Assembly: GCA_028819435.1 (NCBI GenBank)
Contig: JAPPLK010000089.1
Coordinates: forward strand, 62,001-126,000
Direction: 5' to 3'
Origin: Nitrospira sp.
GTDB lineage: Bacteria; Nitrospirota; Nitrospiria; Nitrospirales; UBA8639
DNA length: 64,000 nt
In this document: positions 1 to 64,000 of the stretch, in pieces
Layout: each line of letters starts with the position of its first letter
Position numbering within the stretch: the first letter of the stretch is position 1
Translations under genes and position numbers: made by a program
Notes under the pieces: generated by a model
The model's input: only the letters and a program-made list of their open reading frames with translations
Database searches by the model: none
What the model was told of the DNA's origin: nothing

Positions 1-342
1 CGTTATTGCACTTTTTTGACGTGTGTGCGCGAGCCGGGACCGCGCAGCAGCCCAACCCGTGAGGCGTCGCTGGGGCTCGGCCTCCCGTCGCCTCCGCCTA
101 GGGGCCGAGTCGTTGGTCTTCCGGTCGCCCGTCACCTCGTCTGGGGCCGATGGTGTCGGGCTCGTTCACGTCGCATCTGTCGATCCACGTGAACCGCACC
201 GGCGGCCGGTTCGCTGGGGCTCACCGGACCGCCTGCCTCGATTTGGGCATCGAGTCTGCGCCGCGGGCCAGGTTGGCGAGAACGACCTGGATCGTCGCCG
301 TCAACAATCGGGGATCCTTCACAGAAGTCAGAAACTCGCTGA
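1..342. other. GC-rich stretch without a supportable gene
   Basis: ORFs overlap in several frames on both strands, but none has an SD site or a recognisable motif. I see no gene, RNA or clear repeat here. It may be the decayed edge of an element lying to the left of the window. Confidence 0.4.
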
Positions 343-684
343 CCCCGTGGCCTAGTTTTTGGGGGAGGACTACTCGTATGGAAGCCCTCCCATCGCTCCA
401 GGGACCACGAACTACTCTTCCGACGGTTCAGCAACTTAGCAATAAGGATCCAAACGACGGACCCAAGCGAGAAGTCTTATCTGATATGGATTCGAGACCG
501 TCTTCTGATCGAAGCAGATGAGTCGCCCGTTTATTGTGCGCTGGAAGCGGATTGTGATAATGAAGTCAGGCGTGCGTGGGGACGAGACAAGGACGTGGTT
601 CACATCGGATTCTGGTACCGACTGACGATGAATCTCTTACGACACGCTGAAACGGAATTCAAAACCGTTGCCTCTGCTTCCTGA
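343..684 (+). pseudogene. Start-less open frame, possible gene remnant
   Basis: Frame 1 is open from just after a stop near 340 to the TGA at 682-684. The peptide reads like real protein (acidic and aromatic residues mixed, for example RDRLLIEADESPVYCALEAD) and ends WYRLTMNLLRHAETEFKTV. There is no ATG or GTG with an SD until the very end, so it would be a truncated gene whose beginning is lost. It does not resemble a family I know. The ORF track misses it because it lacks a start codon. Confidence 0.3.
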
Positions 685-759
685 TCGCTTCATTCAGTTC
701 CCAGCCTCACACTCTTAACTCTCATTCCCGTTGTAAAGTAAATTTTTCACCGAAAACGG

Positions 760-787
760 TTGACTTTCGTTCGATCGTGATTATCTT
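760..787 (+). promoter_or_regulatory. Sigma-70-type promoter upstream of the DUF2188 gene
   Basis: A TTGACT -35 box is followed after 16 bp by TATCTT, a fair -10 box. It lies about 65 bp upstream of the start codon at 853 in an otherwise AT-richer gap. The spacing is slightly short and no experiment backs it. Confidence 0.4.
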
Positions 788-852
788 GTCAGTCGAGTCG
801 TCCCATGACCGTTACGCGCCCTTCACCTAAACTATCGAGAGGAGGATGTCGA

Positions 853-1083
853 ATGCCAAATCCGAAGAATTTCTGGACTCAGCAACGTCAGGACGGGAAG
901 TGGGAATCGAAACGGGAAGGGGCTGACCGCCCTTCCAAGGTGACCGACACGCAAGCCGAGGCGTGGAAATACTCCAAGGAACAAGCCAAAGATGAGAGAG
1001 GCGAAGCCTACCTCAAAGGACGGGATGGACTGATCCGCGAGCGAAACACGTATGGCAAGGACCCGCGGTCAATTCCAGGATAG
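853..1083 (+). CDS. DUF2188 domain-containing small protein
   Basis: This 76-aa protein starts at the ATG right after a strong SD (GAGAGGAGGA), not at the track's earlier start at 805. The order of an aromatic N-terminus, GKWESKREGADRPSKVTDTQAEAWKYSKEQAK, then LKGRDGLIRERNTYGKDP matches the DUF2188 family. These are short beta-alpha proteins of unknown function, common in accessory DNA and sometimes fused or adjacent to stress genes. A sigma-70-like promoter sits upstream. It is followed by two other small plus-strand genes with similarly strong SD sites. The family call is fairly safe; no function is implied. Confidence 0.75.
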   Translation: MPNPKNFWTQQRQDGKWESKREGADRPSKVTDTQAEAWKYSKEQAKDERGEAYLKGRDGLIRERNTYGKDPRSIPG

Positions 1084-1223
1084 AATCGGCGGGCGGAAGA
1101 GGGCTCCTGGTTCTCCTGCCATCCCTCTTCCGCTCCCTTCTGGGCCATGCCGGGGAAGCGACTCACATATAAGGATTGACGGGAAATTAAAACCCGCGTT
1201 GTTAGTTGAGAGGAGGATTTACA

Positions 1224-1499
1224 ATGAGTCAATCGTTCGCCATTCAAAGAGGTTTTTATAGAATTGTCTCCATCTCCTACGAACAGATGGCATGTAAAGG
1301 CTTCCAGTCAGGCCAAGTGGCGATCACAGGCCTTTCGTGTATCGTTGAACATGCCCTTGATGAACACGGACCTCGGACCCAAAAACATTTGACGCTTGGC
1401 CCGATCCCGTTCGTGTATTACTGGGAGGAGGCGGTAAATGACGAAGTCCGTTGGAGACTATCGGATCGGCTCGATCAAGAACAGGGGGTACGGAATTGA
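1224..1499 (+). CDS. Hypothetical protein, 91 aa
   Basis: The start chosen is the ATG after GAGAGGAGGA with 6-nt spacing; this is nearly the same leader as at 853, so the two genes may share a regulatory or evolutionary origin. The 91-aa product (MSQSFAIQRGFYRIVSISYEQ...) has no signal peptide or membrane segment. It contains one Cys pair region and an aromatic stretch FVYYWEE. I do not recognise a family. Support comes from the SD site, the open frame and its position in a run of small co-oriented genes. Confidence 0.5.
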   Translation: MSQSFAIQRGFYRIVSISYEQMACKGFQSGQVAITGLSCIVEHALDEHGPRTQKHLTLGPIPFVYYWEEAVNDEVRWRLSDRLDQEQGVRN

Positions 1500-1668
1500 C
1501 CGCGAAGGGGTAACGCGGTAGGATACTCACCGTCGCTTGGGATCGTCTGTGTCTCCGCCAGGGTCTACCGACGATCCCGGATGACATTTTGAAAAATGCC
1601 TCTCAAGAGGAGGCTTTCGTGCGTCCTAACAAAAACCTAATGGCCGGGCAGCCAGGAAGGAGTTCGTC

Positions 1669-1854
1669 ATGGACTTTCGCCATTATGAGGAAACCTGTGC
1701 CGACTGTCAACTTGTTAATGATTTGAAAAAAGTGTTTGACGTTCTATCTGGTCTGCATCTAGGGGTCCCGCATTGGTTCTTCTATGACGACGATGCCTTC
1801 GTTGGCTGGATGCCCCAATGCCGAATTTTACAAGTTTTAAGACAACAAGCATGA
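1669..1854 (+). CDS. Hypothetical protein, 61 aa
   Basis: This short ORF has a good SD (AGGAAGGAG) about 7 nt before the ATG. The product carries a CADC pair near residues 10-13 and aromatic, acidic stretches (HWFFYDDDAFVGW), but no known domain is visible. It ends 2 bp before the convergent nuclease gene on the minus strand. Its size, SD and orientation match the other orphan small genes in 0.8-1.9 kb. Confidence 0.45.
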   Translation: MDFRHYEETCADCQLVNDLKKVFDVLSGLHLGVPHWFFYDDDAFVGWMPQCRILQVLRQQA

Positions 1855-1856
1855 GG

Positions 1857-2330
1857 CTAGCGGGGGTGGCGTTTCCGCCACTCCTCCGGCATGATAAACG
1901 CACCTACCCAAATGCCCCGTTTCTCCTCTCGCGCCTCTTCTTCTTCCGGTATGTACGCCTTGGAATGCTTGCGATATGCCACGGCATAGCCATTCACCAC
2001 CAACCATCGATTGATGGAAATTTGCTCAACCCAACACTCGCCGAGATACCGGCCATAAAACTCAACGCCATACACTTCACAGAGGACCACTTGCCCACGA
2101 ATTAATCGGGAGAGGGCTTGAGTTGCCATATCCCCGCATGAATAGACTTGTTCAAAAGAATCTAAGCACACCTGACCGGACTCCGGAGCATCAATATGAC
2201 CCAACCGGATTCGTTCGCCCTGCAACTCAAGCGTATCTCCATCAATGATACGTGGCGTCCCCTCAAAGGTTTGAGCACCGCCCACGCTATTGGTTAACAG
2301 CACCGCCCACAACGCTATGAGATAAAGCAT
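1857..2330 (-). CDS. Secreted SNase-like (thermonuclease family) nuclease
   Basis: This 157-aa protein has an N-terminal signal peptide (MLYLIALWAVLLTNSVGGAQ). It is followed by the OB-fold staphylococcal nuclease signature: RIIDGDTLELQGERIRLGHIDAPE near residues 27-50, then a substrate-side half with YGRYLGECWV and the typical WLVVNGYAVAYRKHS. The conserved Asp of DGDT and the Arg of RIRL, used for calcium binding and catalysis in the family, are present. It probably hydrolyses extracellular or periplasmic nucleic acid. It lies downstream of the lipoprotein/metzincin cluster in the same direction, about 80 bp apart, and may be co-transcribed. Confidence 0.85.
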   Translation of the reverse strand: MLYLIALWAVLLTNSVGGAQTFEGTPRIIDGDTLELQGERIRLGHIDAPESGQVCLDSFEQVYSCGDMATQALSRLIRGQVVLCEVYGVEFYGRYLGECWVEQISINRWLVVNGYAVAYRKHSKAYIPEEEEAREEKRGIWVGAFIMPEEWRKRHPR

Positions 2331-2358
2331 TTTTTCTCTCTCTTTTTAGGAGATTACG

Positions 2359-2508
2359 ATGGTAACTTTTACTCAAACCGCTCTGTCGCCCCGTAAAACG
2401 CCTCGGCACAGTTACCGCTTCGCTCCAAATGCGCCAGTAAGATCCGGGTGCTCCAAGATTCCCAACGCCCCGTCATGCTGCTCACCCACAAACTTCCCCG
2501 ACACATAG
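2359..2508 (+). CDS. Possible 49-aa ORF antisense to the metzincin 3' end
   Basis: An ATG follows a clear SD (TAGGAGATTACG) and opens a 49-aa frame beginning MVTFTQTALSPRKTPRHSYRF. The first part lies in the gap, and the rest is antisense to the C-terminal codons of the metzincin gene. The sequence is Pro/Ser-rich with no domain. It could be the surviving start of a plus-strand gene that was overwritten when the minus-strand cassette arrived, or chance. Confidence 0.2.
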   Translation: MVTFTQTALSPRKTPRHSYRFAPNAPVRSGCSKIPNAPSCCSPTNFPDT

Positions 2509-3626
2509 CCCGGATCATCGCTAGGTGTACTACGGAAATAGTTCCCGGAGAGCGACACGCTATAGCCTAAATCTCCATCGCCCCATTGGGATTGGTCATC
2601 ATAAAAAGCCAGATTCGTGAAGTCTGCCGTCCCAGTGAGGGTGCCGAGATTCACGGCCAAGGCGGTGTCACCAGACACGGTCGCTTGGTCTGGTGTCCAG
2701 CCCACCACCTTCCCGTCCCACGTGACCGTTCCGCGAAGCCCCGATTCAGCAAAGGTTCTTGTTGTCACCGCCCCATCGATCCACGGGACCGCCATACCAT
2801 TGATCCAATCAGTCCCAAAGGCGCAGTCACAATTCGAGAGTTCGCCCTGAAAGACCGCTACCTCACTCGCCCATGGGCCCAAGTGATCAGGATCAATGTC
2901 TTTCGTTAAAATGCCCGAGGGCAACCGCGTGTACGCCGCCATGAGTCCCACCCCATCAACCTTAGGCACCGAGTATATAGTCACGGCAGGGAGACCGTGC
3001 GCAGCCATGATACTGTCGGGATAAGTCGCCGGATTCACATGACCCAGGCCCAGCGTATGGAGGATTTCGTGGAGTAATAGGCCATACAATTGCTCCGCAC
3101 TCCAGTCTGGACTCAACGATGCATTTACCTCCACCTGCGCCCGATTGTCGGCACTCGTGTACGATCGACCAAGCGTAGAACCCAAGTGCGCGGTATCAGG
3201 AAACGTCGCCGTGCCGATCCAGATTTCACCGACGGGGACGTCGACTGTAGGCGAGAGGGCTTGGATGTCCGTGCCAAGGACCAAATGCTGCTCGTAGGGG
3301 AGCCACGCATTGATGCCATCGATTACTTGGCGGACGATGGGCTTGAAGCGTAGCGGGGCATCGGTCACGATCCTAACCGTGGGTTGTTCACGGTACAACC
3401 ATAACTCGCCTATTGTTTCATGAAGATATGAGGCAACCATGTGGCTCGATGGCACGGATTTATTCAATTGGGAGAGGGGTACGGATGACACGGGAAACGA
3501 AACCGGCGGGTCTGGTTCGTTCACCATTGGAGGCACATTCCTAGGGCCTCCACTTCCACCACCCCCACAGGCCGAGAGAAAAATCAGCGCACTGACGGCC
3601 AACATCGAAAAGGAAAAGGGCTTCAT
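2412..3626 (-). CDS. Surface lipoprotein with metzincin protease motif and TbpB-like C-terminus
   Basis: I start at the ATG after GAGGTGTCCC, giving 404 aa; the track's 70 extra residues lack an SD. A lipoprotein signal (LIFLSAC, Cys20) is followed by a Gly-rich linker. Residues 186-196 read HEILHTLGLGH, the zinc-binding HExxHxxGxxH of metzincins, followed by a DSIMAAHG segment that can serve as the Met-turn. The last ~110 residues are beta-rich and end in VSGKFVGEQHDGALG...GAFGAKR, resembling the C-terminal barrel of TbpB-type or Slam-exported lipoproteins. It would be a cell-surface or outer-membrane-anchored zinc protease. The neighbouring lipoprotein shares the same terminal motif. Confidence 0.75.
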   Translation of the reverse strand: MKPFSFSMLAVSALIFLSACGGGGSGGPRNVPPMVNEPDPPVSFPVSSVPLSQLNKSVPSSHMVASYLHETIGELWLYREQPTVRIVTDAPLRFKPIVRQVIDGINAWLPYEQHLVLGTDIQALSPTVDVPVGEIWIGTATFPDTAHLGSTLGRSYTSADNRAQVEVNASLSPDWSAEQLYGLLLHEILHTLGLGHVNPATYPDSIMAAHGLPAVTIYSVPKVDGVGLMAAYTRLPSGILTKDIDPDHLGPWASEVAVFQGELSNCDCAFGTDWINGMAVPWIDGAVTTRTFAESGLRGTVTWDGKVVGWTPDQATVSGDTALAVNLGTLTGTADFTNLAFYDDQSQWGDGDLGYSVSLSGNYFRSTPSDDPGYVSGKFVGEQHDGALGILEHPDLTGAFGAKR

Positions 3627-3705
3627 GGGACACCTCATGAAGTTAAAGGAATGATTACGTAGGCTGGTGAGTATGGACATTGCGCTCAAGCGCCAAGTGC
3701 CCCTC

Positions 3706-3993
3706 TCACCCCCCGTCAACTGCCAGCCTGAATTGCTGTTGCGCCTTTTGGAGGCCCGCCGCAATCCCCAACCGGGATTCTTCCGTATCCCATACACCAA
3801 GTTCTGCTGCCACAAACGCGGTACCGCGATCGGCATAGGCCTTGGCCTGATCCTTCAATATGCGTGGGGCTTCTTCGGGATTTGACGCCCCGCGCAGGAG
3901 TTGTTCAAGCCGATACTCCCCCAAATGCACATAGACAAAGAGAAAGCCCATGTATTCATAGGGAGTAGTGGGAAGATTGGCCTTTTCAATCAT
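3706..3993 (-). CDS. Hypothetical protein coupled to the upstream lipoprotein gene
   Basis: The 95-aa product starts at an ATG that overlaps the upstream gene's stop (ATGA, 4 bp), the arrangement seen with translational coupling. It has no signal peptide. It looks mostly helical (EEAPRILKDQAKAYADRGTAFVAAE), with a Tyr-rich N-terminal half. I recognise no family. Its place between two related surface lipoproteins suggests a cytoplasmic helper or immunity-like role, but nothing in the sequence proves that. Confidence 0.55.
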   Translation of the reverse strand: MIEKANLPTTPYEYMGFLFVYVHLGEYRLEQLLRGASNPEEAPRILKDQAKAYADRGTAFVAAELGVWDTEESRLGIAAGLQKAQQQFRLAVDGG

Positions 3994-4892
3994 CGCGTGG
4001 CACCAAACGCGCCGACAAGGTTGCTCCGTTCAAACACCCCACCAGCTTCTTCATGGGTGTCACCGTAGAAGGTGCCGTCAATACTATTCGCGCCGCTCCC
4101 TTGGCTGAATCGACCATTGGTCACCGCCAGATCATTCCAGGACAGATCGCCATAGGTGCGTGAGCCACGGAGATTGCTGAACAGCGCATCCAAGGTGTTC
4201 TCGCCGAAGTCATAGGTGAGCGCGGCCTTCCCCTGGACCGCCTGATCGGGGGCCGTGCGATCCAGCGCCACAACGAGGCCCGTCCATTCCGCCGATCCTG
4301 TGACGGGATTAGAACCACTGGCATTGCCGGCCGAATACGCAATGAGAGCTTCCAAGCCCTCGATGCTCCCGTACATCGCGCGTCCCCGCCAGCGACCGCG
4401 TTCGACACCAAAGAAGCTGTTGCTGAGCCATCCCCCGTAGACCCGGTAATCCAGCGACCAGTCTTCGTCTTCGTCAAGCGCACGATACGAGGTGCGCCCA
4501 CTGACTTCGCCGGTGTGAATGCCATACTGCGGTGCCCCGATCCGAATGGTGGCGTCCGGGGCAATGACGCTTAACTCTGCGACGCTATAGTACGGCTCCG
4601 ACCACGACGGTTCAGGGGAGCAATAGGTGCCTTGGCAGTTCGCCGTCACACGCTCATTGGGGAACACCCGACTTCTCGGCGTCGATTGCAGATCGGACAT
4701 GATGAGCGTATTCGCGGCCTGCCCAATTTCGGCAATCGCACTCCGTACTTCGGTTGGCGTCAGACGACTCTCGCCGTTACCAGACGGCACCCCGTTCATG
4801 GGGGGCATACCACCACCGCCTCCGCCGCCACAGGCGGTCAGTAGGAACAGCACGCAACTCAACATGAAACTGAAACGAATGAATGAGAACAT
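3990..4892 (-). CDS. Surface lipoprotein with TbpB-like C-terminal motif
   Basis: This 300-aa protein starts after AGGAGGTGTCCC, nearly the same leader as the metzincin gene. The signal peptide ends in LLTAC, followed by a poly-Gly stretch, so it is a lipoprotein. The N-terminal half holds an isolated CQGTYC pair. The C-terminal half is beta-rich and ends IDGTFYGDTHEEAGGVFE...GAFGATR, like the terminal strands of transferrin-binding-protein-type beta-barrels. It is the first gene of a likely operon with the 95-aa gene and the metzincin lipoprotein. No ligand can be named. Confidence 0.7.
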   Translation of the reverse strand: MFSFIRFSFMLSCVLFLLTACGGGGGGGMPPMNGVPSGNGESRLTPTEVRSAIAEIGQAANTLIMSDLQSTPRSRVFPNERVTANCQGTYCSPEPSWSEPYYSVAELSVIAPDATIRIGAPQYGIHTGEVSGRTSYRALDEDEDWSLDYRVYGGWLSNSFFGVERGRWRGRAMYGSIEGLEALIAYSAGNASGSNPVTGSAEWTGLVVALDRTAPDQAVQGKAALTYDFGENTLDALFSNLRGSRTYGDLSWNDLAVTNGRFSQGSGANSIDGTFYGDTHEEAGGVFERSNLVGAFGATR

Positions 4893-4944
4893 GGGACACC
4901 TCCTGGCGTAAGGGTTGTGGGGTCCCGGACAAGGCCGGGCCGGC

Positions 4945-5080
4945 CCGTACCAAGAGGCGAGAGACTCCCTGCGTATTTACTGTTGGTGGTCCCTCAGCGA
5001 GTCCGGAGATCAACCCGGTCCCCCTGAGTCAGTTCTTGTATTTCGCAGGCGACCCGACAACGGGCAGCCTCTTGGTACGG
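4945..5080. repeat. Pair of perfect 14-bp inverted repeats spanning 136 bp
   Basis: CCGTACCAAGAGGC at 4945-4958 returns as its exact reverse complement at 5067-5080. The unit sits upstream of the lipoprotein operon in a 360-bp gap that otherwise holds no gene. The interior shows no second inverted copy. It could be a small non-autonomous element, a long-range hairpin or a pair of operator half-sites. Confidence 0.5.
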
Positions 5081-5252
5081 AAAGGAAAACGGTAACAGAG
5101 AGAACGGAGAGGATCAAGTCATCTGAAAATTGAACTCTTTGGCGAATCGTCCTACGCTGTCGATAAAAACATAACTGGCATAAATTGGCGCTGTACGGCA
5201 CGAACAGCACACCGCCTTTAGCCATCAATTTTTTAATCAGGAGGACAACCCG

Positions 5253-5462
5253 ATGAAAAATAGACAGCTTATTGATTTAGGGCCTATTCCTGGCGGTGAC
5301 ATGGGTGTGGAGGTTGCCGTGACTATCACCCGATCCAAAATGTCACCATGGATGAAAAGATTTTTGGGAGAGCTTGTCATTAGAGAGGGGTTGAGTCGGG
5401 TATTCGATTTTGTCTTTGGATTTTGCGAAAGAACCCCCATCAAAAAAATAACGCTGACCTAA
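5253..5462 (+). CDS. Hypothetical protein, 69 aa
   Basis: The ATG follows a strong SD (CAGGAGGAC) at good spacing. The product begins MKNRQLIDLGPIPGGDMGVEV and is basic towards its C-terminus; there is no membrane segment or known motif. It lies just left of the integrase-associated repeat, so it is probably outside the island proper. It belongs to the same class of short, well-initiated orphan genes as those at 0.8-1.9 kb. Confidence 0.45.
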   Translation: MKNRQLIDLGPIPGGDMGVEVAVTITRSKMSPWMKRFLGELVIREGLSRVFDFVFGFCERTPIKKITLT

Positions 5463-5648
5463 GATTATAAATCGGTACGAAAGGCGTGTCGGCGGTTGAA
5501 TCAAGGTGGACAAGATGTGGGACACAGATCTCACTTACTCACGCCCCCCATCATGACTGGCCATTGGTCGTGTGGTCCCAAACCCGTCTTGTCCCCCTCT
5601 CCCCATCCCTGACGGACCACACTTGTCACGATGTCGCGCCGTGTCCGT
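5463..5648. other. Intergenic stretch, nothing recognised
   Basis: Short gap between the small gene and the integrase-associated repeat. I see no ORF with an SD, no hairpin followed by a T-run and no RNA gene. Confidence 0.4.
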
Positions 5649-5710
5649 CCCTGAACAGGAGCGGGGAGGAAGATCGTAGACGGATTAGCTATGGAGGGAT
5701 ACGACTTTGG
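5649..5710. repeat. Integrase-3'-end direct repeat, copy 1 (att-like)
   Basis: These 62 bp match 18735-18796 at 60 positions. The repeat covers the last codons of the integrase (KVVSLHS) and 36 bp beyond the stop codon, including GCGGGGAGGAAGATCGT. Conservation past the coding end is what suggests an attachment-site role rather than mere gene homology. Confidence 0.6.
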
Positions 5711-6104
5711 ACGGGGGCTGTTGGGTGATGTACTCGCCCCATCGTTCCATCAACACGCGGCGTTTGAACAGGTCTGATCGCTGATAAGAGGCCTCGACAC
5801 CCTTCACCGTATGCGCTAAACACGCCTCGGCAATTTCCCGTGAAATATTTTCGTCCGCACACCATGAACGGAACGCCGCCCGCATTCCGTGAGGAGTGCC
5901 CTGTATGTCATTTTCTCTTGACAGCTTGCTCAGCGTCGCATCGCTGATGGAGCCACTCCCCGATGCCGGAAAGATCAACCCGGCTGGCATGTCAGCACTC
6001 TTTCTGTGGGTGGCTGCGACTACCCAAACGGCGACGGTGGTGATTTCAACGACTGTATAATCTTTGCCGGCCAGGGCTGCTAATGGCGGTTGCGTCGTCG
6101 TCAT
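5685..6104 (-). pseudogene. Truncated tyrosine integrase, C-terminal part
   Basis: Only the catalytic C-terminus of a P4-type integrase remains. From about GLIFPASG onward it parallels the intact integrase at 18771-19976: HGMRAAFRSWCADE (HxxR), CLAHTV (second His), SYQRSDL (Tyr nucleophile) and the shared end KVVSLHS. The preceding ~45 residues do not look like integrase, and the N-terminal and core-binding domains are gone. It marks an older integration at the same site. The catalytic Arg upstream is missing, so it cannot be active. Confidence 0.85.
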
Positions 6105-6298
6105 TCCCTTGGGTGTCTTGGTTGATTTGGGGTGATTTCACTCAAGGGAAATCCGCAAAACACCCCGTCGGCAAGGCCTTGGTCCGAGACTGGGCCCTTT
6201 TCTTTTGGGGGCGGTGGCCTTGGCTGGTCTGCTTGAGCTTGAATAACCGCTCTGAAGCAGAAGTTGATTCTATAGGGAAACTCTTATAGGATGGTCCC

Positions 6299-6802
6299 AT
6301 GAACCAATATTCGGAACAAACGCAGCACATTATTTGGAATGGGCTATTAGATGTGTCTCGCTATGTCCGATATATTGATAAGCTCTGCACCAAATACCAA
6401 TGGTGGCGAAACTTCGTCTATGTTTTGTTTGGGGTGTCAGGTTCGAGTTCACTGCTCACGCTCTTAAATGTGCTTCCTGGGTTTTTTCAATCCATTACCA
6501 GTGCCGCTATTGCCCTTGCTCTAATTTGGTCTCTCACACTCAAACCAGGAGAGAAGGCAGAACGGTTGGCCACCATTAAACTTGATTTGGACCTGCTTGA
6601 AAGTGAATATCGAACACTATGGGAACGTGTTTATCGGAAAACCATCAACGACCAGGATGCTATACAAGAACACGACCGCCTTACCAAAAACGTCACTAAG
6701 ATTATGAGTCATTTGAATGTTAAAACGGATGACCAGCTTAATGAAGAATGCGCCGAAGAAACCTATTTAGTTGAAGCGCAGCGTTATCCTTCGGTAGCCT
6801 AA
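6299..6802 (+). CDS. Two-TM membrane protein with coiled-coil tail (SLATT-like)
   Basis: The 167-aa protein starts with a helical segment ending in a Tyr/Arg/Trp cluster (YIDKLCTKYQWWRNF). Two closely spaced membrane helices follow (about residues 40-80), then a long charged helix (EKAERLATIKLDLDLLESEYRTLWERVYRKT). This layout resembles the SLATT/2TM effector families linked to nucleotide-signalling defence systems, but I cannot confirm membership by eye. It is separated by a single base from the tiny Pro/Lys-rich gene downstream, so the two are almost surely co-translated. The location inside an integrase-bounded island with other defence genes supports a conflict role. Confidence 0.6.
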   Translation: MNQYSEQTQHIIWNGLLDVSRYVRYIDKLCTKYQWWRNFVYVLFGVSGSSSLLTLLNVLPGFFQSITSAAIALALIWSLTLKPGEKAERLATIKLDLDLLESEYRTLWERVYRKTINDQDAIQEHDRLTKNVTKIMSHLNVKTDDQLNEECAEETYLVEAQRYPSVA

Positions 6803-6803
6803 G

Positions 6804-7013
6804 ATGTCTGCTCGTCATAAAGATGGTGTTCCCCCACGTCCATCGAAACCTGGCCCCCCACCCCCACCCAAAACCCGATCCGTAAGCGAAGCAGTCGGAA
6901 AAAGAATAAGCGGGAGTGCGTTAACCCAGAGCCCGAAAGGCAAGGAGAAGAAAAGCGGAAGTAAGTCTACTTCGTCACCACGTCCGAGTTCCAAGCCTGA
7001 AAAAAAGAAATGA
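6804..7013 (+). CDS. Small Pro/Lys/Ser-rich protein partnered with the 2TM gene
   Basis: This 69-aa product begins MSARHKDGVPPRPSKPGPPPPPK and ends in a Lys/Ser-rich tail (SKPEKKK). It looks disordered and strongly basic, with a polyproline stretch that could bind a partner protein or nucleic acid. The ATG lies one base after the stop of the 2TM gene. There is no separate SD beyond the end of that gene, consistent with coupled translation. I know no family for it; its role must be read from the pair. Confidence 0.55.
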   Translation: MSARHKDGVPPRPSKPGPPPPPKTRSVSEAVGKRISGSALTQSPKGKEKKSGSKSTSSPRPSSKPEKKK

Positions 7014-7191
7014 ATTTGAAGCGTGGGGTCAGGTGTTGGTTTGCAATATTCATGAAAATCTAACTGGTTGTAACGCAATGCGTTTTTAGCGCTTCCTTGC
7101 CTTGAGTTGGGAACGATCACGTACTATATAGAAGACTTCCTCGGGCTCCCGGTGCCTCCGCCTCCGTGGGGAGAGTAGGACCGTAGGACTC

Positions 7192-7803
7192 ATGGATCAC
7201 ATCGAGACCATCTTAGGCATCCTGATCGGCTTCGGGCTGAGCGTGGCCTGTGGGTTCCGGCTCCTCATCCCTCTGTTGTCCTTGAGCATTGCCGACCAAA
7301 CAGGCTATCTCGAACTGGCTGAGGGGTTCACGTGGCTGGGCGACTGGCCGGCCCTCATTGGCCTGAGCATCGCCACGACGTGTGAAGTGATCACGTCGAA
7401 AGTTCCCGTTGCCGCGGAGATCCTTGATTACGTTGAAGCGCCGTTCGTGGTCGGCGCGGGCATTATGCTTGAGCTGTCAATGATTACAGACCTCCCCCCG
7501 TTCCTGGAATGGGGTTTGGCTGTCATTGCGGGCGGTTCCGCAGGGCTGGTCCATGCTGGGGATGCGTTCCTCAGACCCTTCGTGGGAGGGTTCACGGCAG
7601 GATTCGGGGAGCCCGTGTTCTCGGCCGGCGAAGATGTTGGCTCGGGAATCTTCTCTATCCTCGCCGTTACCTTACCTATGCTCCCAACAGAATATCTGGT
7701 GTTTGTCGCGATCGTGTTTCTCGTCCCCGTCCTCTGTGGAGCCGTCCTCTTCGTGTTCTTAATCAAGAAATTGATCGGGAAGCGCCGCCAGGTGCCCGCT
7801 TAG
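7192..7803 (+). CDS. DUF4126 family membrane protein
   Basis: The 203-aa protein has five or six hydrophobic helices. It carries the family's conserved start, LGIGFGLSVACGFRLLIPLL, with the GxRxxxP pattern and later Gly-rich stretches (AGGSAGLVHAGDAFLRP, GEPVFSAGEDVGS). Length and motifs fit DUF4126 proteins, inner-membrane proteins of unknown function. A weak SD (GTAGGA) precedes the ATG. It sits between the 2TM pair and the HNH nuclease; no operon link is evident. Confidence 0.8.
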   Translation: MDHIETILGILIGFGLSVACGFRLLIPLLSLSIADQTGYLELAEGFTWLGDWPALIGLSIATTCEVITSKVPVAAEILDYVEAPFVVGAGIMLELSMITDLPPFLEWGLAVIAGGSAGLVHAGDAFLRPFVGGFTAGFGEPVFSAGEDVGSGIFSILAVTLPMLPTEYLVFVAIVFLVPVLCGAVLFVFLIKKLIGKRRQVPA

Positions 7804-7913
7804 CCCTCGCATTCCTTATGAACTTCCGGGCACCGGCGTGGACTCTCTCACCCCCGGTGTGGATTGACAATGAAGGGAAGGTCAATTCAAATCCCGCCTT
7901 TGGACAGCATGTA

Positions 7914-8570
7914 ATGGTTGTGATGAAACGATTCCTGATCTGGCTGGTCATTTGTCTCATGCCAGTCACGTGTTGGGCTCATAGTGGCGGGACTAATGCG
8001 GAGGGCTGCCACCACAACCGAAAGACAGGAGAGTACCATTGTCATAACAAGAAAAAGCACTTGGCTCCACCACAAGGCAGTCCGTCCAGCACGTATGATC
8101 GCAAGGAGTTTGGACGGTGGATCGATGCAGATGGAGATTGTCAAGACACCCGGCAGGAAGTGTTGATCGAGGAAAGCCGAATCCCTGTCACGTTCAAAAC
8201 AGCGAGACAATGTCGGGTCATTGCGGGGGAGTGGCATGACCCCTATACCGGACGGGTGTTCACCAATCCATCACTGCTCGACGTGGATCACGTCGTCCCA
8301 CTTAAAGAAGCCTTTGACTCGGGGGCTAAGGCATGGAGCAGACAAAAGAAAATTCAATTTGCCAATGATCTAGACAATCAGGACCACTTGATTGCGGTCT
8401 ATCGAAGTGCCAACCGCAGTAAGGGGGCCAGAGACCCCGCCCGTTGGCTCCCTCCCAATCAAGCCTATCATCGCGAGTATGTCACGATCTGGCTTGAGAT
8501 CAAGAAGGCGTGGCGGTTATCACTTGATTCCGAAGAAGCCAGCGTCATTCAAAGGATACTGAAGGAATAA
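7914..8570 (+). CDS. Secreted YHYH/HNH endonuclease
   Basis: I start at 7914 (a second ATG at 7923 is equally possible), giving about 218 aa; the 353-aa track ORF runs back through the DUF4126 gene in another frame. A signal peptide (MKRFLIWLVICLMPVTCWA) is followed by a YHYH-type segment (GGCHHNRKTGEYHCHNKK context). The nuclease domain carries DVDHVVPLKEAF, NDLDNQDHLIAV and NRSKGARDPARWLPP, matching the DUF1524/HNH secreted nuclease family. It probably cuts extracellular or periplasmic DNA. The catalytic His and Asn-rich loop are intact. Confidence 0.8.
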   Translation: MVVMKRFLIWLVICLMPVTCWAHSGGTNAEGCHHNRKTGEYHCHNKKKHLAPPQGSPSSTYDRKEFGRWIDADGDCQDTRQEVLIEESRIPVTFKTARQCRVIAGEWHDPYTGRVFTNPSLLDVDHVVPLKEAFDSGAKAWSRQKKIQFANDLDNQDHLIAVYRSANRSKGARDPARWLPPNQAYHREYVTIWLEIKKAWRLSLDSEEASVIQRILKE

Positions 8571-8575
8571 AGGGA

Positions 8576-8734
8576 ATGGGTGGGCGGTCCGGAGTTTGGC
8601 GTCTCTCGTACAAGGCGATTCAGGGTAGGACGAGATGGGTGGTCACAGGGGAAAAGACGGGGGCCTCAACCGTAACATATATCGTAACACAAGCGAAACA
8701 ACTGGACATCACGAATCGTCCAAACGACCCGTAA
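8576..8734 (+). CDS. Possible 52-aa protein downstream of the HNH nuclease
   Basis: This ORF is too short for the track. It starts with an ATG 6 bp after the nuclease stop and reads MGGRSGVWRLSYKAIQGRTRW...TYIVTQAKQLDITNRPNDP. A GGA about 9 nt upstream could act as SD. It has a mixed beta/basic composition like a small DNA-binding or antitoxin-type protein, but no family is recognised. It could be the start of a decayed gene. Confidence 0.3.
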   Translation: MGGRSGVWRLSYKAIQGRTRWVVTGEKTGASTVTYIVTQAKQLDITNRPNDP

Positions 8735-9058
8735 CTACTGTAGTTTCTCAGATAAGACTTTCTCAGTCTGTTTTCTGTGGTAGGAGTAGAATCCAAGCCA
8801 TGGGAGCCTCAAACGGACGAAGCCCGGCTTCGGTTTGCGAACGGAGTGGAAAAGGCCAAGCAACAATTTCTCCTCTTCTTGCGTGAGCTTGAATGACATG
8901 GCCTACATTAAGATGATGCGTTTATTGAGGCATGTCACGCGCGTCTCCAACAAGGATGCTTGGATCAACATTGGGTTCTCTAGCTCGTAAGCTTCCCCAT
9001 TTAAGAGACATATGATAAGTGGAGTTTTCTGGCAAGAACACCCCGTAAGGAGACGACC
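8735..9058. other. Decayed coding region, no intact gene
   Basis: Short open stretches read like protein, for example DEARLRFANGVEKAKQQFLLFLRELE ending near 8898, and a 30-aa frame with RLLRHVTRVSNKDAWINIGFSSS ending near 8990. None has a convincing start, and they are in different frames. This looks like degraded genes next to the IS3 relic. Confidence 0.35.
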
Positions 9059-9244
9059 ATGAGACGAAGCCGATTCACCGAGACGCCAATCGTCGCAATG
9101 TTGCAAGAGGCTGAGGAGGGAAAGAAGTCGCGAGAGATTTGCCGCCAGCGCGGCATTGAGGACCGCCCCCATAGCAGCTTGAAAAAAAGCATACCTCCTG
9201 CCCGGTTCAGACGACAGGGAGAAAAAACCAGACACTCTACTTGA
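9059..9244 (+). pseudogene. IS3-family transposase relic, OrfA start fused to OrfB end
   Basis: The first ~33 residues (MRRSRFTETPIVAMLQEAEEGKKSREICRQRGI) are the helix-turn-helix start of IS3-type OrfA. The next part, RPHSSLKKSIPPARF, resembles the terminal RPHSSL(G)xxTP segment of OrfB. The catalytic DDE core between them is deleted. The SD (AAGGAGACG) and ATG are intact, so a 61-aa fused peptide could still be made, but it cannot transpose. Confidence 0.75.
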
Positions 9245-9349
9245 GAATTGTCTCATTGACAGGGAAAGCTCACAAACGCTCTAAGAGGAAAGTCCGCTGG
9301 TTTTTCACGATCTATTTAGGTTACGATTCCCTTTAATTACGAAAAGAAA

Positions 9350-10000
9350 ATGCCACAGACTCTTACGATACCTCTCCTCAAAACCGAAGCTTCGGTCTTT
9401 GCTAAGACCGAGTCATCTCACCACGAACCTGCGCTTTACGGAATTACAGACGGCAAAGCCGTCGGAACGTACCTTGAACGGAAATTTCAAAACTATTTGC
9501 ACGCTAAATTTACTTACATCGAAGGTTCTTCTGCCAAGGGAATAGATTTTCCAGAACTCGAAGTCGACATGAAGGTTACGAGTATTCGGCAGCCTCAATC
9601 ATCGTGCCCTTTCAAATCCGCTCGACAGAAAATTTACGGACTCGGGTACAATCTTCTGGTATTTGTCTACGAGAAGACCGACGACGAGGCTAAACGGACG
9701 AGTCGTCTCAATATCATGCACACGATTTTTGTAGATCGTTCACGTACCGGTGATTTTCAGACCACTTCGGGATTGCGTCAGATTATCGAAAACGAAGGCA
9801 ATATTGACGATGTATTGGCATTTTTTTCGGAACGGATGCTTCCCATTGACGACATTCAAGCACAACCACTAGCGGAAGAAGTGCTCCGGAACCCACCGGA
9901 AATGGGCTACCTTACGATCTCCAACGCCTTGCAGTGGCGGCTGCAATATAGCCGCGTTATCCAGCAGGCAGGAACCGTGAATGGCGTTGAAAATTTATGA
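9350..10000 (+). CDS. Type II restriction endonuclease
   Basis: This 216-aa protein precedes a DNA adenine methyltransferase with a 4-bp overlap (ATGA). A PD-(D/E)xK-like core is visible: Glu43 in YLERKFQ, then GIDFPELEVDMKV (Asp66, Asp73, Lys75), followed by QPQSSCPFKSARQKIYGLGYNLLVFVYEK, a conserved stretch in this group of restriction enzymes. Base composition is lower in G+C than the backbone genes, fitting horizontal transfer. The recognition site cannot be inferred. Neither SD nor start is strong, so a nearby alternative start is possible. Confidence 0.8.
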   Translation: MPQTLTIPLLKTEASVFAKTESSHHEPALYGITDGKAVGTYLERKFQNYLHAKFTYIEGSSAKGIDFPELEVDMKVTSIRQPQSSCPFKSARQKIYGLGYNLLVFVYEKTDDEAKRTSRLNIMHTIFVDRSRTGDFQTTSGLRQIIENEGNIDDVLAFFSERMLPIDDIQAQPLAEEVLRNPPEMGYLTISNALQWRLQYSRVIQQAGTVNGVENL

Positions 10001-11559
10001 GCAAACAGAAGGAATTTGGTGACTTCCAGACCCCGAACCATTTAGCGGCGCAAGTGGCTGCCTTGGTTGCTGAATTGTTTGGTTCGCCCGATATTGTCGT
10101 GGAGCCGACAGTCGGCCTTGGTGCATTTCTTCGTGCTTCTCATGGAAAATGGGGCAATGCTTGCAGTTACGAAGGATACGAAATTAATCCCGACTATGTT
10201 CGTTCAACAAGCCGCCGTTTTTCAAGTTTGGGCATCAGACTTTGGCAGCAAGATTTTTTTTCCGCTGACTGGCATCAAATTCTCAGGAAAAAGAATTTGC
10301 CCAGAGTTTTGGTTTTAGGCAATCCGCCTTGGGTCACCAATTCCGAGCAGGGCATCCTCGGCAGCACCAATTTGCCCAAGAAAGCCAACTTCCAACGGCT
10401 GCGAGGTTTTGATGCAAAAACCGGAAAATCGAATTTCGACATAGCCGAATGGATGCTCATTCGCCTGATCGAAGCACTACCTGAGTCAGGCGCAATTGCC
10501 ATGCTTTGTAAAACCATGACTGCCAGGAAAGTCTTACGCCATTTTTGGAAGACTGAGGGCGGGTTTGAGGCATCGAAACTATTTCGCATTGATGCAAAAA
10601 CGAATTTTGGCGTTGCGGTTGACGCCTGTCTGTTTGTCGCGACCGGGAAGCGCACGGAAGATCGCATTGCCACAATATATTCCAGGCTTAACTTGGATTC
10701 TAAGGTCGCGGAGTTTGGATGGGTCGACGGAAACCTCGTTTCAGATATCGGGACCTATACGAAGTTTAGAGAACTGGATGGTGGGTCCCCTTACGCTTGG
10801 CGGTCAGGTATCAAACATGATGCATCCAACGTCATGGAGTTTACTCGCCGCAATGGACACCTTGTGAACGGGTTGGGGGAGGCAGTCGAACTTGAGGAAG
10901 AGTACCTGTATCCCCTTCTAAAGTCTTCAGATTTAGGGAACCGAAGAGCGATTCCTCGCAAGGTCGTTTTAGTCACGCAGCGTCATACTGGTGATGATAC
11001 CAGTTCGATCAGGGATATGGCCCCTAAGACATGGAGATACCTTGATGAGCACTCCGAGAAACTGGATTCACGGAAAAGCTCAATCTATCAGAATCGCCCT
11101 CGATTCAGCATATTTGGAATCGGCGAGTATTCTTTTGCCCCTTGGAAGGTTGCCATATCAGGTCTCTACAAATCTTTCACTTTTGTTGTTGTTCCCCCAG
11201 CAAATGGCCGCCCGGTCATGGTCGATGACACGTGCTATTCGATACCCTGCAAGTCTGAGAAGGAAGCTCGATTACTCTATGATCTACTCAATTCAAAGCC
11301 TGCGCAATGCTTCCTTGGGTCCATTGTATTTGAGGATTCTAAGCGTCCAATCACGGTGGATGTCCTGCGCCGATTTTCTTTGGTCAACGTTGCCAAATTG
11401 GTGGGCCGACTCGACGAATTGACAGAATGCATGTTGTCTGAGTACGACTCGCTAGATGGGCGGCGACAACAACTTAGCCTCGTTATTGAAGAAGCAAGGA
11501 AATATCAAACAAGGCGACGCCGTCCAGTGGTGGCTCCTGAAATTTGGAAAGATCGATAA
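9997..11559 (+). CDS. N6-adenine DNA methyltransferase of a type II R-M system
   Basis: The 520-aa protein shows motif X (FGDFQTP, residues 7-13), motif I (EPTVGLGAFL, about 36-45) and the catalytic motif IV NPPW (109-112). This is the order of gamma-class adenine methyltransferases. The C-terminal half, with PLLKSSDL and a bipartite recognition-like region, probably reads the target. It would protect host DNA against the coupled endonuclease just upstream, which it overlaps by 4 bp. Fusing the genes this tightly with the nuclease first implies that methylation before cleavage is ensured post-translationally or by a separate promoter. Confidence 0.9.
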   Translation: MSKQKEFGDFQTPNHLAAQVAALVAELFGSPDIVVEPTVGLGAFLRASHGKWGNACSYEGYEINPDYVRSTSRRFSSLGIRLWQQDFFSADWHQILRKKNLPRVLVLGNPPWVTNSEQGILGSTNLPKKANFQRLRGFDAKTGKSNFDIAEWMLIRLIEALPESGAIAMLCKTMTARKVLRHFWKTEGGFEASKLFRIDAKTNFGVAVDACLFVATGKRTEDRIATIYSRLNLDSKVAEFGWVDGNLVSDIGTYTKFRELDGGSPYAWRSGIKHDASNVMEFTRRNGHLVNGLGEAVELEEEYLYPLLKSSDLGNRRAIPRKVVLVTQRHTGDDTSSIRDMAPKTWRYLDEHSEKLDSRKSSIYQNRPRFSIFGIGEYSFAPWKVAISGLYKSFTFVVVPPANGRPVMVDDTCYSIPCKSEKEARLLYDLLNSKPAQCFLGSIVFEDSKRPITVDVLRRFSLVNVAKLVGRLDELTECMLSEYDSLDGRRQQLSLVIEEARKYQTRRRRPVVAPEIWKDR

Positions 11560-11604
11560 GTGTTATTTCTGCTTGCGACCCACATAAGCGGCCAGGAAGT
11601 TTAG

Positions 11605-11781
11605 CGCGACAATGTCTTTCTCGAACGGCCCTGGCGGACGATTAAGTACGAGGAAATCTCCCGACGTGCCTACCGAAGTCTCTCGGAGGCGCGGAGCAGT
11701 ATAGCCCGCTATCGGGCATTCTACAATCGGTGCAGACCGCATTCCTCACTTGGCGAGCAAACGCCCGACCCAGTCTATTGA
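11605..11781 (+). pseudogene. IS3-family OrfB C-terminal relic
   Basis: The frame reads DNVFLERPWRTIKYEEISRRAYRSLSEARSSIARYRAFYNRCRPHSSLGEQTPDPVY and then stops. This is the end of an IS3 (IS2/IS407-type) transposase core, including the region around the last catalytic Glu. A stop codon lies directly upstream (11602-11604), and no more of the gene is recognisable. It lies between the R-M pair and the HEPN-like gene and marks past transposition in the island. Confidence 0.8.
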
Positions 11782-11849
11782 AACCCACACAAGCCAATCC
11801 AGGCGGCGGACATGGTGGCATCTGAGCCTCATTGTCGAGTTACGCTCCG

Positions 11850-12638
11850 CTAGTCTGACCCCACAGAACTCCCTCGCCAGAATCGCCGTGACTGCCTACG
11901 CGCGAGGTTTCGGTACAAATGGCGACCCACGATATGATCAACTGCTCCTCGAACCGCATCGACGCACTCCTCCAGTATGTCTGAAACTACAAATCCTGCA
12001 ACGGGCGAACTCTTTTCACGAGAAAATTTAATTCCTACTTGGAAGGCGTCCCTACTAATCGGCCTCTTTTCCTCAAAAGCATCTAAGGCTTCCCCACTAT
12101 GAGCCTCAGGCTTCAATCCTCTCAGGGTCGTGCAAACCAAATTCAAATGCCGGTGCTTATCGACATTGCATAGATAGTCCAGTTGCCCAAACACATTTAC
12201 ATTAAACGGCAAACCCAGGCCTCCCCCAAAAGGCTGAAGATCGCGAATCCTCTTCTTGATTTCGTAGCGGACGCCACTCAGTTTGTCTTTTGTCATATTT
12301 TCCCAATCGGACTCTTCGCTAAAAATCGGAAATGCATTCTTTCTTGATGGGTTTTTCCCATTATCAACAACCAACTGCCATACGAGATGATCAAGACTTG
12401 ATCGCAGGTTGTAAACAATTTCTCCGATTCTGACGGACCATTCGATGGGTGTTTTCTCCGAGTCGGCTAAAAATGCCTCTACAATGTCCGCAGACTTTCC
12501 ATCTGGATTTTTCCGTGTAATTCTCTTTTGTTCAACGCGCTGTCGTTCGCAAAAGTTCTCCATATCGGTGCGAAGGGCATGAAGCTCCCTATCCGCTCTT
12601 CCAATTTTTGCACAAATCGCTTCAAGATAGATTGCCAT
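11850..12638 (-). CDS. HEPN-like protein (Rx4H motif), 262 aa
   Basis: The protein is mostly helical. An N-terminal coiled segment leads into IGEIVYNLRSSLDHLVWQLV (about residues 75-95), where RSSLDH fits the Rx4-6H ribonuclease motif of HEPN domains in the right helical setting. A second conserved part, QLDYLCNVDKHRHLNLV, follows. Families with this NLRSxLDHL motif are widespread and usually left hypothetical. The start has an SD-like AAGGAAAG. Just upstream is a fragment that reads like the end of hsdS. It is next to, and co-oriented with, the SIR2 gene. A HEPN RNase role in defence is inference. Confidence 0.6.
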   Translation of the reverse strand: MAIYLEAICAKIGRADRELHALRTDMENFCERQRVEQKRITRKNPDGKSADIVEAFLADSEKTPIEWSVRIGEIVYNLRSSLDHLVWQLVVDNGKNPSRKNAFPIFSEESDWENMTKDKLSGVRYEIKKRIRDLQPFGGGLGLPFNVNVFGQLDYLCNVDKHRHLNLVCTTLRGLKPEAHSGEALDAFEEKRPISRDAFQVGIKFSREKSSPVAGFVVSDILEECVDAVRGAVDHIVGRHLYRNLARRQSRRFWRGSSVGSD

Positions 12639-12644
12639 TGCTCG

Positions 12645-12692
12645 CTATCTTTCCTTCACATCTTCACTCATCAGACGCGGCCCACAACCTCT
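12645..12692 (-). pseudogene. hsdS 3'-end relic upstream of the HEPN-like gene
   Basis: Read on the minus strand, the frame ends RRGCGPRLMSEDVKER then TAG, 6 bp before the HEPN-like start. PRLMS(G/E)(D/E) followed by a stop is the typical C-terminus of type I restriction specificity subunits. Upstream of it, frames are broken. The nucleotide core (12657-12680) matches 16664-16687 at 20 of 24 positions. Confidence 0.45.
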
Positions 12693-12833
12693 CCGATCCA
12701 AAATCCTCATGGTTATCGGTATCGCCCACCTTTCAGCCAAAGGATTTTTGCAAAGACTCGACCGCAATCTGCTGGGCAAGAGCGTCTTCACTGAAGTTAC
12801 TGAGCCTCATCTTCAGTCACCTTTGTCAGTTAC
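12693..12833. other. Gap between SIR2 stop and HEPN-like leader
   Basis: On the minus strand a 25-aa frame with an SD-like AAAGGTG (MRLSNFSEDALAQQIAVESLQKSFG) starts after the SIR2 stop and then meets TGA. It reads like the truncated start of a gene. Nothing else is recognised. Confidence 0.3.
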
Positions 12834-15800
12834 TCACACTAGGCCCTGTCTTTCGATCAATTCTTCCAAGCGTCTGAAGCGCTCGGCGGTCGCCAATTGC
12901 TGATCTTCTTGCCTTATGTCATTTAAACATTGCCGGAGTTCTTCAGGTACCCATTCTGCCTCTGGGCCAACAATTGCCTCCAGGAATGTCAAGGCACGTT
13001 CGGGAAATCTTTGGCAAATCTCTGCTTCGCGAAGGCGACGAACCAGAAAAATAAGAGTCGGTGGGTTCCCTGGTTTGAGCCAGTGGCACAATATATCCAA
13101 TGCTTCAGGAAAGGCATCTCCCGCTGCCACGCAGAGGCGTCCGAGATCCTCGGATATTTGGGTTGTTGCGCGCGCCTCGTCTTGCGGCCAGATTTGGCTG
13201 AAAAATGGAAGCACTCGATTTTGCCAATATTCAACGCGCTGATCCCCTGCTCCTTCAAGCGCACGAGTCAGTGTCCGTGCAACATTTTTTAATCCAGGCT
13301 GTGGTAGGTTTTTCGTCGCTGTTGCCAATTCTTCGATTGTGAAAATACCGCCTGGATCCAGTGCCGCAAAAGTCAGAAAGTCTGCATACTGCTGGGCATG
13401 CTCGCTACCGAACTTTTCATAATGATTCGCCGTTTCCAAAATGGGCTCTTTTATAACTGACAGGAGCGGACCATATAAGCGCGGTGATCGTAAAAACCCT
13501 GCCCACACGGAAAAAGCCTCGACTTCCAAATGTTGCCAGTCAAAGAGCGGCACGAGATATTCCATCGTCCAATCACGATCTACTTGATACAATGAAACAA
13601 CGTGGGCTGCCAACACGACACGCCCATGTCGGTATTTTTCTATGTCCGTATTGCATAGTTCTGTAAAGATTAGTTTTAGCGTTCCCGGCAGCTCTTGGCC
13701 CTCTTCAGGCGCACTCCGATGCCACCAGCGCAACAACGCTTCCGTTACCAACCCAACCGTATGACTCATGGCTCGAAAGAGCGCATTATCCATGAGGAGA
13801 CTGTCGAAATTTTCTTCGTCTGGATGATCCATCCTGAGAATGCGACGGCAAAGGTTCAAAAAGAACTCTTCATGGCCTTCGATGTTCGTGGCTATGGCCT
13901 GAAGCCACCAACCGAGAACGTGTCCGAGCGAATGTACGAATTCATCTGACGCATCATTCAGAACGGGTCCTATGTAGCGCCATGACCGTTTGATGTGCTC
14001 GCCCTCTGACCAAGCCCGAAGTGCTTCTTGCCAACGGCCCTCCGGCCATTCGTTTTGTCTGGCTAATACACGCAAAGCCCAGGCAGAGGTCGGAAAGTAG
14101 TTGCGGCAACGCTGTAGCCAGCCGTCTTGCCTCCAATGGTTAGCAGGACCGTGATGTTCCCTGAGCCATTCAACCAGTTCGCGGCGCCTTTGTGGTGTGG
14201 GCAAAAATTCACGCCGGTCTGCGCCGTCGTTTACTTCCATCCAGGCTGGAAATTCATCACTTTCGTCTTCGGGCATCCGCCATATCGGGTGCTGCTGTGT
14301 TAGTTCATCCAATTTCGTTCTCGCAGCTTGGCCCAGTGCTGCCCCAGCTGATTGTATTTTTTCAAGACGTAACCATACGTAACGGTCTACTATGCCTGCC
14401 CGCTTTTCTTGCTCAAGGTCGTTCGGAAACATTTCGCTTGGTGGTCCGTTCAGAATGGCGCGTTCTAGTTTATCCCTCTCAGATGGGTCCAATTTCGACG
14501 CCAAAGTCACTAAAAGGCGTAGTGACTCACGCTGGGTTCCCGTTGACCAGAGCCACCAACTGTCTTCTGCCAGCAACCAGTCCAAAGCCTGCTGTTGTGA
14601 AATCACTTCGGGTTGTGCAGCAGCAAACAAAGCCAACCGCTTGAAAACGGGAAAACGGATCTGCCACCAGCCTTCGGCTGCCTGCCGAGCTCGAGCATGA
14701 TCAATTTGCGCAGTCGCCAGCCATGCATCACGCGTTAATTTGATCAGAGCGGTCCAATCTCGGAAGTCGCTATTCTGGGTGTGGTCGCTAATCGAAGGGT
14801 GCTGCATATAAGAGAGATCCGTCCTTTCGTCCGCGGCGCCCAATTCTCGTTTCAGATCAAGCGCATCCCGTAAGAGTACGGTAAAATCTGGCAATAGATC
14901 GGGCAGCCCTTCCTGCCACCTCTCCCGCCTCTCTGACTTAGACAGTAACGCTGCATGTACATGGTCACTGGCGAGGACAAGTTCCCACTCGACAAGATCT
15001 TCAATGCGTGAGGGCTCGGACGAGTCAAGGTCATCCTCACCCCAATGAAAGGGCTCCCGTAAAGTCACGCACGGCGCCAAGATCTCTCGCAATTCCGTAC
15101 GAAGAGATGGCGTTATCCCATCCCGCGCTATGCGGTCAAGCCACTGTGTTTCGTAGAGACTGTAACGATGAGTCGGCGATCTTAGTCGCCCAGCCAAAAG
15201 CAGTCGCCATAACGTACGCATCAATCGACCGGGAATAGCCTTAGGCGCGTTGGCACGGATGCGGTCGAGTTCGTCATCGCTCTTGGTATCAAGTTCTTCG
15301 ATTCGGCTACGAATGAGCCGTGCAAATTGCTCATCCAACTGACCACCACGTTCAGCCAGCCAGATAATCAGCTTAGGGTCGTCAAGATGCCGCGTGAGCC
15401 AACGCGCCAAGTGGCTCATTATCTTGTCCCAACCGCTTCGCCGTGCACCTAAATACACCAGGCCCATCCGGAGTGAGAGTGTGTAAGGTGCCGGGCGATT
15501 TAATACGCTGAAACGCAGTTTCTCATCCTCGTCGTTGGTTGCAACGACACCGAAGCACGACAAGTCTCGATGTTCAAACTGGTGTTTTCCGAGCGGATCC
15601 AACCATTCTAGCGGAGGTACGGGATTCATCTCGGCAAAGTGCTGCGCAGCCAAGTCATCTGTCAGGGCCCATAGCACACGTCCCACCGCAAAGTCCGAGC
15701 GAGAAGAAGTCAATGGAGGAGTACTTGCGTGTTGGGTAATAATCATTTTCTTGCCTTGCACGCCGTCACGATAGGTATCTGCCCATTCTTTGAGCGTACG

Positions 15801-16655
15801 ATGAAGCGCGGAATGGTTTTCTCCATTCGCAGGAACCTCGTACGTTAATGGACTAATCCCTTTCGCCTTCCATTCCGCTGACGTTCTCTCTTTTTGACCA
15901 GTTGTAAAGCTTGCGAAGGCATAGGCTTCCGACTTCTTCTCTCCCAGCAACTCATCAGCGGCAAGCGCATCCATCATGTAGCGAAGAACAGGATCATTGA
16001 CGCGGTAACCAACAAAACAGACGATGTGATGTTGGAACAGTGCACTGACAAACCGCGCCGCCCAACGTTCGGTCAAGTAGGCTAGGCCAAAATCACCGCT
16101 GCTGAGCACCAAGCGATTTAATGCAGCCTCATCAGGCTGAGTCGGCAGCAAGCCGTGTAGATGCACGATTCCATTCCAACGGCTTGGTTTGGGAATGGGA
16201 AGATAGGGGGCTTCAAAGCTATCAATCTTAAGTTCTTCTTGGGCAATGACATGTTGGAAAATGCGGTCGAAATTGGTCGTGACGAGCCGGCTGATGCCGT
16301 ATCGGTCTTTTGCGAGTTGCAGTAACGCCCAATGCGTCGTCGTGGCGCCTTCTCCGTCCAACTCAGGCTTGAGAACAGATGCCAAGGTCTTTCTGACCAC
16401 GGGACGTTGCCCAGGATATCTTCGTTCTAGTTGATGAATCGTCGCGTCATAGTGTCCTTTTTCATAAGCCTCCTTCTCTACAGGCTCCATATTTGTGCCC
16501 AACTGTTGATAAATACCGTCAACCAATCCCTTAAATCGTGGCAAGCCTGCTGGGACGGAAATGCCTGCGCCACAAAAAAATACAACATGGCCATCTTCAT
16601 GCGCCTGTAACAGGTGCTCAGGAATATCCGGACCATCGGTGATAAAAGCAGGCAT
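12834..16655 (-). CDS. SIR2-domain defence protein, 1273 aa
   Basis: The N-terminal ~290 residues form a SIR2-type NAD-binding domain. They include GAGIS at 29-33, TTNFD at 126-130 and the catalytic HG in VHLHG (His167), followed by a late Rossmann segment VCFVGYRVNDPVLRYMM. The remaining ~950 residues are a Trp-rich alpha-helical region without a catalytic motif, as in large sirtuin defence proteins; I believe it contains a DUF4020-like part. Such proteins deplete NAD+ when infection is sensed. All SIR2 catalytic residues look intact. Its ATG overlaps the stop of an apparent hsdS relic (TGATG), so it may be translated by coupling. Confidence 0.8.
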   Translation of the reverse strand: MPAFITDGPDIPEHLLQAHEDGHVVFFCGAGISVPAGLPRFKGLVDGIYQQLGTNMEPVEKEAYEKGHYDATIHQLERRYPGQRPVVRKTLASVLKPELDGEGATTTHWALLQLAKDRYGISRLVTTNFDRIFQHVIAQEELKIDSFEAPYLPIPKPSRWNGIVHLHGLLPTQPDEAALNRLVLSSGDFGLAYLTERWAARFVSALFQHHIVCFVGYRVNDPVLRYMMDALAADELLGEKKSEAYAFASFTTGQKERTSAEWKAKGISPLTYEVPANGENHSALHRTLKEWADTYRDGVQGKKMIITQHASTPPLTSSRSDFAVGRVLWALTDDLAAQHFAEMNPVPPLEWLDPLGKHQFEHRDLSCFGVVATNDEDEKLRFSVLNRPAPYTLSLRMGLVYLGARRSGWDKIMSHLARWLTRHLDDPKLIIWLAERGGQLDEQFARLIRSRIEELDTKSDDELDRIRANAPKAIPGRLMRTLWRLLLAGRLRSPTHRYSLYETQWLDRIARDGITPSLRTELREILAPCVTLREPFHWGEDDLDSSEPSRIEDLVEWELVLASDHVHAALLSKSERRERWQEGLPDLLPDFTVLLRDALDLKRELGAADERTDLSYMQHPSISDHTQNSDFRDWTALIKLTRDAWLATAQIDHARARQAAEGWWQIRFPVFKRLALFAAAQPEVISQQQALDWLLAEDSWWLWSTGTQRESLRLLVTLASKLDPSERDKLERAILNGPPSEMFPNDLEQEKRAGIVDRYVWLRLEKIQSAGAALGQAARTKLDELTQQHPIWRMPEDESDEFPAWMEVNDGADRREFLPTPQRRRELVEWLREHHGPANHWRQDGWLQRCRNYFPTSAWALRVLARQNEWPEGRWQEALRAWSEGEHIKRSWRYIGPVLNDASDEFVHSLGHVLGWWLQAIATNIEGHEEFFLNLCRRILRMDHPDEENFDSLLMDNALFRAMSHTVGLVTEALLRWWHRSAPEEGQELPGTLKLIFTELCNTDIEKYRHGRVVLAAHVVSLYQVDRDWTMEYLVPLFDWQHLEVEAFSVWAGFLRSPRLYGPLLSVIKEPILETANHYEKFGSEHAQQYADFLTFAALDPGGIFTIEELATATKNLPQPGLKNVARTLTRALEGAGDQRVEYWQNRVLPFFSQIWPQDEARATTQISEDLGRLCVAAGDAFPEALDILCHWLKPGNPPTLIFLVRRLREAEICQRFPERALTFLEAIVGPEAEWVPEELRQCLNDIRQEDQQLATAERFRRLEELIERQGLV

Positions 16656-16789
16656 CAGACCGACACATCTCCGCTCATCAGGCGTGGTAGGAGCAGGCCA
16701 CAGGTTTTCGTTGCCTCAGCAACCTTCTCCCCAAATGAGGTATAGATCGACGGCGAGTAAGTGGTGAAATTATATCCTCCGTATGAACT
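16655..16789 (-). pseudogene. hsdS 3'-end relic upstream of the SIR2 gene
   Basis: The minus-strand frame is open for about 45 codons and ends GEKVAEATKTCGLLLPRLMSGDVSV then TGA. TRxLLLPRLMSGxxxV followed by a stop is the hallmark C-terminus of HsdS, the specificity subunit of type I restriction enzymes. The TGA overlaps the SIR2 ATG. No target-recognition domain or start codon remains. Confidence 0.5.
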
Positions 16790-17046
16790 TCAGGAAAGTA
16801 GACCGTTTGAAGTCTTTTCCAAGGTTGCGGAACAACCGGCTTAGTCGACGGCGCGTGATTGTCAAATGGTCTCTACCACCTTTGCCCTCTTTACAAAGTG
16901 GCGGAAACAACAAGGGCCATGATATTACGCGACTATAAATGCCAAAAACAAAAAACCCTGTTCGCGCGCCCCCCTGCAGGTACGCCGCTCCCACGACGCC
17001 GGGTGCGACATCGGCGAGCACGAACACGGGGCGGAGCCCGAAACGG
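16790..17046. other. Intergenic stretch, no gene recognised
   Basis: It lies between the hsdS relic and the winged-helix gene. The ORFs on both strands are short and lack SD sites. The right half (16970-17046) is much more GC-rich than the left, so a composition boundary, perhaps a cargo junction, falls near 16960. Confidence 0.35.
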
Positions 17047-17835
17047 TCAGACGGCGGTGGCGCGCTCCGTGGGTGCGGTGCCGTCAGCGGGTTCGTGAAT
17101 GAAGAGAAAACAGTTCCGTAAATTCTTGATCGAGTCGGGTTTGAAGTCATGCCCGAGCGGGGTGATTTTGCCCGACGTCCGATTGTACTGGTAGTCGGGC
17201 CATTCCCGGGCCGCGAAGAGGGTCTGGTAGTGCACGAGGTCGGGTTCGCGGTCGAACAGATAGTACACGCCGCTGTAGTGTCGCTTGATCAGCGCCCGCG
17301 CGTGATTCATGAAGGACAGATAGATGCGCTTCTGTTCCTTCCGCCAGCGTTCATATTCCAAGGCCACCCAATAGTGCTTCGGGGAGTGCAGGAGGGCGTC
17401 CGGCTTTTCGTAGTGATCGGGTAACGCGATGTGTTTGTCCCAAATGACCTGGTCGTAGTGAGCGAGCCGCTTGAGCACGGCGCGTTGCACGGCCAGGTCG
17501 TGCATGATGTGCGCGTAGCGGTTCAAGCGGGAGGTTTGGGTTTGGGCGTGGGCCACGTCCCGGCCGGCGACCTGTAACAGGTCGACCCCGGCCTTGGCGA
17601 GCATGAGATACCGGGCCCGGCTGGTGTAGACGCTCTTGAATTCCTGGATCAGGTGCTGCTTGAGCAAGGAGCGGAAGAAGTCATACGAACTGCGGGTGGT
17701 CGCACCGAGGCGTCGGGCGAGCAGGTCGACCGAGGAGAATTGAAATTCCAGGAGCCAGTCGAGGACCAGGCGGCGTTTGTCGTCCCGGATGGCGCGGGTG
17801 TATGTAAGCGTCAGATCACGGTGTTCGATACGCAT
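17047..17835 (-). CDS. Winged-helix protein, Replic_Relax-like
   Basis: The 262-aa protein opens with a winged-helix-like segment (LVLDWLLEFQFSSVDLLARRLGATTRSSYDFFRSLLKQHLIQEF, about residues 22-70). A larger alpha/beta region follows with YAHIMHDLAVQ, PDALLH, WVALEYERWRKEQKRI and DREPDLVHYQ. This order resembles the replication-relaxation (Replic_Relax) family found on integrated and conjugative elements. It is much more GC-rich than the SIR2 gene beside it. With the AlpA and integrase genes it probably forms the element's own core. The family call is by eye only. Confidence 0.55.
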   Translation of the reverse strand: MRIEHRDLTLTYTRAIRDDKRRLVLDWLLEFQFSSVDLLARRLGATTRSSYDFFRSLLKQHLIQEFKSVYTSRARYLMLAKAGVDLLQVAGRDVAHAQTQTSRLNRYAHIMHDLAVQRAVLKRLAHYDQVIWDKHIALPDHYEKPDALLHSPKHYWVALEYERWRKEQKRIYLSFMNHARALIKRHYSGVYYLFDREPDLVHYQTLFAAREWPDYQYNRTSGKITPLGHDFKPDSIKNLRNCFLFIHEPADGTAPTERATAV

Positions 17836-18343
17836 GGGTTAACTTCCTTTCCAAGTATCGGCAAGACCGGCGGCCTGCTTTCAAGCGCGCGGCCCCGCCT
17901 TGTTCCCATTGACTTCCTCCGGGCACACGTCCTACCCTTTCCGCATAGGCAGGCGGTTGCGTTGTTCTGCCTAATCCCTGGTTAGGGGGGACCAGTGCTC
18001 GAACACTGGACCGCGTACTCGGTGCCCTTTCCCCGCTGACCATCGAGGCCTGGGGGGAGGTCACCAACCTCCCCTCAGCGCTGCCTTACGGCGTACTCCG
18101 AGATGCGTGCCTAACTGGCCGGCGACGCCGCGCTGACCAGCACCGGGATGGAAGGGTTACAGGCTTGCAAGGTCCTGCAGGTCAGGTTCGGACCAGAGCC
18201 CGGAATTGCGCCGCGGCCCGCGACGACCGTGGCTGTTCGGTATTTGGTCTATCGCCCCGAACTATGGGCGCGTCACGTGTCGGCGCATCTCCGACACCGG
18301 CCTACAACACAAGCCCGCGCACCCGGCAGGCCTCTGCGTCTGG
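17836..18343. other. GC-rich gap within the element core
   Basis: About 500 bp lie between the winged-helix and AlpA genes. The ORFs here lack SD sites and look like shadows of GC-rich DNA. Apart from the hairpin at 18054-18074 I see no feature. It could hold the leader of the winged-helix gene or an origin-like region. Confidence 0.35.
18054..18074. repeat. 8-bp-stem hairpin
   Basis: GGGGAGGT, a 5-base loop and ACCTCCCC form a perfect hairpin between the AlpA gene and the winged-helix gene. There is no T-run on either side, so it is not a classical terminator. It may act on the mRNA leader or as a protein-binding site. Confidence 0.4.
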
Positions 18344-18550
18344 TCAGGGTGCCGTCTCGCCATACGAACGCGGACGTGACTCGACATAGGCGCGAATGTC
18401 ACTCTCCCGCCATCGCACGGCGCGCTCAGAGACTTTCAACGGCACCGGAAAGGTACCCTCGCGCATTTTTCGGTACAGGGTGCTGCGGCTGAGACCCGTG
18501 CGTCGCTCAACCTCGCGGCGGGTCAGAAGCACGTCTTGATCGGTCGACAT
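18344..18550 (-). CDS. AlpA family regulator/excisionase
   Basis: This 68-aa protein starts at the ATG 6 nt after AAGGAGGTG; the upstream ATG of the track would sit on the SD itself. LLTRREVERRTGLSRSTLYRKMREGTFPVPLKVSERAVRWRESDIRAYVE is the classic MerR-like helix-turn-helix of AlpA. In P4-like elements these proteins activate integrase expression or promote excision. It lies about 220 bp upstream of, but oriented like, the intact integrase, which is at its 5' side. The small size and full motif make the call reliable. Confidence 0.9.
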   Translation of the reverse strand: MSTDQDVLLTRREVERRTGLSRSTLYRKMREGTFPVPLKVSERAVRWRESDIRAYVESRPRSYGETAP

Positions 18551-18734
18551 GGGCATCACCTCCTTTGTGGTGCGCGGAGGCTGCCACACTAGGCGAGGCG
18601 TGTCGTCCTTTTTATTTCGCTGTTTTAATGAGGATAAATCTCTCTTGTTCCAGGAGAATGCCGAAGTATCCGGGGCGTGCCGTTACAATTATTTTCCAGG
18701 TTGGCTCAGGACAGAGAGGTCGTGCCATGCCCCG

Positions 18735-18796
18735 CCCTGAACAGAAGCGGGGAGGAAGATCGTGGACGGATTAGCTATGGAGGGATACGACTTTGG
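18735..18796. repeat. Integrase-3'-end direct repeat, copy 2 (att-like)
   Basis: Matches 5649-5710 with two substitutions. It includes the last codons of the intact integrase and 36 bp beyond its stop. Together the two copies delimit a 13.1-kb segment with the decayed integrase at its left end and alpA at its right end. Confidence 0.6.
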
Positions 18797-19976
18797 TCCG
18801 GGGCGTGTGCAGCACGAAGTCGGCCCATCGTTGCATGAGGCGACGGCGCTTGTTCAACAAGTCTGATCGAGAGTAGGCTTGCTCGACTTGCGACCCGACG
18901 CGGTGAGCCAAACACAATTCCATGACCGCGTGATCGCTATTGGTCCGTTCACTGGCCCAGGTTCTAAACGTGCTCCGGAACCCATGCGCGACCGCTCGAT
19001 CGGCTAGGCCCGCTTGTTCGAGGACGCGGGACAAGACCGGTGCGGTGAGGGGCCGTCCTTTCCGTGCCGGCGAGGGAAAGATGAGCCCAGCGGCACCAGA
19101 CACCTGCTTGGCCCGTTTCAGGATCGTCAGGGCGGCATCGGAGAGGGGCACCCGATGTTCGGCCTTCATTTTCATTTTGCTGGCGGGGATGGTCCAGAGT
19201 TTGTTGCCCCAATCAATTTCTGACCACTCCGCGTTGCGGGCTTCCCCCGGACGCACCGCCGTCAAGATCAAGAAGTGCAGACAGAGCTTGGACGTGAGAG
19301 TAGCCGGACAGGCGTCAATCAATTCCAGGGCGTCGTGAACCTCTTGATAGGGAAGGCTCCGGCGGTGTTCTTTGACGACCGGCATACTGGGCAACGCCCC
19401 GTCCAAAACTTCCCCTGCCACGTTCTGCACAACGAACCCATGAGCAACACACCATTGCAGGATCATGCGGATGCGTTGCCGGAGCCGCTTGGCCTGTTGC
19501 GGGACGGACGTCCACAGAGGCGTGAGGAGCCGGAGCAGGTCTTGCCGGGTGATCTGGTCCACCGCCTTGTTGCCAAAGGCGGGGAAAGGATACTTCTCAA
19601 GCGGTTGGAGCCACACATCCGTATGTGGTCCCGCTTTCCAGCGTGGAAGATTTTCTTTGTAGTAGCGGGACGCCGCCTCTTTGAACGTCGGCATCGCGGC
19701 TTGTTTCCTCCTGGCCTCTTGCTTTTCCGCAACAGGGTTTCTCCCTTCTGAGAGGGCGACCCGATTGTCAAAGGCTTTCCGTCGAGCCGTCTCTAAACTG
19801 ACCACGGGCCACGCGCCAAGGCCAATGTTATGCGGCTGACCGTTGATGGTGAGGCGTTGCACCCAGGACAGGCGTCCGGAGGGCGAGACGTAGACATGCA
19901 GCGTATCGCCGTCTCCGTACATGCGTGACGGCTTGTTTCTCAAGCTCTTGATCTTCGCTACGGTGAGCTTCCCCAT
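18771..19976 (-). CDS. P4-type tyrosine integrase
   Basis: The 401-aa protein has the N-terminal DUF4102 arm-binding domain (LTVAKIKSLRNKPSRMYGDGDTLHVYV), a core-binding domain around 95-180 and a complete catalytic domain. Catalytic residues are Arg242 (AVRPGEA), a Lys near 269-271, His331 and Arg334 (HGFR), His358 (LAHRVG) and Tyr368 (AYSR). It should catalyse site-specific integration and excision of the island. Its 3' end lies in the 62-bp repeat shared with the decayed integrase. Its 5' leader holds three copies of an 8-bp motif, probably a control site. Confidence 0.95.
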   Translation of the reverse strand: MGKLTVAKIKSLRNKPSRMYGDGDTLHVYVSPSGRLSWVQRLTINGQPHNIGLGAWPVVSLETARRKAFDNRVALSEGRNPVAEKQEARRKQAAMPTFKEAASRYYKENLPRWKAGPHTDVWLQPLEKYPFPAFGNKAVDQITRQDLLRLLTPLWTSVPQQAKRLRQRIRMILQWCVAHGFVVQNVAGEVLDGALPSMPVVKEHRRSLPYQEVHDALELIDACPATLTSKLCLHFLILTAVRPGEARNAEWSEIDWGNKLWTIPASKMKMKAEHRVPLSDAALTILKRAKQVSGAAGLIFPSPARKGRPLTAPVLSRVLEQAGLADRAVAHGFRSTFRTWASERTNSDHAVMELCLAHRVGSQVEQAYSRSDLLNKRRRLMQRWADFVLHTPRTKVVSLHS

Positions 19977-20005
19977 GCTGTCATCTTGTCCCCTGTTGGT
20001 TAGAC

Positions 20006-20048
20006 GTTATACATTTTGTTATACATTTCTGTTAGGAGATTGTATAAC
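20006..20048. promoter_or_regulatory. Repeated GTTATACA motif in the integrase leader
   Basis: GTTATACATTT occurs twice in tandem (20006-20016 and 20018-20028). The inverted form TGTATAAC is at 20041-20048. The cluster sits 30-70 bp upstream of the integrase start on its 5' side. It could be an operator for AlpA or integrase autoregulation, or arm-type sites. Confidence 0.45.
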
Positions 20049-20114
20049 AGTAACATGGAACAGTAAAGACAATATTTCATGCTAAAACACTTATAAATAA
20101 AGGAGTTTATAAAT

Positions 20115-20852
20115 TTAGGCCGGAATGGAAGGGAACCCTAAGGAACTCATAAAATCGTCTCCTCCCAAAACTTCCCAGAACTTGATCTGATCCTGTTGGC
20201 TCAGGATGACTTCCCCCGCGTCCTGCCCACCGCTTCTTCCGGACCCGGACGTGACTTGCGCTTTATTGCGTCCCTCACCGGAGCGTTCCAAGCGGATGTA
20301 ATCCAGCGTAAACATACGTGTTTTCAGCCGGCGGACGACGATCAGCTCTCCATCTTTTTCCCAATAGTACCCCTGCGTATCCAGCAGCGCGGACATGGCT
20401 TTTTCGAGCGCAAGCCCCTGAAAGTCGACCGTCACCACGCCTTCGACGCCCGGCTCCACGACCATATTGAGCGTATTGGCGCGCGAGAACAGCCGCAGGG
20501 CGTCGACCAGCGGCATTTCCCTGGCCCGAAAACTGAACGCCCGGACAGGTTCGCCGTCCTTGAGAGGTCGTCCCGAAGTACTTCCAAGCGCCATTCGGTC
20601 TTCGAGAGAAAAGGGGACCGGCTTCGGGTCAGGACGTTCCCTGGGAGAAACCTCCACAGAAGGCATGGGAGGCTGGAAAGCTCTCGGTTTAGGGAATTCA
20701 CGTTTCAGCGGACTTGTTGATTGCATTGGACCGGACGTGCAACTTGCCGCCATAAAGGCCAGAAGAACGCTCAGGCCGACGATCTCCAATGGCTGCACCC
20801 CATCTCGTCTCCGGCCACGGGGACAGCGGAGCACCCTCATCGATACTTTCAT
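20115..20852 (-). pseudogene. Secretin (PilQ/MshL/GspD-like) N-terminal fragment
   Basis: A lipoprotein signal (LLAFMAASC) is followed by a Pro-rich linker and an STN/N0 domain: FSFRAREMPLVDALRLFSRANTLNMVVEPGVEGVVTVDFQGLALEKAMSALLDTQGYYWEKDGELIVV. FTLDYIRLERSG follows, then DQIKFWEVL, where the frame turns into unrelated residues and stops. The large C-terminal pore domain that defines secretins is absent, and the DNA continues into the integrase leader. The gene was probably cut by the island or a deletion at its edge. The start is uncertain; I use the Met at 20852, but 20867 and 20915 are possible. Confidence 0.75.
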
Positions 20853-20977
20853 CTCTTGATTGACCATGCTGTATGAAATGCCAAGAGACTCCCGATTTCC
20901 GCAGAGCACGCCCATAATTGAATTGATCAGTCTAATACACTCCTAATTCCCCCGTTTGTCAACCTTGTTTTCTTTTC

Positions 20978-21262
20978 CGTCATCCCCGACTCCGATCGGG
21001 AATCCAGGGGTTTTGCTTTTTCTGTTTGTGAGAAAAAAACTCTGGACCCTCGCGCCTGCCCTGAGCATAGCGGCAGCGAAGTCAAAGGGTAAGGGGAGGC
21101 TGAGCCAGGCATGCCCCCGCGAAAGCGGGGGTGAGGGTGTAAGGGCGACCGGCCGGTCGCCCCTACCAGAGAAACCCCCAACCCCCCTGCCCCCTTATCA
21201 GGGGGAAAGGGAGACAAGAGTTCTCCCGTCCCCCTGAGAAGGGGGATTGAGGGGGTTGCCTT
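20978..21262. repeat. Cluster of intergenic palindromic repeats
   Basis: Contains a CATCCCCGAC...CGGGAATCCAGGGG unit, a GGGCGACCGGCCGGTCGCCC palindrome near 21150 and CCCCCTGAGAAGGGGGATTG-type sequence. The same units recur in most gaps from 20 to 56 kb. There is no gene in this 390-bp gap. Confidence 0.7.
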
Positions 21263-21303
21263 ACAAAGGAGGGGAAAACAAATTGCGCATTGATCCGTCT
21301 GAG

Positions 21304-21852
21304 CTATTTTACGTCCACGCTCATAATGACGAATGCTTTATTCAGTTGGCTGCCCTGATGAGGTTCCACATAGGTCCCATCATAGTAATACCATTGGAGG
21401 GGTTTCATCTTTCCCAATTCACTGGGGTGACGGGGAAGTTTCGTGATATCCATGCCGCTTTCGATAAACTGGGCAGGATTGATGAAATACACGACGTCCT
21501 CATGGGTTTGTTCGGGTGTTTGCGAAAAATGGACCATGTTATGTTTGGTCACCGTTTCCAGCATGCACATTTCGCCACTGGCCTTGGTGGCATCAATGGG
21601 CACCATCTTCGACCCGGGAGCAATCATATTCGCAATCGCATTAATCTCCTTACGGGCTTTTCCTTCCAGCTTCAACACCGGCGCAAAGGCTTCGTTGGCG
21701 TCATTCTGCGAAGCGTCGGCACGAGCAACGGATGGTACGGCCGCCAGGATCGAGCCACAGACGCCAAGGATACCAATGACGAGAGACATTGATCGCCAGG
21801 ACTTCCTCATACCTTCCGCCAAAAAACCAGATTTGTGCTTGTTGTCTTTCAT
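21304..21852 (-). CDS. Secreted protein of unknown function, 182 aa
   Basis: An N-terminal hydrophobic segment ending in VPSVARA is a probable signal peptide after a basic start. The mature part (DASQNDANEAFAPVLKLEGKARKEINAIANMIAPG...) holds a conserved-looking core, MVHFSQTPEQTHEDVVYFINPAQFIESGMD, with one His-rich stretch. I recognise no family. The SD (GGAGGAAC) before the ATG is good, and a TTGACT -35-like box lies about 80 bp upstream. It is the last of a run of minus-strand genes that includes a cytochrome, so a redox or stress role is possible but unproven. Confidence 0.55.
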   Translation of the reverse strand: MKDNKHKSGFLAEGMRKSWRSMSLVIGILGVCGSILAAVPSVARADASQNDANEAFAPVLKLEGKARKEINAIANMIAPGSKMVPIDATKASGEMCMLETVTKHNMVHFSQTPEQTHEDVVYFINPAQFIESGMDITKLPRHPSELGKMKPLQWYYYDGTYVEPHQGSQLNKAFVIMSVDVK

Positions 21853-21960
21853 GATTGATGTTCCTCCGTTATAGGTTTGCCACCAAGATTATTCCTTGGA
21901 CGACCAAGCATGCAAAAGAGTACATCCCGCGAAAAAGCCAAGTCAATGCAAGCTCGTCGA

Positions 21961-22176
21961 TCAGCCGACTTTGTAGGCGCGTACGGGCAGTGATTCCGTC
22001 TCCAGCGTGGAAAGGTCAAGGCGCTTGGAAGCATGATCGATGTCGAAGCCCACAACGTCTCCGTTGGCGTCGAGATCGACGTTGAGCCCACCTACAACTT
22101 CGCGCGTCTCGGTACCCGGACCGGATTTGAGTTCCACATACAGGCTGTCGGTTTCGGGATAGTAGTGCAGTTTCAT
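21961..22176 (-). CDS. DUF2283 domain-containing protein (antitoxin-like)
   Basis: The 71-aa product (MKLHYYPETDSLYVELKSGPGTETREVVGGLNVDLDANGDVVGFDIDHASKRLDL) is a textbook DUF2283 protein. The ATG shares one base with the upstream gene's stop (TGATG) and has an SD, AGGAAGAG. DUF2283 genes are often the second gene of small two-gene modules that look like toxin-antitoxin pairs. The partner here is the coupled 82-aa gene. An antitoxin role is inference. Confidence 0.85.
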   Translation of the reverse strand: MKLHYYPETDSLYVELKSGPGTETREVVGGLNVDLDANGDVVGFDIDHASKRLDLSTLETESLPVRAYKVG

Positions 22177-22424
22177 CACTCTTCCTTTCGAAAACCCCGA
22201 TCAAAGAACGCATTGAGAATCGTCTCGCCATCATCCAGCGTAACGACTCGAAGAATACGGGATGTCTCTTCTCCCGGGAGAGTAACCTCGCCCCAAAAGC
22301 GGATACGACCGTCCGCTTGTTTTTCACGTCGAATGGGTGCAGCAATAATATTAACGCACCAGTGTGGGTTGATGTAAGGGCGTTTGCGTCGTACCTGCTC
22401 CTCGAAGTAGCGCGTCGTCTTCAT
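22176..22424 (-). CDS. Small protein partnered with DUF2283 (toxin-like)
   Basis: I start at MKTTRYFEEQVRRKRPYI, giving 82 aa. The family pattern is an N-terminal YFEEQVxRKRPYI, a short alpha region with WC, REKQADGRIRFWGEV and RVVTLDDGETILNAFFDRGF, all present. These proteins are regularly found just before DUF2283 genes, as here, and have the size and basic charge of RelE/BrnT-like toxins. The two genes overlap by one base. No catalytic residue can be assigned by eye. Confidence 0.65.
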   Translation of the reverse strand: MKTTRYFEEQVRRKRPYINPHWCVNIIAAPIRREKQADGRIRFWGEVTLPGEETSRILRVVTLDDGETILNAFFDRGFRKEE

Positions 22425-22478
22425 GCCGCTAACCACGTGCGTAGAGGAATTCACGTTGATTCATAGTACAACAACGCA

Positions 22479-22925
22479 TCACGTGCCGCCAAAGGCGCGC
22501 ACGTACAGGAGAACGTGCCAAGCCTCTTCTGCCGTCAATACAAGCGGAATGAACGAGGCCATATCCGTGCCCGGACTGCCGTTTTTCAAAATCCAGAACA
22601 GTTCGCCATCGGTCCGCGCAGCTTGCCATGCCTTGTCCGTGAAATTTCTCGGGAGCTTTCCTCGCAGGCCCGGAATGTTGCCCAGACCCTTCCCGTCCCG
22701 TCCATGACACGTCACGCAAAACCCTTTGCCATGAAAGATCTCCCTGCCGCGTTCAAGCCGTTCAGGCGTATCGGGAAACGGATTCTGCCACGTTCTGGCT
22801 TCTTCAATCCGGTCAGGCGGCACACGCGGCTTGAGCACCGCAGGGTCGGCACCCCAGGCCACCGAACCTCCCAACAGAAACGTGGCGAAGACGCAACTCA
22901 CCCCTCGTTTGCTTATCAACGACAT
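22479..22925 (-). CDS. Secreted class I c-type cytochrome
   Basis: A signal peptide (ending SVAWGA) leads to a mature domain of about 120 aa with one heme site, CVTCH at residues 70-74. It is followed by GRDGKGLGNIPGLRGKLPRNFTD. A candidate axial Met occurs in SPGTDMASF near residue 122, and the C-terminal helix EEAWHVLLYVRAF is typical of monoheme cytochrome c. It would carry electrons in the periplasm. It follows the DUF1264 gene by 82 bp in the same direction, so both may respond to the sigma-54 promoter upstream. Confidence 0.9.
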   Translation of the reverse strand: MSLISKRGVSCVFATFLLGGSVAWGADPAVLKPRVPPDRIEEARTWQNPFPDTPERLERGREIFHGKGFCVTCHGRDGKGLGNIPGLRGKLPRNFTDKAWQAARTDGELFWILKNGSPGTDMASFIPLVLTAEEAWHVLLYVRAFGGT

Positions 22926-23006
22926 CAGACCTCTCCTTCTCGTGAAGAAACGACGGTGGGAAAGGGCCGGTGCGGGCAGTCAACGTTCCCGCACCGGCAC
23001 AATGCA

Positions 23007-23522
23007 TTACTCGGTTCGGAATTTGTGACCGACCGAATTCGGAATCGTCACCGTTCCATCAGGTACTTTCTGACCCTCTTGCCAGAGATGATAGATGATA
23101 CCATCCGTTTGGGCGGCGACGGCGGCAATTTCCGCGACCTTGTCTTTATCATCAATGTCCAGAATGTGTACGCGACCAGTGGCGATTTCCACCTCATGGT
23201 CATGGAAGTTTCTGTTCCATTTGATGAGCGGAACTTCCTTGCGGGCCAGGTCCTTGGCCACGAAGTATTCCACCGCCACCAAGGGTGCCTTGGGGTCGGT
23301 GGAGGGAAAAAGCAGGCATTGGAGGATTTGATCGGAGATGCCCTTGCAATAGTGATGGAACGGACCACCAATCTGTCCGTCAGCCATCATGTGCGGGGCT
23401 TGGACGTGCAGGTCGAAGCCATCAGCCGGACCACCTTCGCTCATGGCCGGAGTGCCCATCAATACAACAAACAGACAACTGGCAAGCGCCATGAAACTCA
23501 TCGAGCGAATCGAATACAACAT
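23007..23522 (-). CDS. Secreted DUF1264 family protein
   Basis: This 171-aa protein has a signal peptide (ending TPAMSEG). It is followed by the strongly conserved DUF1264 core: HHYCKGISDQILQCLLF, PLVAVEYFVAKDLARKEVPLIKWNRNFHDHEVEIATGRVHILD. His and Cys residues in these stretches are typical of the family, whose function is unknown (plant members are oil-body-associated). The SD is strong (AAGGAGGTG). About 155 bp upstream is a near-consensus sigma-54 promoter. It is probably co-transcribed with the cytochrome c downstream. Confidence 0.85.
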   Translation of the reverse strand: MLYSIRSMSFMALASCLFVVLMGTPAMSEGGPADGFDLHVQAPHMMADGQIGGPFHHYCKGISDQILQCLLFPSTDPKAPLVAVEYFVAKDLARKEVPLIKWNRNFHDHEVEIATGRVHILDIDDKDKVAEIAAVAAQTDGIIYHLWQEGQKVPDGTVTIPNSVGHKFRTE

Positions 23523-23689
23523 TATTCACCTCCTTGCGATTAACTCCTTGCGGTTAAATGAATAAAGATCCATCCTCTACAAAGCGAGAAAACAACCATT
23601 CGTCTGCCAAAATATGCTTCTGATTGACTAAATGTACCAATGCTCCTTTGGGATGTCACCAAAATTCATTGGTTCACGTTATATGTTAG

Positions 23690-23705
23690 GCAAGACTTGT
23701 GCCAG
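23690..23705 (-). promoter_or_regulatory. Sigma-54 (RpoN) promoter
   Basis: On the minus strand TGGCACAAGTCTTGC fits the -24/-12 consensus TGGCAC-N5-TTGC exactly, with the invariant GG and GC in place. It points at the DUF1264-cytochrome c genes and leaves a leader of about 155 nt. The sigma-54 activator gene next to it is the natural partner. Confidence 0.8.
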
Positions 23706-23758
23706 CTTTCAATTTCGTGCTGGCAAAAAAATGTCACACTATTTCAGTATGTTGTGAC
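23700..23758. promoter_or_regulatory. Two inverted repeats upstream of the sigma-54 promoter
   Basis: TGCCAGC-N12-GCTGGCA (23700-23725) overlaps the -24 box, and GTCACA-N14-TGTGAC (23733-23758) lies just behind it. The second is placed where an activator could bind. The first, overlapping the promoter, would fit a repressor or a negative site. Confidence 0.5.
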
Positions 23759-23793
23759 TTGGTTTAATGGGAGGAACAAAAGAAGAGCTATGA

Positions 23794-23834
23794 CGTTAAC
23801 TCTATAACGTTAACATGACAAGTTAAGCGTTAAC
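23794..23834. repeat. Three CGTTAAC copies near the activator stop codon
   Basis: CGTTAAC occurs at 23794, 23808 and 23828, each containing the palindrome GTTAAC. They lie between the sigma-54 promoter region and the end of the activator gene. They could be additional regulator sites. Confidence 0.35.
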
Positions 23835-25239
23835 GGTCTTGGTGGGATATTTCAGGAATAGAGAATTTTTGCAGCTTTTTCCACAGCGTCACTCGACTGT
23901 ATCCCAATAATTTGGCCGCCTTGGTTTTGCTGCCCAGGGTCTGTCGCAGGGCCTCAAGTATCCGGTCTCGCTCCACCTGTTGCTCCGGGGTCAGGGGGCC
24001 CGTGATTGACGCTTTCGAGGCAGGGGACGTAGGCGTACGAATCTCCGAAGGCAGATCGAGTGCAGTCAAACAGCCCCCTTCCGCCGTCACAAACGCATGG
24101 TCAACGGCATTGCGTAACTCACGAACGTTCCCCGGCCATGCATACTTCAGCATCTGCTGCATCGCATCTTGCGCAATATCGTGAATGGCACGAGGATGGA
24201 CTTTTGACCCTTCGGCCACAAAGTGACTGACCAACAAAGGTAAGTCTTCACGCCGTTCCCTGAGGGCCGGGAGAGGAATTTCAAACACTCGAATGCGATA
24301 AAAGAAATCTTCCCGTATGGCCTCCTTGGCCAACAAATGCTTGAGATTTTTGTTCGTCGCCGTGATGAAGCGCACGTCGACCTTCATGGATTTTTCATCA
24401 CCGACGCGCCGAATCTCGCTCTCTTGCAGGACCCGAAGAAGTTTGAGTTGGAGCAAAGGACTCGTATCGCCGATCTCATCCAGAAACAGGGTACCGCCTT
24501 CGGCCGCTTGGAAGACGCCGACTTTATCACGGATGGCCCCCGTAAAGGCCCCTTTCACGTGACCGAACAACTCGCTTTCGATCAAGGTCTCCGGAATGGC
24601 GGAACAATTGATGGCAAAAAACGGCTTATCTTTTCTGCCACTGAGGGCATGAATGGCCCGGGCCGCCAATTCTTTCCCCGTTCCCGACTCCCCGGTCAGC
24701 AGGACGGGCACGTCGCCTTGCGCGGCCAAGCGCACGCGTCGAAAGACTTCCTGCATGACGCCGCTCCGCCCGATCATTTGCTGAAATGAATCCCTGGACC
24801 GAGCCTGTTCTTCGAGAACCTGGATTTTTTCTTTGGCTAAGATAAAGGAGGTGAGATCCGTAAAAGTCCCGACGGCCCCGATGACCGTGCCGCGTTCATC
24901 GCGGAGGACGGACACGTTTCCATAGAGATACAACTCCCGACCGTCCTTCGCCGATACCTTGCATTCCTGATTGCAAATTCCCCACGGATAGGGTGTCGGG
25001 TTCTCCAAAAACTCGGTGAGCTTGTAAAACCCTTTACAGTTTTTCCCCTCAAGAATGTGACAGGATCTCCCGATGACTTCATCGCCGGAATAGCCGGTAA
25101 TCCGCGCCGCGCCTGCGCTCCACGAGACAATATGGCCCTGGGCATTCACGGTAAAGACGCCATCGCCCATGGCATCGACCATGGTGCCGAGGACGTCAGG
25201 ATTTTTCCGAAAATCAAGTTGGAAGTCTTTTTCCGGCAA
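23830..25239 (-). CDS. Sigma-54-dependent PAS/AAA+/Fis activator
   Basis: Domains in order are a PAS sensor (about 13-130, with DGVFTVNAQGHIVSWSAGAARITGYSGDEVIG), an AAA+ domain and a C-terminal Fis-type helix-turn-helix (TKAAKLLGYSRVTLWKKLQKF). The AAA+ domain has Walker A GESGTGKE, the sigma-54 contact loop GAFTGA, Walker B GGTLFLDEIGD and an Arg finger region. The Cys-rich PAS segment (CHILEGKNCKGF, CNQECK) could bind a cofactor. The start is a TTG, and the open frame extends back into a MITE whose end is 34 bp away. It likely controls the sigma-54 promoter of the adjacent DUF1264/cytochrome genes. Confidence 0.93.
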   Translation of the reverse strand: MPEKDFQLDFRKNPDVLGTMVDAMGDGVFTVNAQGHIVSWSAGAARITGYSGDEVIGRSCHILEGKNCKGFYKLTEFLENPTPYPWGICNQECKVSAKDGRELYLYGNVSVLRDERGTVIGAVGTFTDLTSFILAKEKIQVLEEQARSRDSFQQMIGRSGVMQEVFRRVRLAAQGDVPVLLTGESGTGKELAARAIHALSGRKDKPFFAINCSAIPETLIESELFGHVKGAFTGAIRDKVGVFQAAEGGTLFLDEIGDTSPLLQLKLLRVLQESEIRRVGDEKSMKVDVRFITATNKNLKHLLAKEAIREDFFYRIRVFEIPLPALRERREDLPLLVSHFVAEGSKVHPRAIHDIAQDAMQQMLKYAWPGNVRELRNAVDHAFVTAEGGCLTALDLPSEIRTPTSPASKASITGPLTPEQQVERDRILEALRQTLGSKTKAAKLLGYSRVTLWKKLQKFSIPEISHQDR

Positions 25240-25272
25240 TGGCTGAATCTCGCCCGGACGTACTCGTTCAAG

Positions 25273-25412
25273 GAACCTCTGATTTATTGTGATAGCGGGA
25301 TGCAGGGCAAGGCGTCCCGGAGCGAAACCCGAGGCTTATCATAGAGATAGGTGAGGGTTGAGCGAGGACACAACGTAGCCCTGCGCCCGATAGCGCATTA
25401 AATCAGAGGTTC
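25273..25412. mobile_element. MITE-like 140-bp element, copy 1
   Basis: It starts GAACCTCTGATTTA and ends with the exact inverse TAAATCAGAGGTTC. It has no coding capacity and is about 95% identical to 43799-43938. It fills the gap between the stop of the gene at 25414 (one base away) and the activator start at 25239. Here I see no clean target duplication. The ends recall IS5-type termini, but the parent element is not in the window. Confidence 0.8.
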
Positions 25413-25413
25413 C

Positions 25414-27156
25414 TTAAGAATTTGCCTTCACCAACGACTGAAACTTCGGATTCGTGTCCACGAACCCTTTCAAGGTATCGTTTTGCAGGAAAAAGGTCCA
25501 GGACTGGGGCGTGGCTCCCGGAATCTGCTGATACCAACGTCGCGCTTCCTTCAACAGTGCGAACATCGCCTCATCGTCACGCTTGGGGCGAAAAACCAAA
25601 CTGTAGGCCTTGGCATAGGCTGCCGAGAATTTGATCAAGGGATCAGAAGACAACGTAAAGGCCTCATCGGCATCATTGTACCCTTGGACAATATCCGGGT
25701 CGTCAAAGAAACGATTCCACGCGACCTTGCTGATTCGTGACCAGGCAATGGCCATCAACACCCTGGCCCGCACGTCCGCTTGCTCCGCCGGCAATTCCGA
25801 GAGCAATTGCTGGGGAGTCATGATCGCCGACACCTGGTCGTTCGTCCATCGATAGGCCATCGTCAGTTTCAAGCGCGTTTCAATATCACCGGGTTGTAAA
25901 TCCACCAAGGTTTCCATCGCGGGAATCAAGCGATACAGGTAATCGGCCGGGGTCGGTTCGGTTTTGCCGCCCATTTCCATCTCAAGGGAAATGTCCATCC
26001 GGTCGGTGGACGATTGGATCGTCCAATAGAGGGCATTAAACGCCTGATACAGCGGACCGCTCTCCAATTGAACGCCATGCGTCCGCGCACCAAAATCCAA
26101 CAGGCCGGCATACAATTCGGCGGTAATCGCTTGCAGCCCCTCAAGGTGTGAGGGGTTCACAACCAAAATCCTGTTGAGCATGGCGATCCGTTCCCGGCGG
26201 GTCGGCAACGTTTTCGCCCGCTCCAGCCCGGCGGTGAATGCCGCTTGCGCTTCCTTCGCGTTCCAATATTCCGTGGACCGCTGCTCAAACCCGCCCGCGT
26301 CCACGAGGAAGGGGATCGGCGTCCCCATGGAAGAGGTCATCGGCATATTGAGGACTGCGGTATCCACGGGAAACCCATGCTGTTGCAGCCCTGACAACAC
26401 CACCCACTTGACCGTCACGGCTTTGACCGGATGGATCGGTTTTTTATACGGCACGACCCAATCCTGCTGACCCGGTCCGTTCGCGGCCGGCGACGTCATC
26501 GGGTCCGGATAGGCAACGCGGACCCGGACCAGGGTCGTAGGCACGGCCACCATGTGGTCGGAACCCGAAACCTGAAAGGACGCATGGGGAAGCGGGCCGG
26601 TACCAATCACCTCCAAGGTGAACCCGGGCGCTCCGGACACGTCGCCGATCTCGGGCATGACAAAAAAGGACGGGGCTCGCTGATGCGCTTGGGTTTCCGC
26701 AATTTCGAACCGCTTGAAATCGTGGAAATTCACCAGCTTGCCCACGCCCGGCCACAACTCATCCAAGGCCAGGTCACGACTCTGAACCACCTCCGCGTGA
26801 GCCTGAGCCAGCCGGTCCCAACACCAGGAATAGACCTGGTCCGATTCAGGCAAAAACTGCCCTTTCTCCAAGGCTCCGGCTTCCACCATTTTCAACAGAC
26901 AGACAAAATCGTTTTGCGCCACCCGGGTCGAATCCCGGTCGGCCACCGCCTGGGCGTAGGTCAGGACTGCCTGCACGGCCGCCTCGCCCTGCGCAGCCGG
27001 AGCGGGCTCAGCAGCGCCCGAAAAATTGGCCGCCCCGAACCCGACCAGCCCCAAAATAAGGACTCCAAGGCCAAGACCGCGTCGTTTCGATATTTGTGAT
27101 TGGTTTCGGCCAGACGCGGAGACCCGGCGACCACCATCAATCATCTGATACGTCAT
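25414..27156 (-). CDS. Large secreted protein of unknown function, TPR-like C-terminus
   Basis: I start at the ATG after GAGGAGGAGAA, giving 580 aa. A basic region and one hydrophobic segment (LGLGVLILGLVGFGAANFSGA) make a signal peptide. A first domain has paired Cys (VCLLK, YSWCWDR). Next comes a beta-rich part (FTLEVIGTGPLPHASFQVSGSDHMVAVPTTLVRVRVAYPDP), and a helical C-terminal half shows solenoid-like repeats (ETRLKLTMAYRWTNDQ, ARVLMAIAWSRISK). I recognise no family. Its TAA stop lies one base from a MITE, which may supply its transcript end. Confidence 0.6.
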   Translation of the reverse strand: MTYQMIDGGRRVSASGRNQSQISKRRGLGLGVLILGLVGFGAANFSGAAEPAPAAQGEAAVQAVLTYAQAVADRDSTRVAQNDFVCLLKMVEAGALEKGQFLPESDQVYSWCWDRLAQAHAEVVQSRDLALDELWPGVGKLVNFHDFKRFEIAETQAHQRAPSFFVMPEIGDVSGAPGFTLEVIGTGPLPHASFQVSGSDHMVAVPTTLVRVRVAYPDPMTSPAANGPGQQDWVVPYKKPIHPVKAVTVKWVVLSGLQQHGFPVDTAVLNMPMTSSMGTPIPFLVDAGGFEQRSTEYWNAKEAQAAFTAGLERAKTLPTRRERIAMLNRILVVNPSHLEGLQAITAELYAGLLDFGARTHGVQLESGPLYQAFNALYWTIQSSTDRMDISLEMEMGGKTEPTPADYLYRLIPAMETLVDLQPGDIETRLKLTMAYRWTNDQVSAIMTPQQLLSELPAEQADVRARVLMAIAWSRISKVAWNRFFDDPDIVQGYNDADEAFTLSSDPLIKFSAAYAKAYSLVFRPKRDDEAMFALLKEARRWYQQIPGATPQSWTFFLQNDTLKGFVDTNPKFQSLVKANS

Positions 27157-27162
27157 GAGCAC

Positions 27163-27454
27163 TTCTCCTCCTCAAAATGAATGAACCATACAAGCTTGTG
27201 GCCTGCGCACCAAGAGATAAAAATGGGACCCCTTGCGCCCTTCTGTCATTCTTGACATTTCCCCCTCCGTCATTCCCGACATCTTTAATCGGGAATCCAA
27301 AGGTTTTTGCTCTTCCCCTCCGTGAAGATGCGGGACGACACGCAGGTCGTCCCCTACAGAATTGTGCAAGGATGACAGAAGGAGGGTATTTTCATACTAA
27401 CCATCATATATTCAGTGTAACAAAGTCCCGGAACTCCCCACAAATATAGATGAT
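27163..27454. repeat. Intergenic palindromic repeats
   Basis: The gap carries the CATTCCCGACATC...TCGGGAATCC unit twice in degenerate form (27250-27310) and CAGGTCGTCCCCTAC. There is no gene. Confidence 0.6.
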
Positions 27455-27924
27455 TCACTCTTTTGCGCCCGATAACCGCACAATGATCTTCCATTCGCTT
27501 TCGCGGACGGGTTGAACCGAGAGACGGGAGCCCTTGCGAAGCAATTCCATGTTTTCCAGGCCTTTCACTCCCCTGAGGCTTTCCAGGGAACGCGGCGTGC
27601 GCAGCACCTGGTTCAACCGGACGTCGACCATCACCCATCGTGGATTCTGTTCCGAACTTTTATCGTCGAAATACCGGCTCCCGGGTTGCCACGCGTAATA
27701 ATCGGGATATGCGGCCTTGACGACCTCAACAATACCTACGATTGCCGGAGGGTCGGCGTTGCTATGATAAAAAACGCCAGGTCGCCGACGGACATGGATC
27801 GCAGAAAATTGCGGGCCTGATAATTTCTCACGCCTTCCCAGCACGTCGTCCGTTTGGGCGAACGCGCCAGATCCTCAATGGAAAACGTCGAAGGTTCCGA
27901 TTTGAGTAACCAGTAAGCGGGCAT
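27455..27924 (-). pseudogene. EVE-domain protein with a one-base frameshift
   Basis: Two overlapping ORFs make one protein. The first (27736-27924) reads MPAYWLLKSEPSTFSIEDLA...GVRNYQARNFLRSMSVGDLAFF. The second carries on as YHSNADPPAIVGIVEVVKAAYPDYYAW...NPRWVMVDVRLNQV, the rest of an EVE (PUA-like, modified-base-binding) domain. The shift occurs in a run of six A on the plus strand (27769-27774); adding one base restores the frame. EVE proteins bind modified nucleotides in DNA or RNA. It could be a recent mutation, a sequencing error or programmed slippage. Confidence 0.85.
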
Positions 27925-27942
27925 CGTTTGGGCCTCCGAATG

Positions 27943-27971
27943 CCTCTACCTCCCCTTACAAAGGAGGGGAA
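27943..27971. repeat. Half copy of the CTACCTCCCC/AAAGGAGGGG repeat
   Basis: Reads CTCTACCTCCCCTTACAAAG followed by GAGGGGAA. It is one arm of the paired element described at 32511, 37501, 45748 and 48092. Confidence 0.6.
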
Positions 27972-28149
27972 TGAAGAGGCAGAGATCGTCAACGAATGAC
28001 TGAACACGTCAAATCCTATCCTGTTCGACGACACCCCTTCAACGGGCTTCCGGCGACGAATCCGCTTCCGAGCGTTCTGCAATGCTTGTCGAATCGCTTG
28101 GAACGTGCTATTTCCTCTTGCAACGTACAGAACTCGCCCGATAAACACC

Positions 28150-28575
28150 ATGTTGGCACTCTATGACGAACTGACCGCCCTGATTCCCCCTGAGGGCCTG
28201 ATTGCCGTCACCATCGTCTCGATCGTGATGTTTTTCGGGACCATCCTGCTCATTCCCGTCATCATCATCCGCCTGCCCGTGGATTACTTTCTACACGATG
28301 AAGAACACGTATGGCTGGAAGGATACCATCCGGTTCTGCGCTACGCGGGGTTGCTCATCAAGAACTCGGTCGGCCTAGTGTTTCTCCTGGCGGGGATTGC
28401 CATGCTGGTCCTCCCGGGCCAAGGTTTACTCACCATGGTCATTGGAGTATCCTTACTCGATTTTCCCGGCAAACGCGCGATTGAACATCGACTGCTCACA
28501 AAACCCATGGTGTTCAACGCCATGAACGCCATTCGACAAAAGTTCGATAAACCCCCGTTTTCACAGCCGGCATGA
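28150..28575 (+). CDS. Membrane protein, PGPGW-like family
   Basis: I start at ATG 28150 (MLALYDELTALIPPEG), giving 141 aa. Two or three membrane helices are clear: VTIVSIVMFFGTILLIPVIIIRLPVDYF, and NSVGLVFLLAGIAMLVLPGQGLLTMVIGVSLLDFPGK. The LPGQGLLTMVIGVSLLDFPGK stretch with the preceding hydrophobic helix is typical of small 'PGPGW'-type transmembrane proteins of unknown function. It is 56 bp upstream of cstA in the same direction, so co-transcription is plausible. Confidence 0.65.
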   Translation: MLALYDELTALIPPEGLIAVTIVSIVMFFGTILLIPVIIIRLPVDYFLHDEEHVWLEGYHPVLRYAGLLIKNSVGLVFLLAGIAMLVLPGQGLLTMVIGVSLLDFPGKRAIEHRLLTKPMVFNAMNAIRQKFDKPPFSQPA

Positions 28576-28631
28576 GCTGTATGTGTTCAGGGTGTAAGGG
28601 CGGGCGCCCCTACCAGACGCTCTGAAGCACC

Positions 28632-30584
28632 ATGAAGACCCTGAAGACGACCGCGTGGATTCTCGTTTCCCTCCTGTGCGCCGTGTCTTTCGGCTTTGTC
28701 ACCGGCTTGCTGAATCCCGACGAGAAGGTCAACGGGCTCTGGTTGGTGACGGCTGCAGGGTGCTTTTACGTGCTCGCCTACCGGTTTTACGGAGGATTTT
28801 TAGGCCGGCGCGTCATGCAACTGGATGATGAACGCAGCACCCCGGCCTGTAGGCTGGAAGACGGCACCAATTACTATCCCGCGAACAAATACGTGCTCTT
28901 CGGACACCATTTCGCAGCCATTGCCGGCGCCGGGCCACTGTTGGGTCCGGTGTTGGCGGCCCAGTTCGGGTTCCTGCCGGGGTTTCTCTGGATCGTGGTT
29001 GGGGCCGTGGTCGCGGGCGCGGTCCAGGATTTCGTCATCCTGGTCGGATCCCTGCGTCGCAACGGCCGCTCCCTTCCGGAAATCGCACGCGCAGAGATCG
29101 GATGGATCACCGGGACGGCCACGGCCGTGGCCGTGTTGTTCATCGTGATCGTAGCCCTGGCCGGTCTGGGGCTGGCCGTGGTCAATGCACTTGCGGCCAA
29201 TCCCTGGGGCACGTTTACGATCGCCATGACGATCCCGATCGCCTTTCTCATGGGCTGGTACCATCACCACGTACGACCCGGGCGCGTAGGAGAAATGTCC
29301 CTGATGGGCATCATCCTGCTTATCCTGTCCGTGGCCCTGGGAAAAATGGTGGCGCAGTCGGACCTGGCAATCTGGTTTACCCACGACCGGACCACCTTGG
29401 TCTGGCTGCTGGCCGGATACGGATTTCTGGCTTCGGTCCTGCCGATGTGGATGCTGTTGGTGCCGAGGGATTACCTCTCGACGTTTATGAAGCTTGGGGT
29501 CATCGGGCTGCTGGCAATCGGTGTGATCATTCTGGCGCCCGACCTGCATATGCCCAAGGTCACCGGTTTCATCGCCGGTGGAGGCCCGATCATCCCCGGC
29601 CCCCTGTTTCCGTTTCTGTTCATCACTATCGCCTGCGGCGCCATCTCGGGCTTCCATTCGCTCGTGTCATCGGGCACCACGCCGAAAATGATCGCCCGTG
29701 AATCCCAAGCCATGGTGGGCTATGGCGCCATGTTGCTGGAAAGTTTTGTCGGAGTGGTCGCGCTCATCTCGGCGTCCCTCCTGATCCCGGGTGATTATTT
29801 TGCGATCAACACCCGCCTCCCGGCCGAGACCCTGGCCGCCATGGGGTTCCCCGTTGAAAACATTCACAGGCTCTCGCAACTCGTCGAAACGGACGTCTCC
29901 GGCCGGCCCGGAGGCGCAGTGTCATTGGCCGTGGGCATGGCCTGGATTTTTTCGGCTTTACCGGGCATGGCGGGGCTCATGGCGTATTGGTATCAATTTG
30001 CGTTGCTGTTCGAAGCCTTGTTTATCCTGACGACCATCGACGCGGGGACGCGCGTGGCGCGCTACCTGATCCAGGAAATGGGCGGATACGTGTATGCCCC
30101 GCTTCGCCGGATCAATTGGTGGCCCGGCGTCATCCTGTCCAGCGCGCTTGTGGTCGGGGCATGGGGATGGCTCATCGCCACGGGCACAATCTCCACGGTC
30201 TGGCCCATGTTCGGAGCCGCCAACCAGTTGCTGGGAACCCTGGCGCTGTGTATCGGCACGACCCTGTTCATCAAAATGGACAAAGCCCGCTACCTGTGGG
30301 TGACGGCCATCCCCATGGTGTTCGTGGGCATCATCACCTTGACGGGCTGTCATGACCTGTGGTGGATCTTTCTGGACCGGGCACAAACCACGGCGGACCC
30401 GGTAACTCGCGTCACCATGACGCTCAACGCGGCGCTGGTCGCGCTGGTCGCGCTCCTCGCCCTCGTGGTCCTGGCCGAAAGCGCGATGAAATGGTACCAA
30501 TACCTGATCCTGAAACAGCCCTATACCACCACGGAAATTCCCGACGGCGAAGGCATCCGGATCCCGGGAGGAAAATGCTGCTGA
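28632..30584 (+). CDS. cstA: CstA-type carbon starvation/pyruvate-peptide transporter
   Basis: The 650-aa inner-membrane protein has about 16-18 hydrophobic segments and CstA signatures: YRFYGGFLGRRVMQLDDERSTPA, DGTNYYPANKYVLFGHHFAAIAGAGPLLGPVLAAQFG, FHSLVSSGTTPKMIARESQAMVGYGAMLLESFVGVVALI and FGAANQLLGTLAL. Family members import peptides or pyruvate when carbon is scarce. It is slightly shorter than E. coli CstA but complete, ending with a Cys-rich tail (GGKCC). A hairpin (CCTCTCCC/GGGAGAGG) follows the stop. Confidence 0.95.
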   Translation: MKTLKTTAWILVSLLCAVSFGFVTGLLNPDEKVNGLWLVTAAGCFYVLAYRFYGGFLGRRVMQLDDERSTPACRLEDGTNYYPANKYVLFGHHFAAIAGAGPLLGPVLAAQFGFLPGFLWIVVGAVVAGAVQDFVILVGSLRRNGRSLPEIARAEIGWITGTATAVAVLFIVIVALAGLGLAVVNALAANPWGTFTIAMTIPIAFLMGWYHHHVRPGRVGEMSLMGIILLILSVALGKMVAQSDLAIWFTHDRTTLVWLLAGYGFLASVLPMWMLLVPRDYLSTFMKLGVIGLLAIGVIILAPDLHMPKVTGFIAGGGPIIPGPLFPFLFITIACGAISGFHSLVSSGTTPKMIARESQAMVGYGAMLLESFVGVVALISASLLIPGDYFAINTRLPAETLAAMGFPVENIHRLSQLVETDVSGRPGGAVSLAVGMAWIFSALPGMAGLMAYWYQFALLFEALFILTTIDAGTRVARYLIQEMGGYVYAPLRRINWWPGVILSSALVVGAWGWLIATGTISTVWPMFGAANQLLGTLALCIGTTLFIKMDKARYLWVTAIPMVFVGIITLTGCHDLWWIFLDRAQTTADPVTRVTMTLNAALVALVALLALVVLAESAMKWYQYLILKQPYTTTEIPDGEGIRIPGGKCC

Positions 30585-30604
30585 GTTGATAACACCCTCA
30601 CCTT

Positions 30605-30630
30605 AATCCTCTCCCCTCAAGGGAGAGGAA
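30605..30630. repeat. CCTCTCCC...GGGAGAGG hairpin after cstA
   Basis: A short perfect hairpin lies 20 bp after the cstA stop. It belongs to the widespread 'ccctctcc' intergenic repeat of this window and has no T-run, but it could still protect the mRNA end. Confidence 0.45.
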
Positions 30631-30722
30631 ACGAATTAGACAAATTCGTGGCTGCAGACATAATATAATACGTGCGTGGAGGAAAAATCAGAAAATATGG
30701 TTTCTGATAGAAACAGTTTCCC

Positions 30723-31925
30723 ATGTTAATCAGTGATGTACTGGAATTAACAAACCAGCCTGAAGGCGCAAAGCTGGAATTTAAGCGTGATGATGAGCGC
30801 CCCGAGATATTTGCCAAAGAAATTGTGGCTTTTGCCAATATGAACGGCGGTACCGTTCTGGTTGGTGTCGAGGATGACGGCAACATTAGCGGTATCCAGC
30901 GGAATAATCTTCAAGAGTGGCTGATGGATACGGTCATCGGCAGGCACGTTCACCCTCTTCTATTACCGGATTACGAGGAGATCAGTGTTGAGGGGAAGCG
31001 CGTGGCCGTCGTGAAGATTCCTCAAGGTAACAGCAAGCCTTATGTTCTCAATCACAGAAACCGTCAAGATATCTACGTACGATACGGTGGCACATCCCAA
31101 TTGGCGGGTCGCGAACAGCAGGCACGGTTGTTTGATTCTGGCGGCCTGCTATCAGCGGAAAAATTTCCCGTACACGGATCTTCAGTTTCAGATTTGGATC
31201 AACATCGTTGCCAGGAATATTTTCGGGACATTCTGCTACAGTCACCGGATGAAGATTTGCAGGAAATGATGATCAATCATAGCTTTCTGGTCGGCGACGC
31301 CACACCGCTTGCCTGCAGCTATTTCGCGTATGCGTTGTTTGCGAAAAAACCCGAGTTGCGATTACCGCAAGCCGGCGTCAGGCTTTCCGTTTATGACGGG
31401 AATGATAAGGATTACAACACGGTGTTTGACAAGGTATTGGACGCGCCTTTGCTCGAACGACGGGGGAGCGGCGGGCCTCATGATCCTCTTGAACCGGCGC
31501 TGCATGAAAGAGCAGGCACGCTCATTCAACCCTATGTCAGTAAGGAGAAACTACACGGAATGAGTCGCAGGCGGTTTTGGGACTATCCGTTTGAGGCCAT
31601 ACGGGAGCTTTTGATTAATGCGTTTATCCATAGAGATTGGACAAAACAAGACTACGTGCGCGTTGTCGTCTACAATAACCGCATGGAAATAACCAGCCCA
31701 GGGTCCCTGCCGAATGGCATGACAACCGAAAGAATCAGGAGCGGCGCGCAATTGCAACGCAATCCGTCAGCCGTCAGGATTTTCAGAGACTACGGCTACG
31801 TTGAAGACCAAGGGATAGGCATTCGCCGAAAGGTCATTCCCCTCATGCAACAACACAATGAGAGAGAGCCGGATTTTGAGGTAACTGAAGATCATTTCAA
31901 GGTGACGCTATGGAAGAAACAATGA
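30723..31925 (+). CDS. AlbA_2/Schlafen-type regulator with GHKL-like C-terminus
   Basis: The 400-aa protein starts with an AlbA_2 domain (about 1-140): EGAKLEFKRDDERPEIFAKEIVAFANMNGGTVLVGVEDDGNISGI, then SKPYVLNHRNRQDIYVRYGGTSQLAGREQ. The C-terminal half has the HATPase_c_4-like pattern: AIRELLINAFIHRDW, VVVYNNRMEITSPGSLPNGMT and GIGIRRKVIPLM. Such proteins are predicted ATP-binding transcription regulators, frequent in accessory DNA. It is slightly lower in G+C than cstA. It is followed by yajQ 15 bp later, suggesting shared transcription. Confidence 0.85.
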   Translation: MLISDVLELTNQPEGAKLEFKRDDERPEIFAKEIVAFANMNGGTVLVGVEDDGNISGIQRNNLQEWLMDTVIGRHVHPLLLPDYEEISVEGKRVAVVKIPQGNSKPYVLNHRNRQDIYVRYGGTSQLAGREQQARLFDSGGLLSAEKFPVHGSSVSDLDQHRCQEYFRDILLQSPDEDLQEMMINHSFLVGDATPLACSYFAYALFAKKPELRLPQAGVRLSVYDGNDKDYNTVFDKVLDAPLLERRGSGGPHDPLEPALHERAGTLIQPYVSKEKLHGMSRRRFWDYPFEAIRELLINAFIHRDWTKQDYVRVVVYNNRMEITSPGSLPNGMTTERIRSGAQLQRNPSAVRIFRDYGYVEDQGIGIRRKVIPLMQQHNEREPDFEVTEDHFKVTLWKKQ

Positions 31926-31940
31926 TAAGGAGACAATTTC

Positions 31941-32438
31941 ATGGCGGAGACGTTCTCGTTTGACGTGACATCCACGGTAGACGTGCAGGAAGTCAAAAAC
32001 GCGGTTGATCAAACCATGAAAGAAATCGGGCAACGCTTCGATTTCAAGGGGTCGCAATCCAAGGTCACGCTCAAGGAAAAAGAGCACGTGCTGGAGATCG
32101 TGGCGGACGACGACTACAAACTCAAGGCGGTCATCGACGTTCTCAAGGGAAAGTGCGTGAAACGCAGCGTGTCATTGAAAGCCCTGAACTACGGCAAGGT
32201 GGAGCAGGCCCTGGGGGGGACCGTGCGGCAACACGTCACGGTGCAGAACGGGATCGTTGAAGACAAAGCCAAAGCCATCGCGAAGAGTCTGAAGGAGAAC
32301 AAGTTCAAGGCGCAGGCGCAGATTCAGGGCGATCAAGTGCGCGTGCAGAGCAAAAGCAAAGACGAACTGCAAACCGTCATCAATTTTTTGAAACAGCAGG
32401 ACTTCGGCATTGACCTGCAGTTCGTCAATTATCGCTAA
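31941..32438 (+). CDS. yajQ: YajQ family nucleotide-binding protein
   Basis: This 165-aa protein matches YajQ (UPF0234) over its full length: FSFDVTSTVDVQEVKNAVDQTMKEIGQRFDFKGS, KCVKRSVSLKALNYGKVEQALGGTVRQHVTVQNGI, and the closing KSKDELQTVINFLKQQDFGIDLQFVNYR. Family members have two ferredoxin-like domains, and some bind cyclic di-GMP. It lies 15 bp after the AlbA_2 gene with an SD, AAGGAG. The assignment is safe; ligand binding in this species is not shown. Confidence 0.95.
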   Translation: MAETFSFDVTSTVDVQEVKNAVDQTMKEIGQRFDFKGSQSKVTLKEKEHVLEIVADDDYKLKAVIDVLKGKCVKRSVSLKALNYGKVEQALGGTVRQHVTVQNGIVEDKAKAIAKSLKENKFKAQAQIQGDQVRVQSKSKDELQTVINFLKQQDFGIDLQFVNYR

Positions 32439-32510
32439 AGGGACCTCACTCTATGCCCAAACTCTCTGTGTCATTGATACAAAAATAACCTCCCTCAGGC
32501 ACCTTTTCTA

Positions 32511-32649
32511 TTCCCCTCCTTTGTAAGGAGGGGTGAGGGGAGGTAGAGCTGAAACCGCAGGAGACAAACCGCGGATGGCATCAGTGCTGGTGCCCCTTGG
32601 ACCTCTGCCTCTACCCCACCTACCCTCCCCTTACAAAGGGGAGGAAAAG
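32511..32649. repeat. Paired inverted ~42-nt repeat, copy 1
   Basis: One arm, TTCCCCTCCTTTGTAAGGAG followed by GGGTGAGGGGAGGTAGAG, is followed after a spacer by the inverted second arm CTCTACCCCACC...ACAAAGGGGAGGAAAAG. The arms are imperfect inverse copies, so the unit can fold into a long hairpin. Three similar complete copies exist in the window. Confidence 0.7.
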
Positions 32650-32661
32650 AACCTGCCTTAC

Positions 32662-33438
32662 TCAGGACCCGCCCCAAGCCTCTTTCAAGTGCAGTACCGC
32701 CTGATTGATGGCATCGCCGGCGGCAACCGCGCGCATGACGTCGTGCGCATCGGCTTCTTTCTCAGGGTAAATGGGCGGGTCCTCAAGGTTCCGTCGAACC
32801 ACCGGGTACTCATTGGACTCGATGGGCGGGTCCAGCCGGTCCAGGGAAGCCCAGGCATTCCCCTCGACTCGCACCAACACGTGGCCGGTACGCACGTCGA
32901 CCAACGCCAATTCGGCCAGGGCCAGGTTTTCCGCACGATACCCGAACTGCAACCCGCGCGCGATGGCCCCCAGCGTAGACCCCCGCCACGGGAATCTTTC
33001 CGGCACTTCGATTTCGGCACTCGAGAGAATGGCCAGCACCAGGTAATCGACGCGTTGGTCTTGCCCCCAGCGAAGAACCGTGGAGAAAGACGGGGGCGAG
33101 GCGCCAGGGTCCGATGATCGGACCACGCGCAACTTGATGGGAACGGCATGCAGTAATTGTTGCCGCACGTGCTCGGTCAGGTCGGTGAATGCGGTTTCAG
33201 AGAGTTTGGGGGCCGAACCCGGAGCACCGGTGTCGTTGATCACCCAGAGACCCGCGTGTACCGGACCCTTCGGCCATTCAGCAACGGCGAAGCGCCCGTC
33301 CTCCGGCTGCTGGCCGAGAAACGTATCGAGACGGCCTTGGGGCCATTCGCCGCAGCCTCCGGAGACGAGGCACAACAGGCCAATTCCAAGGATGGTGGGG
33401 AGAAGAGCGGGGAACAGCCTCCGGTTCAGTATCATCAT
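32662..33438 (-). CDS. Lipoprotein of unknown function, 258 aa
   Basis: I start at MMILNRRLF, giving a standard lipoprotein signal (LGIGLLCLVSGGC); the track's longer start lies in repeat DNA. The mature part is alpha/beta: KGPVHAGLWVINDTGAPGSAPKLSETAFTDLTEHVRQQL, then QDQRVDYLVLAILSSAEIEV and ALAELALVDVRTGHVLVRVEGNA. This resembles outer-membrane-associated periplasmic lipoproteins with a TolB-N/CsgG-like layout, but I cannot assign a family. It is transcribed towards yajQ and away from the caspase-fold gene. Confidence 0.6.
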   Translation of the reverse strand: MMILNRRLFPALLPTILGIGLLCLVSGGCGEWPQGRLDTFLGQQPEDGRFAVAEWPKGPVHAGLWVINDTGAPGSAPKLSETAFTDLTEHVRQQLLHAVPIKLRVVRSSDPGASPPSFSTVLRWGQDQRVDYLVLAILSSAEIEVPERFPWRGSTLGAIARGLQFGYRAENLALAELALVDVRTGHVLVRVEGNAWASLDRLDPPIESNEYPVVRRNLEDPPIYPEKEADAHDVMRAVAAGDAINQAVLHLKEAWGGS

Positions 33439-33510
33439 GGCACCATCTTGTGCTTCTTGTCGTCGCGCCCCCTCACCCCTGCCCTCTCCCACAATGGGGA
33501 GAGGGTTTAT

Positions 33511-33607
33511 AAGTTGTAGCCGCGCGACCCCTGCTCGGGGTCAGGGACATGCCTTATCGCGCATGGAGAGGCCCCCAAAAACCGCGGCATGAGATGCCGC
33601 CGCTACA
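33511..33607. repeat. GTAGCCGCG...GCATGAGATG-type repeat
   Basis: Lies in the gap upstream of both divergent genes; similar GTAGCGGCCGC/CATGAGATGGCGCGGCTAC sequence occurs at 51873-51945. There is no gene. Confidence 0.45.
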
Positions 33608-33760
33608 AAGGCGAAGAGGCCCGCCGGACCCGGGATGCGGCCCTATAACGTTATACTCAAATTCATTCTCGCTGGTGAGGCCAGGACCGGTCAAGCAATG
33701 GCCCTCGCGAAGCCAACGAGAGGTTGCAATCCGTTGAAGGCATCGGGTAGGTTACTCGCC

Positions 33761-35653
33761 ATGCGTCTCACAGCGTGTACCCTTCCGAGGCTCCTGCTTT
33801 TCGTTTCGATCCTCCAGTTTTCAGCCTGCTCATATCTCCCGGACGTGAGTATGCCGGACTTGGAATTCCCGGACATCAGCATGCCCAGCTTTGGATTTGG
33901 CGAAGAAGAAAAACCCAAGGAGCCGACCATTCCCATCTCGGTGGCGTACGCCTTTGATCCGAGCGTCACGGAAGCCACGCTCGAAATTCAGGCATGCGAC
34001 CTTCCGTATACCCTGCAAACCGGAGAGAGCATTGTCCAGAACTTTCTGACCCTGGGGCAGGAAACCTTTCAGTCGGTCACGGCCTATTCAGGAACCGGAG
34101 AGGCTGTCCAAGCCACCAGGCCGAGCGATCTTATTATCCAGATCAGCATGGTCAACCAAGCGTTTCAGGAAGTCGACCGTATGGGGGACGAAGACAATTA
34201 TCTGGCCAACCTCGACTTCAAGCTGCAAGCGGTGTTCATCGATAGAAGCGGAGCCGCGTTGGGACAAATCCCTTTGAATTACGGCGGCCAGGTCAGGGTT
34301 TGGGCTCCGACCATTACCGGCCAGTCCGTCACCTGCACCACCGGACAATACGATGCTAAAATCCACGGAGCAGCATCGGAACTGGCTGAACAACTCGTGG
34401 CAGTGGTTCCGCAAGTGCTCCAGGACGGCGGCACGCAAACACTGATGGCGCAACAGGGTCGGCCACCGGCATTCACCCAGGCCGCACCGCAAGTTGCACC
34501 CCGGTTCTCGGCTTCGGCTCCGGCTGCACCGGGAAACCGGCCGTTCTTTACGTTTCGCACGATGCTGAAGGACGGCAACGACAACCTGATTCTCGAAGGC
34601 GGGGAAGCCATTGTGCTGATGATCGAGGCCACCAATCTCGGGAGCACCGCCGTCAACACGGCCACTGCCGACGTGTCGGGGCATGAGACGCTGGTCGCAG
34701 CCTTTTCTCGCATGACGTCTCTTCCCATCTCCTTGGGGACGTTCCAGCCCGGAGAAACCAGGACCACGGAAATTCGCGGCCGCATGCCGGGCAACGTGAC
34801 CGCACAAAAAGCGGAGTTGGTGATCGCGCTCCAACTCGAGGATGGCACCCCCATCGGGTCGCACCGCATTGTCGCGCCTCTCCAGCCCGGTACCCGTGGA
34901 TCAGGCGCACAATCCAGCCAATCCAGCGGACCCAGGATGCAGGAAAAGCCTCGTGACACGAATGCGTACGTGGCCGTACTCGTCGGCATGGATGCCTATC
35001 AGGACGCCTGGCCTGAGGCGTATCGTACACCCGACGGGCTCCTGATGACCGTGCGGGAAACCCTGCAAAACACCGGATTGTTCCCGAATCAGAATATCCG
35101 CGTCCTCCAAGGGGACACTGCAAAAAAAGGAGCCATCGCCAAAACCCTGCTCAGGTGGGTCCGTCAGAGAATCGGGAAGGAATCCGTGCTGGTCGTCTAT
35201 TTTTCCGGTCAGGCCGTTCAAGACCAGGAAAACGGCGAGGTCTATTTGATCCCCTATGAAGGGGCGCCCGACGCATCGAGCAAACAGTTGATCTCTCTTC
35301 GAACGCTTCAGCGCCTCTTGGGAAAGCTGCAAAACCGGCTGACCCTGCTGCTCCTCGATGCCCCGCTTGTCGAGCGGGGCGGACAAGGGACGTCTGCCGA
35401 TACATCTCCGGCGAGTTGGAGTAGCGGCCTGTCCAAGCAGGACACGACCCCCGTCATTCAACTACGCAGACGGCCCGGACAGGAAATGGATAACCCGGCC
35501 AACATGCTGGGCGGCCTGTCAGGCACTGCGGACGGAAACAAGAACGGAACGATCACGGTTGCTGAATTTCTCGAATCCGCGTCCGCCTCAAGCAGAATCA
35601 CCCGTCTGTTGCCGGACTCCTCTCCCCTCCTGAACCTTCCGCTCACACGGTAA
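33761..35653 (+). CDS. Lipoprotein with a catalytically dead caspase-like domain
   Basis: I start at MRLTACTLPRLLLF, giving 630 aa with a lipobox (LQFSAC). After a Met/Pro/Asp linker comes a beta-rich domain (about 60-220), then an immunoglobulin-like part (VLMIEATNLGSTAVNTATADV). A caspase-like (peptidase C14) fold follows at about 400-535: YVAVLVGMDAYQD, LLRWVRQRIGKESVLVVYFSGQAV, YLIPYEG, LLLLDAP. In active members the third motif reads FSGHG and the fifth DAC; here both the His (Gln instead) and the Cys (Pro instead) are gone. It therefore looks like a pseudo-enzyme, perhaps structural or binding. Confidence 0.7.
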   Translation: MRLTACTLPRLLLFVSILQFSACSYLPDVSMPDLEFPDISMPSFGFGEEEKPKEPTIPISVAYAFDPSVTEATLEIQACDLPYTLQTGESIVQNFLTLGQETFQSVTAYSGTGEAVQATRPSDLIIQISMVNQAFQEVDRMGDEDNYLANLDFKLQAVFIDRSGAALGQIPLNYGGQVRVWAPTITGQSVTCTTGQYDAKIHGAASELAEQLVAVVPQVLQDGGTQTLMAQQGRPPAFTQAAPQVAPRFSASAPAAPGNRPFFTFRTMLKDGNDNLILEGGEAIVLMIEATNLGSTAVNTATADVSGHETLVAAFSRMTSLPISLGTFQPGETRTTEIRGRMPGNVTAQKAELVIALQLEDGTPIGSHRIVAPLQPGTRGSGAQSSQSSGPRMQEKPRDTNAYVAVLVGMDAYQDAWPEAYRTPDGLLMTVRETLQNTGLFPNQNIRVLQGDTAKKGAIAKTLLRWVRQRIGKESVLVVYFSGQAVQDQENGEVYLIPYEGAPDASSKQLISLRTLQRLLGKLQNRLTLLLLDAPLVERGGQGTSADTSPASWSSGLSKQDTTPVIQLRRRPGQEMDNPANMLGGLSGTADGNKNGTITVAEFLESASASSRITRLLPDSSPLLNLPLTR

Positions 35654-35689
35654 TCTTTCTCTGTGTTCACCAATTCCTTTTGACAAGCT

Positions 35690-35785
35690 TCCTTCGACTT
35701 CGCGCTGCCGCGCTACGCTCAGGATGAACGGATTCTCCCCACCCGTTCGCCCTGAGCGTAGCGAAGCGAAGTCGAAGGGAATCAG
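35690..35785. repeat. Inverted TTCGACTTCGC...GCGAAGTCGAA repeat
   Basis: Two inverse copies of TCGACTTCG...GCTCAGGATGAACGG-type sequence form a long palindrome after the caspase-fold gene. The same family is at 37145-37305, 40715-40775, 45275-45312, 54595-54635 and 55570-55650. Confidence 0.7.
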
Positions 35786-35935
35786 TAAACATTTACAATT
35801 CTTTCAAAAATAGACAAAAGTTTAAACTTTGTAAAAATTATCGCGAATATTACAAATGTTAAAATATGTACAATTTATACAAAACTTTAAAAAATGTACA
35901 AAATCTCCCATATTTTTATATTTTAAAGAATAACC
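35786..35935. other. Very AT-rich 150-bp patch with TGTACAA repeats
   Basis: This patch is far below the local G+C and is rich in TTACAA, TGTACAAT and TGTACAAA motifs, several of them palindromic (TGTACA). It lies downstream of the minus-strand gene pair and after the caspase-fold gene, so it is not an obvious promoter for either. It may be an AT-rich protein-binding site or the edge of a lost element. Confidence 0.4.
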
Positions 35936-35982
35936 GCCGAAATGATACGACTTCCTGCAATAGAAGATCGTGCCGCGACACG

Positions 35983-36252
35983 TTATCGGGTGGCTTCGAT
36001 GTGGATGCGGGCTGAATAGCCCAATTGCCGCAGCAGGTGTTCGCAGTCTTCCCAGGTCAGGCCGAACGCCCGCACGTCGGCGACCCCCACCCGGGCCACC
36101 ACGTCCCGGATATCGCTGAAATGGTTGCGGTCAAATTCACCATCCATGAAGGAGGTTTCCGCCCACGCGACGAGACCGGAAAGTGAAAGCTCGTGGTGTA
36201 AATAGGCAGTGAGTTTATCGACGACTGTTTGGCGGGTAATCACGTCCTTCAT
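35983..36252 (-). CDS. Hypothetical protein, second gene of a coupled small pair
   Basis: The 89-aa product (MKDVITRQTVVDKLTAYLHHELSLSGLVAWAETSFMDGEF...DVRAFGLTWEDCEHLLRQLGY) is helical and acidic. Its N-terminal half looks like a small DNA-binding or antitoxin-type fold. The ATG overlaps the preceding gene's TGA by 4 bp. Proteins with YLHHExSLxxLVxWAE and DVRAFGLTWEDC are recurrent in bacterial genomes, always small and unassigned. A toxin-antitoxin role is a guess from architecture. Confidence 0.55.
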   Translation of the reverse strand: MKDVITRQTVVDKLTAYLHHELSLSGLVAWAETSFMDGEFDRNHFSDIRDVVARVGVADVRAFGLTWEDCEHLLRQLGYSARIHIEATR

Positions 36253-36491
36253 TCTTCGACCTTTTGATGCCCATAATCAACAGGATATTTGTAGTGAATT
36301 TCCACGAGTGTTCCCGTTTCGTTGTATATCTCCTGATAAAATTGCACCGTGACTTCATCCGCGTCAACCTCTTTCACGTAGCGAGCTTTCCAGCCTTGAC
36401 GTCCTCGAACATCGAGCCAATATTTTCTTCCTCCATCGTCGCGGATTTCCCAGTTTGGAAATTTGCGCTCATTTTGTTCACGTGTGCTCAC
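36249..36491 (-). CDS. Hypothetical protein, first gene of a coupled small pair
   Basis: This 80-aa, Tyr- and Lys-rich protein (KFPNWEIRDDGGRKYWLDVRGRQGWKARYVKEVDADEVTVQFYQEIYNETG) looks like a compact beta sheet. It is translated first and overlaps the 89-aa gene by 4 bp (ATGA). Size, charge and coupling resemble toxin-antitoxin pairs, but no known toxin family is evident. The gap upstream to 36679 holds the terminator of the next gene. Confidence 0.5.
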   Translation of the reverse strand: MSTREQNERKFPNWEIRDDGGRKYWLDVRGRQGWKARYVKEVDADEVTVQFYQEIYNETGTLVEIHYKYPVDYGHQKVEE

Positions 36492-36618
36492 CGATGAGTG
36501 GCCTTAATGGTTTCAACACTCTTTATACCATGCCTGTGACCATTTCTTCATTCCTTCTTTAAGAAGTCAGGAATCCCCCCCCCTCCCCCCCGATTCGTCA
36601 AAGGGGAGTGATGGGGCA

Positions 36619-36655
36619 CAAAAAATCCCCGCTGGGGGTTAGCCTCGGCGGGGAT
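36619..36655 (-). terminator. Rho-independent terminator
   Basis: On the minus strand a hairpin with stem ATCCCCGC/GCGGGGAT is followed by TTTTTT. It ends the transcript of the coiled-coil gene at 36679-36990. Confidence 0.75.
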
Positions 36656-36678
36656 AATAGAGGATGTAGAAAGCCGGG

Positions 36679-36990
36679 TCAGTTTCGGGTTTCATAAGCC
36701 GACATCCGCGTTTCGAGCGACACCAGCCTTTCTTGAACGTGCAAGGTCAAGTCGATCTTCTCATCCAGTCGTCGAAATTCCGTCAGCATTTCATTGCGGA
36801 GCGAAACAATTTTGTCGTTAAGCCGTGCTCCTTGGGTGTCAATTTTCTCATCCAGTCGCGCACCCTGCAGATCAATCTTTTCCTCCAGCCGTTTGATTTC
36901 AGTCTGAATGACTTTTACCTCGGCTTTGATCTCTCGAAGTTCAGGGACAATGAGTTCCTGGATTAATTGTTTGACGTCAACGGCAGCCAT
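36679..36990 (-). CDS. Small coiled-coil protein
   Basis: I start at MAAVDVKQLIQELIVPELREI (103 aa). Almost the whole chain is predicted coiled coil with tandem 12-residue repeats: EEKIDLQGARLD, EKIDTQGARLND, then a third degenerate one. There is no signal peptide. Such genes are common and unassigned. A hairpin terminator follows directly. No SD is evident before either possible start, so the precise beginning is uncertain. Confidence 0.6.
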   Translation of the reverse strand: MAAVDVKQLIQELIVPELREIKAEVKVIQTEIKRLEEKIDLQGARLDEKIDTQGARLNDKIVSLRNEMLTEFRRLDEKIDLTLHVQERLVSLETRMSAYETRN

Positions 36991-37129
36991 GATGTTGTTG
37001 TAGCACACTTTTCAAAACAACTGCAATTGAGTGGAGATTGCGCGATGACGAATGCAAAAAGAAAGAAGCGCCACATGAGGCATGTCCCTGCCCCTGACAC
37101 CGGGAGGGGGGCAATGCAGACCTCTATCG

Positions 37130-37450
37130 GATTACGCCTGTCCCCCTTCCGTTCATCCTGAGCGTAACGCGACAGCGTGAAGTCGAAGGAAGCGTTCTTC
37201 GACTCCGCCCCTACAGGGCTACGCTCAGAATGAACGGGTGGGGGACCGTTGGTTCTGAGCTTGTCCTGAGCCTATCGAAGGGCGTAGCGCCAGCGAAGTC
37301 GAAGGAAATGAGTGAACATTGACAATCCTGCCCTCTCTCCGTCATTCCTATGAAAACAGGAATCCAGGGGGTTTCTCCGCACAAATAGGAAGACAAAACA
37401 AAGGCACTGGATCCGTCCCCGACATCCTTAATCGGGGATCCAGTTTATAT
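37130..37450. repeat. Cluster of intergenic repeats
   Basis: Part of an 830-bp gap without genes. It carries several TTCGACTTC.../GAAGTCGAAGG arms (37145-37305) and two CATTCCTATGAAAACAGG / CGACATCC...CGGGGATCCAG units (37340-37442). Confidence 0.65.
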
Positions 37451-37500
37451 GGGGATTGTATGCGTTCAGTCATTCGTTGACACATTTCCAGCCCGCCTTT

Positions 37501-37605
37501 TTCCCCTCCTTTGTAAGGAGGGGCGAGGGGAGGTAGAGGCATGGAAACCTCATGGACAGACAGTTCTACCCCACCTAGCCTCCCCTTACAAAGGGGAGGA
37601 AAAGA
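37501..37605. repeat. Paired inverted ~42-nt repeat, copy 2
   Basis: Same two-arm structure as 32511-32649, with a shorter spacer. The flanking sequence (GTGAACACATACAG) is shared with other repeat copies. Confidence 0.7.
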
Positions 37606-37713
37606 ACACGACCACTCCTGTTCAATCTGAGCATTGTGTCAACGAATGAGTGAACACATACAGGGATGACGGATTAGGAGGAAAAGGAAGGTCAAGGGGG
37701 GAGGGATAGGCAC

Positions 37714-37750
37714 AAAAAAATCCCCGCTGAGGGGTTGCCTCAGCGGGGAT
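37714..37750 (-). terminator. Strong rho-independent terminator
   Basis: A 13-bp perfect stem (ATCCCCGCTGAGG/CCTCAGCGGGGAT) with a 5-base loop is followed on the minus strand by seven T. It lies about 100 bp after the stop of the alginate-export porin gene. It closely resembles the terminator at 36619. Confidence 0.85.
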
Positions 37751-37848
37751 TGAGGTGCCTCCTCGCCCCCCTCACCCTACCCTCTCCCGAAGGGAGAGGG
37801 TTATTTGGGGGAGAGAGTGTGGAGGAGTCTGTATGCGGGTTTCCTTCC

Positions 37849-39360
37849 TTAGAAGTTCACCCAGAGTTGGGTATAGCCCCAGGATTGCTCGGAAGCATTC
37901 CCACCACGAAGGTCATCGATAAACTGACCGGGGAGGAAAACCCCGCCGCCGATTTGCCAAGCTACGTGGTTCCCCGGGGTGAAGAAATGGGTATACACCA
38001 CGTCAACTTCTTCTCCAACTTCGGTCGAGTCGGTGCTAGCATTAGGAGCTAAGAATTCAGTTTGACCGGCATGATAGACGCCGTCGGTTGCCTCCTGGCG
38101 TTGAAACAAGTGCCCGGTCACTTCGAAGTGGCTGTCCGCGTTGGGCCGCATTTGAAGGCCGAACGCCAGATGGTTCATGTTCTTCCAGGACATGCGGTCC
38201 ATGTACCCGAAATGAATGTGGTTCGTCGGATACAATTGATCAAAACTTTGGAATTTGCCGTCATTCGGATCCTTGTCCCCGGAGGCCGTGTTGAACTCGG
38301 CGCTCAGGCGGGGCTGCATGGGAACCGGAAGGGTCACGCCACCGTCGATATGGAAGGCAAAGGCCTCGATATCCAAGTTCTTGGGACCACCGGCGGCATT
38401 CGCACCCTGGCCTATTTCACCGAATTGGTAGTAGCCTTCGATCGTGGCGTCAATGCGAGCACTTCCCGCAGCGAACTTCTTGACTGCTCGGCCGCCGAGA
38501 GTATGCCTGGATTGGTTCGCAGGGCGAGGGGCGTTTATCATTCCGCCCGTTCCGCCGTCATGCCAGATGTAGGTGGGTTCCAAGACCACGCCCGCAACCT
38601 TCATAGGCGCCCGCACGAAGACCACATTGCCATCGTCCGTTGCGTCCGTTGCTGGGTTGCTCGCCGTGGAATTAAGGATGCAGTTACCGCCAGTCACGCT
38701 CCTACAGTTTCTCTCAGCCGTGCGCAACCAGCCCAATTCCAAGGTGGTGCTCTTGCTGAGTTTGTAGTTCGCAGTCAACCCGTCGTGACTCCATCCCACG
38801 TTGTTCCAGTCGAAATGCCCGAACATGCGATGGTTGCCCCAGACCACCAGTTGCCGCCCGGCCTTGATGGTCAGGTTCGGCACCAGGAAATTCCTCACCA
38901 GCATGAACGCCTGCCGGGCAAAGATGGTCCCATTCGTACCATTGGCATCAGGTCCCCCTCCTACTCCATCAGGAGCATTGACCCCCCAGTTTTTGGAATG
39001 TTGTCCTTGGAGGAAAAACGTCACATCCGGAGAGATGGAGTAGTTGAAGCCCAACCGCGCCCATTGCTGCACGATGAACGTGTTGTTCTTTGCCGCCCCG
39101 AAGGTGAGGTTGTTCCGGAATTCCGGACGGACACGCAGGTCGCCGGAAATAGTGAGCTTGCTGATGTCGAACAGCTTGCTTTTGGGCGGATCGAATTTAT
39201 GATACGGAAGCAGATCCGGAATCGCGCGCGGCACCGCCGGGACAGCCGAGTTCTTACCCGTGGCCGGCGTCGTTTTCTCGGCAAAAGCCGGAACAGCCGT
39301 GATTCCTGCAAGCAGGACCGCGGCCATTGTCCATTTGATACCGTCATTCAATCGTTTCAT
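37849..39360 (-). CDS. Alginate export (AlgE)-family outer-membrane porin
   Basis: I start at the ATG after CAGGAGGAG (MKRLNDGIKWTM), giving 503 aa; the track start adds 34 residues without an SD. A signal peptide ends VPAFAEK. The mature protein alternates amphipathic beta strands: LTISGDLRVRPEFRNNLTFG, FIVQQWARLGFNYSISPDVTFFLQGQHSKNWG, TIKAGRQLVVWGNHRMFGHFDWNNVGWSHDGL. It ends in QLWVNF with the aromatic terminus of outer-membrane barrels. This fits the alginate-export porin family, widely used for anions or organic solutes. The true substrate is unknown. Confidence 0.85.
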   Translation of the reverse strand: MKRLNDGIKWTMAAVLLAGITAVPAFAEKTTPATGKNSAVPAVPRAIPDLLPYHKFDPPKSKLFDISKLTISGDLRVRPEFRNNLTFGAAKNNTFIVQQWARLGFNYSISPDVTFFLQGQHSKNWGVNAPDGVGGGPDANGTNGTIFARQAFMLVRNFLVPNLTIKAGRQLVVWGNHRMFGHFDWNNVGWSHDGLTANYKLSKSTTLELGWLRTAERNCRSVTGGNCILNSTASNPATDATDDGNVVFVRAPMKVAGVVLEPTYIWHDGGTGGMINAPRPANQSRHTLGGRAVKKFAAGSARIDATIEGYYQFGEIGQGANAAGGPKNLDIEAFAFHIDGGVTLPVPMQPRLSAEFNTASGDKDPNDGKFQSFDQLYPTNHIHFGYMDRMSWKNMNHLAFGLQMRPNADSHFEVTGHLFQRQEATDGVYHAGQTEFLAPNASTDSTEVGEEVDVVYTHFFTPGNHVAWQIGGGVFLPGQFIDDLRGGNASEQSWGYTQLWVNF

Positions 39361-39715
39361 TGTGACTCCTCCTGTAAGTTGATTCCCCCCTGCGGGCAGC
39401 GCGTAGTCCTTGCCAGCCCAATATTTATGGTAATTGCTCATTTTTGCTTGCTTTATTATCATGAGTGCAACTTGTTTTATTTAAGACGAGCCTTGTTGCT
39501 GCAAGAAACTTCAGGCTCGTGACTCCGGAATTTTATTGGAACAAGCATTCCCTTATCCTTGTTTTGATTGCACCTCCTTTGTTCAGTAAGTGGCGTAATC
39601 GGGCTGCCTGTTTGTCAGATTGTTACCGTCCACTTAAAATTAGTTGCCAAATATAGGCTACTTTCCATTTTATTGCAAGAGGTTCAAAAAAATTATTTAT
39701 AGAGGGATAAATGCT
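39361..39715. promoter_or_regulatory. AT-rich upstream region of the porin gene
   Basis: No gene. The 350 bp are AT-rich and include a TAAGTGG/CCACTTA inverted pair near 39588-39640. Promoter elements for the porin gene (minus strand) are expected here, but I cannot pick a clear -35/-10 pair. Confidence 0.4.
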
Positions 39716-39756
39716 TCTACCTCCCCTTCACCCCTCCTTACAAAGGAGGGGAAAAG
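39716..39756. repeat. Half copy of the CTACCTCCCC/GGAGGGG repeat
   Basis: A single arm (CTTCTACCTCCCCTTCACCC ... GGAGGGGAAAA) lies just beyond the stop of the first tat gene. Confidence 0.6.
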
Positions 39757-39760
39757 GCGG

Positions 39761-40054
39761 TTACGCGGGTTTGTTTCCTTCGTTGATGCCGGCGGAGGCC
39801 GCGTCGCCTGCGCCTTTGATTGTGTCTTCCGCTTCTTTCATGGATGATTGCAGGTCCTGCTCCACCATTTTGACTTCTTGCTGAATCATATTGATTTCCG
39901 GCTCGACGGACTGCCGTAAATCATCTGCTGTTTCCTTAAACCCCTTGACGGCTTTCCCGACCTGTTTTCCAATCTCCGGTAATTCTTTGGGACCGAACAA
40001 CAGAAAGGCAATGACCAGAATAATCAGGATTTCCATTGCCCCCAGGCCGAACAT
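39761..40054 (-). CDS. tatA: Twin-arginine translocase TatA/TatB-like protein
   Basis: The 97-aa protein has the single N-terminal membrane helix (MEILIILVIAFLLFGPKELPEIGKQVGKAVKGFKETADDL) with the FGPKELPEIGKxxGKAxKGF hinge and amphipathic helix of TatA/E. A longer acidic C-terminal tail follows (SVEPEINMIQQEVKMVEQDL), which is more TatB-like. It forms part of the pore that exports folded proteins. A second TatA gene lies upstream, separated by a repeat; tatC is not in the window. Confidence 0.85.
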   Translation of the reverse strand: MFGLGAMEILIILVIAFLLFGPKELPEIGKQVGKAVKGFKETADDLRQSVEPEINMIQQEVKMVEQDLQSSMKEAEDTIKGAGDAASAGINEGNKPA

Positions 40055-40057
40055 TGT

Positions 40058-40212
40058 TTCCCCTCACCCTTGCCCTCTCCCTCTTTCCCGCTTAATGCAG
40101 GAAAGGGGAGAGGGGATTTTTACTTGCCCCCTGCCGCTTTCCTGCTTAATGCGGGAGAGGGGATGAATGCTTCTACCTCCCCTTCGCCCCTCCTTACAAA
40201 GGAGGGGAAAAG
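40058..40212. repeat. Repeat-filled gap between the two tat genes
   Basis: Contains CCCTCTCCCTCTTTCCCGCTTAATGCAGGAAAG in two versions and one arm of the CTACCTCCCC repeat (40171-40212). There is no gene. Confidence 0.6.
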
Positions 40213-40216
40213 ATTG

Positions 40217-40537
40217 TTAGGCCTGCCTGGTTTCTTGGGCTTCGGGCTGTGGTGCCGGTACCGCCTGCGGGACTGGTTCTCCGGCCTGTGGCGCCGCAGT
40301 GGGTTGCGCCATGACCGGCTCCGTGATCTGCCCCGGCTGCGGTGCCGCTGACGCGCCCGTGCTTGTTTCGTCCGGCGGCGTCACGTCCATGGCCTCCGGT
40401 TCGTTTATCGACTTTTTGAACCCTTTGATGGCTTTCCCCAATCCTTCTCCCAATTGCGGGATTTTCCCCGCCCCGAAAATGATGAGGACGATGAACAGGA
40501 TGAGCAATAACTCCATCCACCCAAAGGAACCAATCAT
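40217..40537 (-). CDS. tatA: Twin-arginine translocase TatA
   Basis: This 106-aa protein shows a membrane helix ([38 protein letters not shown]), the conserved [22 protein letters not shown] hinge and a Pro/Ala/Gln-rich tail ending [12 protein letters not shown]. This matches TatA closely. Two tatA-like genes in tandem suggest a TatA/TatB pair, the second (39761) being the more acidic. The functional split between them cannot be settled from sequence. Confidence 0.9.
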
Positions 40538-40714
40538 GTTTCACCTTCTTGATAGAACTTCAATTCGGCGCACGTCCGATTTTTTCGTTACATCCACTAA
40601 GGCACTATACTAGCACGCATTGGAGATGTCCACAAAAAAGTTACCGTCCGGTCGATTTTTTGGAATTTTTCGGAACGGACATTCCGGCATGGCCAGAGGT
40701 ATGTGTTTCGGTCA

Positions 40715-40780
40715 TTTCCTTCGACTTCATTTCGCTACGCTTCCTTCGACAAGTTCAGGACAGGCTTGTCGAAGGGCGTA
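40715..40780. repeat. TTCGACTTC/GTCGAAGG repeat arm pair
   Basis: Inverted short arms (TTCCTTCGACTT ... GTCGAAGGG) downstream of the TonB receptor gene. Same family as 35690-35785. Confidence 0.55.
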
Positions 40781-40793
40781 ACCTGACACCCCA

Positions 40794-43754
40794 CTAGAGA
40801 AAATTGGCAGTAAGTCCGATGAAGAAATACCGACCCAGGACGTCATAGAGACCGGGGAAGGTGCCGCCATTGCCGTAAATACTTGGCCCTGCATCCGCAC
40901 CGGCGATCGGCGGTTCGAGATCAAACAGGTTGTTGATTCCAACCCGAAGACTGGCGTAGTCGGTGAAATCCCAAATCGCAGCCAGATCGAAATAGTGTCG
41001 TTCTTCGAGATCCACTCCGGCGTCGTTCAAGGCTTCGACGCCACTGACGTAACGCCACATGAGACTGGGCCGTACACCCCAGGGCGTGATCCAGGTGGCC
41101 CGCAGATTGTTACGCATCTCCGGGGTCGGTGAGCCGCACGTCAGTCCCCATTTGCCAAGGCAGTCTTCTATCGGCGCGCCTTCCAATTCCTGCTGGTCCC
41201 ACGTCGAGGTGATCGAGAGAATATCATTGAAGTGCAAATGCCCCCATTCACCCACGTCAAGGTCATAGAGGGCGGTGACATCGTACCCTTGCACCTTCTC
41301 GATGGCCAGGTTATCCAACAGGGCCACAATGTGGCCGCTACGGTCCACGTCGGACCCCACCCACAGGTCCCCACTCTGCCCGCGTCTGACTTTGGCGCAT
41401 TGTGCGGCATTGCCGTCCAGGCATTCATCCAGGATAAGCTGCGGGGTCAAATTGCTGATCCCTTTCCGGATTCTGATCGAATAGTAGTCCACGCTGAAGT
41501 TGAACCCGTGCACGAAGCGGGGCGTCCACACCAGACCGAAGGAGTAGGTGTCGGCTTCCTCTGCTCCCAGGTCCGGGTTCCCCCCTTGCAGAAAATTGTA
41601 TTGTCCGGCCGGCGAGTCGGCGACATGACCGAACCGGGCAACCGTGACGCCGCTCCGGGCGCATTCCTCGAAGGTGCGGCCGGCAGCCGTTTGGCCATTG
41701 GTCACGGGACCGCCACAGGGATCGGCAGGCATATCGAACAAGCTGAAACCCTGCGGCTGAAATCGTTCCCGCACGTTCGGTCCACGGATTGCCCGTTGAA
41801 AACTCGCCCGGAACTTGACGCCGGAATTGGTGTCCCAAATTGAACGGACACCGAAAGTGTTGGTTTGCAAGTCGAAATCGTAGTCGGAATAGCGATAGCC
41901 CACGTCCAGCCCCAATTCCTCCGCATAAGGCGCGCCTTCGATCAATGGGATGCCGGCTTCAAAGAAAAATTCCTTTACGTCGAAGCCTCCGCCGACCGGA
42001 TGACTGGCGCCTCCCTGACCGGCCCCGTCGCCGCTACGGTAGGCTGCGCCCGGAGTGAATTGTAAATTTTCTTCGCGATATTCACCGCCCAGCACCACGT
42101 CCACGCTGTTTTCAGCGAAGGGCGACTTGATACCATACCGGCCGAGATGACCGGTCAAGTAACCGGACACGACCGTCTGATCCGTTGATCCTTCGGTAGT
42201 CAACGGTATGGACAGGTAGTTCACCATGTCCGGCGTCACCCCGCCTTCCCGAAAGATATTCCAGGGCACGCAGTTCGGATCGGAGCCATCCAGCACGGAA
42301 CGGCACACGGGTTCACCGGTTCCCGGATGTTCCACCACGTCCAGCGAGCGATTGACCCGGGTGATCGACAGGTCGTTCAGGTAGGTGTTCTTCATGTTCA
42401 CCTTGGAGTATTGATAGTGCAGTTCATAGAACCAACGGTCGCTCAGATCGCCCCGCAGGCCGAACACGCTCCGGTAGGAGGTGTGCCGCAGATCATCTTG
42501 CCGGCTGCCACCCTCGACGTTGCGCCGGCCGATCCGCACCGTCTGCACGTCATCCTTCGTCAGACCATAGGCACCGCATATTGCCTCGAACTGTTGCGGG
42601 GACATGAGGGGATTACCGCAGTTGAGCACGTCAGGGTGGAAGAACGACCCGGAAGGAGCGATCTGAGCTACCGACCGGTCGTCCATGAACATGAACTCGG
42701 TGTAGGCTTCGACCTTGTCATGCACGTCATAGTTCACAAACAGGCCGGCGGTCCAGCGCCGGTCGGGACGTTGGATATAATTCGTCGGGGCATAGTTGTA
42801 GAGCGTGCCGTCCCTGGGCACGAATTGATGACCCTCAACCTTGTAATCCAAATCCTTCAGCCCCCGGCTTGCCTGCCCGCCAAAGTCGGAGAAGGTCCCC
42901 TGCGGTGTCGTGCCCGAACCGCCGCACCCGTCCAGCGCAGATCGGGACGTCAGGCCACTGGTCAAGCTACAAGAGCTGTAATCGCGGGCCCCACGCAAGA
43001 CCGGCTCGATGTTGCGATAGGTCCCGTAAACCGTCACGTTCCCGCGTCGCCCCAGATTTCTCCCCATGACCAGGGAAACATTCGAGATATCGCCATCCCA
43101 CGAAGAGCCAGTGGCCGGTGAATACCCGGCATCCCGGACAATCCCCTGCAACCGGTCGTTGTCGTTATTGTGCTGGTACTGGCTGAACTGGTAATCAAGT
43201 TTGACGCCCTCGAAATCGTCCACCATCAGGAAATTGACTACCCCGGCTACGGCGTCGGCCCCGTAGGTCGCCGAGGAACCGCCGGTCAACACGTCGACGC
43301 GTTTGATCAACGCGCCGGGGATCTGATTGATGTCGGCACCAACTCCCCCCGCGATCGGTGATCCGGACGGAAGGCGCCGGCCGTTGATCAGCACCAACGT
43401 TCGCTTTGCGCCCAGGTTGCGCAGGTTGAGGGTGGCCGTCCCGGTGGCACCGTTGGATACGCCGGCGTTCTGGCCGGAAAACACCTGCGGCAGGATACGC
43501 AACGTGTCTTCCACCCGGACGTTGCCCTGGAACGACAAGGCCTCCGCGTCAATGTGATAGACCGGATTCGCACTGGCCAAATTGGGGATGTGGATGCGGG
43601 AACCGGTTACCACCACCTCTTCCAATCGCACCGGCGCGTCGGCCACTTCAACCTCCGTCGGTTCCTCATTCGCGGCAAGAACCGGCATAACTACGGCCAG
43701 CAGCAATGCCGCACCCACGGCAATCCCTCTCCACGGGACAACCTTATTCGACAC
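40794..43754 (-). CDS. TonB-dependent outer-membrane receptor
   Basis: I start at a GTG after AGAGGAGAGG, giving 986 aa; the track start lies inside a MITE. A signal peptide (LLLAVVMPVLAANE) is followed by a TonB box-like region and the plug domain: LEEVVVTGSRI, NVRVEDTLRILPQV, LNLRNLGAKRTLVLINGRRLPSG, VDVLTGGSSATYGADAVAGVVNF. A 22-strand barrel follows and ends GLTANFL. The 'LVLINGRRLP...GSSATYGADAVAGVVN' subtype is common for large organic ligands. The energised import substrate is unknown. The upstream neighbour is an ERG4/ERG24-type reductase. Confidence 0.92.
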   Translation of the reverse strand: MSNKVVPWRGIAVGAALLLAVVMPVLAANEEPTEVEVADAPVRLEEVVVTGSRIHIPNLASANPVYHIDAEALSFQGNVRVEDTLRILPQVFSGQNAGVSNGATGTATLNLRNLGAKRTLVLINGRRLPSGSPIAGGVGADINQIPGALIKRVDVLTGGSSATYGADAVAGVVNFLMVDDFEGVKLDYQFSQYQHNNDNDRLQGIVRDAGYSPATGSSWDGDISNVSLVMGRNLGRRGNVTVYGTYRNIEPVLRGARDYSSCSLTSGLTSRSALDGCGGSGTTPQGTFSDFGGQASRGLKDLDYKVEGHQFVPRDGTLYNYAPTNYIQRPDRRWTAGLFVNYDVHDKVEAYTEFMFMDDRSVAQIAPSGSFFHPDVLNCGNPLMSPQQFEAICGAYGLTKDDVQTVRIGRRNVEGGSRQDDLRHTSYRSVFGLRGDLSDRWFYELHYQYSKVNMKNTYLNDLSITRVNRSLDVVEHPGTGEPVCRSVLDGSDPNCVPWNIFREGGVTPDMVNYLSIPLTTEGSTDQTVVSGYLTGHLGRYGIKSPFAENSVDVVLGGEYREENLQFTPGAAYRSGDGAGQGGASHPVGGGFDVKEFFFEAGIPLIEGAPYAEELGLDVGYRYSDYDFDLQTNTFGVRSIWDTNSGVKFRASFQRAIRGPNVRERFQPQGFSLFDMPADPCGGPVTNGQTAAGRTFEECARSGVTVARFGHVADSPAGQYNFLQGGNPDLGAEEADTYSFGLVWTPRFVHGFNFSVDYYSIRIRKGISNLTPQLILDECLDGNAAQCAKVRRGQSGDLWVGSDVDRSGHIVALLDNLAIEKVQGYDVTALYDLDVGEWGHLHFNDILSITSTWDQQELEGAPIEDCLGKWGLTCGSPTPEMRNNLRATWITPWGVRPSLMWRYVSGVEALNDAGVDLEERHYFDLAAIWDFTDYASLRVGINNLFDLEPPIAGADAGPSIYGNGGTFPGLYDVLGRYFFIGLTANFL

Positions 43755-43798
43755 GTTCACCCTCTCCTCTAGTATGTAGTCCGCCGGAAACCCTTTCA

Positions 43799-43938
43799 GA
43801 ACCTCTGATTTAGTGTGATAGCGGGATGCAGGGCAAGGCGTCCCGGAGCAAAACCCGAGGCTTATCATCGAGATAGGTGAGGGTTGAGCGAGGACACAAC
43901 GCAGCCCTGCACCCTATAGTGCATTAAATCAGAGGTTC
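43799..43938. mobile_element. MITE-like 140-bp element, copy 2
   Basis: It has the same 14-bp inverted ends (GAACCTCTGATTTA) as copy 1 and the same length and orientation. It is flanked by a 5-bp target duplication, TTTCA (43794-43798 and 43939-43943), the mark of transposition. It lies between the stop of the reductase gene and the TonB-receptor start 45 bp away. It lacks coding capacity. Confidence 0.85.
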
Positions 43939-43940
43939 TT

Positions 43941-45080
43941 TCAATACACACCCGGAAAAATCCGGTACTTGACCCGCGCCTGATACTCCGCCCATTTTTC
44001 GGCGCCGTATTTCTCGGCACAGAACCCGTCATCAAAGCGTTCGCGGAAGACAAACAACGACACGATAAAGATAAAGTAGGTCCACGCCCAGGGATTCGTG
44101 AAGTAGCCGAAAACCAAGGCAATCGACAGGGCAAGGAACCCTTCGCCCATGTAGTTGAAGTGGCGGGCGACACCCCAGAAACCACTGCACAGAATCTTAC
44201 GGTCACCGGCCTCAATGTACTGGGGCTCGATCAGTCCGAGAAACTTGCGGTCGGGCCATCGCTTGAACGTGTATTTCTGATTGTTGGCGCCTCGCGAGAT
44301 GCCCCAACCCAACAAGAACAGCGCCGTCGTTCCGATGAGCCACACAGACGTCGCCGTCGGCGAAAATCCGGGGTCCGGGTACACGGCCATACCCCACAAC
44401 GGAAGGATAAACAGCCACCCGTAGACCACGAGCCCACCCCAGAACAACTTGAAGCCGACACGCTCATGGATCAGGTCGTAAGTATAGAGTTGGACGCGCT
44501 CAAAGACACAGTAATCCAGGATGTACAACGCGAAGAACGCCGCATACAGGAACACGCCGGGGTTGGAGTTTTCCCCAAAAAGCTGGTAGTGGTACACGGC
44601 CCCGGACAGGGCGTTGAGCGCAAACATCGTCCCACCGACGACATAGAAGTACATCTTGACGTCGAAGCGCTCATTGAAGAACGACAACTCCTGGGCCCGC
44701 CCATCCCACAGCGCCAAGAACGGATTTTCCCCCTTGCCCGGCGGCTGGCTGTACACACCGATGATTGCAAAGATGGTGGTAAAGACCGTCCCACCGGCCA
44801 CCGCATAGATCGTGGACCGGTAGAACCAATCACGCGGCATGCCGGTCAACTCGAACGCCCAGACGACCAGCGCGATGACAAACACCAGCAAACCGTTCAG
44901 ACGATAGTGGCGGGGTGCGCCGGTTTCCGGATTGACGACGTAGCCGGGTACTCGCCGTGCAGGTAGAATGATCTGTGCCAGGAAAAATACAGCAAAGACC
45001 ACCAGCGGCGTAAAGAACCCCGCAATCGCTTCCGAGCGCGAAAGTTCGAACAAGTGGCCAATACCCAGCCATTCAATCAT
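43941..45080 (-). CDS. ERG4/ERG24-family membrane reductase
   Basis: The 379-aa protein has 8-9 membrane helices. It ends with the conserved sterol-reductase segment: NNQKYTFKRWP, GDRKILCSGFWGVARHFNYMGEGFLALS, FRERFDDGFCAEKYGAEKWAEYQARVKYRIFPGVY. Eukaryotic members reduce C14 or C24(28) sterol double bonds with NADPH; bacterial ones act on sterols or other polycyclic or fatty substrates. The terminal catalytic region looks complete. Its stop codon overlaps the target duplication of a MITE. The gene may form a unit with the TonB receptor downstream, hinting at a lipid-like ligand. Confidence 0.8.
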   Translation of the reverse strand: MIEWLGIGHLFELSRSEAIAGFFTPLVVFAVFFLAQIILPARRVPGYVVNPETGAPRHYRLNGLLVFVIALVVWAFELTGMPRDWFYRSTIYAVAGGTVFTTIFAIIGVYSQPPGKGENPFLALWDGRAQELSFFNERFDVKMYFYVVGGTMFALNALSGAVYHYQLFGENSNPGVFLYAAFFALYILDYCVFERVQLYTYDLIHERVGFKLFWGGLVVYGWLFILPLWGMAVYPDPGFSPTATSVWLIGTTALFLLGWGISRGANNQKYTFKRWPDRKFLGLIEPQYIEAGDRKILCSGFWGVARHFNYMGEGFLALSIALVFGYFTNPWAWTYFIFIVSLFVFRERFDDGFCAEKYGAEKWAEYQARVKYRIFPGVY

Positions 45081-45204
45081 GACCGAATAACCCTTCCTCG
45101 TGGCATGGGCGCGTTCCCCATCCAGGTTCGGCCAGGACTATATCATAATGATTATGTAGATACGATAAGCTGGGTCGTTGGTTCTGTCTCCCTGTCTCCC
45201 CCTC

Positions 45205-45335
45205 CTGTCATCCTCGACCTGATCGGGGATCCAGCGTCTTTGTTCCTTGCTGTCATTCCTGTATGTGTTCAGTCATTCCCTTCGACTTCGCCCCTACGGG
45301 GCTCCGCTCAGGACAAGCAGGGCGTGCGCCGGCCC
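45205..45335. repeat. Intergenic repeats upstream of the reductase
   Basis: Carries a CATCCTCGACCTGATCGGGG unit and a TTCGACTTCGCCCCTACGGG arm. It lies in a 260-bp gap with no gene. Confidence 0.55.
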
Positions 45336-45339
45336 ATCC

Positions 45340-45828
45340 CTACGAAACCACGATCATGCCCTGCATGCCGCGATGGCCTTTGATGGGACATCGAAAGTGA
45401 TAGACGCCCGGCGGCAAGGTCAGATCGAGTTCGAGCCGTTGGCCGGGAGCCAGGGACATCCCCTGCTCGAGAGAGCCGGCCTGCGGGCCGGATTCCGACA
45501 CGACCCGAACCCGGTGCTGAGCAGAAAAGGTAGTCTGAAAGCGGTGTGTTTCCCGGCCTTGATTCCTCACCACGAGGTGCATGGGCTGCCCTGCCTGCAC
45601 GTCAAACCGAGCCGGTGAGAATCGAAAATCGTCGATGACGATGGTCACGTCCTGATATTCGGAGGAACAAGCCGCGAGAACAAACACGAGGAAGAGAAAG
45701 CATCGTATAAAGCTGTCGCCTCTGACACGGAGTTTGCTGTATAAGCGTTTCCCTCCCGTTTGTAAGGGGAGGTCAGGTGGGGTAGAGGCATTCGTACCTG
45801 GAACACGGGATTTTGCTATTGTGTCCAC
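45340..45828 (-). CDS. Cupredoxin-domain lipoprotein
   Basis: The mature domain (about 100 aa) is a cupredoxin with a full type 1 copper site. The first His is in RETHRF. The Cys, second His and Met are in VYHFRCPIKGHRGMQGM. The signal (FLFLVFVLAACSS) is a lipobox. The only usable start, GTG at 45828, lies within a repeat element, and the N-terminal ~30 residues are encoded by repeat DNA. The real start may have been altered by repeat insertion. It would carry electrons or store copper in the periplasm. Confidence 0.75.
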   Translation of the reverse strand: MDTIAKSRVPGTNASTPPDLPLQTGGKRLYSKLRVRGDSFIRCFLFLVFVLAACSSEYQDVTIVIDDFRFSPARFDVQAGQPMHLVVRNQGRETHRFQTTFSAQHRVRVVSESGPQAGSLEQGMSLAPGQRLELDLTLPPGVYHFRCPIKGHRGMQGMIVVS

Positions 45829-45868
45829 AGCCTCTACCTCCCCTCACCCCTCCTTACAAAGGAGGGGA
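45748..45868. repeat. Paired inverted ~42-nt repeat, copy 3
   Basis: Opposite arm order compared with copies 1 and 2. The interior (TTTTGCTATTG) is also found in copy 4 at 48092-48210. It overlaps the start region of the cupredoxin gene. Confidence 0.7.
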
Positions 45869-45958
45869 ATCAATTTGACCACTCCCAGGCCCCGTGCTAG
45901 AGTCGAAGCCCGTGACACGACGACCCGGCTTCCATTCTCCCGTTCTCTTTTCCGTACC

Positions 45959-46747
45959 ATGCTCAAACAAGTCCTGACTATCGCCGGTTCCGACTCGGGC
46001 GGCGGCGCCGGGGTCCAGGCGGACCTGAAAGCCATGTCCGCCAACGGCACCTATGCCATGTCGGTGCTCACGTCGGTTACCGCACAAAATACTACGGGCG
46101 TCACGGCCATTCACGATCTGCCGGAGTCCATCGTCGAAGCGCAAATCGACGCGATCTTTGACGATTTCGACGTGGCCGCGGTCAAGACCGGCATGCTGTC
46201 CTCGGCCTCACTCGCATTCCTGGTCGGCCGGAAGTTGCAACAGTACCACGCGCCCTGGATTGTCGTCGATCCCGTCATGGTGTCGAAAAGCGGGCATGAC
46301 CTGTTGCAGGATGACGCGGTTGACGCCGTGAAGCAGGCCCTCATTCCCCTGGCTTCCGTCATCACGCCCAATATCCATGAAGCCGAACGGCTCACCGGCC
46401 TGACGATCCGGTCGCTGGCCGAAGCCCGGCAGGCGGCGAAGGCGCTTCACCAGCTTGGCTGCCAACACGTCCTGATCAAAGGCGGGCATTTACCGGAACG
46501 CCCCGCCACCGACCTGTTGTATGACGGCCGGTTCTTTCGCATGTACAAAGGCGAATGGATCGACACGCCGCACACCCATGGCACCGGCTGTACCTTCGCC
46601 TCGGCCCTCACCGCACACCTCGCGGCCGGCAAACCCCTCCCCGACGCCGTCGACGCGGCAAAACAGTACGTGACCGAGGCGATTCGTCACGGCTTGGCCA
46701 TCGGCCAAGGCCGAGGGCCTACCAATCACTTCTATTTTCTTTCCTGA
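45959..46747 (+). CDS. thiD: Hydroxymethylpyrimidine (phosphate) kinase
   Basis: I start at ATG 45959 (MLKQVLTIAGSDSGGGAGVQADLK), giving 262 aa; the track's extra 75 residues are repeat DNA. Signatures of ThiD are clear: GSDSGGGAGVQADLKA, SVTAQNTTGV, AVKTGMLSS, WIVVDPVMVSKSG, ITPNIHEAERLTG, VLIKGGHL and the catalytic HGTGCTFASALTAHLA. The enzyme phosphorylates HMP-P in thiamine biosynthesis. An alpha/beta hydrolase follows 10 bp later and a membrane protein overlaps that, forming a three-gene unit. Confidence 0.95.
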   Translation: MLKQVLTIAGSDSGGGAGVQADLKAMSANGTYAMSVLTSVTAQNTTGVTAIHDLPESIVEAQIDAIFDDFDVAAVKTGMLSSASLAFLVGRKLQQYHAPWIVVDPVMVSKSGHDLLQDDAVDAVKQALIPLASVITPNIHEAERLTGLTIRSLAEARQAAKALHQLGCQHVLIKGGHLPERPATDLLYDGRFFRMYKGEWIDTPHTHGTGCTFASALTAHLAAGKPLPDAVDAAKQYVTEAIRHGLAIGQGRGPTNHFYFLS

Positions 46748-46757
46748 GCGCGACGCC

Positions 46758-47540
46758 GTGGCAGAAACCTCCCTTACCTTTCAGGACAGCGAACACAACG
46801 CAGTCGCAGCCATCCTGGCGGAGCCTGAAAGTCAAACAGGCCGTGCCGTCATCCTCTGCCATGGTTTTCTCTCGAACAAAGACAGCCGCACCAATCTCCG
46901 CCTGACGGAACTCCTGGTTGATCAAGGGATCAGCACCTTGCGATTCGATTGGTTCGGAATGGGTGAATCCGAAGGAGAATTCGGCCGGCTCACGGTATCG
47001 ACTTGTTGCGACCAATTGGAACGCGCCATCAGCCTGATGCGTGAACGCGGGTATCATGAGTTGGGGCTGATCGGATCGAGTTTCGGCGGGCTCCTGGCTA
47101 TCCTGGTGGCGCAGCACCATCCTGAACTGCGGGCCATCGGTTTAAAATGCCCGGTCCCGGATTTCCCGGAAATGCTGGAATGTGAATTCGGTCGCGCCGG
47201 GATTGAAGAATGGCAACGCACCAATTATATTCCCGACGTGACGGGTGGAACGACGCCGGTTTTTCTGGATTTCGCCTTTTACGAGAATTGCCGCGTCTTC
47301 AATGCCTATGAAGCCGCGCGCGCCATCAAGAGTCCCGTCCTGATTGTCCATGGAGAACAGGACGAACTGGTCCCCTTCCACCAGATCGAACGATTGAAAG
47401 AGTCCTTGCCCGATGACACAAAACTCGTATTGTTGCCCGAGGCCGATCACCCGTTCGGCAGACCCGAAGACTTTCGTCGGATGACCGTCCACCTGGCAGA
47501 CTGGATGCAGACCCATCTCGCGACGATCAACCGGTTATGA
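46758..47540 (+). CDS. Alpha/beta hydrolase
   Basis: This 260-aa protein (GTG start) shows the fold's landmarks: VILCHGFLSNKDS, the Ser nucleophile elbow GSSFGG, an Asp in LIVHGEQDELVP and the His in LPEADHPF. It resembles cytoplasmic esterase- or acylaminopeptidase-like hydrolases of unassigned specificity. It lies 10 bp after thiD and overlaps the next gene by 4 bp (ATGA). This suggests co-expression, though no metabolic link to thiamine is evident. Confidence 0.85.
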   Translation: MAETSLTFQDSEHNAVAAILAEPESQTGRAVILCHGFLSNKDSRTNLRLTELLVDQGISTLRFDWFGMGESEGEFGRLTVSTCCDQLERAISLMRERGYHELGLIGSSFGGLLAILVAQHHPELRAIGLKCPVPDFPEMLECEFGRAGIEEWQRTNYIPDVTGGTTPVFLDFAFYENCRVFNAYEAARAIKSPVLIVHGEQDELVPFHQIERLKESLPDDTKLVLLPEADHPFGRPEDFRRMTVHLADWMQTHLATINRL

Positions 47541-48007
47541 GCACGCCGCCCGTCAAATTGACCGAGGAACAACTCGAAGTCTTTCGAGTGCTCTACCCCT
47601 GGTATAAGGAAGAGGTGTTCCGCCGCCGGGAACAGATGATGCGCCTGACGGCTTTCGGCAGCGCGTTTCTGGTGCTGCTTCTCATCACGATTCTCGCACT
47701 GTCCCCGCCGGGTCCCGTTCACCTCACCATCAAGGTCTTTGCCATTACCGGCACAGCCCTGTTCTCGGCCCTGTTTATCTACCTGATCCTGCAACAACGC
47801 GATCGCCACCGCATCGCCAAGCAGACCCTGATCGAGATGGAACAGGTGCTCGGCCTGTACGAAGAAGGCCTCTACCTGGTGGGCAAAGCGTTATACCCCG
47901 AAGACTGGCAAACCGCCTGGTTGAACGACCGGAGCGTGACCGTGTACGTTGCCGTGATCACGGCCTTGACGATTCTCGTCATAGCGTCGATCGTCGGCAA
48001 AGGCTGA
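47537..48007 (+). CDS. Integral membrane protein of unknown function
   Basis: The 156-aa protein has three membrane helices: LTAFGSAFLVLLLITILAL, IKVFAITGTALFSALFIYLIL and a C-terminal VTVYVAVITALTILVIASIVG. Basic and acidic loops lie between them. It overlaps the hydrolase by 4 bp. I recognise no family. It may anchor or assist the hydrolase, but that is inference. Confidence 0.65.
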   Translation: MSTPPVKLTEEQLEVFRVLYPWYKEEVFRRREQMMRLTAFGSAFLVLLLITILALSPPGPVHLTIKVFAITGTALFSALFIYLILQQRDRHRIAKQTLIEMEQVLGLYEEGLYLVGKALYPEDWQTAWLNDRSVTVYVAVITALTILVIASIVGKG

Positions 48008-48019
48008 CCACATACGCAT

Positions 48020-48091
48020 GATTTGAAAAGGATGTAGGGGCGACCGGCCGGTCGCCCGTGCCAGAGAAACCCGCTACCTCCCCTTTGCGCT
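48020..48091. repeat. GGGCGACCGGCCGGTCGCCC palindrome and flank
   Basis: A perfect 20-bp palindrome with a GTAGGG prefix, also found near 21150, 49605 and 55675 (the last interrupted). It lies in the gap before the carbonic-anhydrase-like gene. Confidence 0.65.
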
Positions 48092-48210
48092 CTTTTCCTC
48101 CCCTTTGTAAGGGGAGGATAGGTGGGGTAGAGGCATTCGAGCACAGGGTTTTGCTATTGCGTCCACAGCCTCTACCTCCCCTCACCCCTCCTTACAGAGG
48201 AGGGGAAAAG
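48092..48210. repeat. Paired inverted ~42-nt repeat, copy 4
   Basis: Same arms as copy 3 with matching interior TTTTGCTATTG. The four copies show two orientation types. Confidence 0.7.
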
Positions 48211-48260
48211 GCGGGCTGGAAATTGTCATCGAATGACTGCAAAGACAGGCACAACTGCCC

Positions 48261-48770
48261 ATGATCAAGGCCTACAAAGGCGTTACCCCGACCATTGCGG
48301 ACTCCGCCTTTATCGAAGACACCGCGGTGATCGTCGGCGACGTCGTCATCGAAGCCGATTCCAGCGTGTGGTTTCACAGCGTCATCCGCGGCGACGTCAA
48401 TTATATTCGAATCGGGCGGCGCACCAACGTCCAGGACCTCTCCTTGCTCCACGTGACACATGACACGTATCCACTGATTCTCGGCGACGACGTCACGGTC
48501 GGCCACCACGTCGTGCTGCATGGCTGCACCATTCAGAATCGGGTCCTGGTCGGCATGGGGGCCGTGTTGATGGACGGAGTCGTGGTCGGAGACGACTGTA
48601 TCATCGGAGCCGGGGCCCTGGTCACCGAACGCACCAGAATTCCGCCGGGTAGCCTGATGCTCGGCTCACCGGCCCGCGTCACGCGGCCACTCCGCAAAGC
48701 CGAACTGGCGTGGCTCAAGGAATCGGCTCAGAACTACGTCAGCTACGCCCGCGACTATATGACCGGGTAA
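48261..48770 (+). CDS. Gamma-carbonic anhydrase family protein
   Basis: This 169-aa left-handed beta-helix protein carries the hexapeptide-repeat pattern and the gamma-CA zinc ligands in WFHSVIRGD, LLHVTHD and VGHHVVLHGC. Trp and Asn positions (DVNYIRIGRRTNVQD) match the family. Members may hydrate CO2 or act as scaffolds. The C-terminal helix is normal. A single ATG starts it 50 bp after a repeat. An SDR enzyme follows about 54 bp downstream in the same direction. Confidence 0.93.
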   Translation: MIKAYKGVTPTIADSAFIEDTAVIVGDVVIEADSSVWFHSVIRGDVNYIRIGRRTNVQDLSLLHVTHDTYPLILGDDVTVGHHVVLHGCTIQNRVLVGMGAVLMDGVVVGDDCIIGAGALVTERTRIPPGSLMLGSPARVTRPLRKAELAWLKESAQNYVSYARDYMTG

Positions 48771-48823
48771 CTGACCGGGTAACACCCCCGGCCCGGCCGA
48801 TACCAGCAGACCCCAGGAGTCGC

Positions 48824-49585
48824 ATGGCACATGCTCCACTCGTGATTCTCGGCGCCGGTTATACCGGACGTTTCATCTATCGCGTAGCCCGGCGACGCCG
48901 TCGTCCGGTATTCGCAACCAGCCGCGACCCGGACGCGCACCTGACCTTTGCCCAGCCCCACCACCGCATCCGGTTTGACTTGCGACAACCCGAGACCTGG
49001 ACGCGAATCCCCCAGCGATCGGACATCATCTGGTGCTTTCCGGCGTTGCCCCAGGACGTCGCCGAAACCTTCGCACAACACGCGCTTGACGCACACGGCC
49101 GCTTGATCCTCCTCGGCAGTACCTCGGCCTATCGAACGTGCCGCTCCGGCCTCATCGATGAACGCGTACAGGTCAACCGCTCCCTGCCCCGCGTCGCCAG
49201 CGAAGAACGTCTGCGCACCACGTATGGGGCTGTCGTCCTGCGACTGTCCGGGCTTTATGGCCCGGGCCGGCACGTGTTCGATTGGATCCGGAACGGAAAA
49301 ATCAAGAACTCACAAAAATCCGTCAACCTGATCCATGTAGAAGACGTGGCCGAGTTGTGCCTTCTCGCCCTGCAACATGCGGCACCCGGCTCGACCTATA
49401 TCCTGAGCGACGGCCAACCACGACCCTGGGCCGAGATCTGCCGCTTCGCCGCCGAACGCTTTCAGGTTGACGTCCCTCCGGCCACCGTCACCCGCGAAGC
49501 AGGGAAACGCCTCTCGCCCAAGAAAATCCTGTCTGAGTTCAACTACCGCCTCAAACACCCGGACCTGTTCACCGCCCTGGGCTAA
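48824..49585 (+). CDS. NAD(P)-dependent SDR/epimerase-like protein
   Basis: I start at ATG 48824 (MAHAPLVILGAGYTGRFIYRVARRR) after CAGGAG, giving 253 aa. An N-terminal Rossmann motif (GAGYTG) binds NAD(P). LILLGSTSAYRT, VVLRLSGLYGPGRHVFDWI and NLIHVEDVAELCLLALQ are typical of extended SDR epimerases. The canonical YxxxK is not obvious, so catalysis may differ or be absent. It follows the gamma-carbonic anhydrase gene closely. The substrate is unknown. Confidence 0.8.
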   Translation: MAHAPLVILGAGYTGRFIYRVARRRRRPVFATSRDPDAHLTFAQPHHRIRFDLRQPETWTRIPQRSDIIWCFPALPQDVAETFAQHALDAHGRLILLGSTSAYRTCRSGLIDERVQVNRSLPRVASEERLRTTYGAVVLRLSGLYGPGRHVFDWIRNGKIKNSQKSVNLIHVEDVAELCLLALQHAAPGSTYILSDGQPRPWAEICRFAAERFQVDVPPATVTREAGKRLSPKKILSEFNYRLKHPDLFTALG

Positions 49586-49599
49586 CTGTAATCCGCGTA

Positions 49600-49633
49600 G
49601 GGGCGGGCGACCGGCCGGTCGCCCCTACAGGAG
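49600..49633. repeat. GGGCGACCGGCCGGTCGCCC palindrome
   Basis: Another copy of the 20-bp palindrome after the SDR gene, in the short gap to the convergent OM protein gene. Confidence 0.65.
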
Positions 49634-49664
49634 AAGCCGCACGGGCAACGCAACCCGTTCAGGC

Positions 49665-50552
49665 TCAGTCACCGAACAAATATTTTACCGTGAACATGAC
49701 GGAAAATTGACGCGGACCGCTGAAGGTGTTGTGGTTGGGGAAGCCGGGGTCCTGCGCGTGCATCGGATGCATCGCGTAGCCGCCCGTGTGTTCAATGTCG
49801 TCCATGATGGAATACGTCAGCTTGACGCCCAATAACGTCTGGTCCGTCAGGCTGTAATCCGTACCGGCGTACACATTGCCGGCCAACACGGTATCGGACA
49901 GGTCAGCGTTCTGAGTGCTGTTGAACGCCGACAGATCTCTCGCGGGATTCGTCGTGTCTTCGTAACTCGTAGAAAAATGGAGGCCCGATATTTCGACGAA
50001 CGCGACTCCCAACCCGACGCCCACGTACGGCGTGATGCGTTCGAACACGTTCGTGAAATCGTAATACGCGTTGACCGACAACGTGCGCGTAGTCAGGTCG
50101 TCGATCCTTGCCGTGGAATTGGACGTCACGTTACGGGAAGGCGAGTTGTCCGCCGGCGAGGGGACGAGCCCCCCGTCCAAATACGTGATGCCCTTGAATT
50201 GCTGTTGAATGGCGTTGTTGCGTTGCGCGGCGGAAAATTCCAAGCGCCAGTTGTTGAACATCCGGCCCACCGAGACTTCGAATGCGGCGCCGGCATCCAG
50301 GTCCAGGTTGTACATCCATCGGTATCCCGGTATGTCCGCACTGGAGCGACCTTGAGGCTCACAACCGGAATCCGGGTAGCAATAGGAGTCCCTGTTCCAT
50401 CCCTTCTGATCCATCCGGGACGTCCAATTCACCCCGATTCCTCCGCCGACGTACCACCCGGACCGCCCCGGCTCCGCACCCGCCTCCCCGGACGCGACAA
50501 AGATCATCCCGATCACCCCAACCGCACACAACCATGCTGCCGAACATTTCAT
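49665..50552 (-). CDS. Outer-membrane beta-barrel protein
   Basis: I start at MKCSAAWLCAVGVIG after GGGGGGA, giving 295 aa. A signal peptide ends SGEAGAEP. The mature chain has aromatic/Gly beta strands: WYVGGGIGVNWTSRM, FEVSVGRMFNNWRLEFSAAQRNN, LSVNAYYDFTNVFERITPYVGVGLGVAFVEISG, and a terminal FSVMFTVKYLFGD. This matches OmpA-like or P44/Msp2-type surface antigens. It may be a structural porin. The small repeat on its 3' side is shared with other gaps. Confidence 0.8.
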   Translation of the reverse strand: MKCSAAWLCAVGVIGMIFVASGEAGAEPGRSGWYVGGGIGVNWTSRMDQKGWNRDSYCYPDSGCEPQGRSSADIPGYRWMYNLDLDAGAAFEVSVGRMFNNWRLEFSAAQRNNAIQQQFKGITYLDGGLVPSPADNSPSRNVTSNSTARIDDLTTRTLSVNAYYDFTNVFERITPYVGVGLGVAFVEISGLHFSTSYEDTTNPARDLSAFNSTQNADLSDTVLAGNVYAGTDYSLTDQTLLGVKLTYSIMDDIEHTGGYAMHPMHAQDPGFPNHNTFSGPRQFSVMFTVKYLFGD

Positions 50553-50802
50553 CGAGTCCCCCCTGAAGTCACTCAAGCGGTTTTTCAAATCAGCAATGCG
50601 GACGGTCTGCATGACCATAAGATAATCAGAGTTGACCGGAAATACAAGTTGTCGCTGCTGGGATCCAAAAGGCCTTTGCTTTTACCTTTGTTCCGTAACC
50701 TGCCTTTGCAAACCGAATTCAAGAACATGCTATAGTGAACAAGAACCACGTCTTTCCTGACGCACCCGTCTTTGAACAATCCTGTACCTGAAAGGTAGAA
50801 CC

Positions 50803-51819
50803 ATGACACAAGCAACCTCTCCGTCGCCGATCCTGTTTTTTGACACGGCTTTTGCGATTCAACGCACGTTCTCGCTCAAAGCCGCAGCCGACCTGGAAGT
50901 CTTCACGGCCATTAAGGAAGGGCACAATACCACGTCGGCACTGGCGGACCGGTGCAAGGCTTCGGAGCGAGGCCTGCGCATGCTGGTCGACTATCTGGTG
51001 ATGATCGGGTTTCTCACGAAATCGGATGATACCTATGCCCTTACGCAGGATTCTGAGGTGTTTCTGGTCAAAACCTCGCCGGCCTACCTCGGCGGAACCC
51101 TGGAATTCCTCCTCAGTCCGACGCTGTTTGAAGGCTTCTGCAACCTGACCGAGGCCGTGCGCAAAGGCGGGACGACGTTACCTGACCAGGGGACCATCGC
51201 CGAGGAACATCCCGAGTGGGTCACCTTCGCCCGGGCGATGATGCCCATGATGGTCGGACCGGCCAAATGGATCGCCGAACACCTGGCGTCAACGGGCGGG
51301 CCGATTAACAAGGTTCTGGACGTGGCCGCGGGCCATGGGCTCTACGGCATCGAGATCGGAAAACGGTTTCCGGATGCCGAAGTCACCGCGGTCGATTGGT
51401 CGAACGTCCTCACCGTCACCCAAGAAAACGCGGACGCCGCGTCGCTGGGAGATCGCTTTAAAACGATTGCCGGCAGTGCCTTTGACGTCGATTTGGGCGA
51501 GGGGTATGACTTGGTCCTGCTCACCAACTTTTTGCACCACTTCGGGATCCCGGAATGTGAGGACTTTCTCCGCAAGGTACGGGCCGCAATGGCACCGGGA
51601 GGCCGGGTCATCACCTTGGAGTTTGTCCCGAATGACGATCGAATCAGTCCTGCATCCGCTGACTTTGCCCTCATCATGTTGGTTACCACCCCGGCGGGTG
51701 ACGCGTACACGTTCAATGAATGGGACGCCATGTTTCAAAACGCCGGATTCGGCCACAGCGAACTGCTCGCGGTGCCCAACTCCAAGGAGCACGTCATCAT
51801 CACGCATCACGCGACGTAG
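50803..51819 (+). CDS. SAM-dependent O-methyltransferase-like protein
   Basis: The 338-aa protein has an N-terminal winged-helix dimerisation part (LKAAADLEVFTAIKEGHNTTSALADRCKASERGLRMLVDYLVMIGFL). The catalytic Rossmann domain follows with motif I VLDVAAGHGLYGIEIGKRFPD, then DLVLLTNFLHHFG and APGGRVITLEFVPND. This layout is that of plant-type and bacterial O-methyltransferases (CrtF, hydroxyneurosporene type). The methyl acceptor is unknown. No operon partner is near; the downstream gap holds repeats. Confidence 0.85.
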   Translation: MTQATSPSPILFFDTAFAIQRTFSLKAAADLEVFTAIKEGHNTTSALADRCKASERGLRMLVDYLVMIGFLTKSDDTYALTQDSEVFLVKTSPAYLGGTLEFLLSPTLFEGFCNLTEAVRKGGTTLPDQGTIAEEHPEWVTFARAMMPMMVGPAKWIAEHLASTGGPINKVLDVAAGHGLYGIEIGKRFPDAEVTAVDWSNVLTVTQENADAASLGDRFKTIAGSAFDVDLGEGYDLVLLTNFLHHFGIPECEDFLRKVRAAMAPGGRVITLEFVPNDDRISPASADFALIMLVTTPAGDAYTFNEWDAMFQNAGFGHSELLAVPNSKEHVIITHHAT

Positions 51820-51829
51820 GAAAGCCTGG

Positions 51830-52066
51830 CCCCTCACCCCGACCCTCTCCCTCAAGGGGCGAGGGAGTAAAAGTTGTAGCGGCCGCATCTCATGCGGCCT
51901 GGGGAAGCCAGTAAAAAGAAGCGCCATGAGATGGCGCGGCTACAAATACCAAGACAAAGACCCTGGATCCCCGATCTTCCTCTTTCCGTCATTCCCGCAG
52001 GCTTTTAGGGGGAATCCAGGGTCTTTCCCCTCACCCTGCCCTCTTCCAGGGGGAGAGGGAAAAATT
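51830..52066. repeat. Repeat-filled gap
   Basis: Contains a CCCTCTCCCTCAAGGGGCGAGG hairpin, two GTAGCGGCC/ATGAGATGG units and a CATTCCCGCAGGC unit. There is no gene in about 240 bp. Confidence 0.6.
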
Positions 52067-52070
52067 CGGG

Positions 52071-54578
52071 TTACGTGGATGCCGGGCCTAGCGGCTTTGC
52101 AATCATGAGTAACGCGGCCAGGAGGGTCAGGTTACTGATGAGAGCCACCATCATGGCCATGCCGGTCAGCAAACCGAAATAGATGGTGGGGATAAAATTG
52201 GAAAATGCCAGGATACTGAACCCCACGGTAATCGTGAGCGCCGTATAATAGATGGCGCGACCGATACTCCCGTGGCACGCCACGATGGTGTCCCGGTACG
52301 ATTGGTGTTTCACGAATTCCACCTGAAACCGGTGAATGTAGTGAATGGCGTGATCAACGGCAATGCCCACCGTAATCGCCGCAATGGTAATGGTCATGAT
52401 GTCCAGGGGAATCCCCCACCAGCCCATCAAACCGAGTACCGCACAGGCCGCCAACAGGTTCGGCAGAATCGCCACGATGGACAGCGAAACCCTGCGAAAC
52501 AGCATCACGAACATCAGGAGAATGCTCACAAAAACCGCACTCATCGTCAGGATCTGCGAGCGGTAGAGACTGTGCAGCAGGTGACTGTAGAGGAGCGCCA
52601 TTCCGGTGGGATGCACGGTTGCCTCGGCAAACCCTATTTCGTCAACCAGGTATCGTTGGATACGCTCAATTAATTCCTTTCGTTTGAGCGTCGGGGCGGA
52701 TTCAATCAGTCGCATTGTCAAACGCGTTTGGGTTGCATCGGGAGACAGGTACGGATCAAGCACCGCTTTTTTCACGTCCTCCGGCACGTACTTTCTCAAC
52801 AGCGCCAACTCATAATCCTCAGGCATCCGGCCGTCATTCAACTGCTTCAATACTTTCGCGCCAGTTGCCAGGGACAGGACCTTGCCTATTTCCGGCAACG
52901 ATTCGAGGTAATCGTGAATCGTTTCAACCTGCGTTAACCGGTATCCGTTGAACCAATAGGAAGGTTGGCCGGCGGCATCCTCTTCTTGGGCGAACGGATC
53001 TGGGTCATCAAACGGATCATCAAAGGGATCGTCCGTCGCTTCAGGCGAAACAGCAACCGTTTCATCAGCGTCGATCACGAAGTCCAACGGAATGGTTCCC
53101 CCCAATTTCATATCAATCAATTCCATGCCCCGGTAAATTTCCGTCGTGCTTTTGAAATGATCGATAAACCTGTTTTCCACCTCCAGTTGCCCGATACCCA
53201 TTCCGCCTAACACGGCCAACAGCAAGGAAACCGCCACAATCGGCTTGGCATGCTTGAGCGTAAAGCCCGCCACTGCCATGGTAAATGCCTTGGTGGCATC
53301 CGTTCGCAGACTCACCCTCTCCGGCTTGAGTAGTACCAGCACCGCGGGGAAATAGAGGAAATTCAGCACAAACGCCAGGGAGATGCCGATCGTCATCATC
53401 CAGCCGAAATCAATGACGGGCCGAATATCACTGACGATCAGGGAACAGAACGCCACGATGGTCGTAATGGCCGTGTAGAAGCAGGGTTTCGTCATGTCCT
53501 TCATCGTGTGGAAGACCAACGTTTTCTGGTCCACGGTCGAAGCTTCCTCATTCAGAATCCGGTAACGTACGATCAGGTGGATGGTTAAGGACATCGTGAT
53601 AATAAGCAACAACGACACAAAATTGGATGAAATCACCGTCACGGGCCAATCCATAAATCCCAGGTAGCCGACCATCACGACGACGGAAATCAGGCAACAG
53701 GACATGGGCAACAGCACCCAGCGCCACGTCCGAAAAAAGTAAACCAGCGCCATGAGTAAGAACGCGAGGATGCCGGCGCCGAACGTGGCAATGTCGTATT
53801 CGATGAAACTGATCATGTCGGCGACGACCATACGCGTCCCACCCAGATACAATTGGGCCTTGTCACGATACTTGTCGAGAATGGCGCGGACGACCTCGGT
53901 ATCCTTGCTTTCGGACTCGATGACAGTGGCGTGATATTCGTGAAAAATTTGCTCCGTCGATCGCAGGGTCGCCGCTTCTTCCGCTGTGAGCCCGGACTCG
54001 GCTTCCTTTTCTCTCAACCGGTTCCGCTTGTTCAGGAGTTCATCATAGGTTGCGTCTTCCTTAAAAATAACTTGCAGCGCCGTCGTCCGGGTGTCCGTAC
54101 TGATCAGGTTATTGCGATAGATGGGACTTTCCTGTAATTCTTTCCTGGCCAGTTCCTTGTCGATACCCGGCGATTCCAACGTCCGTATCCCCTCCCCGCC
54201 TTTCAATTCCGTCAGGGACACCCTGGGACTGTTCACAAGTGGGACATCCAGGATCGAGTGGATCGACTCGACCGAATCGATCCGGGCCAGTTCATCACGG
54301 AGTTTTGTCAGGTGGGCCAGCGAGGAAGGAGCGAACAAATCCTCGTGCGGCGTATAAACGACAATGAGAAAATCATCCGAGCCGTAGGTTTCCCGGCTGG
54401 CCCGGTAATATTTCAGCGCTTCGTCGTGCTCCAGGATAATCGACTCGGAGGACGCATCGAGCTTGAAATCCGGAACGTAAGACGCGAAAAACGCCACCGG
54501 GAAAAACACCAGCCCCAATGCCACGACTGGCCGATCGATCACGATCGTTTTATACAATCGGAGCAGGAGTGAACTCAC
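52071..54578 (-). CDS. RND/MMPL-family membrane transporter
   Basis: I start at a GTG after AGAGAGG (VSSLLLRLYKTIVIDRP), giving 835 aa; the upstream part of the ORF is repeat DNA. Two symmetrical halves each have 5-6 membrane helices. Large periplasmic loops (about 60-230 and 450-690) include an acidic insert rich in DDPFDDP. The second half has VGIAVDHAIHYIHRFQ and FSILAFSNFIPTIYFGLLTGMAMM. This fits MMPL/HpnN-type exporters of hopanoids or other lipids. The partner periplasmic adaptor is not in the window. Confidence 0.88.
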   Translation of the reverse strand: MSSLLLRLYKTIVIDRPVVALGLVFFPVAFFASYVPDFKLDASSESIILEHDEALKYYRASRETYGSDDFLIVVYTPHEDLFAPSSLAHLTKLRDELARIDSVESIHSILDVPLVNSPRVSLTELKGGEGIRTLESPGIDKELARKELQESPIYRNNLISTDTRTTALQVIFKEDATYDELLNKRNRLREKEAESGLTAEEAATLRSTEQIFHEYHATVIESESKDTEVVRAILDKYRDKAQLYLGGTRMVVADMISFIEYDIATFGAGILAFLLMALVYFFRTWRWVLLPMSCCLISVVVMVGYLGFMDWPVTVISSNFVSLLLIITMSLTIHLIVRYRILNEEASTVDQKTLVFHTMKDMTKPCFYTAITTIVAFCSLIVSDIRPVIDFGWMMTIGISLAFVLNFLYFPAVLVLLKPERVSLRTDATKAFTMAVAGFTLKHAKPIVAVSLLLAVLGGMGIGQLEVENRFIDHFKSTTEIYRGMELIDMKLGGTIPLDFVIDADETVAVSPEATDDPFDDPFDDPDPFAQEEDAAGQPSYWFNGYRLTQVETIHDYLESLPEIGKVLSLATGAKVLKQLNDGRMPEDYELALLRKYVPEDVKKAVLDPYLSPDATQTRLTMRLIESAPTLKRKELIERIQRYLVDEIGFAEATVHPTGMALLYSHLLHSLYRSQILTMSAVFVSILLMFVMLFRRVSLSIVAILPNLLAACAVLGLMGWWGIPLDIMTITIAAITVGIAVDHAIHYIHRFQVEFVKHQSYRDTIVACHGSIGRAIYYTALTITVGFSILAFSNFIPTIYFGLLTGMAMMVALISNLTLLAALLMIAKPLGPAST

Positions 54579-54589
54579 CACGCCTCTCT

Positions 54590-54640
54590 TTGTGGGGGAC
54601 GGCCGGAGCCTGCCCTGAGCGAAGCCGAAGGGTGCCGTCA
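54590..54640. repeat. TTCGGCTTCGCTCAGGGCAGG repeat arm
   Basis: One arm of the TTCGACTTCG family, lying just upstream of the MMPL start. Confidence 0.5.
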
Positions 54641-54863
54641 CAAACCCGGCGTCAAAGGCCAGCGCAATGCTCTGGGACAGTACCGTAAATAAACGCGCGC
54701 GCCGACGCAAGAGCAAAAGGCAGAACCCGGCCAACCGGGTTCACGGCAACGCACCGCTGAAACACCTACGCGGGCCAATCGAAGAAATGGTCGAAAGAAA
54801 CGTCCGGAAAACGGTACAATAAGCACGGCCGTCATGGCTCAACGCACACGAGGAGGAAGACGC

Positions 54864-55424
54864 ATGACCGAAACGGCAGACAACAACACGGACGTAGCCA
54901 CACTCGGCGGCGGATGCTTCTGGTGCATTGAAGCCGTGTACCAGCACGTGCGGGGCGTGACAACCGTGGAATCAGGCTACATGGGCGGCAAACACCCCAA
55001 CCCCTCTTACGAAGCCGTTTGCACCGGCGTGACCGGTCACGCCGAAGTCGTGCAGGTCACGTTCGACCCTGCCGTCGTGACCTACCGTGACGTGCTGCAA
55101 ATCTTTTTTGCCGTGCACGATCCTACGACGCTCAACCGCCAAGGCAACGACGTCGGCACGCAATACCGTTCCGTCATTTTTTACCATTCCCTTGAACAAG
55201 CCGACGCAGCCAAAAAAGTCATCGCCGCCCTTACCGCAGACAACGTCTTTCCCTCCCCGATCATGACAGAAGTCTCATCCGCCCAACCCTTCTACCCGGC
55301 GGAAGCCTATCACCAAGAATACTTCATACGAAACCCCAACCAACCCTACTGCGCCTACCTCATCGCCCCTAAACTCGCCAAATTCCGCCAGCAATTTACC
55401 ACAAAACTGAAACCCACGTCATAA
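54864..55424 (+). CDS. msrA: Peptide methionine sulfoxide reductase A
   Basis: I start at ATG 54864 after GAGGAGGAAG, giving 186 aa. It holds the active-site GCFWCIEAVYQHVRGVTTVESGYMGG, HAEVVQVTFDP, FFAVHDPTTLNRQGNDVGTQYRS and the downstream PFYPAEAYHQEYF of MsrA. The enzyme repairs oxidised methionine in the cytoplasm. The order and length are standard. It is divergent from the MMPL gene, with repeats between. Confidence 0.95.
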   Translation: MTETADNNTDVATLGGGCFWCIEAVYQHVRGVTTVESGYMGGKHPNPSYEAVCTGVTGHAEVVQVTFDPAVVTYRDVLQIFFAVHDPTTLNRQGNDVGTQYRSVIFYHSLEQADAAKKVIAALTADNVFPSPIMTEVSSAQPFYPAEAYHQEYFIRNPNQPYCAYLIAPKLAKFRQQFTTKLKPTS

Positions 55425-55797
55425 TCGGGGATCTCCGCAGGACTTCCTTCCGTCATTGGTATGAAAATAGCCAACGATACCCCAATTTGTCATTCCGGGC
55501 GAAGCGAGGAATCTCTCCCTCGATAACCGACCGCCTCAACTACGAGATCCTTCGCTTCGCTCAGGATGACCACCTTGAACGGGAAGGGGACCGTCGGTTC
55601 TGAACGTAGCCCCGTAGGGGCGAAGTCGAAGAACGCTCAGGATGAACGGAAGGGGATAATCCGTACATGTAGGGGCGACTGGCTGGCCGGTCGCCCGCCC
55701 CTACCAGAAAAACCTTCTACCGCCCCTCGGACAGGCACGGGGGCCTGTCCCTACACCAAAGGAGGGGAAAAGACGGGATCTATCTCCCATTCGTCCC
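55425..55797. repeat. Repeat-filled gap after msrA
   Basis: 370 bp without a gene. It carries CATTGGTATGAAAATAGC, a TTCGCTCAGGATGA arm pair (55555-55650), an interrupted GGGGCGACTGGCTGGCCGGTCGCC palindrome and a GGACAGGCACGGGGGCCTGTCC palindrome (55729-55750). Confidence 0.6.
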
Positions 55798-56844
55798 TCA
55801 GTCGGAAGACGACACGGGCAGACAATAGAAGAGGCAATCGCTCACGGCAATCTGCGGGTTCGTGGTCATCATCATGATGCGAGAAGCCTGTGCAACCACA
55901 AGCCGGCCTGCGTCTACGGCAAACAACTCCAGGGTCCGGTCACGCCCCTTGGCGTCACGGGCCACGACCACACCGGGCGAAGCATCCCGGACCCACCCCA
56001 GAACCTGCCCTTGATTCAGGATGCCGAAATTGAAGTGATCGGCGTCCGACCGTAACGTCAGGTCCACGCCGGGCACGGCGGCGGCGCCATATGCCACCTG
56101 TTTCCCCGCTTCCAGTGATACCCGGATGGGGTGATGAAAGGTTTTCACGTGCGCATAGCGCTGAGGCTCGTCCCATAATGATTCTGCCATGGCATAGGAC
56201 TTGAGCGCCGTCATCGCGGTTTGATCGGACAGGGCATCGCCGGCCCCACCGCATTCGGCCGTAATGGTGGGGAAATCGTCTTCCGTGGCTTCCATCAAGG
56301 TTCCCATCCGCAGGTCCGTCACAATCAAATGGTTTGAGACCAGGGCAGTCAGGGCTTTTTGCGGTTCTCCCAATTGCGTTGTCACGCCGTACGCGGGACT
56401 GCGACCGGACGTATTGTGAAAATCCACCAGGGCCTCGGGGCCGATGACGCGCAACCTGTCGAGCACCCCGGCCGCCAGCCGGCCTTCACGGCCCTCGAAC
56501 GGCATACGGAAACAGCGGTTCAGGTCCCGGCTGTCCGGCAACTGCCGGTGGGCGAATCCCGGTGGAGCCATGGCCGCATCCACGGCCCCGATGAAACAGG
56601 CAAGATTGACGCGAGGCCGGGTCCCGGCACGGAGCCACTGGAAAATCGCCCGGACCCCGGATGGTTCGTTGCCGTGCAACAGGGTCGTCACGGCTCGCGT
56701 GCGGGACGAATCTTCCCCGGTCAGGAACACCCACGCCGGCCCGCCCAGGCGCGTTAGAAATTCTTCAACCGTCGCCCCGGCGTCCTGCGTCGTGGGGTCC
56801 GTCCACTCCCCGGTCGTGATCTCACTCAATCGGGCACAGTCCAT
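55798..56844 (-). CDS. AstE/AspA-type zinc deacylase
   Basis: I use the ATG at 56844 (MDCARLSEITTG); the track start adds 16 Lys-rich residues. The 348-aa enzyme shows LLHGNEPSGVRAI (His and Glu zinc ligands), DSRDLNRCFRM, ALVDFHNTSGRSPAY with the third His ligand and ITAECGGAG with a Glu, all landmarks of succinylglutamate desuccinylase/aspartoacylase (M14-related) enzymes. It hydrolyses an N-acyl amino acid or similar amide. Without its own aru/ast neighbours the substrate is open. A short AT-rich gap precedes it. Confidence 0.85.
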   Translation of the reverse strand: MDCARLSEITTGEWTDPTTQDAGATVEEFLTRLGGPAWVFLTGEDSSRTRAVTTLLHGNEPSGVRAIFQWLRAGTRPRVNLACFIGAVDAAMAPPGFAHRQLPDSRDLNRCFRMPFEGREGRLAAGVLDRLRVIGPEALVDFHNTSGRSPAYGVTTQLGEPQKALTALVSNHLIVTDLRMGTLMEATEDDFPTITAECGGAGDALSDQTAMTALKSYAMAESLWDEPQRYAHVKTFHHPIRVSLEAGKQVAYGAAAVPGVDLTLRSDADHFNFGILNQGQVLGWVRDASPGVVVARDAKGRDRTLELFAVDAGRLVVAQASRIMMMTTNPQIAVSDCLFYCLPVSSSD

Positions 56845-57114
56845 TCTCACTTTATTTTTTTCTTTTTTTACTGGCTTTATCGTAAATTTCATGTTATTCT
56901 GTTTAAATTTGGAAATTGAGTTCCGTCAATTTTTCCAAAAACCGTAGCCAACCATCGGGGTTTTCATGGTTTTGGGGCGTCGTTTTATCTTTTTGCCCCG
57001 GTGTGGTTATAATAGTCAAATGGACTGGAAAATATACAGTCTTTGTCGTACGATTCAAAACGTAAGGTAATCCACCTGTACTGCAGAATGGATATAGACA
57101 GAAGGGGTTGCACC

Positions 57115-57618
57115 ATGCCAAAAACGAAGAACGCGGGAGGCCGCGGGACGTTGGAACCGCTCAGCGCCTGGAAACGACACCAAGCCTTGCAGGAATTGGC
57201 GCGATTCATGGGTCAGGAGGGCCGTCCTCATTTGACGCAGTTGGAATACGATCTTGCCGAAGAAAAAGCATATTCGGTTCAATTTTTTGTTCGGCATTGG
57301 GGCTCATGGGCCCGTGCCGTCGAAAAAGCGCGGGAACTGGTCGACCAACAGGAGATTCCGGAACCCGAACCATCTCCCTATGCAGGCTGGGTGAATTGCC
57401 TCTGCGGAAAAGCCTGTCATTGCGAAAAACGCTTTTGGAGTCCCGACCGGAGAAAAATCCGGATGTGCGACGCTTGTCGGGCTTGGTCCGACAAGTTGTC
57501 GGTGGACGATCAATTTTTCTATCTGACTGACGACACGACGTTAAACACTCGCGCCAGAACCCGGGCCAAACAGGGACGGCCCAAGAAAGACGTAGCCGAA
57601 CGGGTCGGCGTGAAATAA
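57115..57618 (+). CDS. DNA-binding protein with HNH-associated repeat and Cys/His cluster
   Basis: I start at MPKTKNAGGRGTLE after AAGGGG, giving 167 aa. The middle region has the homing-endonuclease-associated repeat pattern: ELARFMGQEGRPHLTQLEYDLAEEKAYSVQFFVRHWGSWARAVEKAREL. A Cys/His cluster follows (CLCGKACHCEK...CDACRAW), a likely zinc finger, and the protein ends with a basic tail RTRAKQGRPKKDVAERVGVK that resembles an AT-hook. No nuclease motif is seen. It probably binds DNA as a regulator. A strong hairpin follows the stop. Confidence 0.7.
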   Translation: MPKTKNAGGRGTLEPLSAWKRHQALQELARFMGQEGRPHLTQLEYDLAEEKAYSVQFFVRHWGSWARAVEKARELVDQQEIPEPEPSPYAGWVNCLCGKACHCEKRFWSPDRRKIRMCDACRAWSDKLSVDDQFFYLTDDTTLNTRARTRAKQGRPKKDVAERVGVK

Positions 57619-57627
57619 AAAGACCTC

Positions 57628-57660
57628 CGTGATCCCCTGCCTTCCTGGTCGGGGATCACG
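57628..57660. terminator. Hairpin after the DNA-binding gene
   Basis: CGTGATCCCC and GGGGATCACG form a 10-bp stem with a 13-nt loop, 10 bp after the stop. It is followed by ACTGTTCTGTCC, a weak T-rich tail, so it may be a terminator or an RNA-stabilising hairpin. Confidence 0.55.
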
Positions 57661-57694
57661 ACTGTTCTGTCCTGGTCCAAGCCCCCCATAAGTC

Positions 57695-58642
57695 GTGTCT
57701 TTTTCATTCATCAATTCCGTTAAAACTGTCCCGATGGGACTGCTCGGCGTCCTTCTGGTCCTGCTACCGGGTTCGCCGGGTTGGGCTTATACCGAGCAAC
57801 CCATCACCAACGGTGGCCACGTGTCCGGGAAAGTCGTCCTGAACGGTACCCCGCCGCCGCCCAAGGCGTTTAATCTCATTACCTATCCCGAAACCGTGTT
57901 TTGCGGCCGCATTTCCACCGGTACGGTCTGGCGACTGCTTGACCAGGTTCGCGTCGCACGGGACGGAGGGCTGCAACATGCCGTGGTCATGCTGGAAGGC
58001 GTTGATCGAGGGAAACCATTTCCCGCTGCCTCATCCACTATAGAAGCCCGCGATTGTACGCTCACTCCGCCGGTCATGGCGGTACGGAACCGGCAGGACC
58101 TCCGTATCGTGAACATGGATCCCATTATCCACGACATCCAGATGTATGAAGTCGCTCCTTTCGAGTCCGAAGTCATGTTTCATCGCCCGTTACGCATGAA
58201 TCCCCATCACCCCAAGAACGACGCCGGGGCCCACGATCACCTCCCGGGCACGCCGCTCGTCGATACCATCGCCTTTACCAAAGGACGCCGGATCTTTTAC
58301 CTGGAATGTGGATTTCACGAGTTCATGCAGACGTGGGGCGTGGCCGTGACCAACCCCTATTATGCCGTGACGGATGCCCAGGGTCATTTCACCATCCCGG
58401 ACGTCCCGGAAGGCGTCTACACACTGGTCGCATGGCATCCCGGCATGGGCGGCATACTGGACATGAAGGCCGTCGTGCTGAAAGACGATACCCTGCAAGT
58501 CCGGTTCGAATTCGAGAACGCCACGGACCGTCGCATGGCCCACACCACGATGGTTGACAATCCCCACTTCGGGATCGGGACGCTCGACACCTTCGGTGAA
58601 CGCATCGACATCCAACCCACCCACGAAATCCAAGCGCCCTAA
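57695..58642 (+). CDS. Secreted protein with plastocyanin-like and carboxypeptidase-regulatory-like domains
   Basis: A signal peptide (LLGVLLVLLPGSPGWAY) leads to a 285-aa mature protein. A beta domain carries YPETVFCGRISTGTVWRLLDQVRVARDGGLQHAVVMLEGV, then IVNMDPIIHDIQMYEV and FYLECGFHEFMQTWGVAV, a His/Cys-containing cupredoxin-like stretch. The C-terminal part (AVTDAQGHFTIPDVPEGVYTLVAWHPGMGG) is a carboxypeptidase-regulatory-like domain. The family appears in nitrifiers and methylotrophs. The start is GTG at 57695 or ATG at 57734; neither has a good SD. The metal site could bind copper, but that is not proven. Confidence 0.7.
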   Translation: MSFSFINSVKTVPMGLLGVLLVLLPGSPGWAYTEQPITNGGHVSGKVVLNGTPPPPKAFNLITYPETVFCGRISTGTVWRLLDQVRVARDGGLQHAVVMLEGVDRGKPFPAASSTIEARDCTLTPPVMAVRNRQDLRIVNMDPIIHDIQMYEVAPFESEVMFHRPLRMNPHHPKNDAGAHDHLPGTPLVDTIAFTKGRRIFYLECGFHEFMQTWGVAVTNPYYAVTDAQGHFTIPDVPEGVYTLVAWHPGMGGILDMKAVVLKDDTLQVRFEFENATDRRMAHTTMVDNPHFGIGTLDTFGERIDIQPTHEIQAP

Positions 58643-58664
58643 GCTGAAAAAATTACAGGCCGGA

Positions 58665-59057
58665 TTAGCCGGTCAGCGATTTGACACGCGCATGAGGGAT
58701 ATTGGGGCTGGCGGGATCAACGGTGAGTTCTCGACGGCTTGGATTGACAACCAGATCCATGTCTTCCATTGGCACTGCACCCAACAACACTTCATCGCCG
58801 ATCACCAAAGCGCCGACGTAGCAAAATCGTTTGCCGAACGTAACCTTCAAGGGACCGACGCATGGAACGTTGATATCTCTCCCATCGGCAACCGAAACCT
58901 CCCGCATAGACTCTGTTGTCAGATTCAGTTGGAGAGCAACGTGCTGAGGAATGCACAACATCAAAGCACCTGTATCGACCAAAGCCTTCGCTTTTACAAC
59001 AGCCAGATCCGGCTGTCTTGGATTACTTAACTCTATTTCGGCAAACACGTGTCCCAT
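58665..59057 (-). CDS. Retropepsin-like aspartic protease
   Basis: I start at MGHVFAEIELSNPRQ after AAGG, giving 130 aa. The catalytic motif is ALVDTGALMLCIP, equivalent to the DTG of clan AA proteases. The flanking LKVTFGKRFCYVGALVIGDEVLLGAVPMEDMDLVVNP matches the small bacterial retropepsin-like family. It would work as a homodimer. Signal and membrane segments are absent. It is convergent with the carboxypeptidase-like gene and 50 bp from tRNA-Arg. Confidence 0.8.
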   Translation of the reverse strand: MGHVFAEIELSNPRQPDLAVVKAKALVDTGALMLCIPQHVALQLNLTTESMREVSVADGRDINVPCVGPLKVTFGKRFCYVGALVIGDEVLLGAVPMEDMDLVVNPSRRELTVDPASPNIPHARVKSLTG

Positions 59058-59102
59058 CAAGCGCCTTATTCCTCCCACTGCACACGATTCCACCACCAAA
59101 TC

Positions 59103-59179
59103 TGGTGCCCCCGAGACGATTTGAACGTCCGACCTGCGGTTTAGGAAACCGTTGCTCTATCCACCTGAGCTACGGGGGC
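59103..59179 (-). tRNA. tRNA-Arg (anticodon CCU)
   Basis: On the minus strand a complete cloverleaf runs from GCCCCCG to CGGGGGCACCA. The acceptor stem pairs 7 bp, the D arm is GCTCAGGTGGATAGAGC, the anticodon loop TTCCTAA reads CCU and the T arm holds GTTCAAATC. The CCA end is encoded. tRNA-Arg(CCU) reads AGG codons. Confidence 0.93.
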
Positions 59180-59322
59180 AACCAACAACACGTTTACCGG
59201 AAGATTTGCGTGACAGACCGGAAGTCTACCGCAATACCTGGAACGAGACAACGGGTTGGGATCAATGAAAGGTGGTTGGTTCAAGGTGCATGGAGGGGTA
59301 TGATGGGCCGTGAGAGGAACCA

Positions 59323-60339
59323 GTGAAGCCCATCGCTAATCCGCCGAACCCGTTTGAGACGCACCACCGGGAACTGCTCGAACCAGCGCCCCACGTCACG
59401 ACTGAGGTTTTTGAGGAAAAGACCGGAGCAATCCTGAGTCGAAACGACAGCCCGGATCTGCCCTTCCGGTGGAGCGTCAACCCGTATCGTGGCTGTTTTC
59501 ATGCCTGTGCGTATTGCTATGCGCGACCGAGTCACCAATATTGGGGATTCGGCGCGGGCACGGATTTCGAATCCAAACTCATCGTGAAACCCAACGCGGC
59601 GGCTGCGCTTCGCACGGCGTTTTTGAAACCCTCGTGGAAGGGCGAGCTTGTGGTCTTTTCCGGCAACACCGACTGCTATCAGCCACTGGAAGCCACGTAT
59701 GAACTCACGCGCGCCTGTTTAGAGGTGTGTGCCGAATTTCGCAACCCCATCACCGTGATTACCAAAGCCGCACTCATTCAACGGGACCTCGACCTGCTGC
59801 ACGTCCTCCATGAACTGGCTTGGGTCCGCGTGTATTTCAGTATCCCTTTTGCAGACAATGAGGTTGCTCGAAAAGTCGAGCCACAGACTCCTTCCATCAC
59901 CAAACGCTTTGAGGCCATGGCTGCCCTGTCTGCAGCCGGCATCCCCACGGCCGTCATGATCGGTCCCGTCATTCCGGGCCTGAATGAGCAGGACATTCCG
60001 GAGATTCTTCACCGTGCGAGACGGGCCGGCGCCACACGCGCAGCCTATACGCTGTTGCGGCTTAACGACAACGTGCAACCGGTATTTCTGGAACGGATGG
60101 CCGAGGCCTTTCCCGACCGTATCAGGAAAATCGCCAATCGCCTCAAAGAGACCAGGGGCGGGACGTTGGAAGAAAAGCGATTCTTTGCGCGACACCAGGG
60201 ACGAGGCTCAACGTGGCAAACCATTGAACAATTATTTGATCTGGCTTTTCGCAAAGAAGGCTTTGATCGATTCGATCGAGACGATGCCGTTCCCGCAACC
60301 TTCGCCAGACCACCGAAGGATCAACTCGACCTGTTTTGA
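59323..60339 (+). CDS. Radical SAM protein, PA0069/SPL-like family
   Basis: The 338-aa protein has the radical SAM cluster CFHACAYCYARP (Cys58, Cys62, Cys65), a C-x3-C-x2-C spacing. It is followed by GTDFESKLIVKPNAA, VVFSGNTDCYQPLEATYELTR and TVITKAALIQRDLDLL. This subtype (PA0069-like) is related to spore photoproduct lyase but is widely distributed and unassigned. The C-terminal RRAGATRAAYTLLRLN fits. It lies 92 bp upstream of the TPR lipoprotein and may be co-transcribed with it. Confidence 0.85.
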   Translation: MKPIANPPNPFETHHRELLEPAPHVTTEVFEEKTGAILSRNDSPDLPFRWSVNPYRGCFHACAYCYARPSHQYWGFGAGTDFESKLIVKPNAAAALRTAFLKPSWKGELVVFSGNTDCYQPLEATYELTRACLEVCAEFRNPITVITKAALIQRDLDLLHVLHELAWVRVYFSIPFADNEVARKVEPQTPSITKRFEAMAALSAAGIPTAVMIGPVIPGLNEQDIPEILHRARRAGATRAAYTLLRLNDNVQPVFLERMAEAFPDRIRKIANRLKETRGGTLEEKRFFARHQGRGSTWQTIEQLFDLAFRKEGFDRFDRDDAVPATFARPPKDQLDLF

Positions 60340-60431
60340 GGCAACCCGATCCAGCCAAGTTTTTCAGTTGGCACAAGGCTGTTTCTCTCTTTACAATCAG
60401 AGAACAATTGAAACGAAGAAAAGGTGACGAC

Positions 60432-61628
60432 ATGCTGAATAGTTGGTGGAGAAGGCTGCTGGCAGGATGCTTGATCGCGATGGTCGGTCTCACGGGATGC
60501 GAGGACGCGACAGCCCCGTGGGACCGATACGTAGACCGAGGTGATCTGCTCTTCCAGCAAGGACGCTTCAAAGAGGCCAAGGAACAGTACGCCACCGCGC
60601 TCAAGGAAGCGGAAACCTTTGGCGAAGAGGATCCCCGGCTTCCTCGTTCGCTAACGAAACTGGCCGCGGTCCATGACGCGCAAGGTGAATATGAGCAGGC
60701 CGAACCGCTGTTGAGTCGCGCCGTGAGTCTTAACGAACAGATTCTCGGCAACCGCGACCCTCAATTCGCCGCCAGCCTGAGCAACCTCGCGGCGCTATAT
60801 TTCGCGCAACGACACTACGAGAAAGCCCTCCCCCTCTTTGAACGGGCCTTACACGTTCGTCAAGAAGCACTTGGGGCGGATCATATCGATCTGACCCTGG
60901 ATCTCAAGAACCTGGCCGGCGTTCTGGCCGCTCAAGAACACTATGCCCAAGCGGAGACGCACTTACTCCGGGCCCTTGAGATTACAGAAAACGTCACGGG
61001 CCCGGACGACCTCCAACTGGTAGAGCGCCTCAACAATCTCGCGCTCCTGTACCGGGCACAAGAAAACTATGAGAAAGCCATCCCTTTGCTGGAACGCGCG
61101 CTCGCCATCAATGCGAAGCAATACGGCACCGAGAGTCCGGGTCTGCTCGGTAGCCTCAATAACCTCGCGTCCATGCTCGTGGCCCAAGGCACCCCCGGCA
61201 AAGCCGAAGAGCTGCTGAAGCAGGCGCTCCATATCAATGAACAATCGTTCGGGCCGGAGAATCCGCGATTGGTGGCCAGCCTGACCAAGCTCGCCGACTT
61301 CTATCGCCTGCAAGGGCAATTCGAGAAGGCTGAACCGTTACTGGTCAATGCCTTGGACATTAACAAAACAAAATTCGGCCCGGAGCACGAAAAAGTCGCC
61401 AACGTCGCCAACAATTTGGCGCTGCTCTACCTGTTGCAGAAGAAATACGCGAAAGCCGAACCGCTCTTTGCCCAAGCCCTGGCAATCAACGAAAAAATCT
61501 TGGGCAAGGAACACCCGATCGTGGCCCGCACGCTCAGGAACTACGCCGCGCTGTTGAAAAAAACCAACAGGGAACAGGGCGCTCAAAAACTCGAAGCCCG
61601 CATTGCCACTATCGAGCAAGAGTCATGA
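60432..61628 (+). CDS. TPR-repeat lipoprotein (kinesin-light-chain-like)
   Basis: I start at MLNSWWRRLLAGCL after AAGGTG, giving 398 aa with a lipobox (MVGLTGC). The rest is about eight TPR units of 42 residues: LLFQQGRFKEAKEQYATAL, LAAVHDAQGEYEQAEPLLSRAVSLNEQ, LAALYFAQRHYEKALPLFERAL and so on, with kinesin-light-chain spacing. It would act as a protein-binding scaffold on a membrane. The last 24 codons (61507-61579) are duplicated after the downstream R-M genes, at the window edge. Confidence 0.88.
   Translation: MLNSWWRRLLAGCLIAMVGLTGCEDATAPWDRYVDRGDLLFQQGRFKEAKEQYATALKEAETFGEEDPRLPRSLTKLAAVHDAQGEYEQAEPLLSRAVSLNEQILGNRDPQFAASLSNLAALYFAQRHYEKALPLFERALHVRQEALGADHIDLTLDLKNLAGVLAAQEHYAQAETHLLRALEITENVTGPDDLQLVERLNNLALLYRAQENYEKAIPLLERALAINAKQYGTESPGLLGSLNNLASMLVAQGTPGKAEELLKQALHINEQSFGPENPRLVASLTKLADFYRLQGQFEKAEPLLVNALDINKTKFGPEHEKVANVANNLALLYLLQKKYAKAEPLFAQALAINEKILGKEHPIVARTLRNYAALLKKTNREQGAQKLEARIATIEQES
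61507..61579. repeat. Direct repeat, copy 1: 3' end of the TPR gene
   Basis: Seventy-three bases match 63928-64000 with a few differences, all in the last 25 positions. They encode EHPIVARTLRNYAALLKKTNREQ. The differences in the second copy are synonymous within the codons visible. Confidence 0.8.
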
Positions 61629-61754
61629 AACCACTGTGCCCCCTCACCCCAGCCCTCTCCCACGACGGGGGAGAGGGTGCAGGAAAAAGAATGAAGAGGT
61701 TCAAGTCAGAGTTCAGAGACTATGGTAAACTCTCGAACGGAAATGGCATGAGAG

Positions 61755-63128
61755 ATGTCAAGTACAATAAAAACGGTGATTAAAGAGCCTCTTGGCGAAT
61801 ACCGTAATTGGGATGCCAATAAAGTTCAGGACAATGACAGCGCCGCGCATCGGTGGTACCGGTTCGTACTTTCCTTCCCCCCACATCTGGTCCGGGATTA
61901 CCTGGATGATTTTGGTGTACGTAACGACGGGCTGGTACTGGATCCATTCTGCGGAACCGGAACAACGATCGTAGAGAGCAAGAAATTGGGGATTTCTGGC
62001 ATCGGCCTTGAAGCATTGCCTATGGCTCACTTTGCGAGTTGTGTGAAGACAGATTGGAGCCCTTCACCCGATGCGCTGGCCGAGCATGCACAACGTGTCG
62101 CCGATAAAACATTGTACCGCTTAAAAGCCGACAACCTTGAAGATGTTCCGTTCTTCTCTGATCCCTCAGGATCCACGAATGGGCTACGTACCCTACCGCC
62201 GGAAGTCGCAAAGATCCTGCTAAGGAACTCCATCAGCCCATTACCGTTACACAAGGTTTTAGTCCTGCTAAACGTATTGGAAGAAGAACAAGACAAACAA
62301 TTCCTGGCTCACGAAAAGTTAGCATTGGCTAAAGCGTTGGTGGCTGATATCAGCAACCTGCATTTTGGCCCGGAGGTCGGTGTGGGAAAGTGTAAGGACG
62401 ATGCCCCTGTTGTGGCTACTTGGCTCTCCCGTGTCAACGCCATTGTGGAAGACCTGCGGCAGCTTCCCCGGAAAAATAGCGCAACGGCTCAGGCATTTCT
62501 AGCTGATGCGCGTCAAATTCCTGAAATACTTGAACCGGAGTCCGTCGATGCGGTGATCACTTCTCCTCCCTATCCCAATGAGAAAGACTATTCGCGGACA
62601 ACACGCCTCGAAACCGTGCTTTTGGGTTTTGCGCACAGCATGTCGGATCTGCGGACGTTGAAGAAAACTCTCGTACGATCCAACACGCGAAGCGTCTATA
62701 AAACGGATGACGATGATACGTGGGTGAAAGGGCATAAAACGATTGAATCCATTGCACGGGAGATCGAAGAGCGACGTACGATGCTTGGCAAAACCTCAGG
62801 CTTTGAACGACTGTATCACAGGGTCACGAAGTTATACTTCGGCGGGATGGCAAGACATCTTGAGACGATGAAGCGCGTTCTGAAGCCTGGAGCCAAGTTG
62901 GCCTACGTCGTGGGGGATCAAGCTTCATATTTACGTGTCATGATCCAGACGGGACAAATTTTAGCCGGCTTGGCGAAGTCACAGGGATATGAACCGATCA
63001 GGATTGACCTCTTCAGGACAAGATTGGCGACGGCAACAAAGGAGCAACTTCGAGAAGAAGTTCTTGTCCTGCGGTGGCCGGGGAACAGGCAATCCGCAGG
63101 GAGGAAATACGGCCATGGTTGCACCTAA
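61755..63128 (+). CDS. DNA methyltransferase of an R-M pair
   Basis: The 457-aa protein shows motif I DPFCGTGTTIVESKKLG near residue 60 and motif IV TSPPYPNEKDYSRTTRLE near 270, so an amino-methyltransferase (N4-cytosine or N6-adenine) with motif I first. The stretch between them probably holds the target-recognition part. LKPGAKLAYVVGDQASYLR is motif VI-like. An SD (GAGAG) precedes the ATG. The endonuclease gene starts 14 bp before this gene ends, with a strong SD inside. The pair occupies the segment between two copies of the TPR gene end. Confidence 0.85.
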   Translation: MSSTIKTVIKEPLGEYRNWDANKVQDNDSAAHRWYRFVLSFPPHLVRDYLDDFGVRNDGLVLDPFCGTGTTIVESKKLGISGIGLEALPMAHFASCVKTDWSPSPDALAEHAQRVADKTLYRLKADNLEDVPFFSDPSGSTNGLRTLPPEVAKILLRNSISPLPLHKVLVLLNVLEEEQDKQFLAHEKLALAKALVADISNLHFGPEVGVGKCKDDAPVVATWLSRVNAIVEDLRQLPRKNSATAQAFLADARQIPEILEPESVDAVITSPPYPNEKDYSRTTRLETVLLGFAHSMSDLRTLKKTLVRSNTRSVYKTDDDDTWVKGHKTIESIAREIEERRTMLGKTSGFERLYHRVTKLYFGGMARHLETMKRVLKPGAKLAYVVGDQASYLRVMIQTGQILAGLAKSQGYEPIRIDLFRTRLATATKEQLREEVLVLRWPGNRQSAGRKYGHGCT

Positions 63129-63927
63129 CCGGTACGTGCGAATCATCGAACGCATCTTCCTCTCAATTCACAAGAAAGGTGAACAAGAAGTACTTTTCAG
63201 TCGGACCGACATAGAAAAGGCTGCGGCAACATTGGGCATCACGCTGCCGAAAAACATCGGAGATGTCATATACAGTTTCCGTTACCGTGTTCCGTTACCA
63301 TCCTCAATTCTCAAACGTGCTCCCAAGGGCAAAGAATGGATTATACGACCAGCCGGACGTGGGAAATATCGTTTTGTAGCGACCGAGGTAGCTCAGATCA
63401 CACCGACAAAACACATGGCTGAAACAAAAGTGCCGGATGCAACGCCCGGACTGATCTCGATGTATGCCTTGAATGACGAACAAGCCCTGCTTGCAAGGTT
63501 ACGATACAATCGACTGGTTGACATCTTTACACGAGTCACGTGTTACCCGTTACAAAGCCATCTACGAACCACGATTCCACAACTTGGACAAGTCGAGACA
63601 GATGAAATCTATATCGGAGTCGATCGTCGTGGTGCGCACTATGTTTTTCCCGTACAGGCGAAGGGCAAGACAGACCGACTCAACGTGGTGCAGATCGAGC
63701 AGGACGTTGCGCTGCGCAGGCACAAATTTCCCAATTTGATCTGTCGACCGATTGCCGCCCAGTTCATGCCGGATGATCGCATCGCACTGTTCGAATTTGA
63801 GGAAAGCAACAGAGGAATCGTCGTCTCTCTTGAGAAACACTATCGCCTTCTTCCTCCCGAAGAAATTGACCAGGATGAGTTGACAGATTATCGAGCACGG
63901 ATATCTGATGAGCCTCTTGCAAAATAG
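63115..63927 (+). CDS. Restriction endonuclease paired with the methyltransferase
   Basis: I start at ATG 63115 after AGGGAGGAAAT, giving 270 aa; the track start at 62989 lies inside the methyltransferase. An N-terminal helical domain (RIIERIFLSIHKKGEQEVLFSRTDIEKAAATLGI) could bind DNA. A PD-(D/E)xK-like core follows: GQVETDEIYIGVDRRGAHYVFPVQAKGKTDRL with the Asp and QAK positions. It overlaps the methyltransferase by 14 bp. The duplicated TPR fragment begins right after its stop. The recognition sequence is unknown. Confidence 0.75.
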   Translation: MVAPNRYVRIIERIFLSIHKKGEQEVLFSRTDIEKAAATLGITLPKNIGDVIYSFRYRVPLPSSILKRAPKGKEWIIRPAGRGKYRFVATEVAQITPTKHMAETKVPDATPGLISMYALNDEQALLARLRYNRLVDIFTRVTCYPLQSHLRTTIPQLGQVETDEIYIGVDRRGAHYVFPVQAKGKTDRLNVVQIEQDVALRRHKFPNLICRPIAAQFMPDDRIALFEFEESNRGIVVSLEKHYRLLPPEEIDQDELTDYRARISDEPLAK

Positions 63928-64000
63928 AGGAACACCCGATCGTGGCCCGCACGCTCAGGAACTACGCCGCGCTGTTGAAAAAGACTAACCGGGAACAGGA
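63928..64000. repeat. Direct repeat, copy 2: duplicated TPR gene end (partial)
   Basis: It begins one base after the endonuclease stop and runs off the window. It continues the reading frame EHPIVARTLRNYAALLKKTNREQ. It may be the continuation of a TPR pseudogene or a paralogue's 3' end. Confidence 0.75.

Follow-up and report, generated by a model that had tools for sequence, protein, structure and literature searches.

In the DNA analysed here, dsr1, the gene of an anti-phage defence-associated sirtuin, is framed, as judged by sequence comparison, by the end of an hsdS gene and the beginning of an hsdR gene. The locus is very probably the fossil of a type I operon of the order hsdM-hsdS-dsr1-hsdR, from which the restriction genes have been lost while the embedded antiphage gene was kept. 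The window, by which we mean the whole analysed stretch of 64 kb, is part of contig C61 in a draft genome of Nitrospira type, and the nearest relative of the locus was found in Nitrospira sp. bin75. The features are collected in Table 1.

Table 1. Features of the dsr1 locus, in positions of the window
Feature	Position	Strand	Remarks
Truncated integrase C-terminus	5685-6104	-	Resembles the integrase next to dsr1 in bin75; one flank of the defence cluster
Type II restriction endonuclease (NCBIfam NF052465) and its methyltransferase	9350-11559	+	Convergent to the HEPN-like gene
HEPN-like gene	11850..12638	-	262 aa; the genome has a homologue directly behind an intact hsdS (contig C48)
Relic 2 core, read as second hsdS 3' remnant	12645..12680	-	PRLMSEDVKER*, fused directly to the hsdR remnant
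hsdR 5' remnant	12685..12810	-	MRLSNFSEDALAQQIAVESLQKSFG*KVGDTDNHEDFGSERL; tblastn, HMM, DNA comparison
dsr1, anti-phage defence-associated sirtuin	12834..16655	-	1273 aa, intact; SIR2_2 domain at residues 124-270
Relic 1, read as hsdS 3' remnant	16655..16756	-	33 codons, SPSIYTSFGEKVAEATKTCGLLLPRLMSGDVSV, and TGA
Intact integrase with AlpA	18771-19976	-	Other flank of the defence cluster

Along the minus strand an integrase, an AlpA regulator and a Replic_Relax-like gene are followed by relic 1, dsr1, relic 2 and the HEPN-like gene, and the remnants are arranged as hsdS tail, dsr1, hsdR head fused with a further hsdS tail, and second gene. A type II restriction pair follows the HEPN-like gene on the plus strand, and since the two are convergent the locus is regarded as a defence cluster. 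No tRNA was found near the element in positions 1-30000 of the window. Nor is there a functional type I restriction system at the locus, where complete hsdR, hsdM and hsdS are absent and remnants only are present.

The protein encoded by dsr1 matches the DSR1 family over its full length, with 1736 bits against NCBIfam NF041818 (cut-off 1400; residues 4-1267 of 1273, profile positions 3-1262 of 1263) and 1564 bits against PADLOC Dsr1. Its SIR2_2 domain (E 9e-22) retains the conserved Asn, Asp and His, and N128, D130 and H167 are invariant in an alignment of 12 sequences. The gene is predicted still to work as an abortive-infection NADase. The window dsr1 differs from those in the plasmid records examined in having an hsdS end beside it; one such record (H8) has a type I operon near dsr1 in the opposite orientation.

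An earlier note on this DNA had drawn attention to two short frames ending in PRLMS(E/G)DV, and both exist on the minus strand where it had placed them. Their 24-base cores agree at 20 positions, and of the four exchanges three are synonymous (CCA/CCG, CGC/CGT, AGC/AGT) and the fourth is G/E, as had been counted; such a match was reached by none of 3000 dinucleotide shuffles and none of 2945 random window pieces. Relic 1 ends GLLLPRLMSGDVSV-TGA, and this TGA (16657-16655) has the one base in common with the dsr1 ATG (16655-16653) that makes up the overlap noticed before. The stop of relic 2 is a TAG, 6 nt upstream of the next gene's ATG. When five intact hsdS tails from other genomes were compared with every 24-mer of the 64 kb on both strands, relic 1 ranked first (20.0/24) and relic 2 second (18.0), the next site reaching 15.2. 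Because of these two ranks both relics are best read as hsdS 3' ends. This agrees with what had been proposed, except that relic 2 is the junction of an hsdR head with an hsdS tail and not a simple hsdS end. The HsdS similarity expected in a profile search was obtained for relic 1, which has the conserved LLLPRLMSGE tail and is the top match of a small HsdS-tail HMM (E 2e-4), but not at a significant level for relic 2, which is too short for this HMM, lacks the LLL part and has its support in the DNA. The relic peptides had no match among PADLOC and NCBIfam models or in plasmids.

Ahead of PRLMSEDV the earlier note had missed an hsdR 5' end, the start codon of which lies 23 nt past the dsr1 stop. 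It contains one in-frame TGA where relatives have Trp, and it has the YTEDTLVQQTTAEYLE..LGW...NHEDFGP start of its HsdR family. The remnant was found by tblastn with the HsdR of the verrucomicrobial locus L163 (E 4e-5), and it is the best window match of an HMM built from eight related HsdR starts (E 5e-4), of which the second match overall is the orthologous place in bin75. Compared at the DNA level with five hsdR genes, it scored 59.0/99 nt, about 8 standard deviations over the window mean and with a next best of 44.0; the orthologous place in bin75 likewise ranked first (56.8/99, next best 44). The match emerged only once this closely related HsdR family had been found via L163, and blastp of the relic peptides against unlike HsdR families gave no match. 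PRLMSEDV itself was initially read as hsdR sequence, a reading that was dropped after direct comparison, in which the core fitted hsdS tails far better.

The same dsr1 and HEPN-like pair is present in bin75, together with a decayed hsdS tail (PRFMNRDGSV*) and an hsdR remnant, and its dsr1 is frameshifted near codon 84. Identity between the window and bin75 is 72% in relic 1, where DNA homology reaches 16731, and 54% in relic 2, at the equivalent of which bin75 has no recognisable hsdS tail. The scar is common to both genomes and therefore old and inherited. The dN/dS of 0.25 between the two dsr1 genes denotes purifying selection, and dsr1 was under selection at a time when the restriction genes had already disappeared.

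The intact arrangement is found elsewhere. Scanning genome contigs with a single DSR1 protein gave no match; a DSR1 alignment as query gave 80 genome loci (the best 80 of 262) and 21 viral-contig loci, and counts among these best 80 are not frequencies. An intact hsdS ends at most 2 nt from the dsr1 start, or overlaps it, in nine of the best 80 of 262 loci (L106, L107, L114, L119, L137, L147, L151, L163 and L165), bearing out the expectation that homologues of the SIR2 gene, as dsr1 had been called, would stand directly after intact hsdS genes. The order in L163 is hsdM, hsdS ending LLLPKLMSGEVAV*, dsr1 and hsdR; the dsr1 ATG overlaps the hsdS stop, and hsdR begins at the dsr1 stop. The DSR1 proteins of L163, the window and bin75 share a clade with 99% support, and the grouping of L110, L163 and the window contains long branches flagged by the tree tool. 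In eight of the nine loci the type I family is a second one, with the tail LLPATLERVF, and dsr1 is thus found behind hsdS in two unlike families, with LLLPKLMSG and LLPATLERVF tails. In Nitrospirota no genome was found to have dsr1 within an intact type I operon.

Fossils comparable to that of the window also recur. Truncated hsdS tails of the LLPATLERVF family stand exactly before dsr1 in five loci outside Nitrospira, namely L104 (E 5e-22), L168 (3e-14), L136 (1e-10), L128 (5e-10) and L181 (3e-4), and weaker candidates are L112, L115 and L150, the last with an hsdR 5' part farther upstream. An operon of the order hsdR-M-S-dsr1 with an internal deletion is suggested by L150, from Nitrosomonas sp. 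Nm132, in which 59 bp separate dsr1 from the end of a preceding hsdR piece that covers the first third of the gene (residues 3-271 of 806). Loci linked to hsdS are dispersed across the DSR1 tree, with six or more changes of linkage, and most other DSR1 genes have no such hsdS-tail leader. A similar orphaning of dsr1 from type I operons appears to have taken place several times in unrelated bacteria.

The HEPN label that had been given to the second gene is unproven and no more than a lead. Searches of Pfam, PADLOC, NCBIfam and PDB sequences gave no match for the gene, its structure model is of low confidence (pLDDT 61) and gave no fold match, and NLRSSLDH is present in the product but the R and H of R-x4-H are not invariant in the alignment. 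A homologue directly after an intact hsdS had also been anticipated, and contig C48 has one of 46% identity, the start of which lies four bases within the hsdS 3' end; in other genomes of the order, by contrast, no hsd gene was found beside the relatives whose flanks were examined. No HEPN-like homologue was found in phages, and plasmids yielded two weak Streptomyces matches. The similarity of the C48 homologue (L009:14604-15419) ends after about residue 177, where the sequence resembles an inserted short repeat. On the same contig a nucleotidyltransferase domain is fused to the HsdS N-terminus (L009:12578-14607); the fusion is preceded by its HEPN-type partner (NTase_sub_bind), and the type I operon also carries a Schlafen/AlbA gene.

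In relatives of the window genome that have the same type I family (HsdR about 70% identical), the place between hsdS and hsdR is taken by different cargo. The occupants are a TIR protein together with an AlbA/Schlafen gene, a restriction-type gene of the GHKL-ATPase kind together with a C5 methylase-Vsr, or HepT. This variety marks the hsdS-hsdR slot as one that takes up cargo, in agreement with the literature on DarTG2 and TgvAB (PMC12255303, PMC11411939). Within the same genus, hsdM-hsdS-cargo-hsdR operons with differing cargo are located near ruvA in G173 and bin75 (L233, L234, L235), apparently a place in the chromosome where one defence gene can be swapped for another.

That type I operons carry defence cargo is already known. 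In enteropathogenic E. coli a type I system has DarTG2 lodged between its hsdS and hsdR genes, at a site that the authors suggest to be a recombination hotspot (PMC12255303). DarTG2 resembles dsr1 in being defence cargo in this slot, but its host operon is intact, the cargo is a toxin-antitoxin pair and no remnants were described (PMC12255303). In Vibrio cholerae the VPI-2 type I operon contains TgvAB, and in Campylobacter RloF is situated between hsdR and hsdS (PMC11411939). These, too, are defence genes inside type I operons that elsewhere also occur alone, and they differ from dsr1 in that the cargo is type IV-like restriction and the host operon intact (PMC11411939). Genes embedded in defence systems are also the subject of a preprint, Payne et al. 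2024, as cited in PMC12988326. A literature search, incomplete in coverage, found no paper naming both Dsr1 and hsdS. The occupation of the slot by dsr1, in two type I families, and the repeated fossils of a lost host operon appear to be new.

The history that we prefer for the locus begins with dsr1 in the cargo slot between hsdS and hsdR, where its start codon would have overlapped the hsdS stop. An upstream deletion would have taken hsdM and all of hsdS except the last 30 or so codons, and these would persist because the dsr1 start overlaps them. A downstream deletion would have taken all of hsdR except about the first 45 codons and fused this head with the last part of a second hsdS, whose own downstream cargo would have been the HEPN-like gene. 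The order of these events and the origin of the downstream junction from two operons are what we infer from remnants that are short (24-126 nt). The step that joins the second hsdS to the HEPN-like gene is also an inferred one, with a single example, that of C48, because the relatives examined elsewhere in the order have no hsd gene beside them.

The earlier note had explained the locus by exchange of cargo: homologous recombination within the conserved 3' end of hsdS would have placed dsr1 and the HEPN-like gene each behind such a gene, and this end would have travelled with them as a scar. Two different genes each behind an hsdS tail, the presence of dsr1 behind hsdS in two unlike families and the scattered linkage on the DSR1 tree agree with such exchange. 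We nevertheless consider it doubtful and prefer loss of the operon because dsr1 is also followed by an hsdR start, which points to a complete S-dsr1-R arrangement before decay, and exchange alone does not predict that. The scar would accordingly be one of recombination, as had been thought, but mainly one in which the host operon was deleted around its cargo. Rather less likely again is a history with one operon, in which relic 1 is the only hsdS tail and PRLMSEDV a frame-shifted piece of the hsdR head (G-R-A-S-E-R-E-V-V), with no second hsdS. The multiple alignment with hsdR is collinear into the PRLMSEDV core, and bin75 has no hsdS tail at that place; against this, the core matches hsdS tails at 17-20 of 24 positions (P <= 0.003 for five of six), compared with P 0.05-0.79 for collinear hsdR. 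The short length of the sequences and the failure of PADLOC and NCBIfam models to match them would suit chance motifs or leader parts of dsr1 and the second gene. Such an origin is nonetheless highly improbable when the relics hold the first two ranks of all window positions, the hsdR head stands so far above the window mean and most other DSR1 genes lack a leader of this kind.

One may also speculate, although we think it rather unlikely, that the hsdS 3' end serves dsr1 as a portable dock, its last codons giving the overlapping dsr1 its translation start context and being kept as a functional leader. Carried in this way, dsr1 could lose the restriction operon and move on, yet would have to retain the hsdS tail. 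If true, this would explain how hsdS tails of only 9-33 codons persist before dsr1 in unrelated bacteria. A Shine-Dalgarno test of the tails gave a weak trend only (mean -4.3 kcal/mol without tails, about -2 to -10 with tails).

The operon-loss history concerns the fate of defence genes nested in restriction operons: the host operon can vanish and the guest be left as a stand-alone system. Since the guest may outlive its host operon, at least part of the present solitary dsr1 genes would be freed riders of type I operons. Fossils in the flanks record directly, and in searchable form, the origin of solitary defence genes. With them it becomes testable whether embedded genes need the host operon for expression or self-protection.
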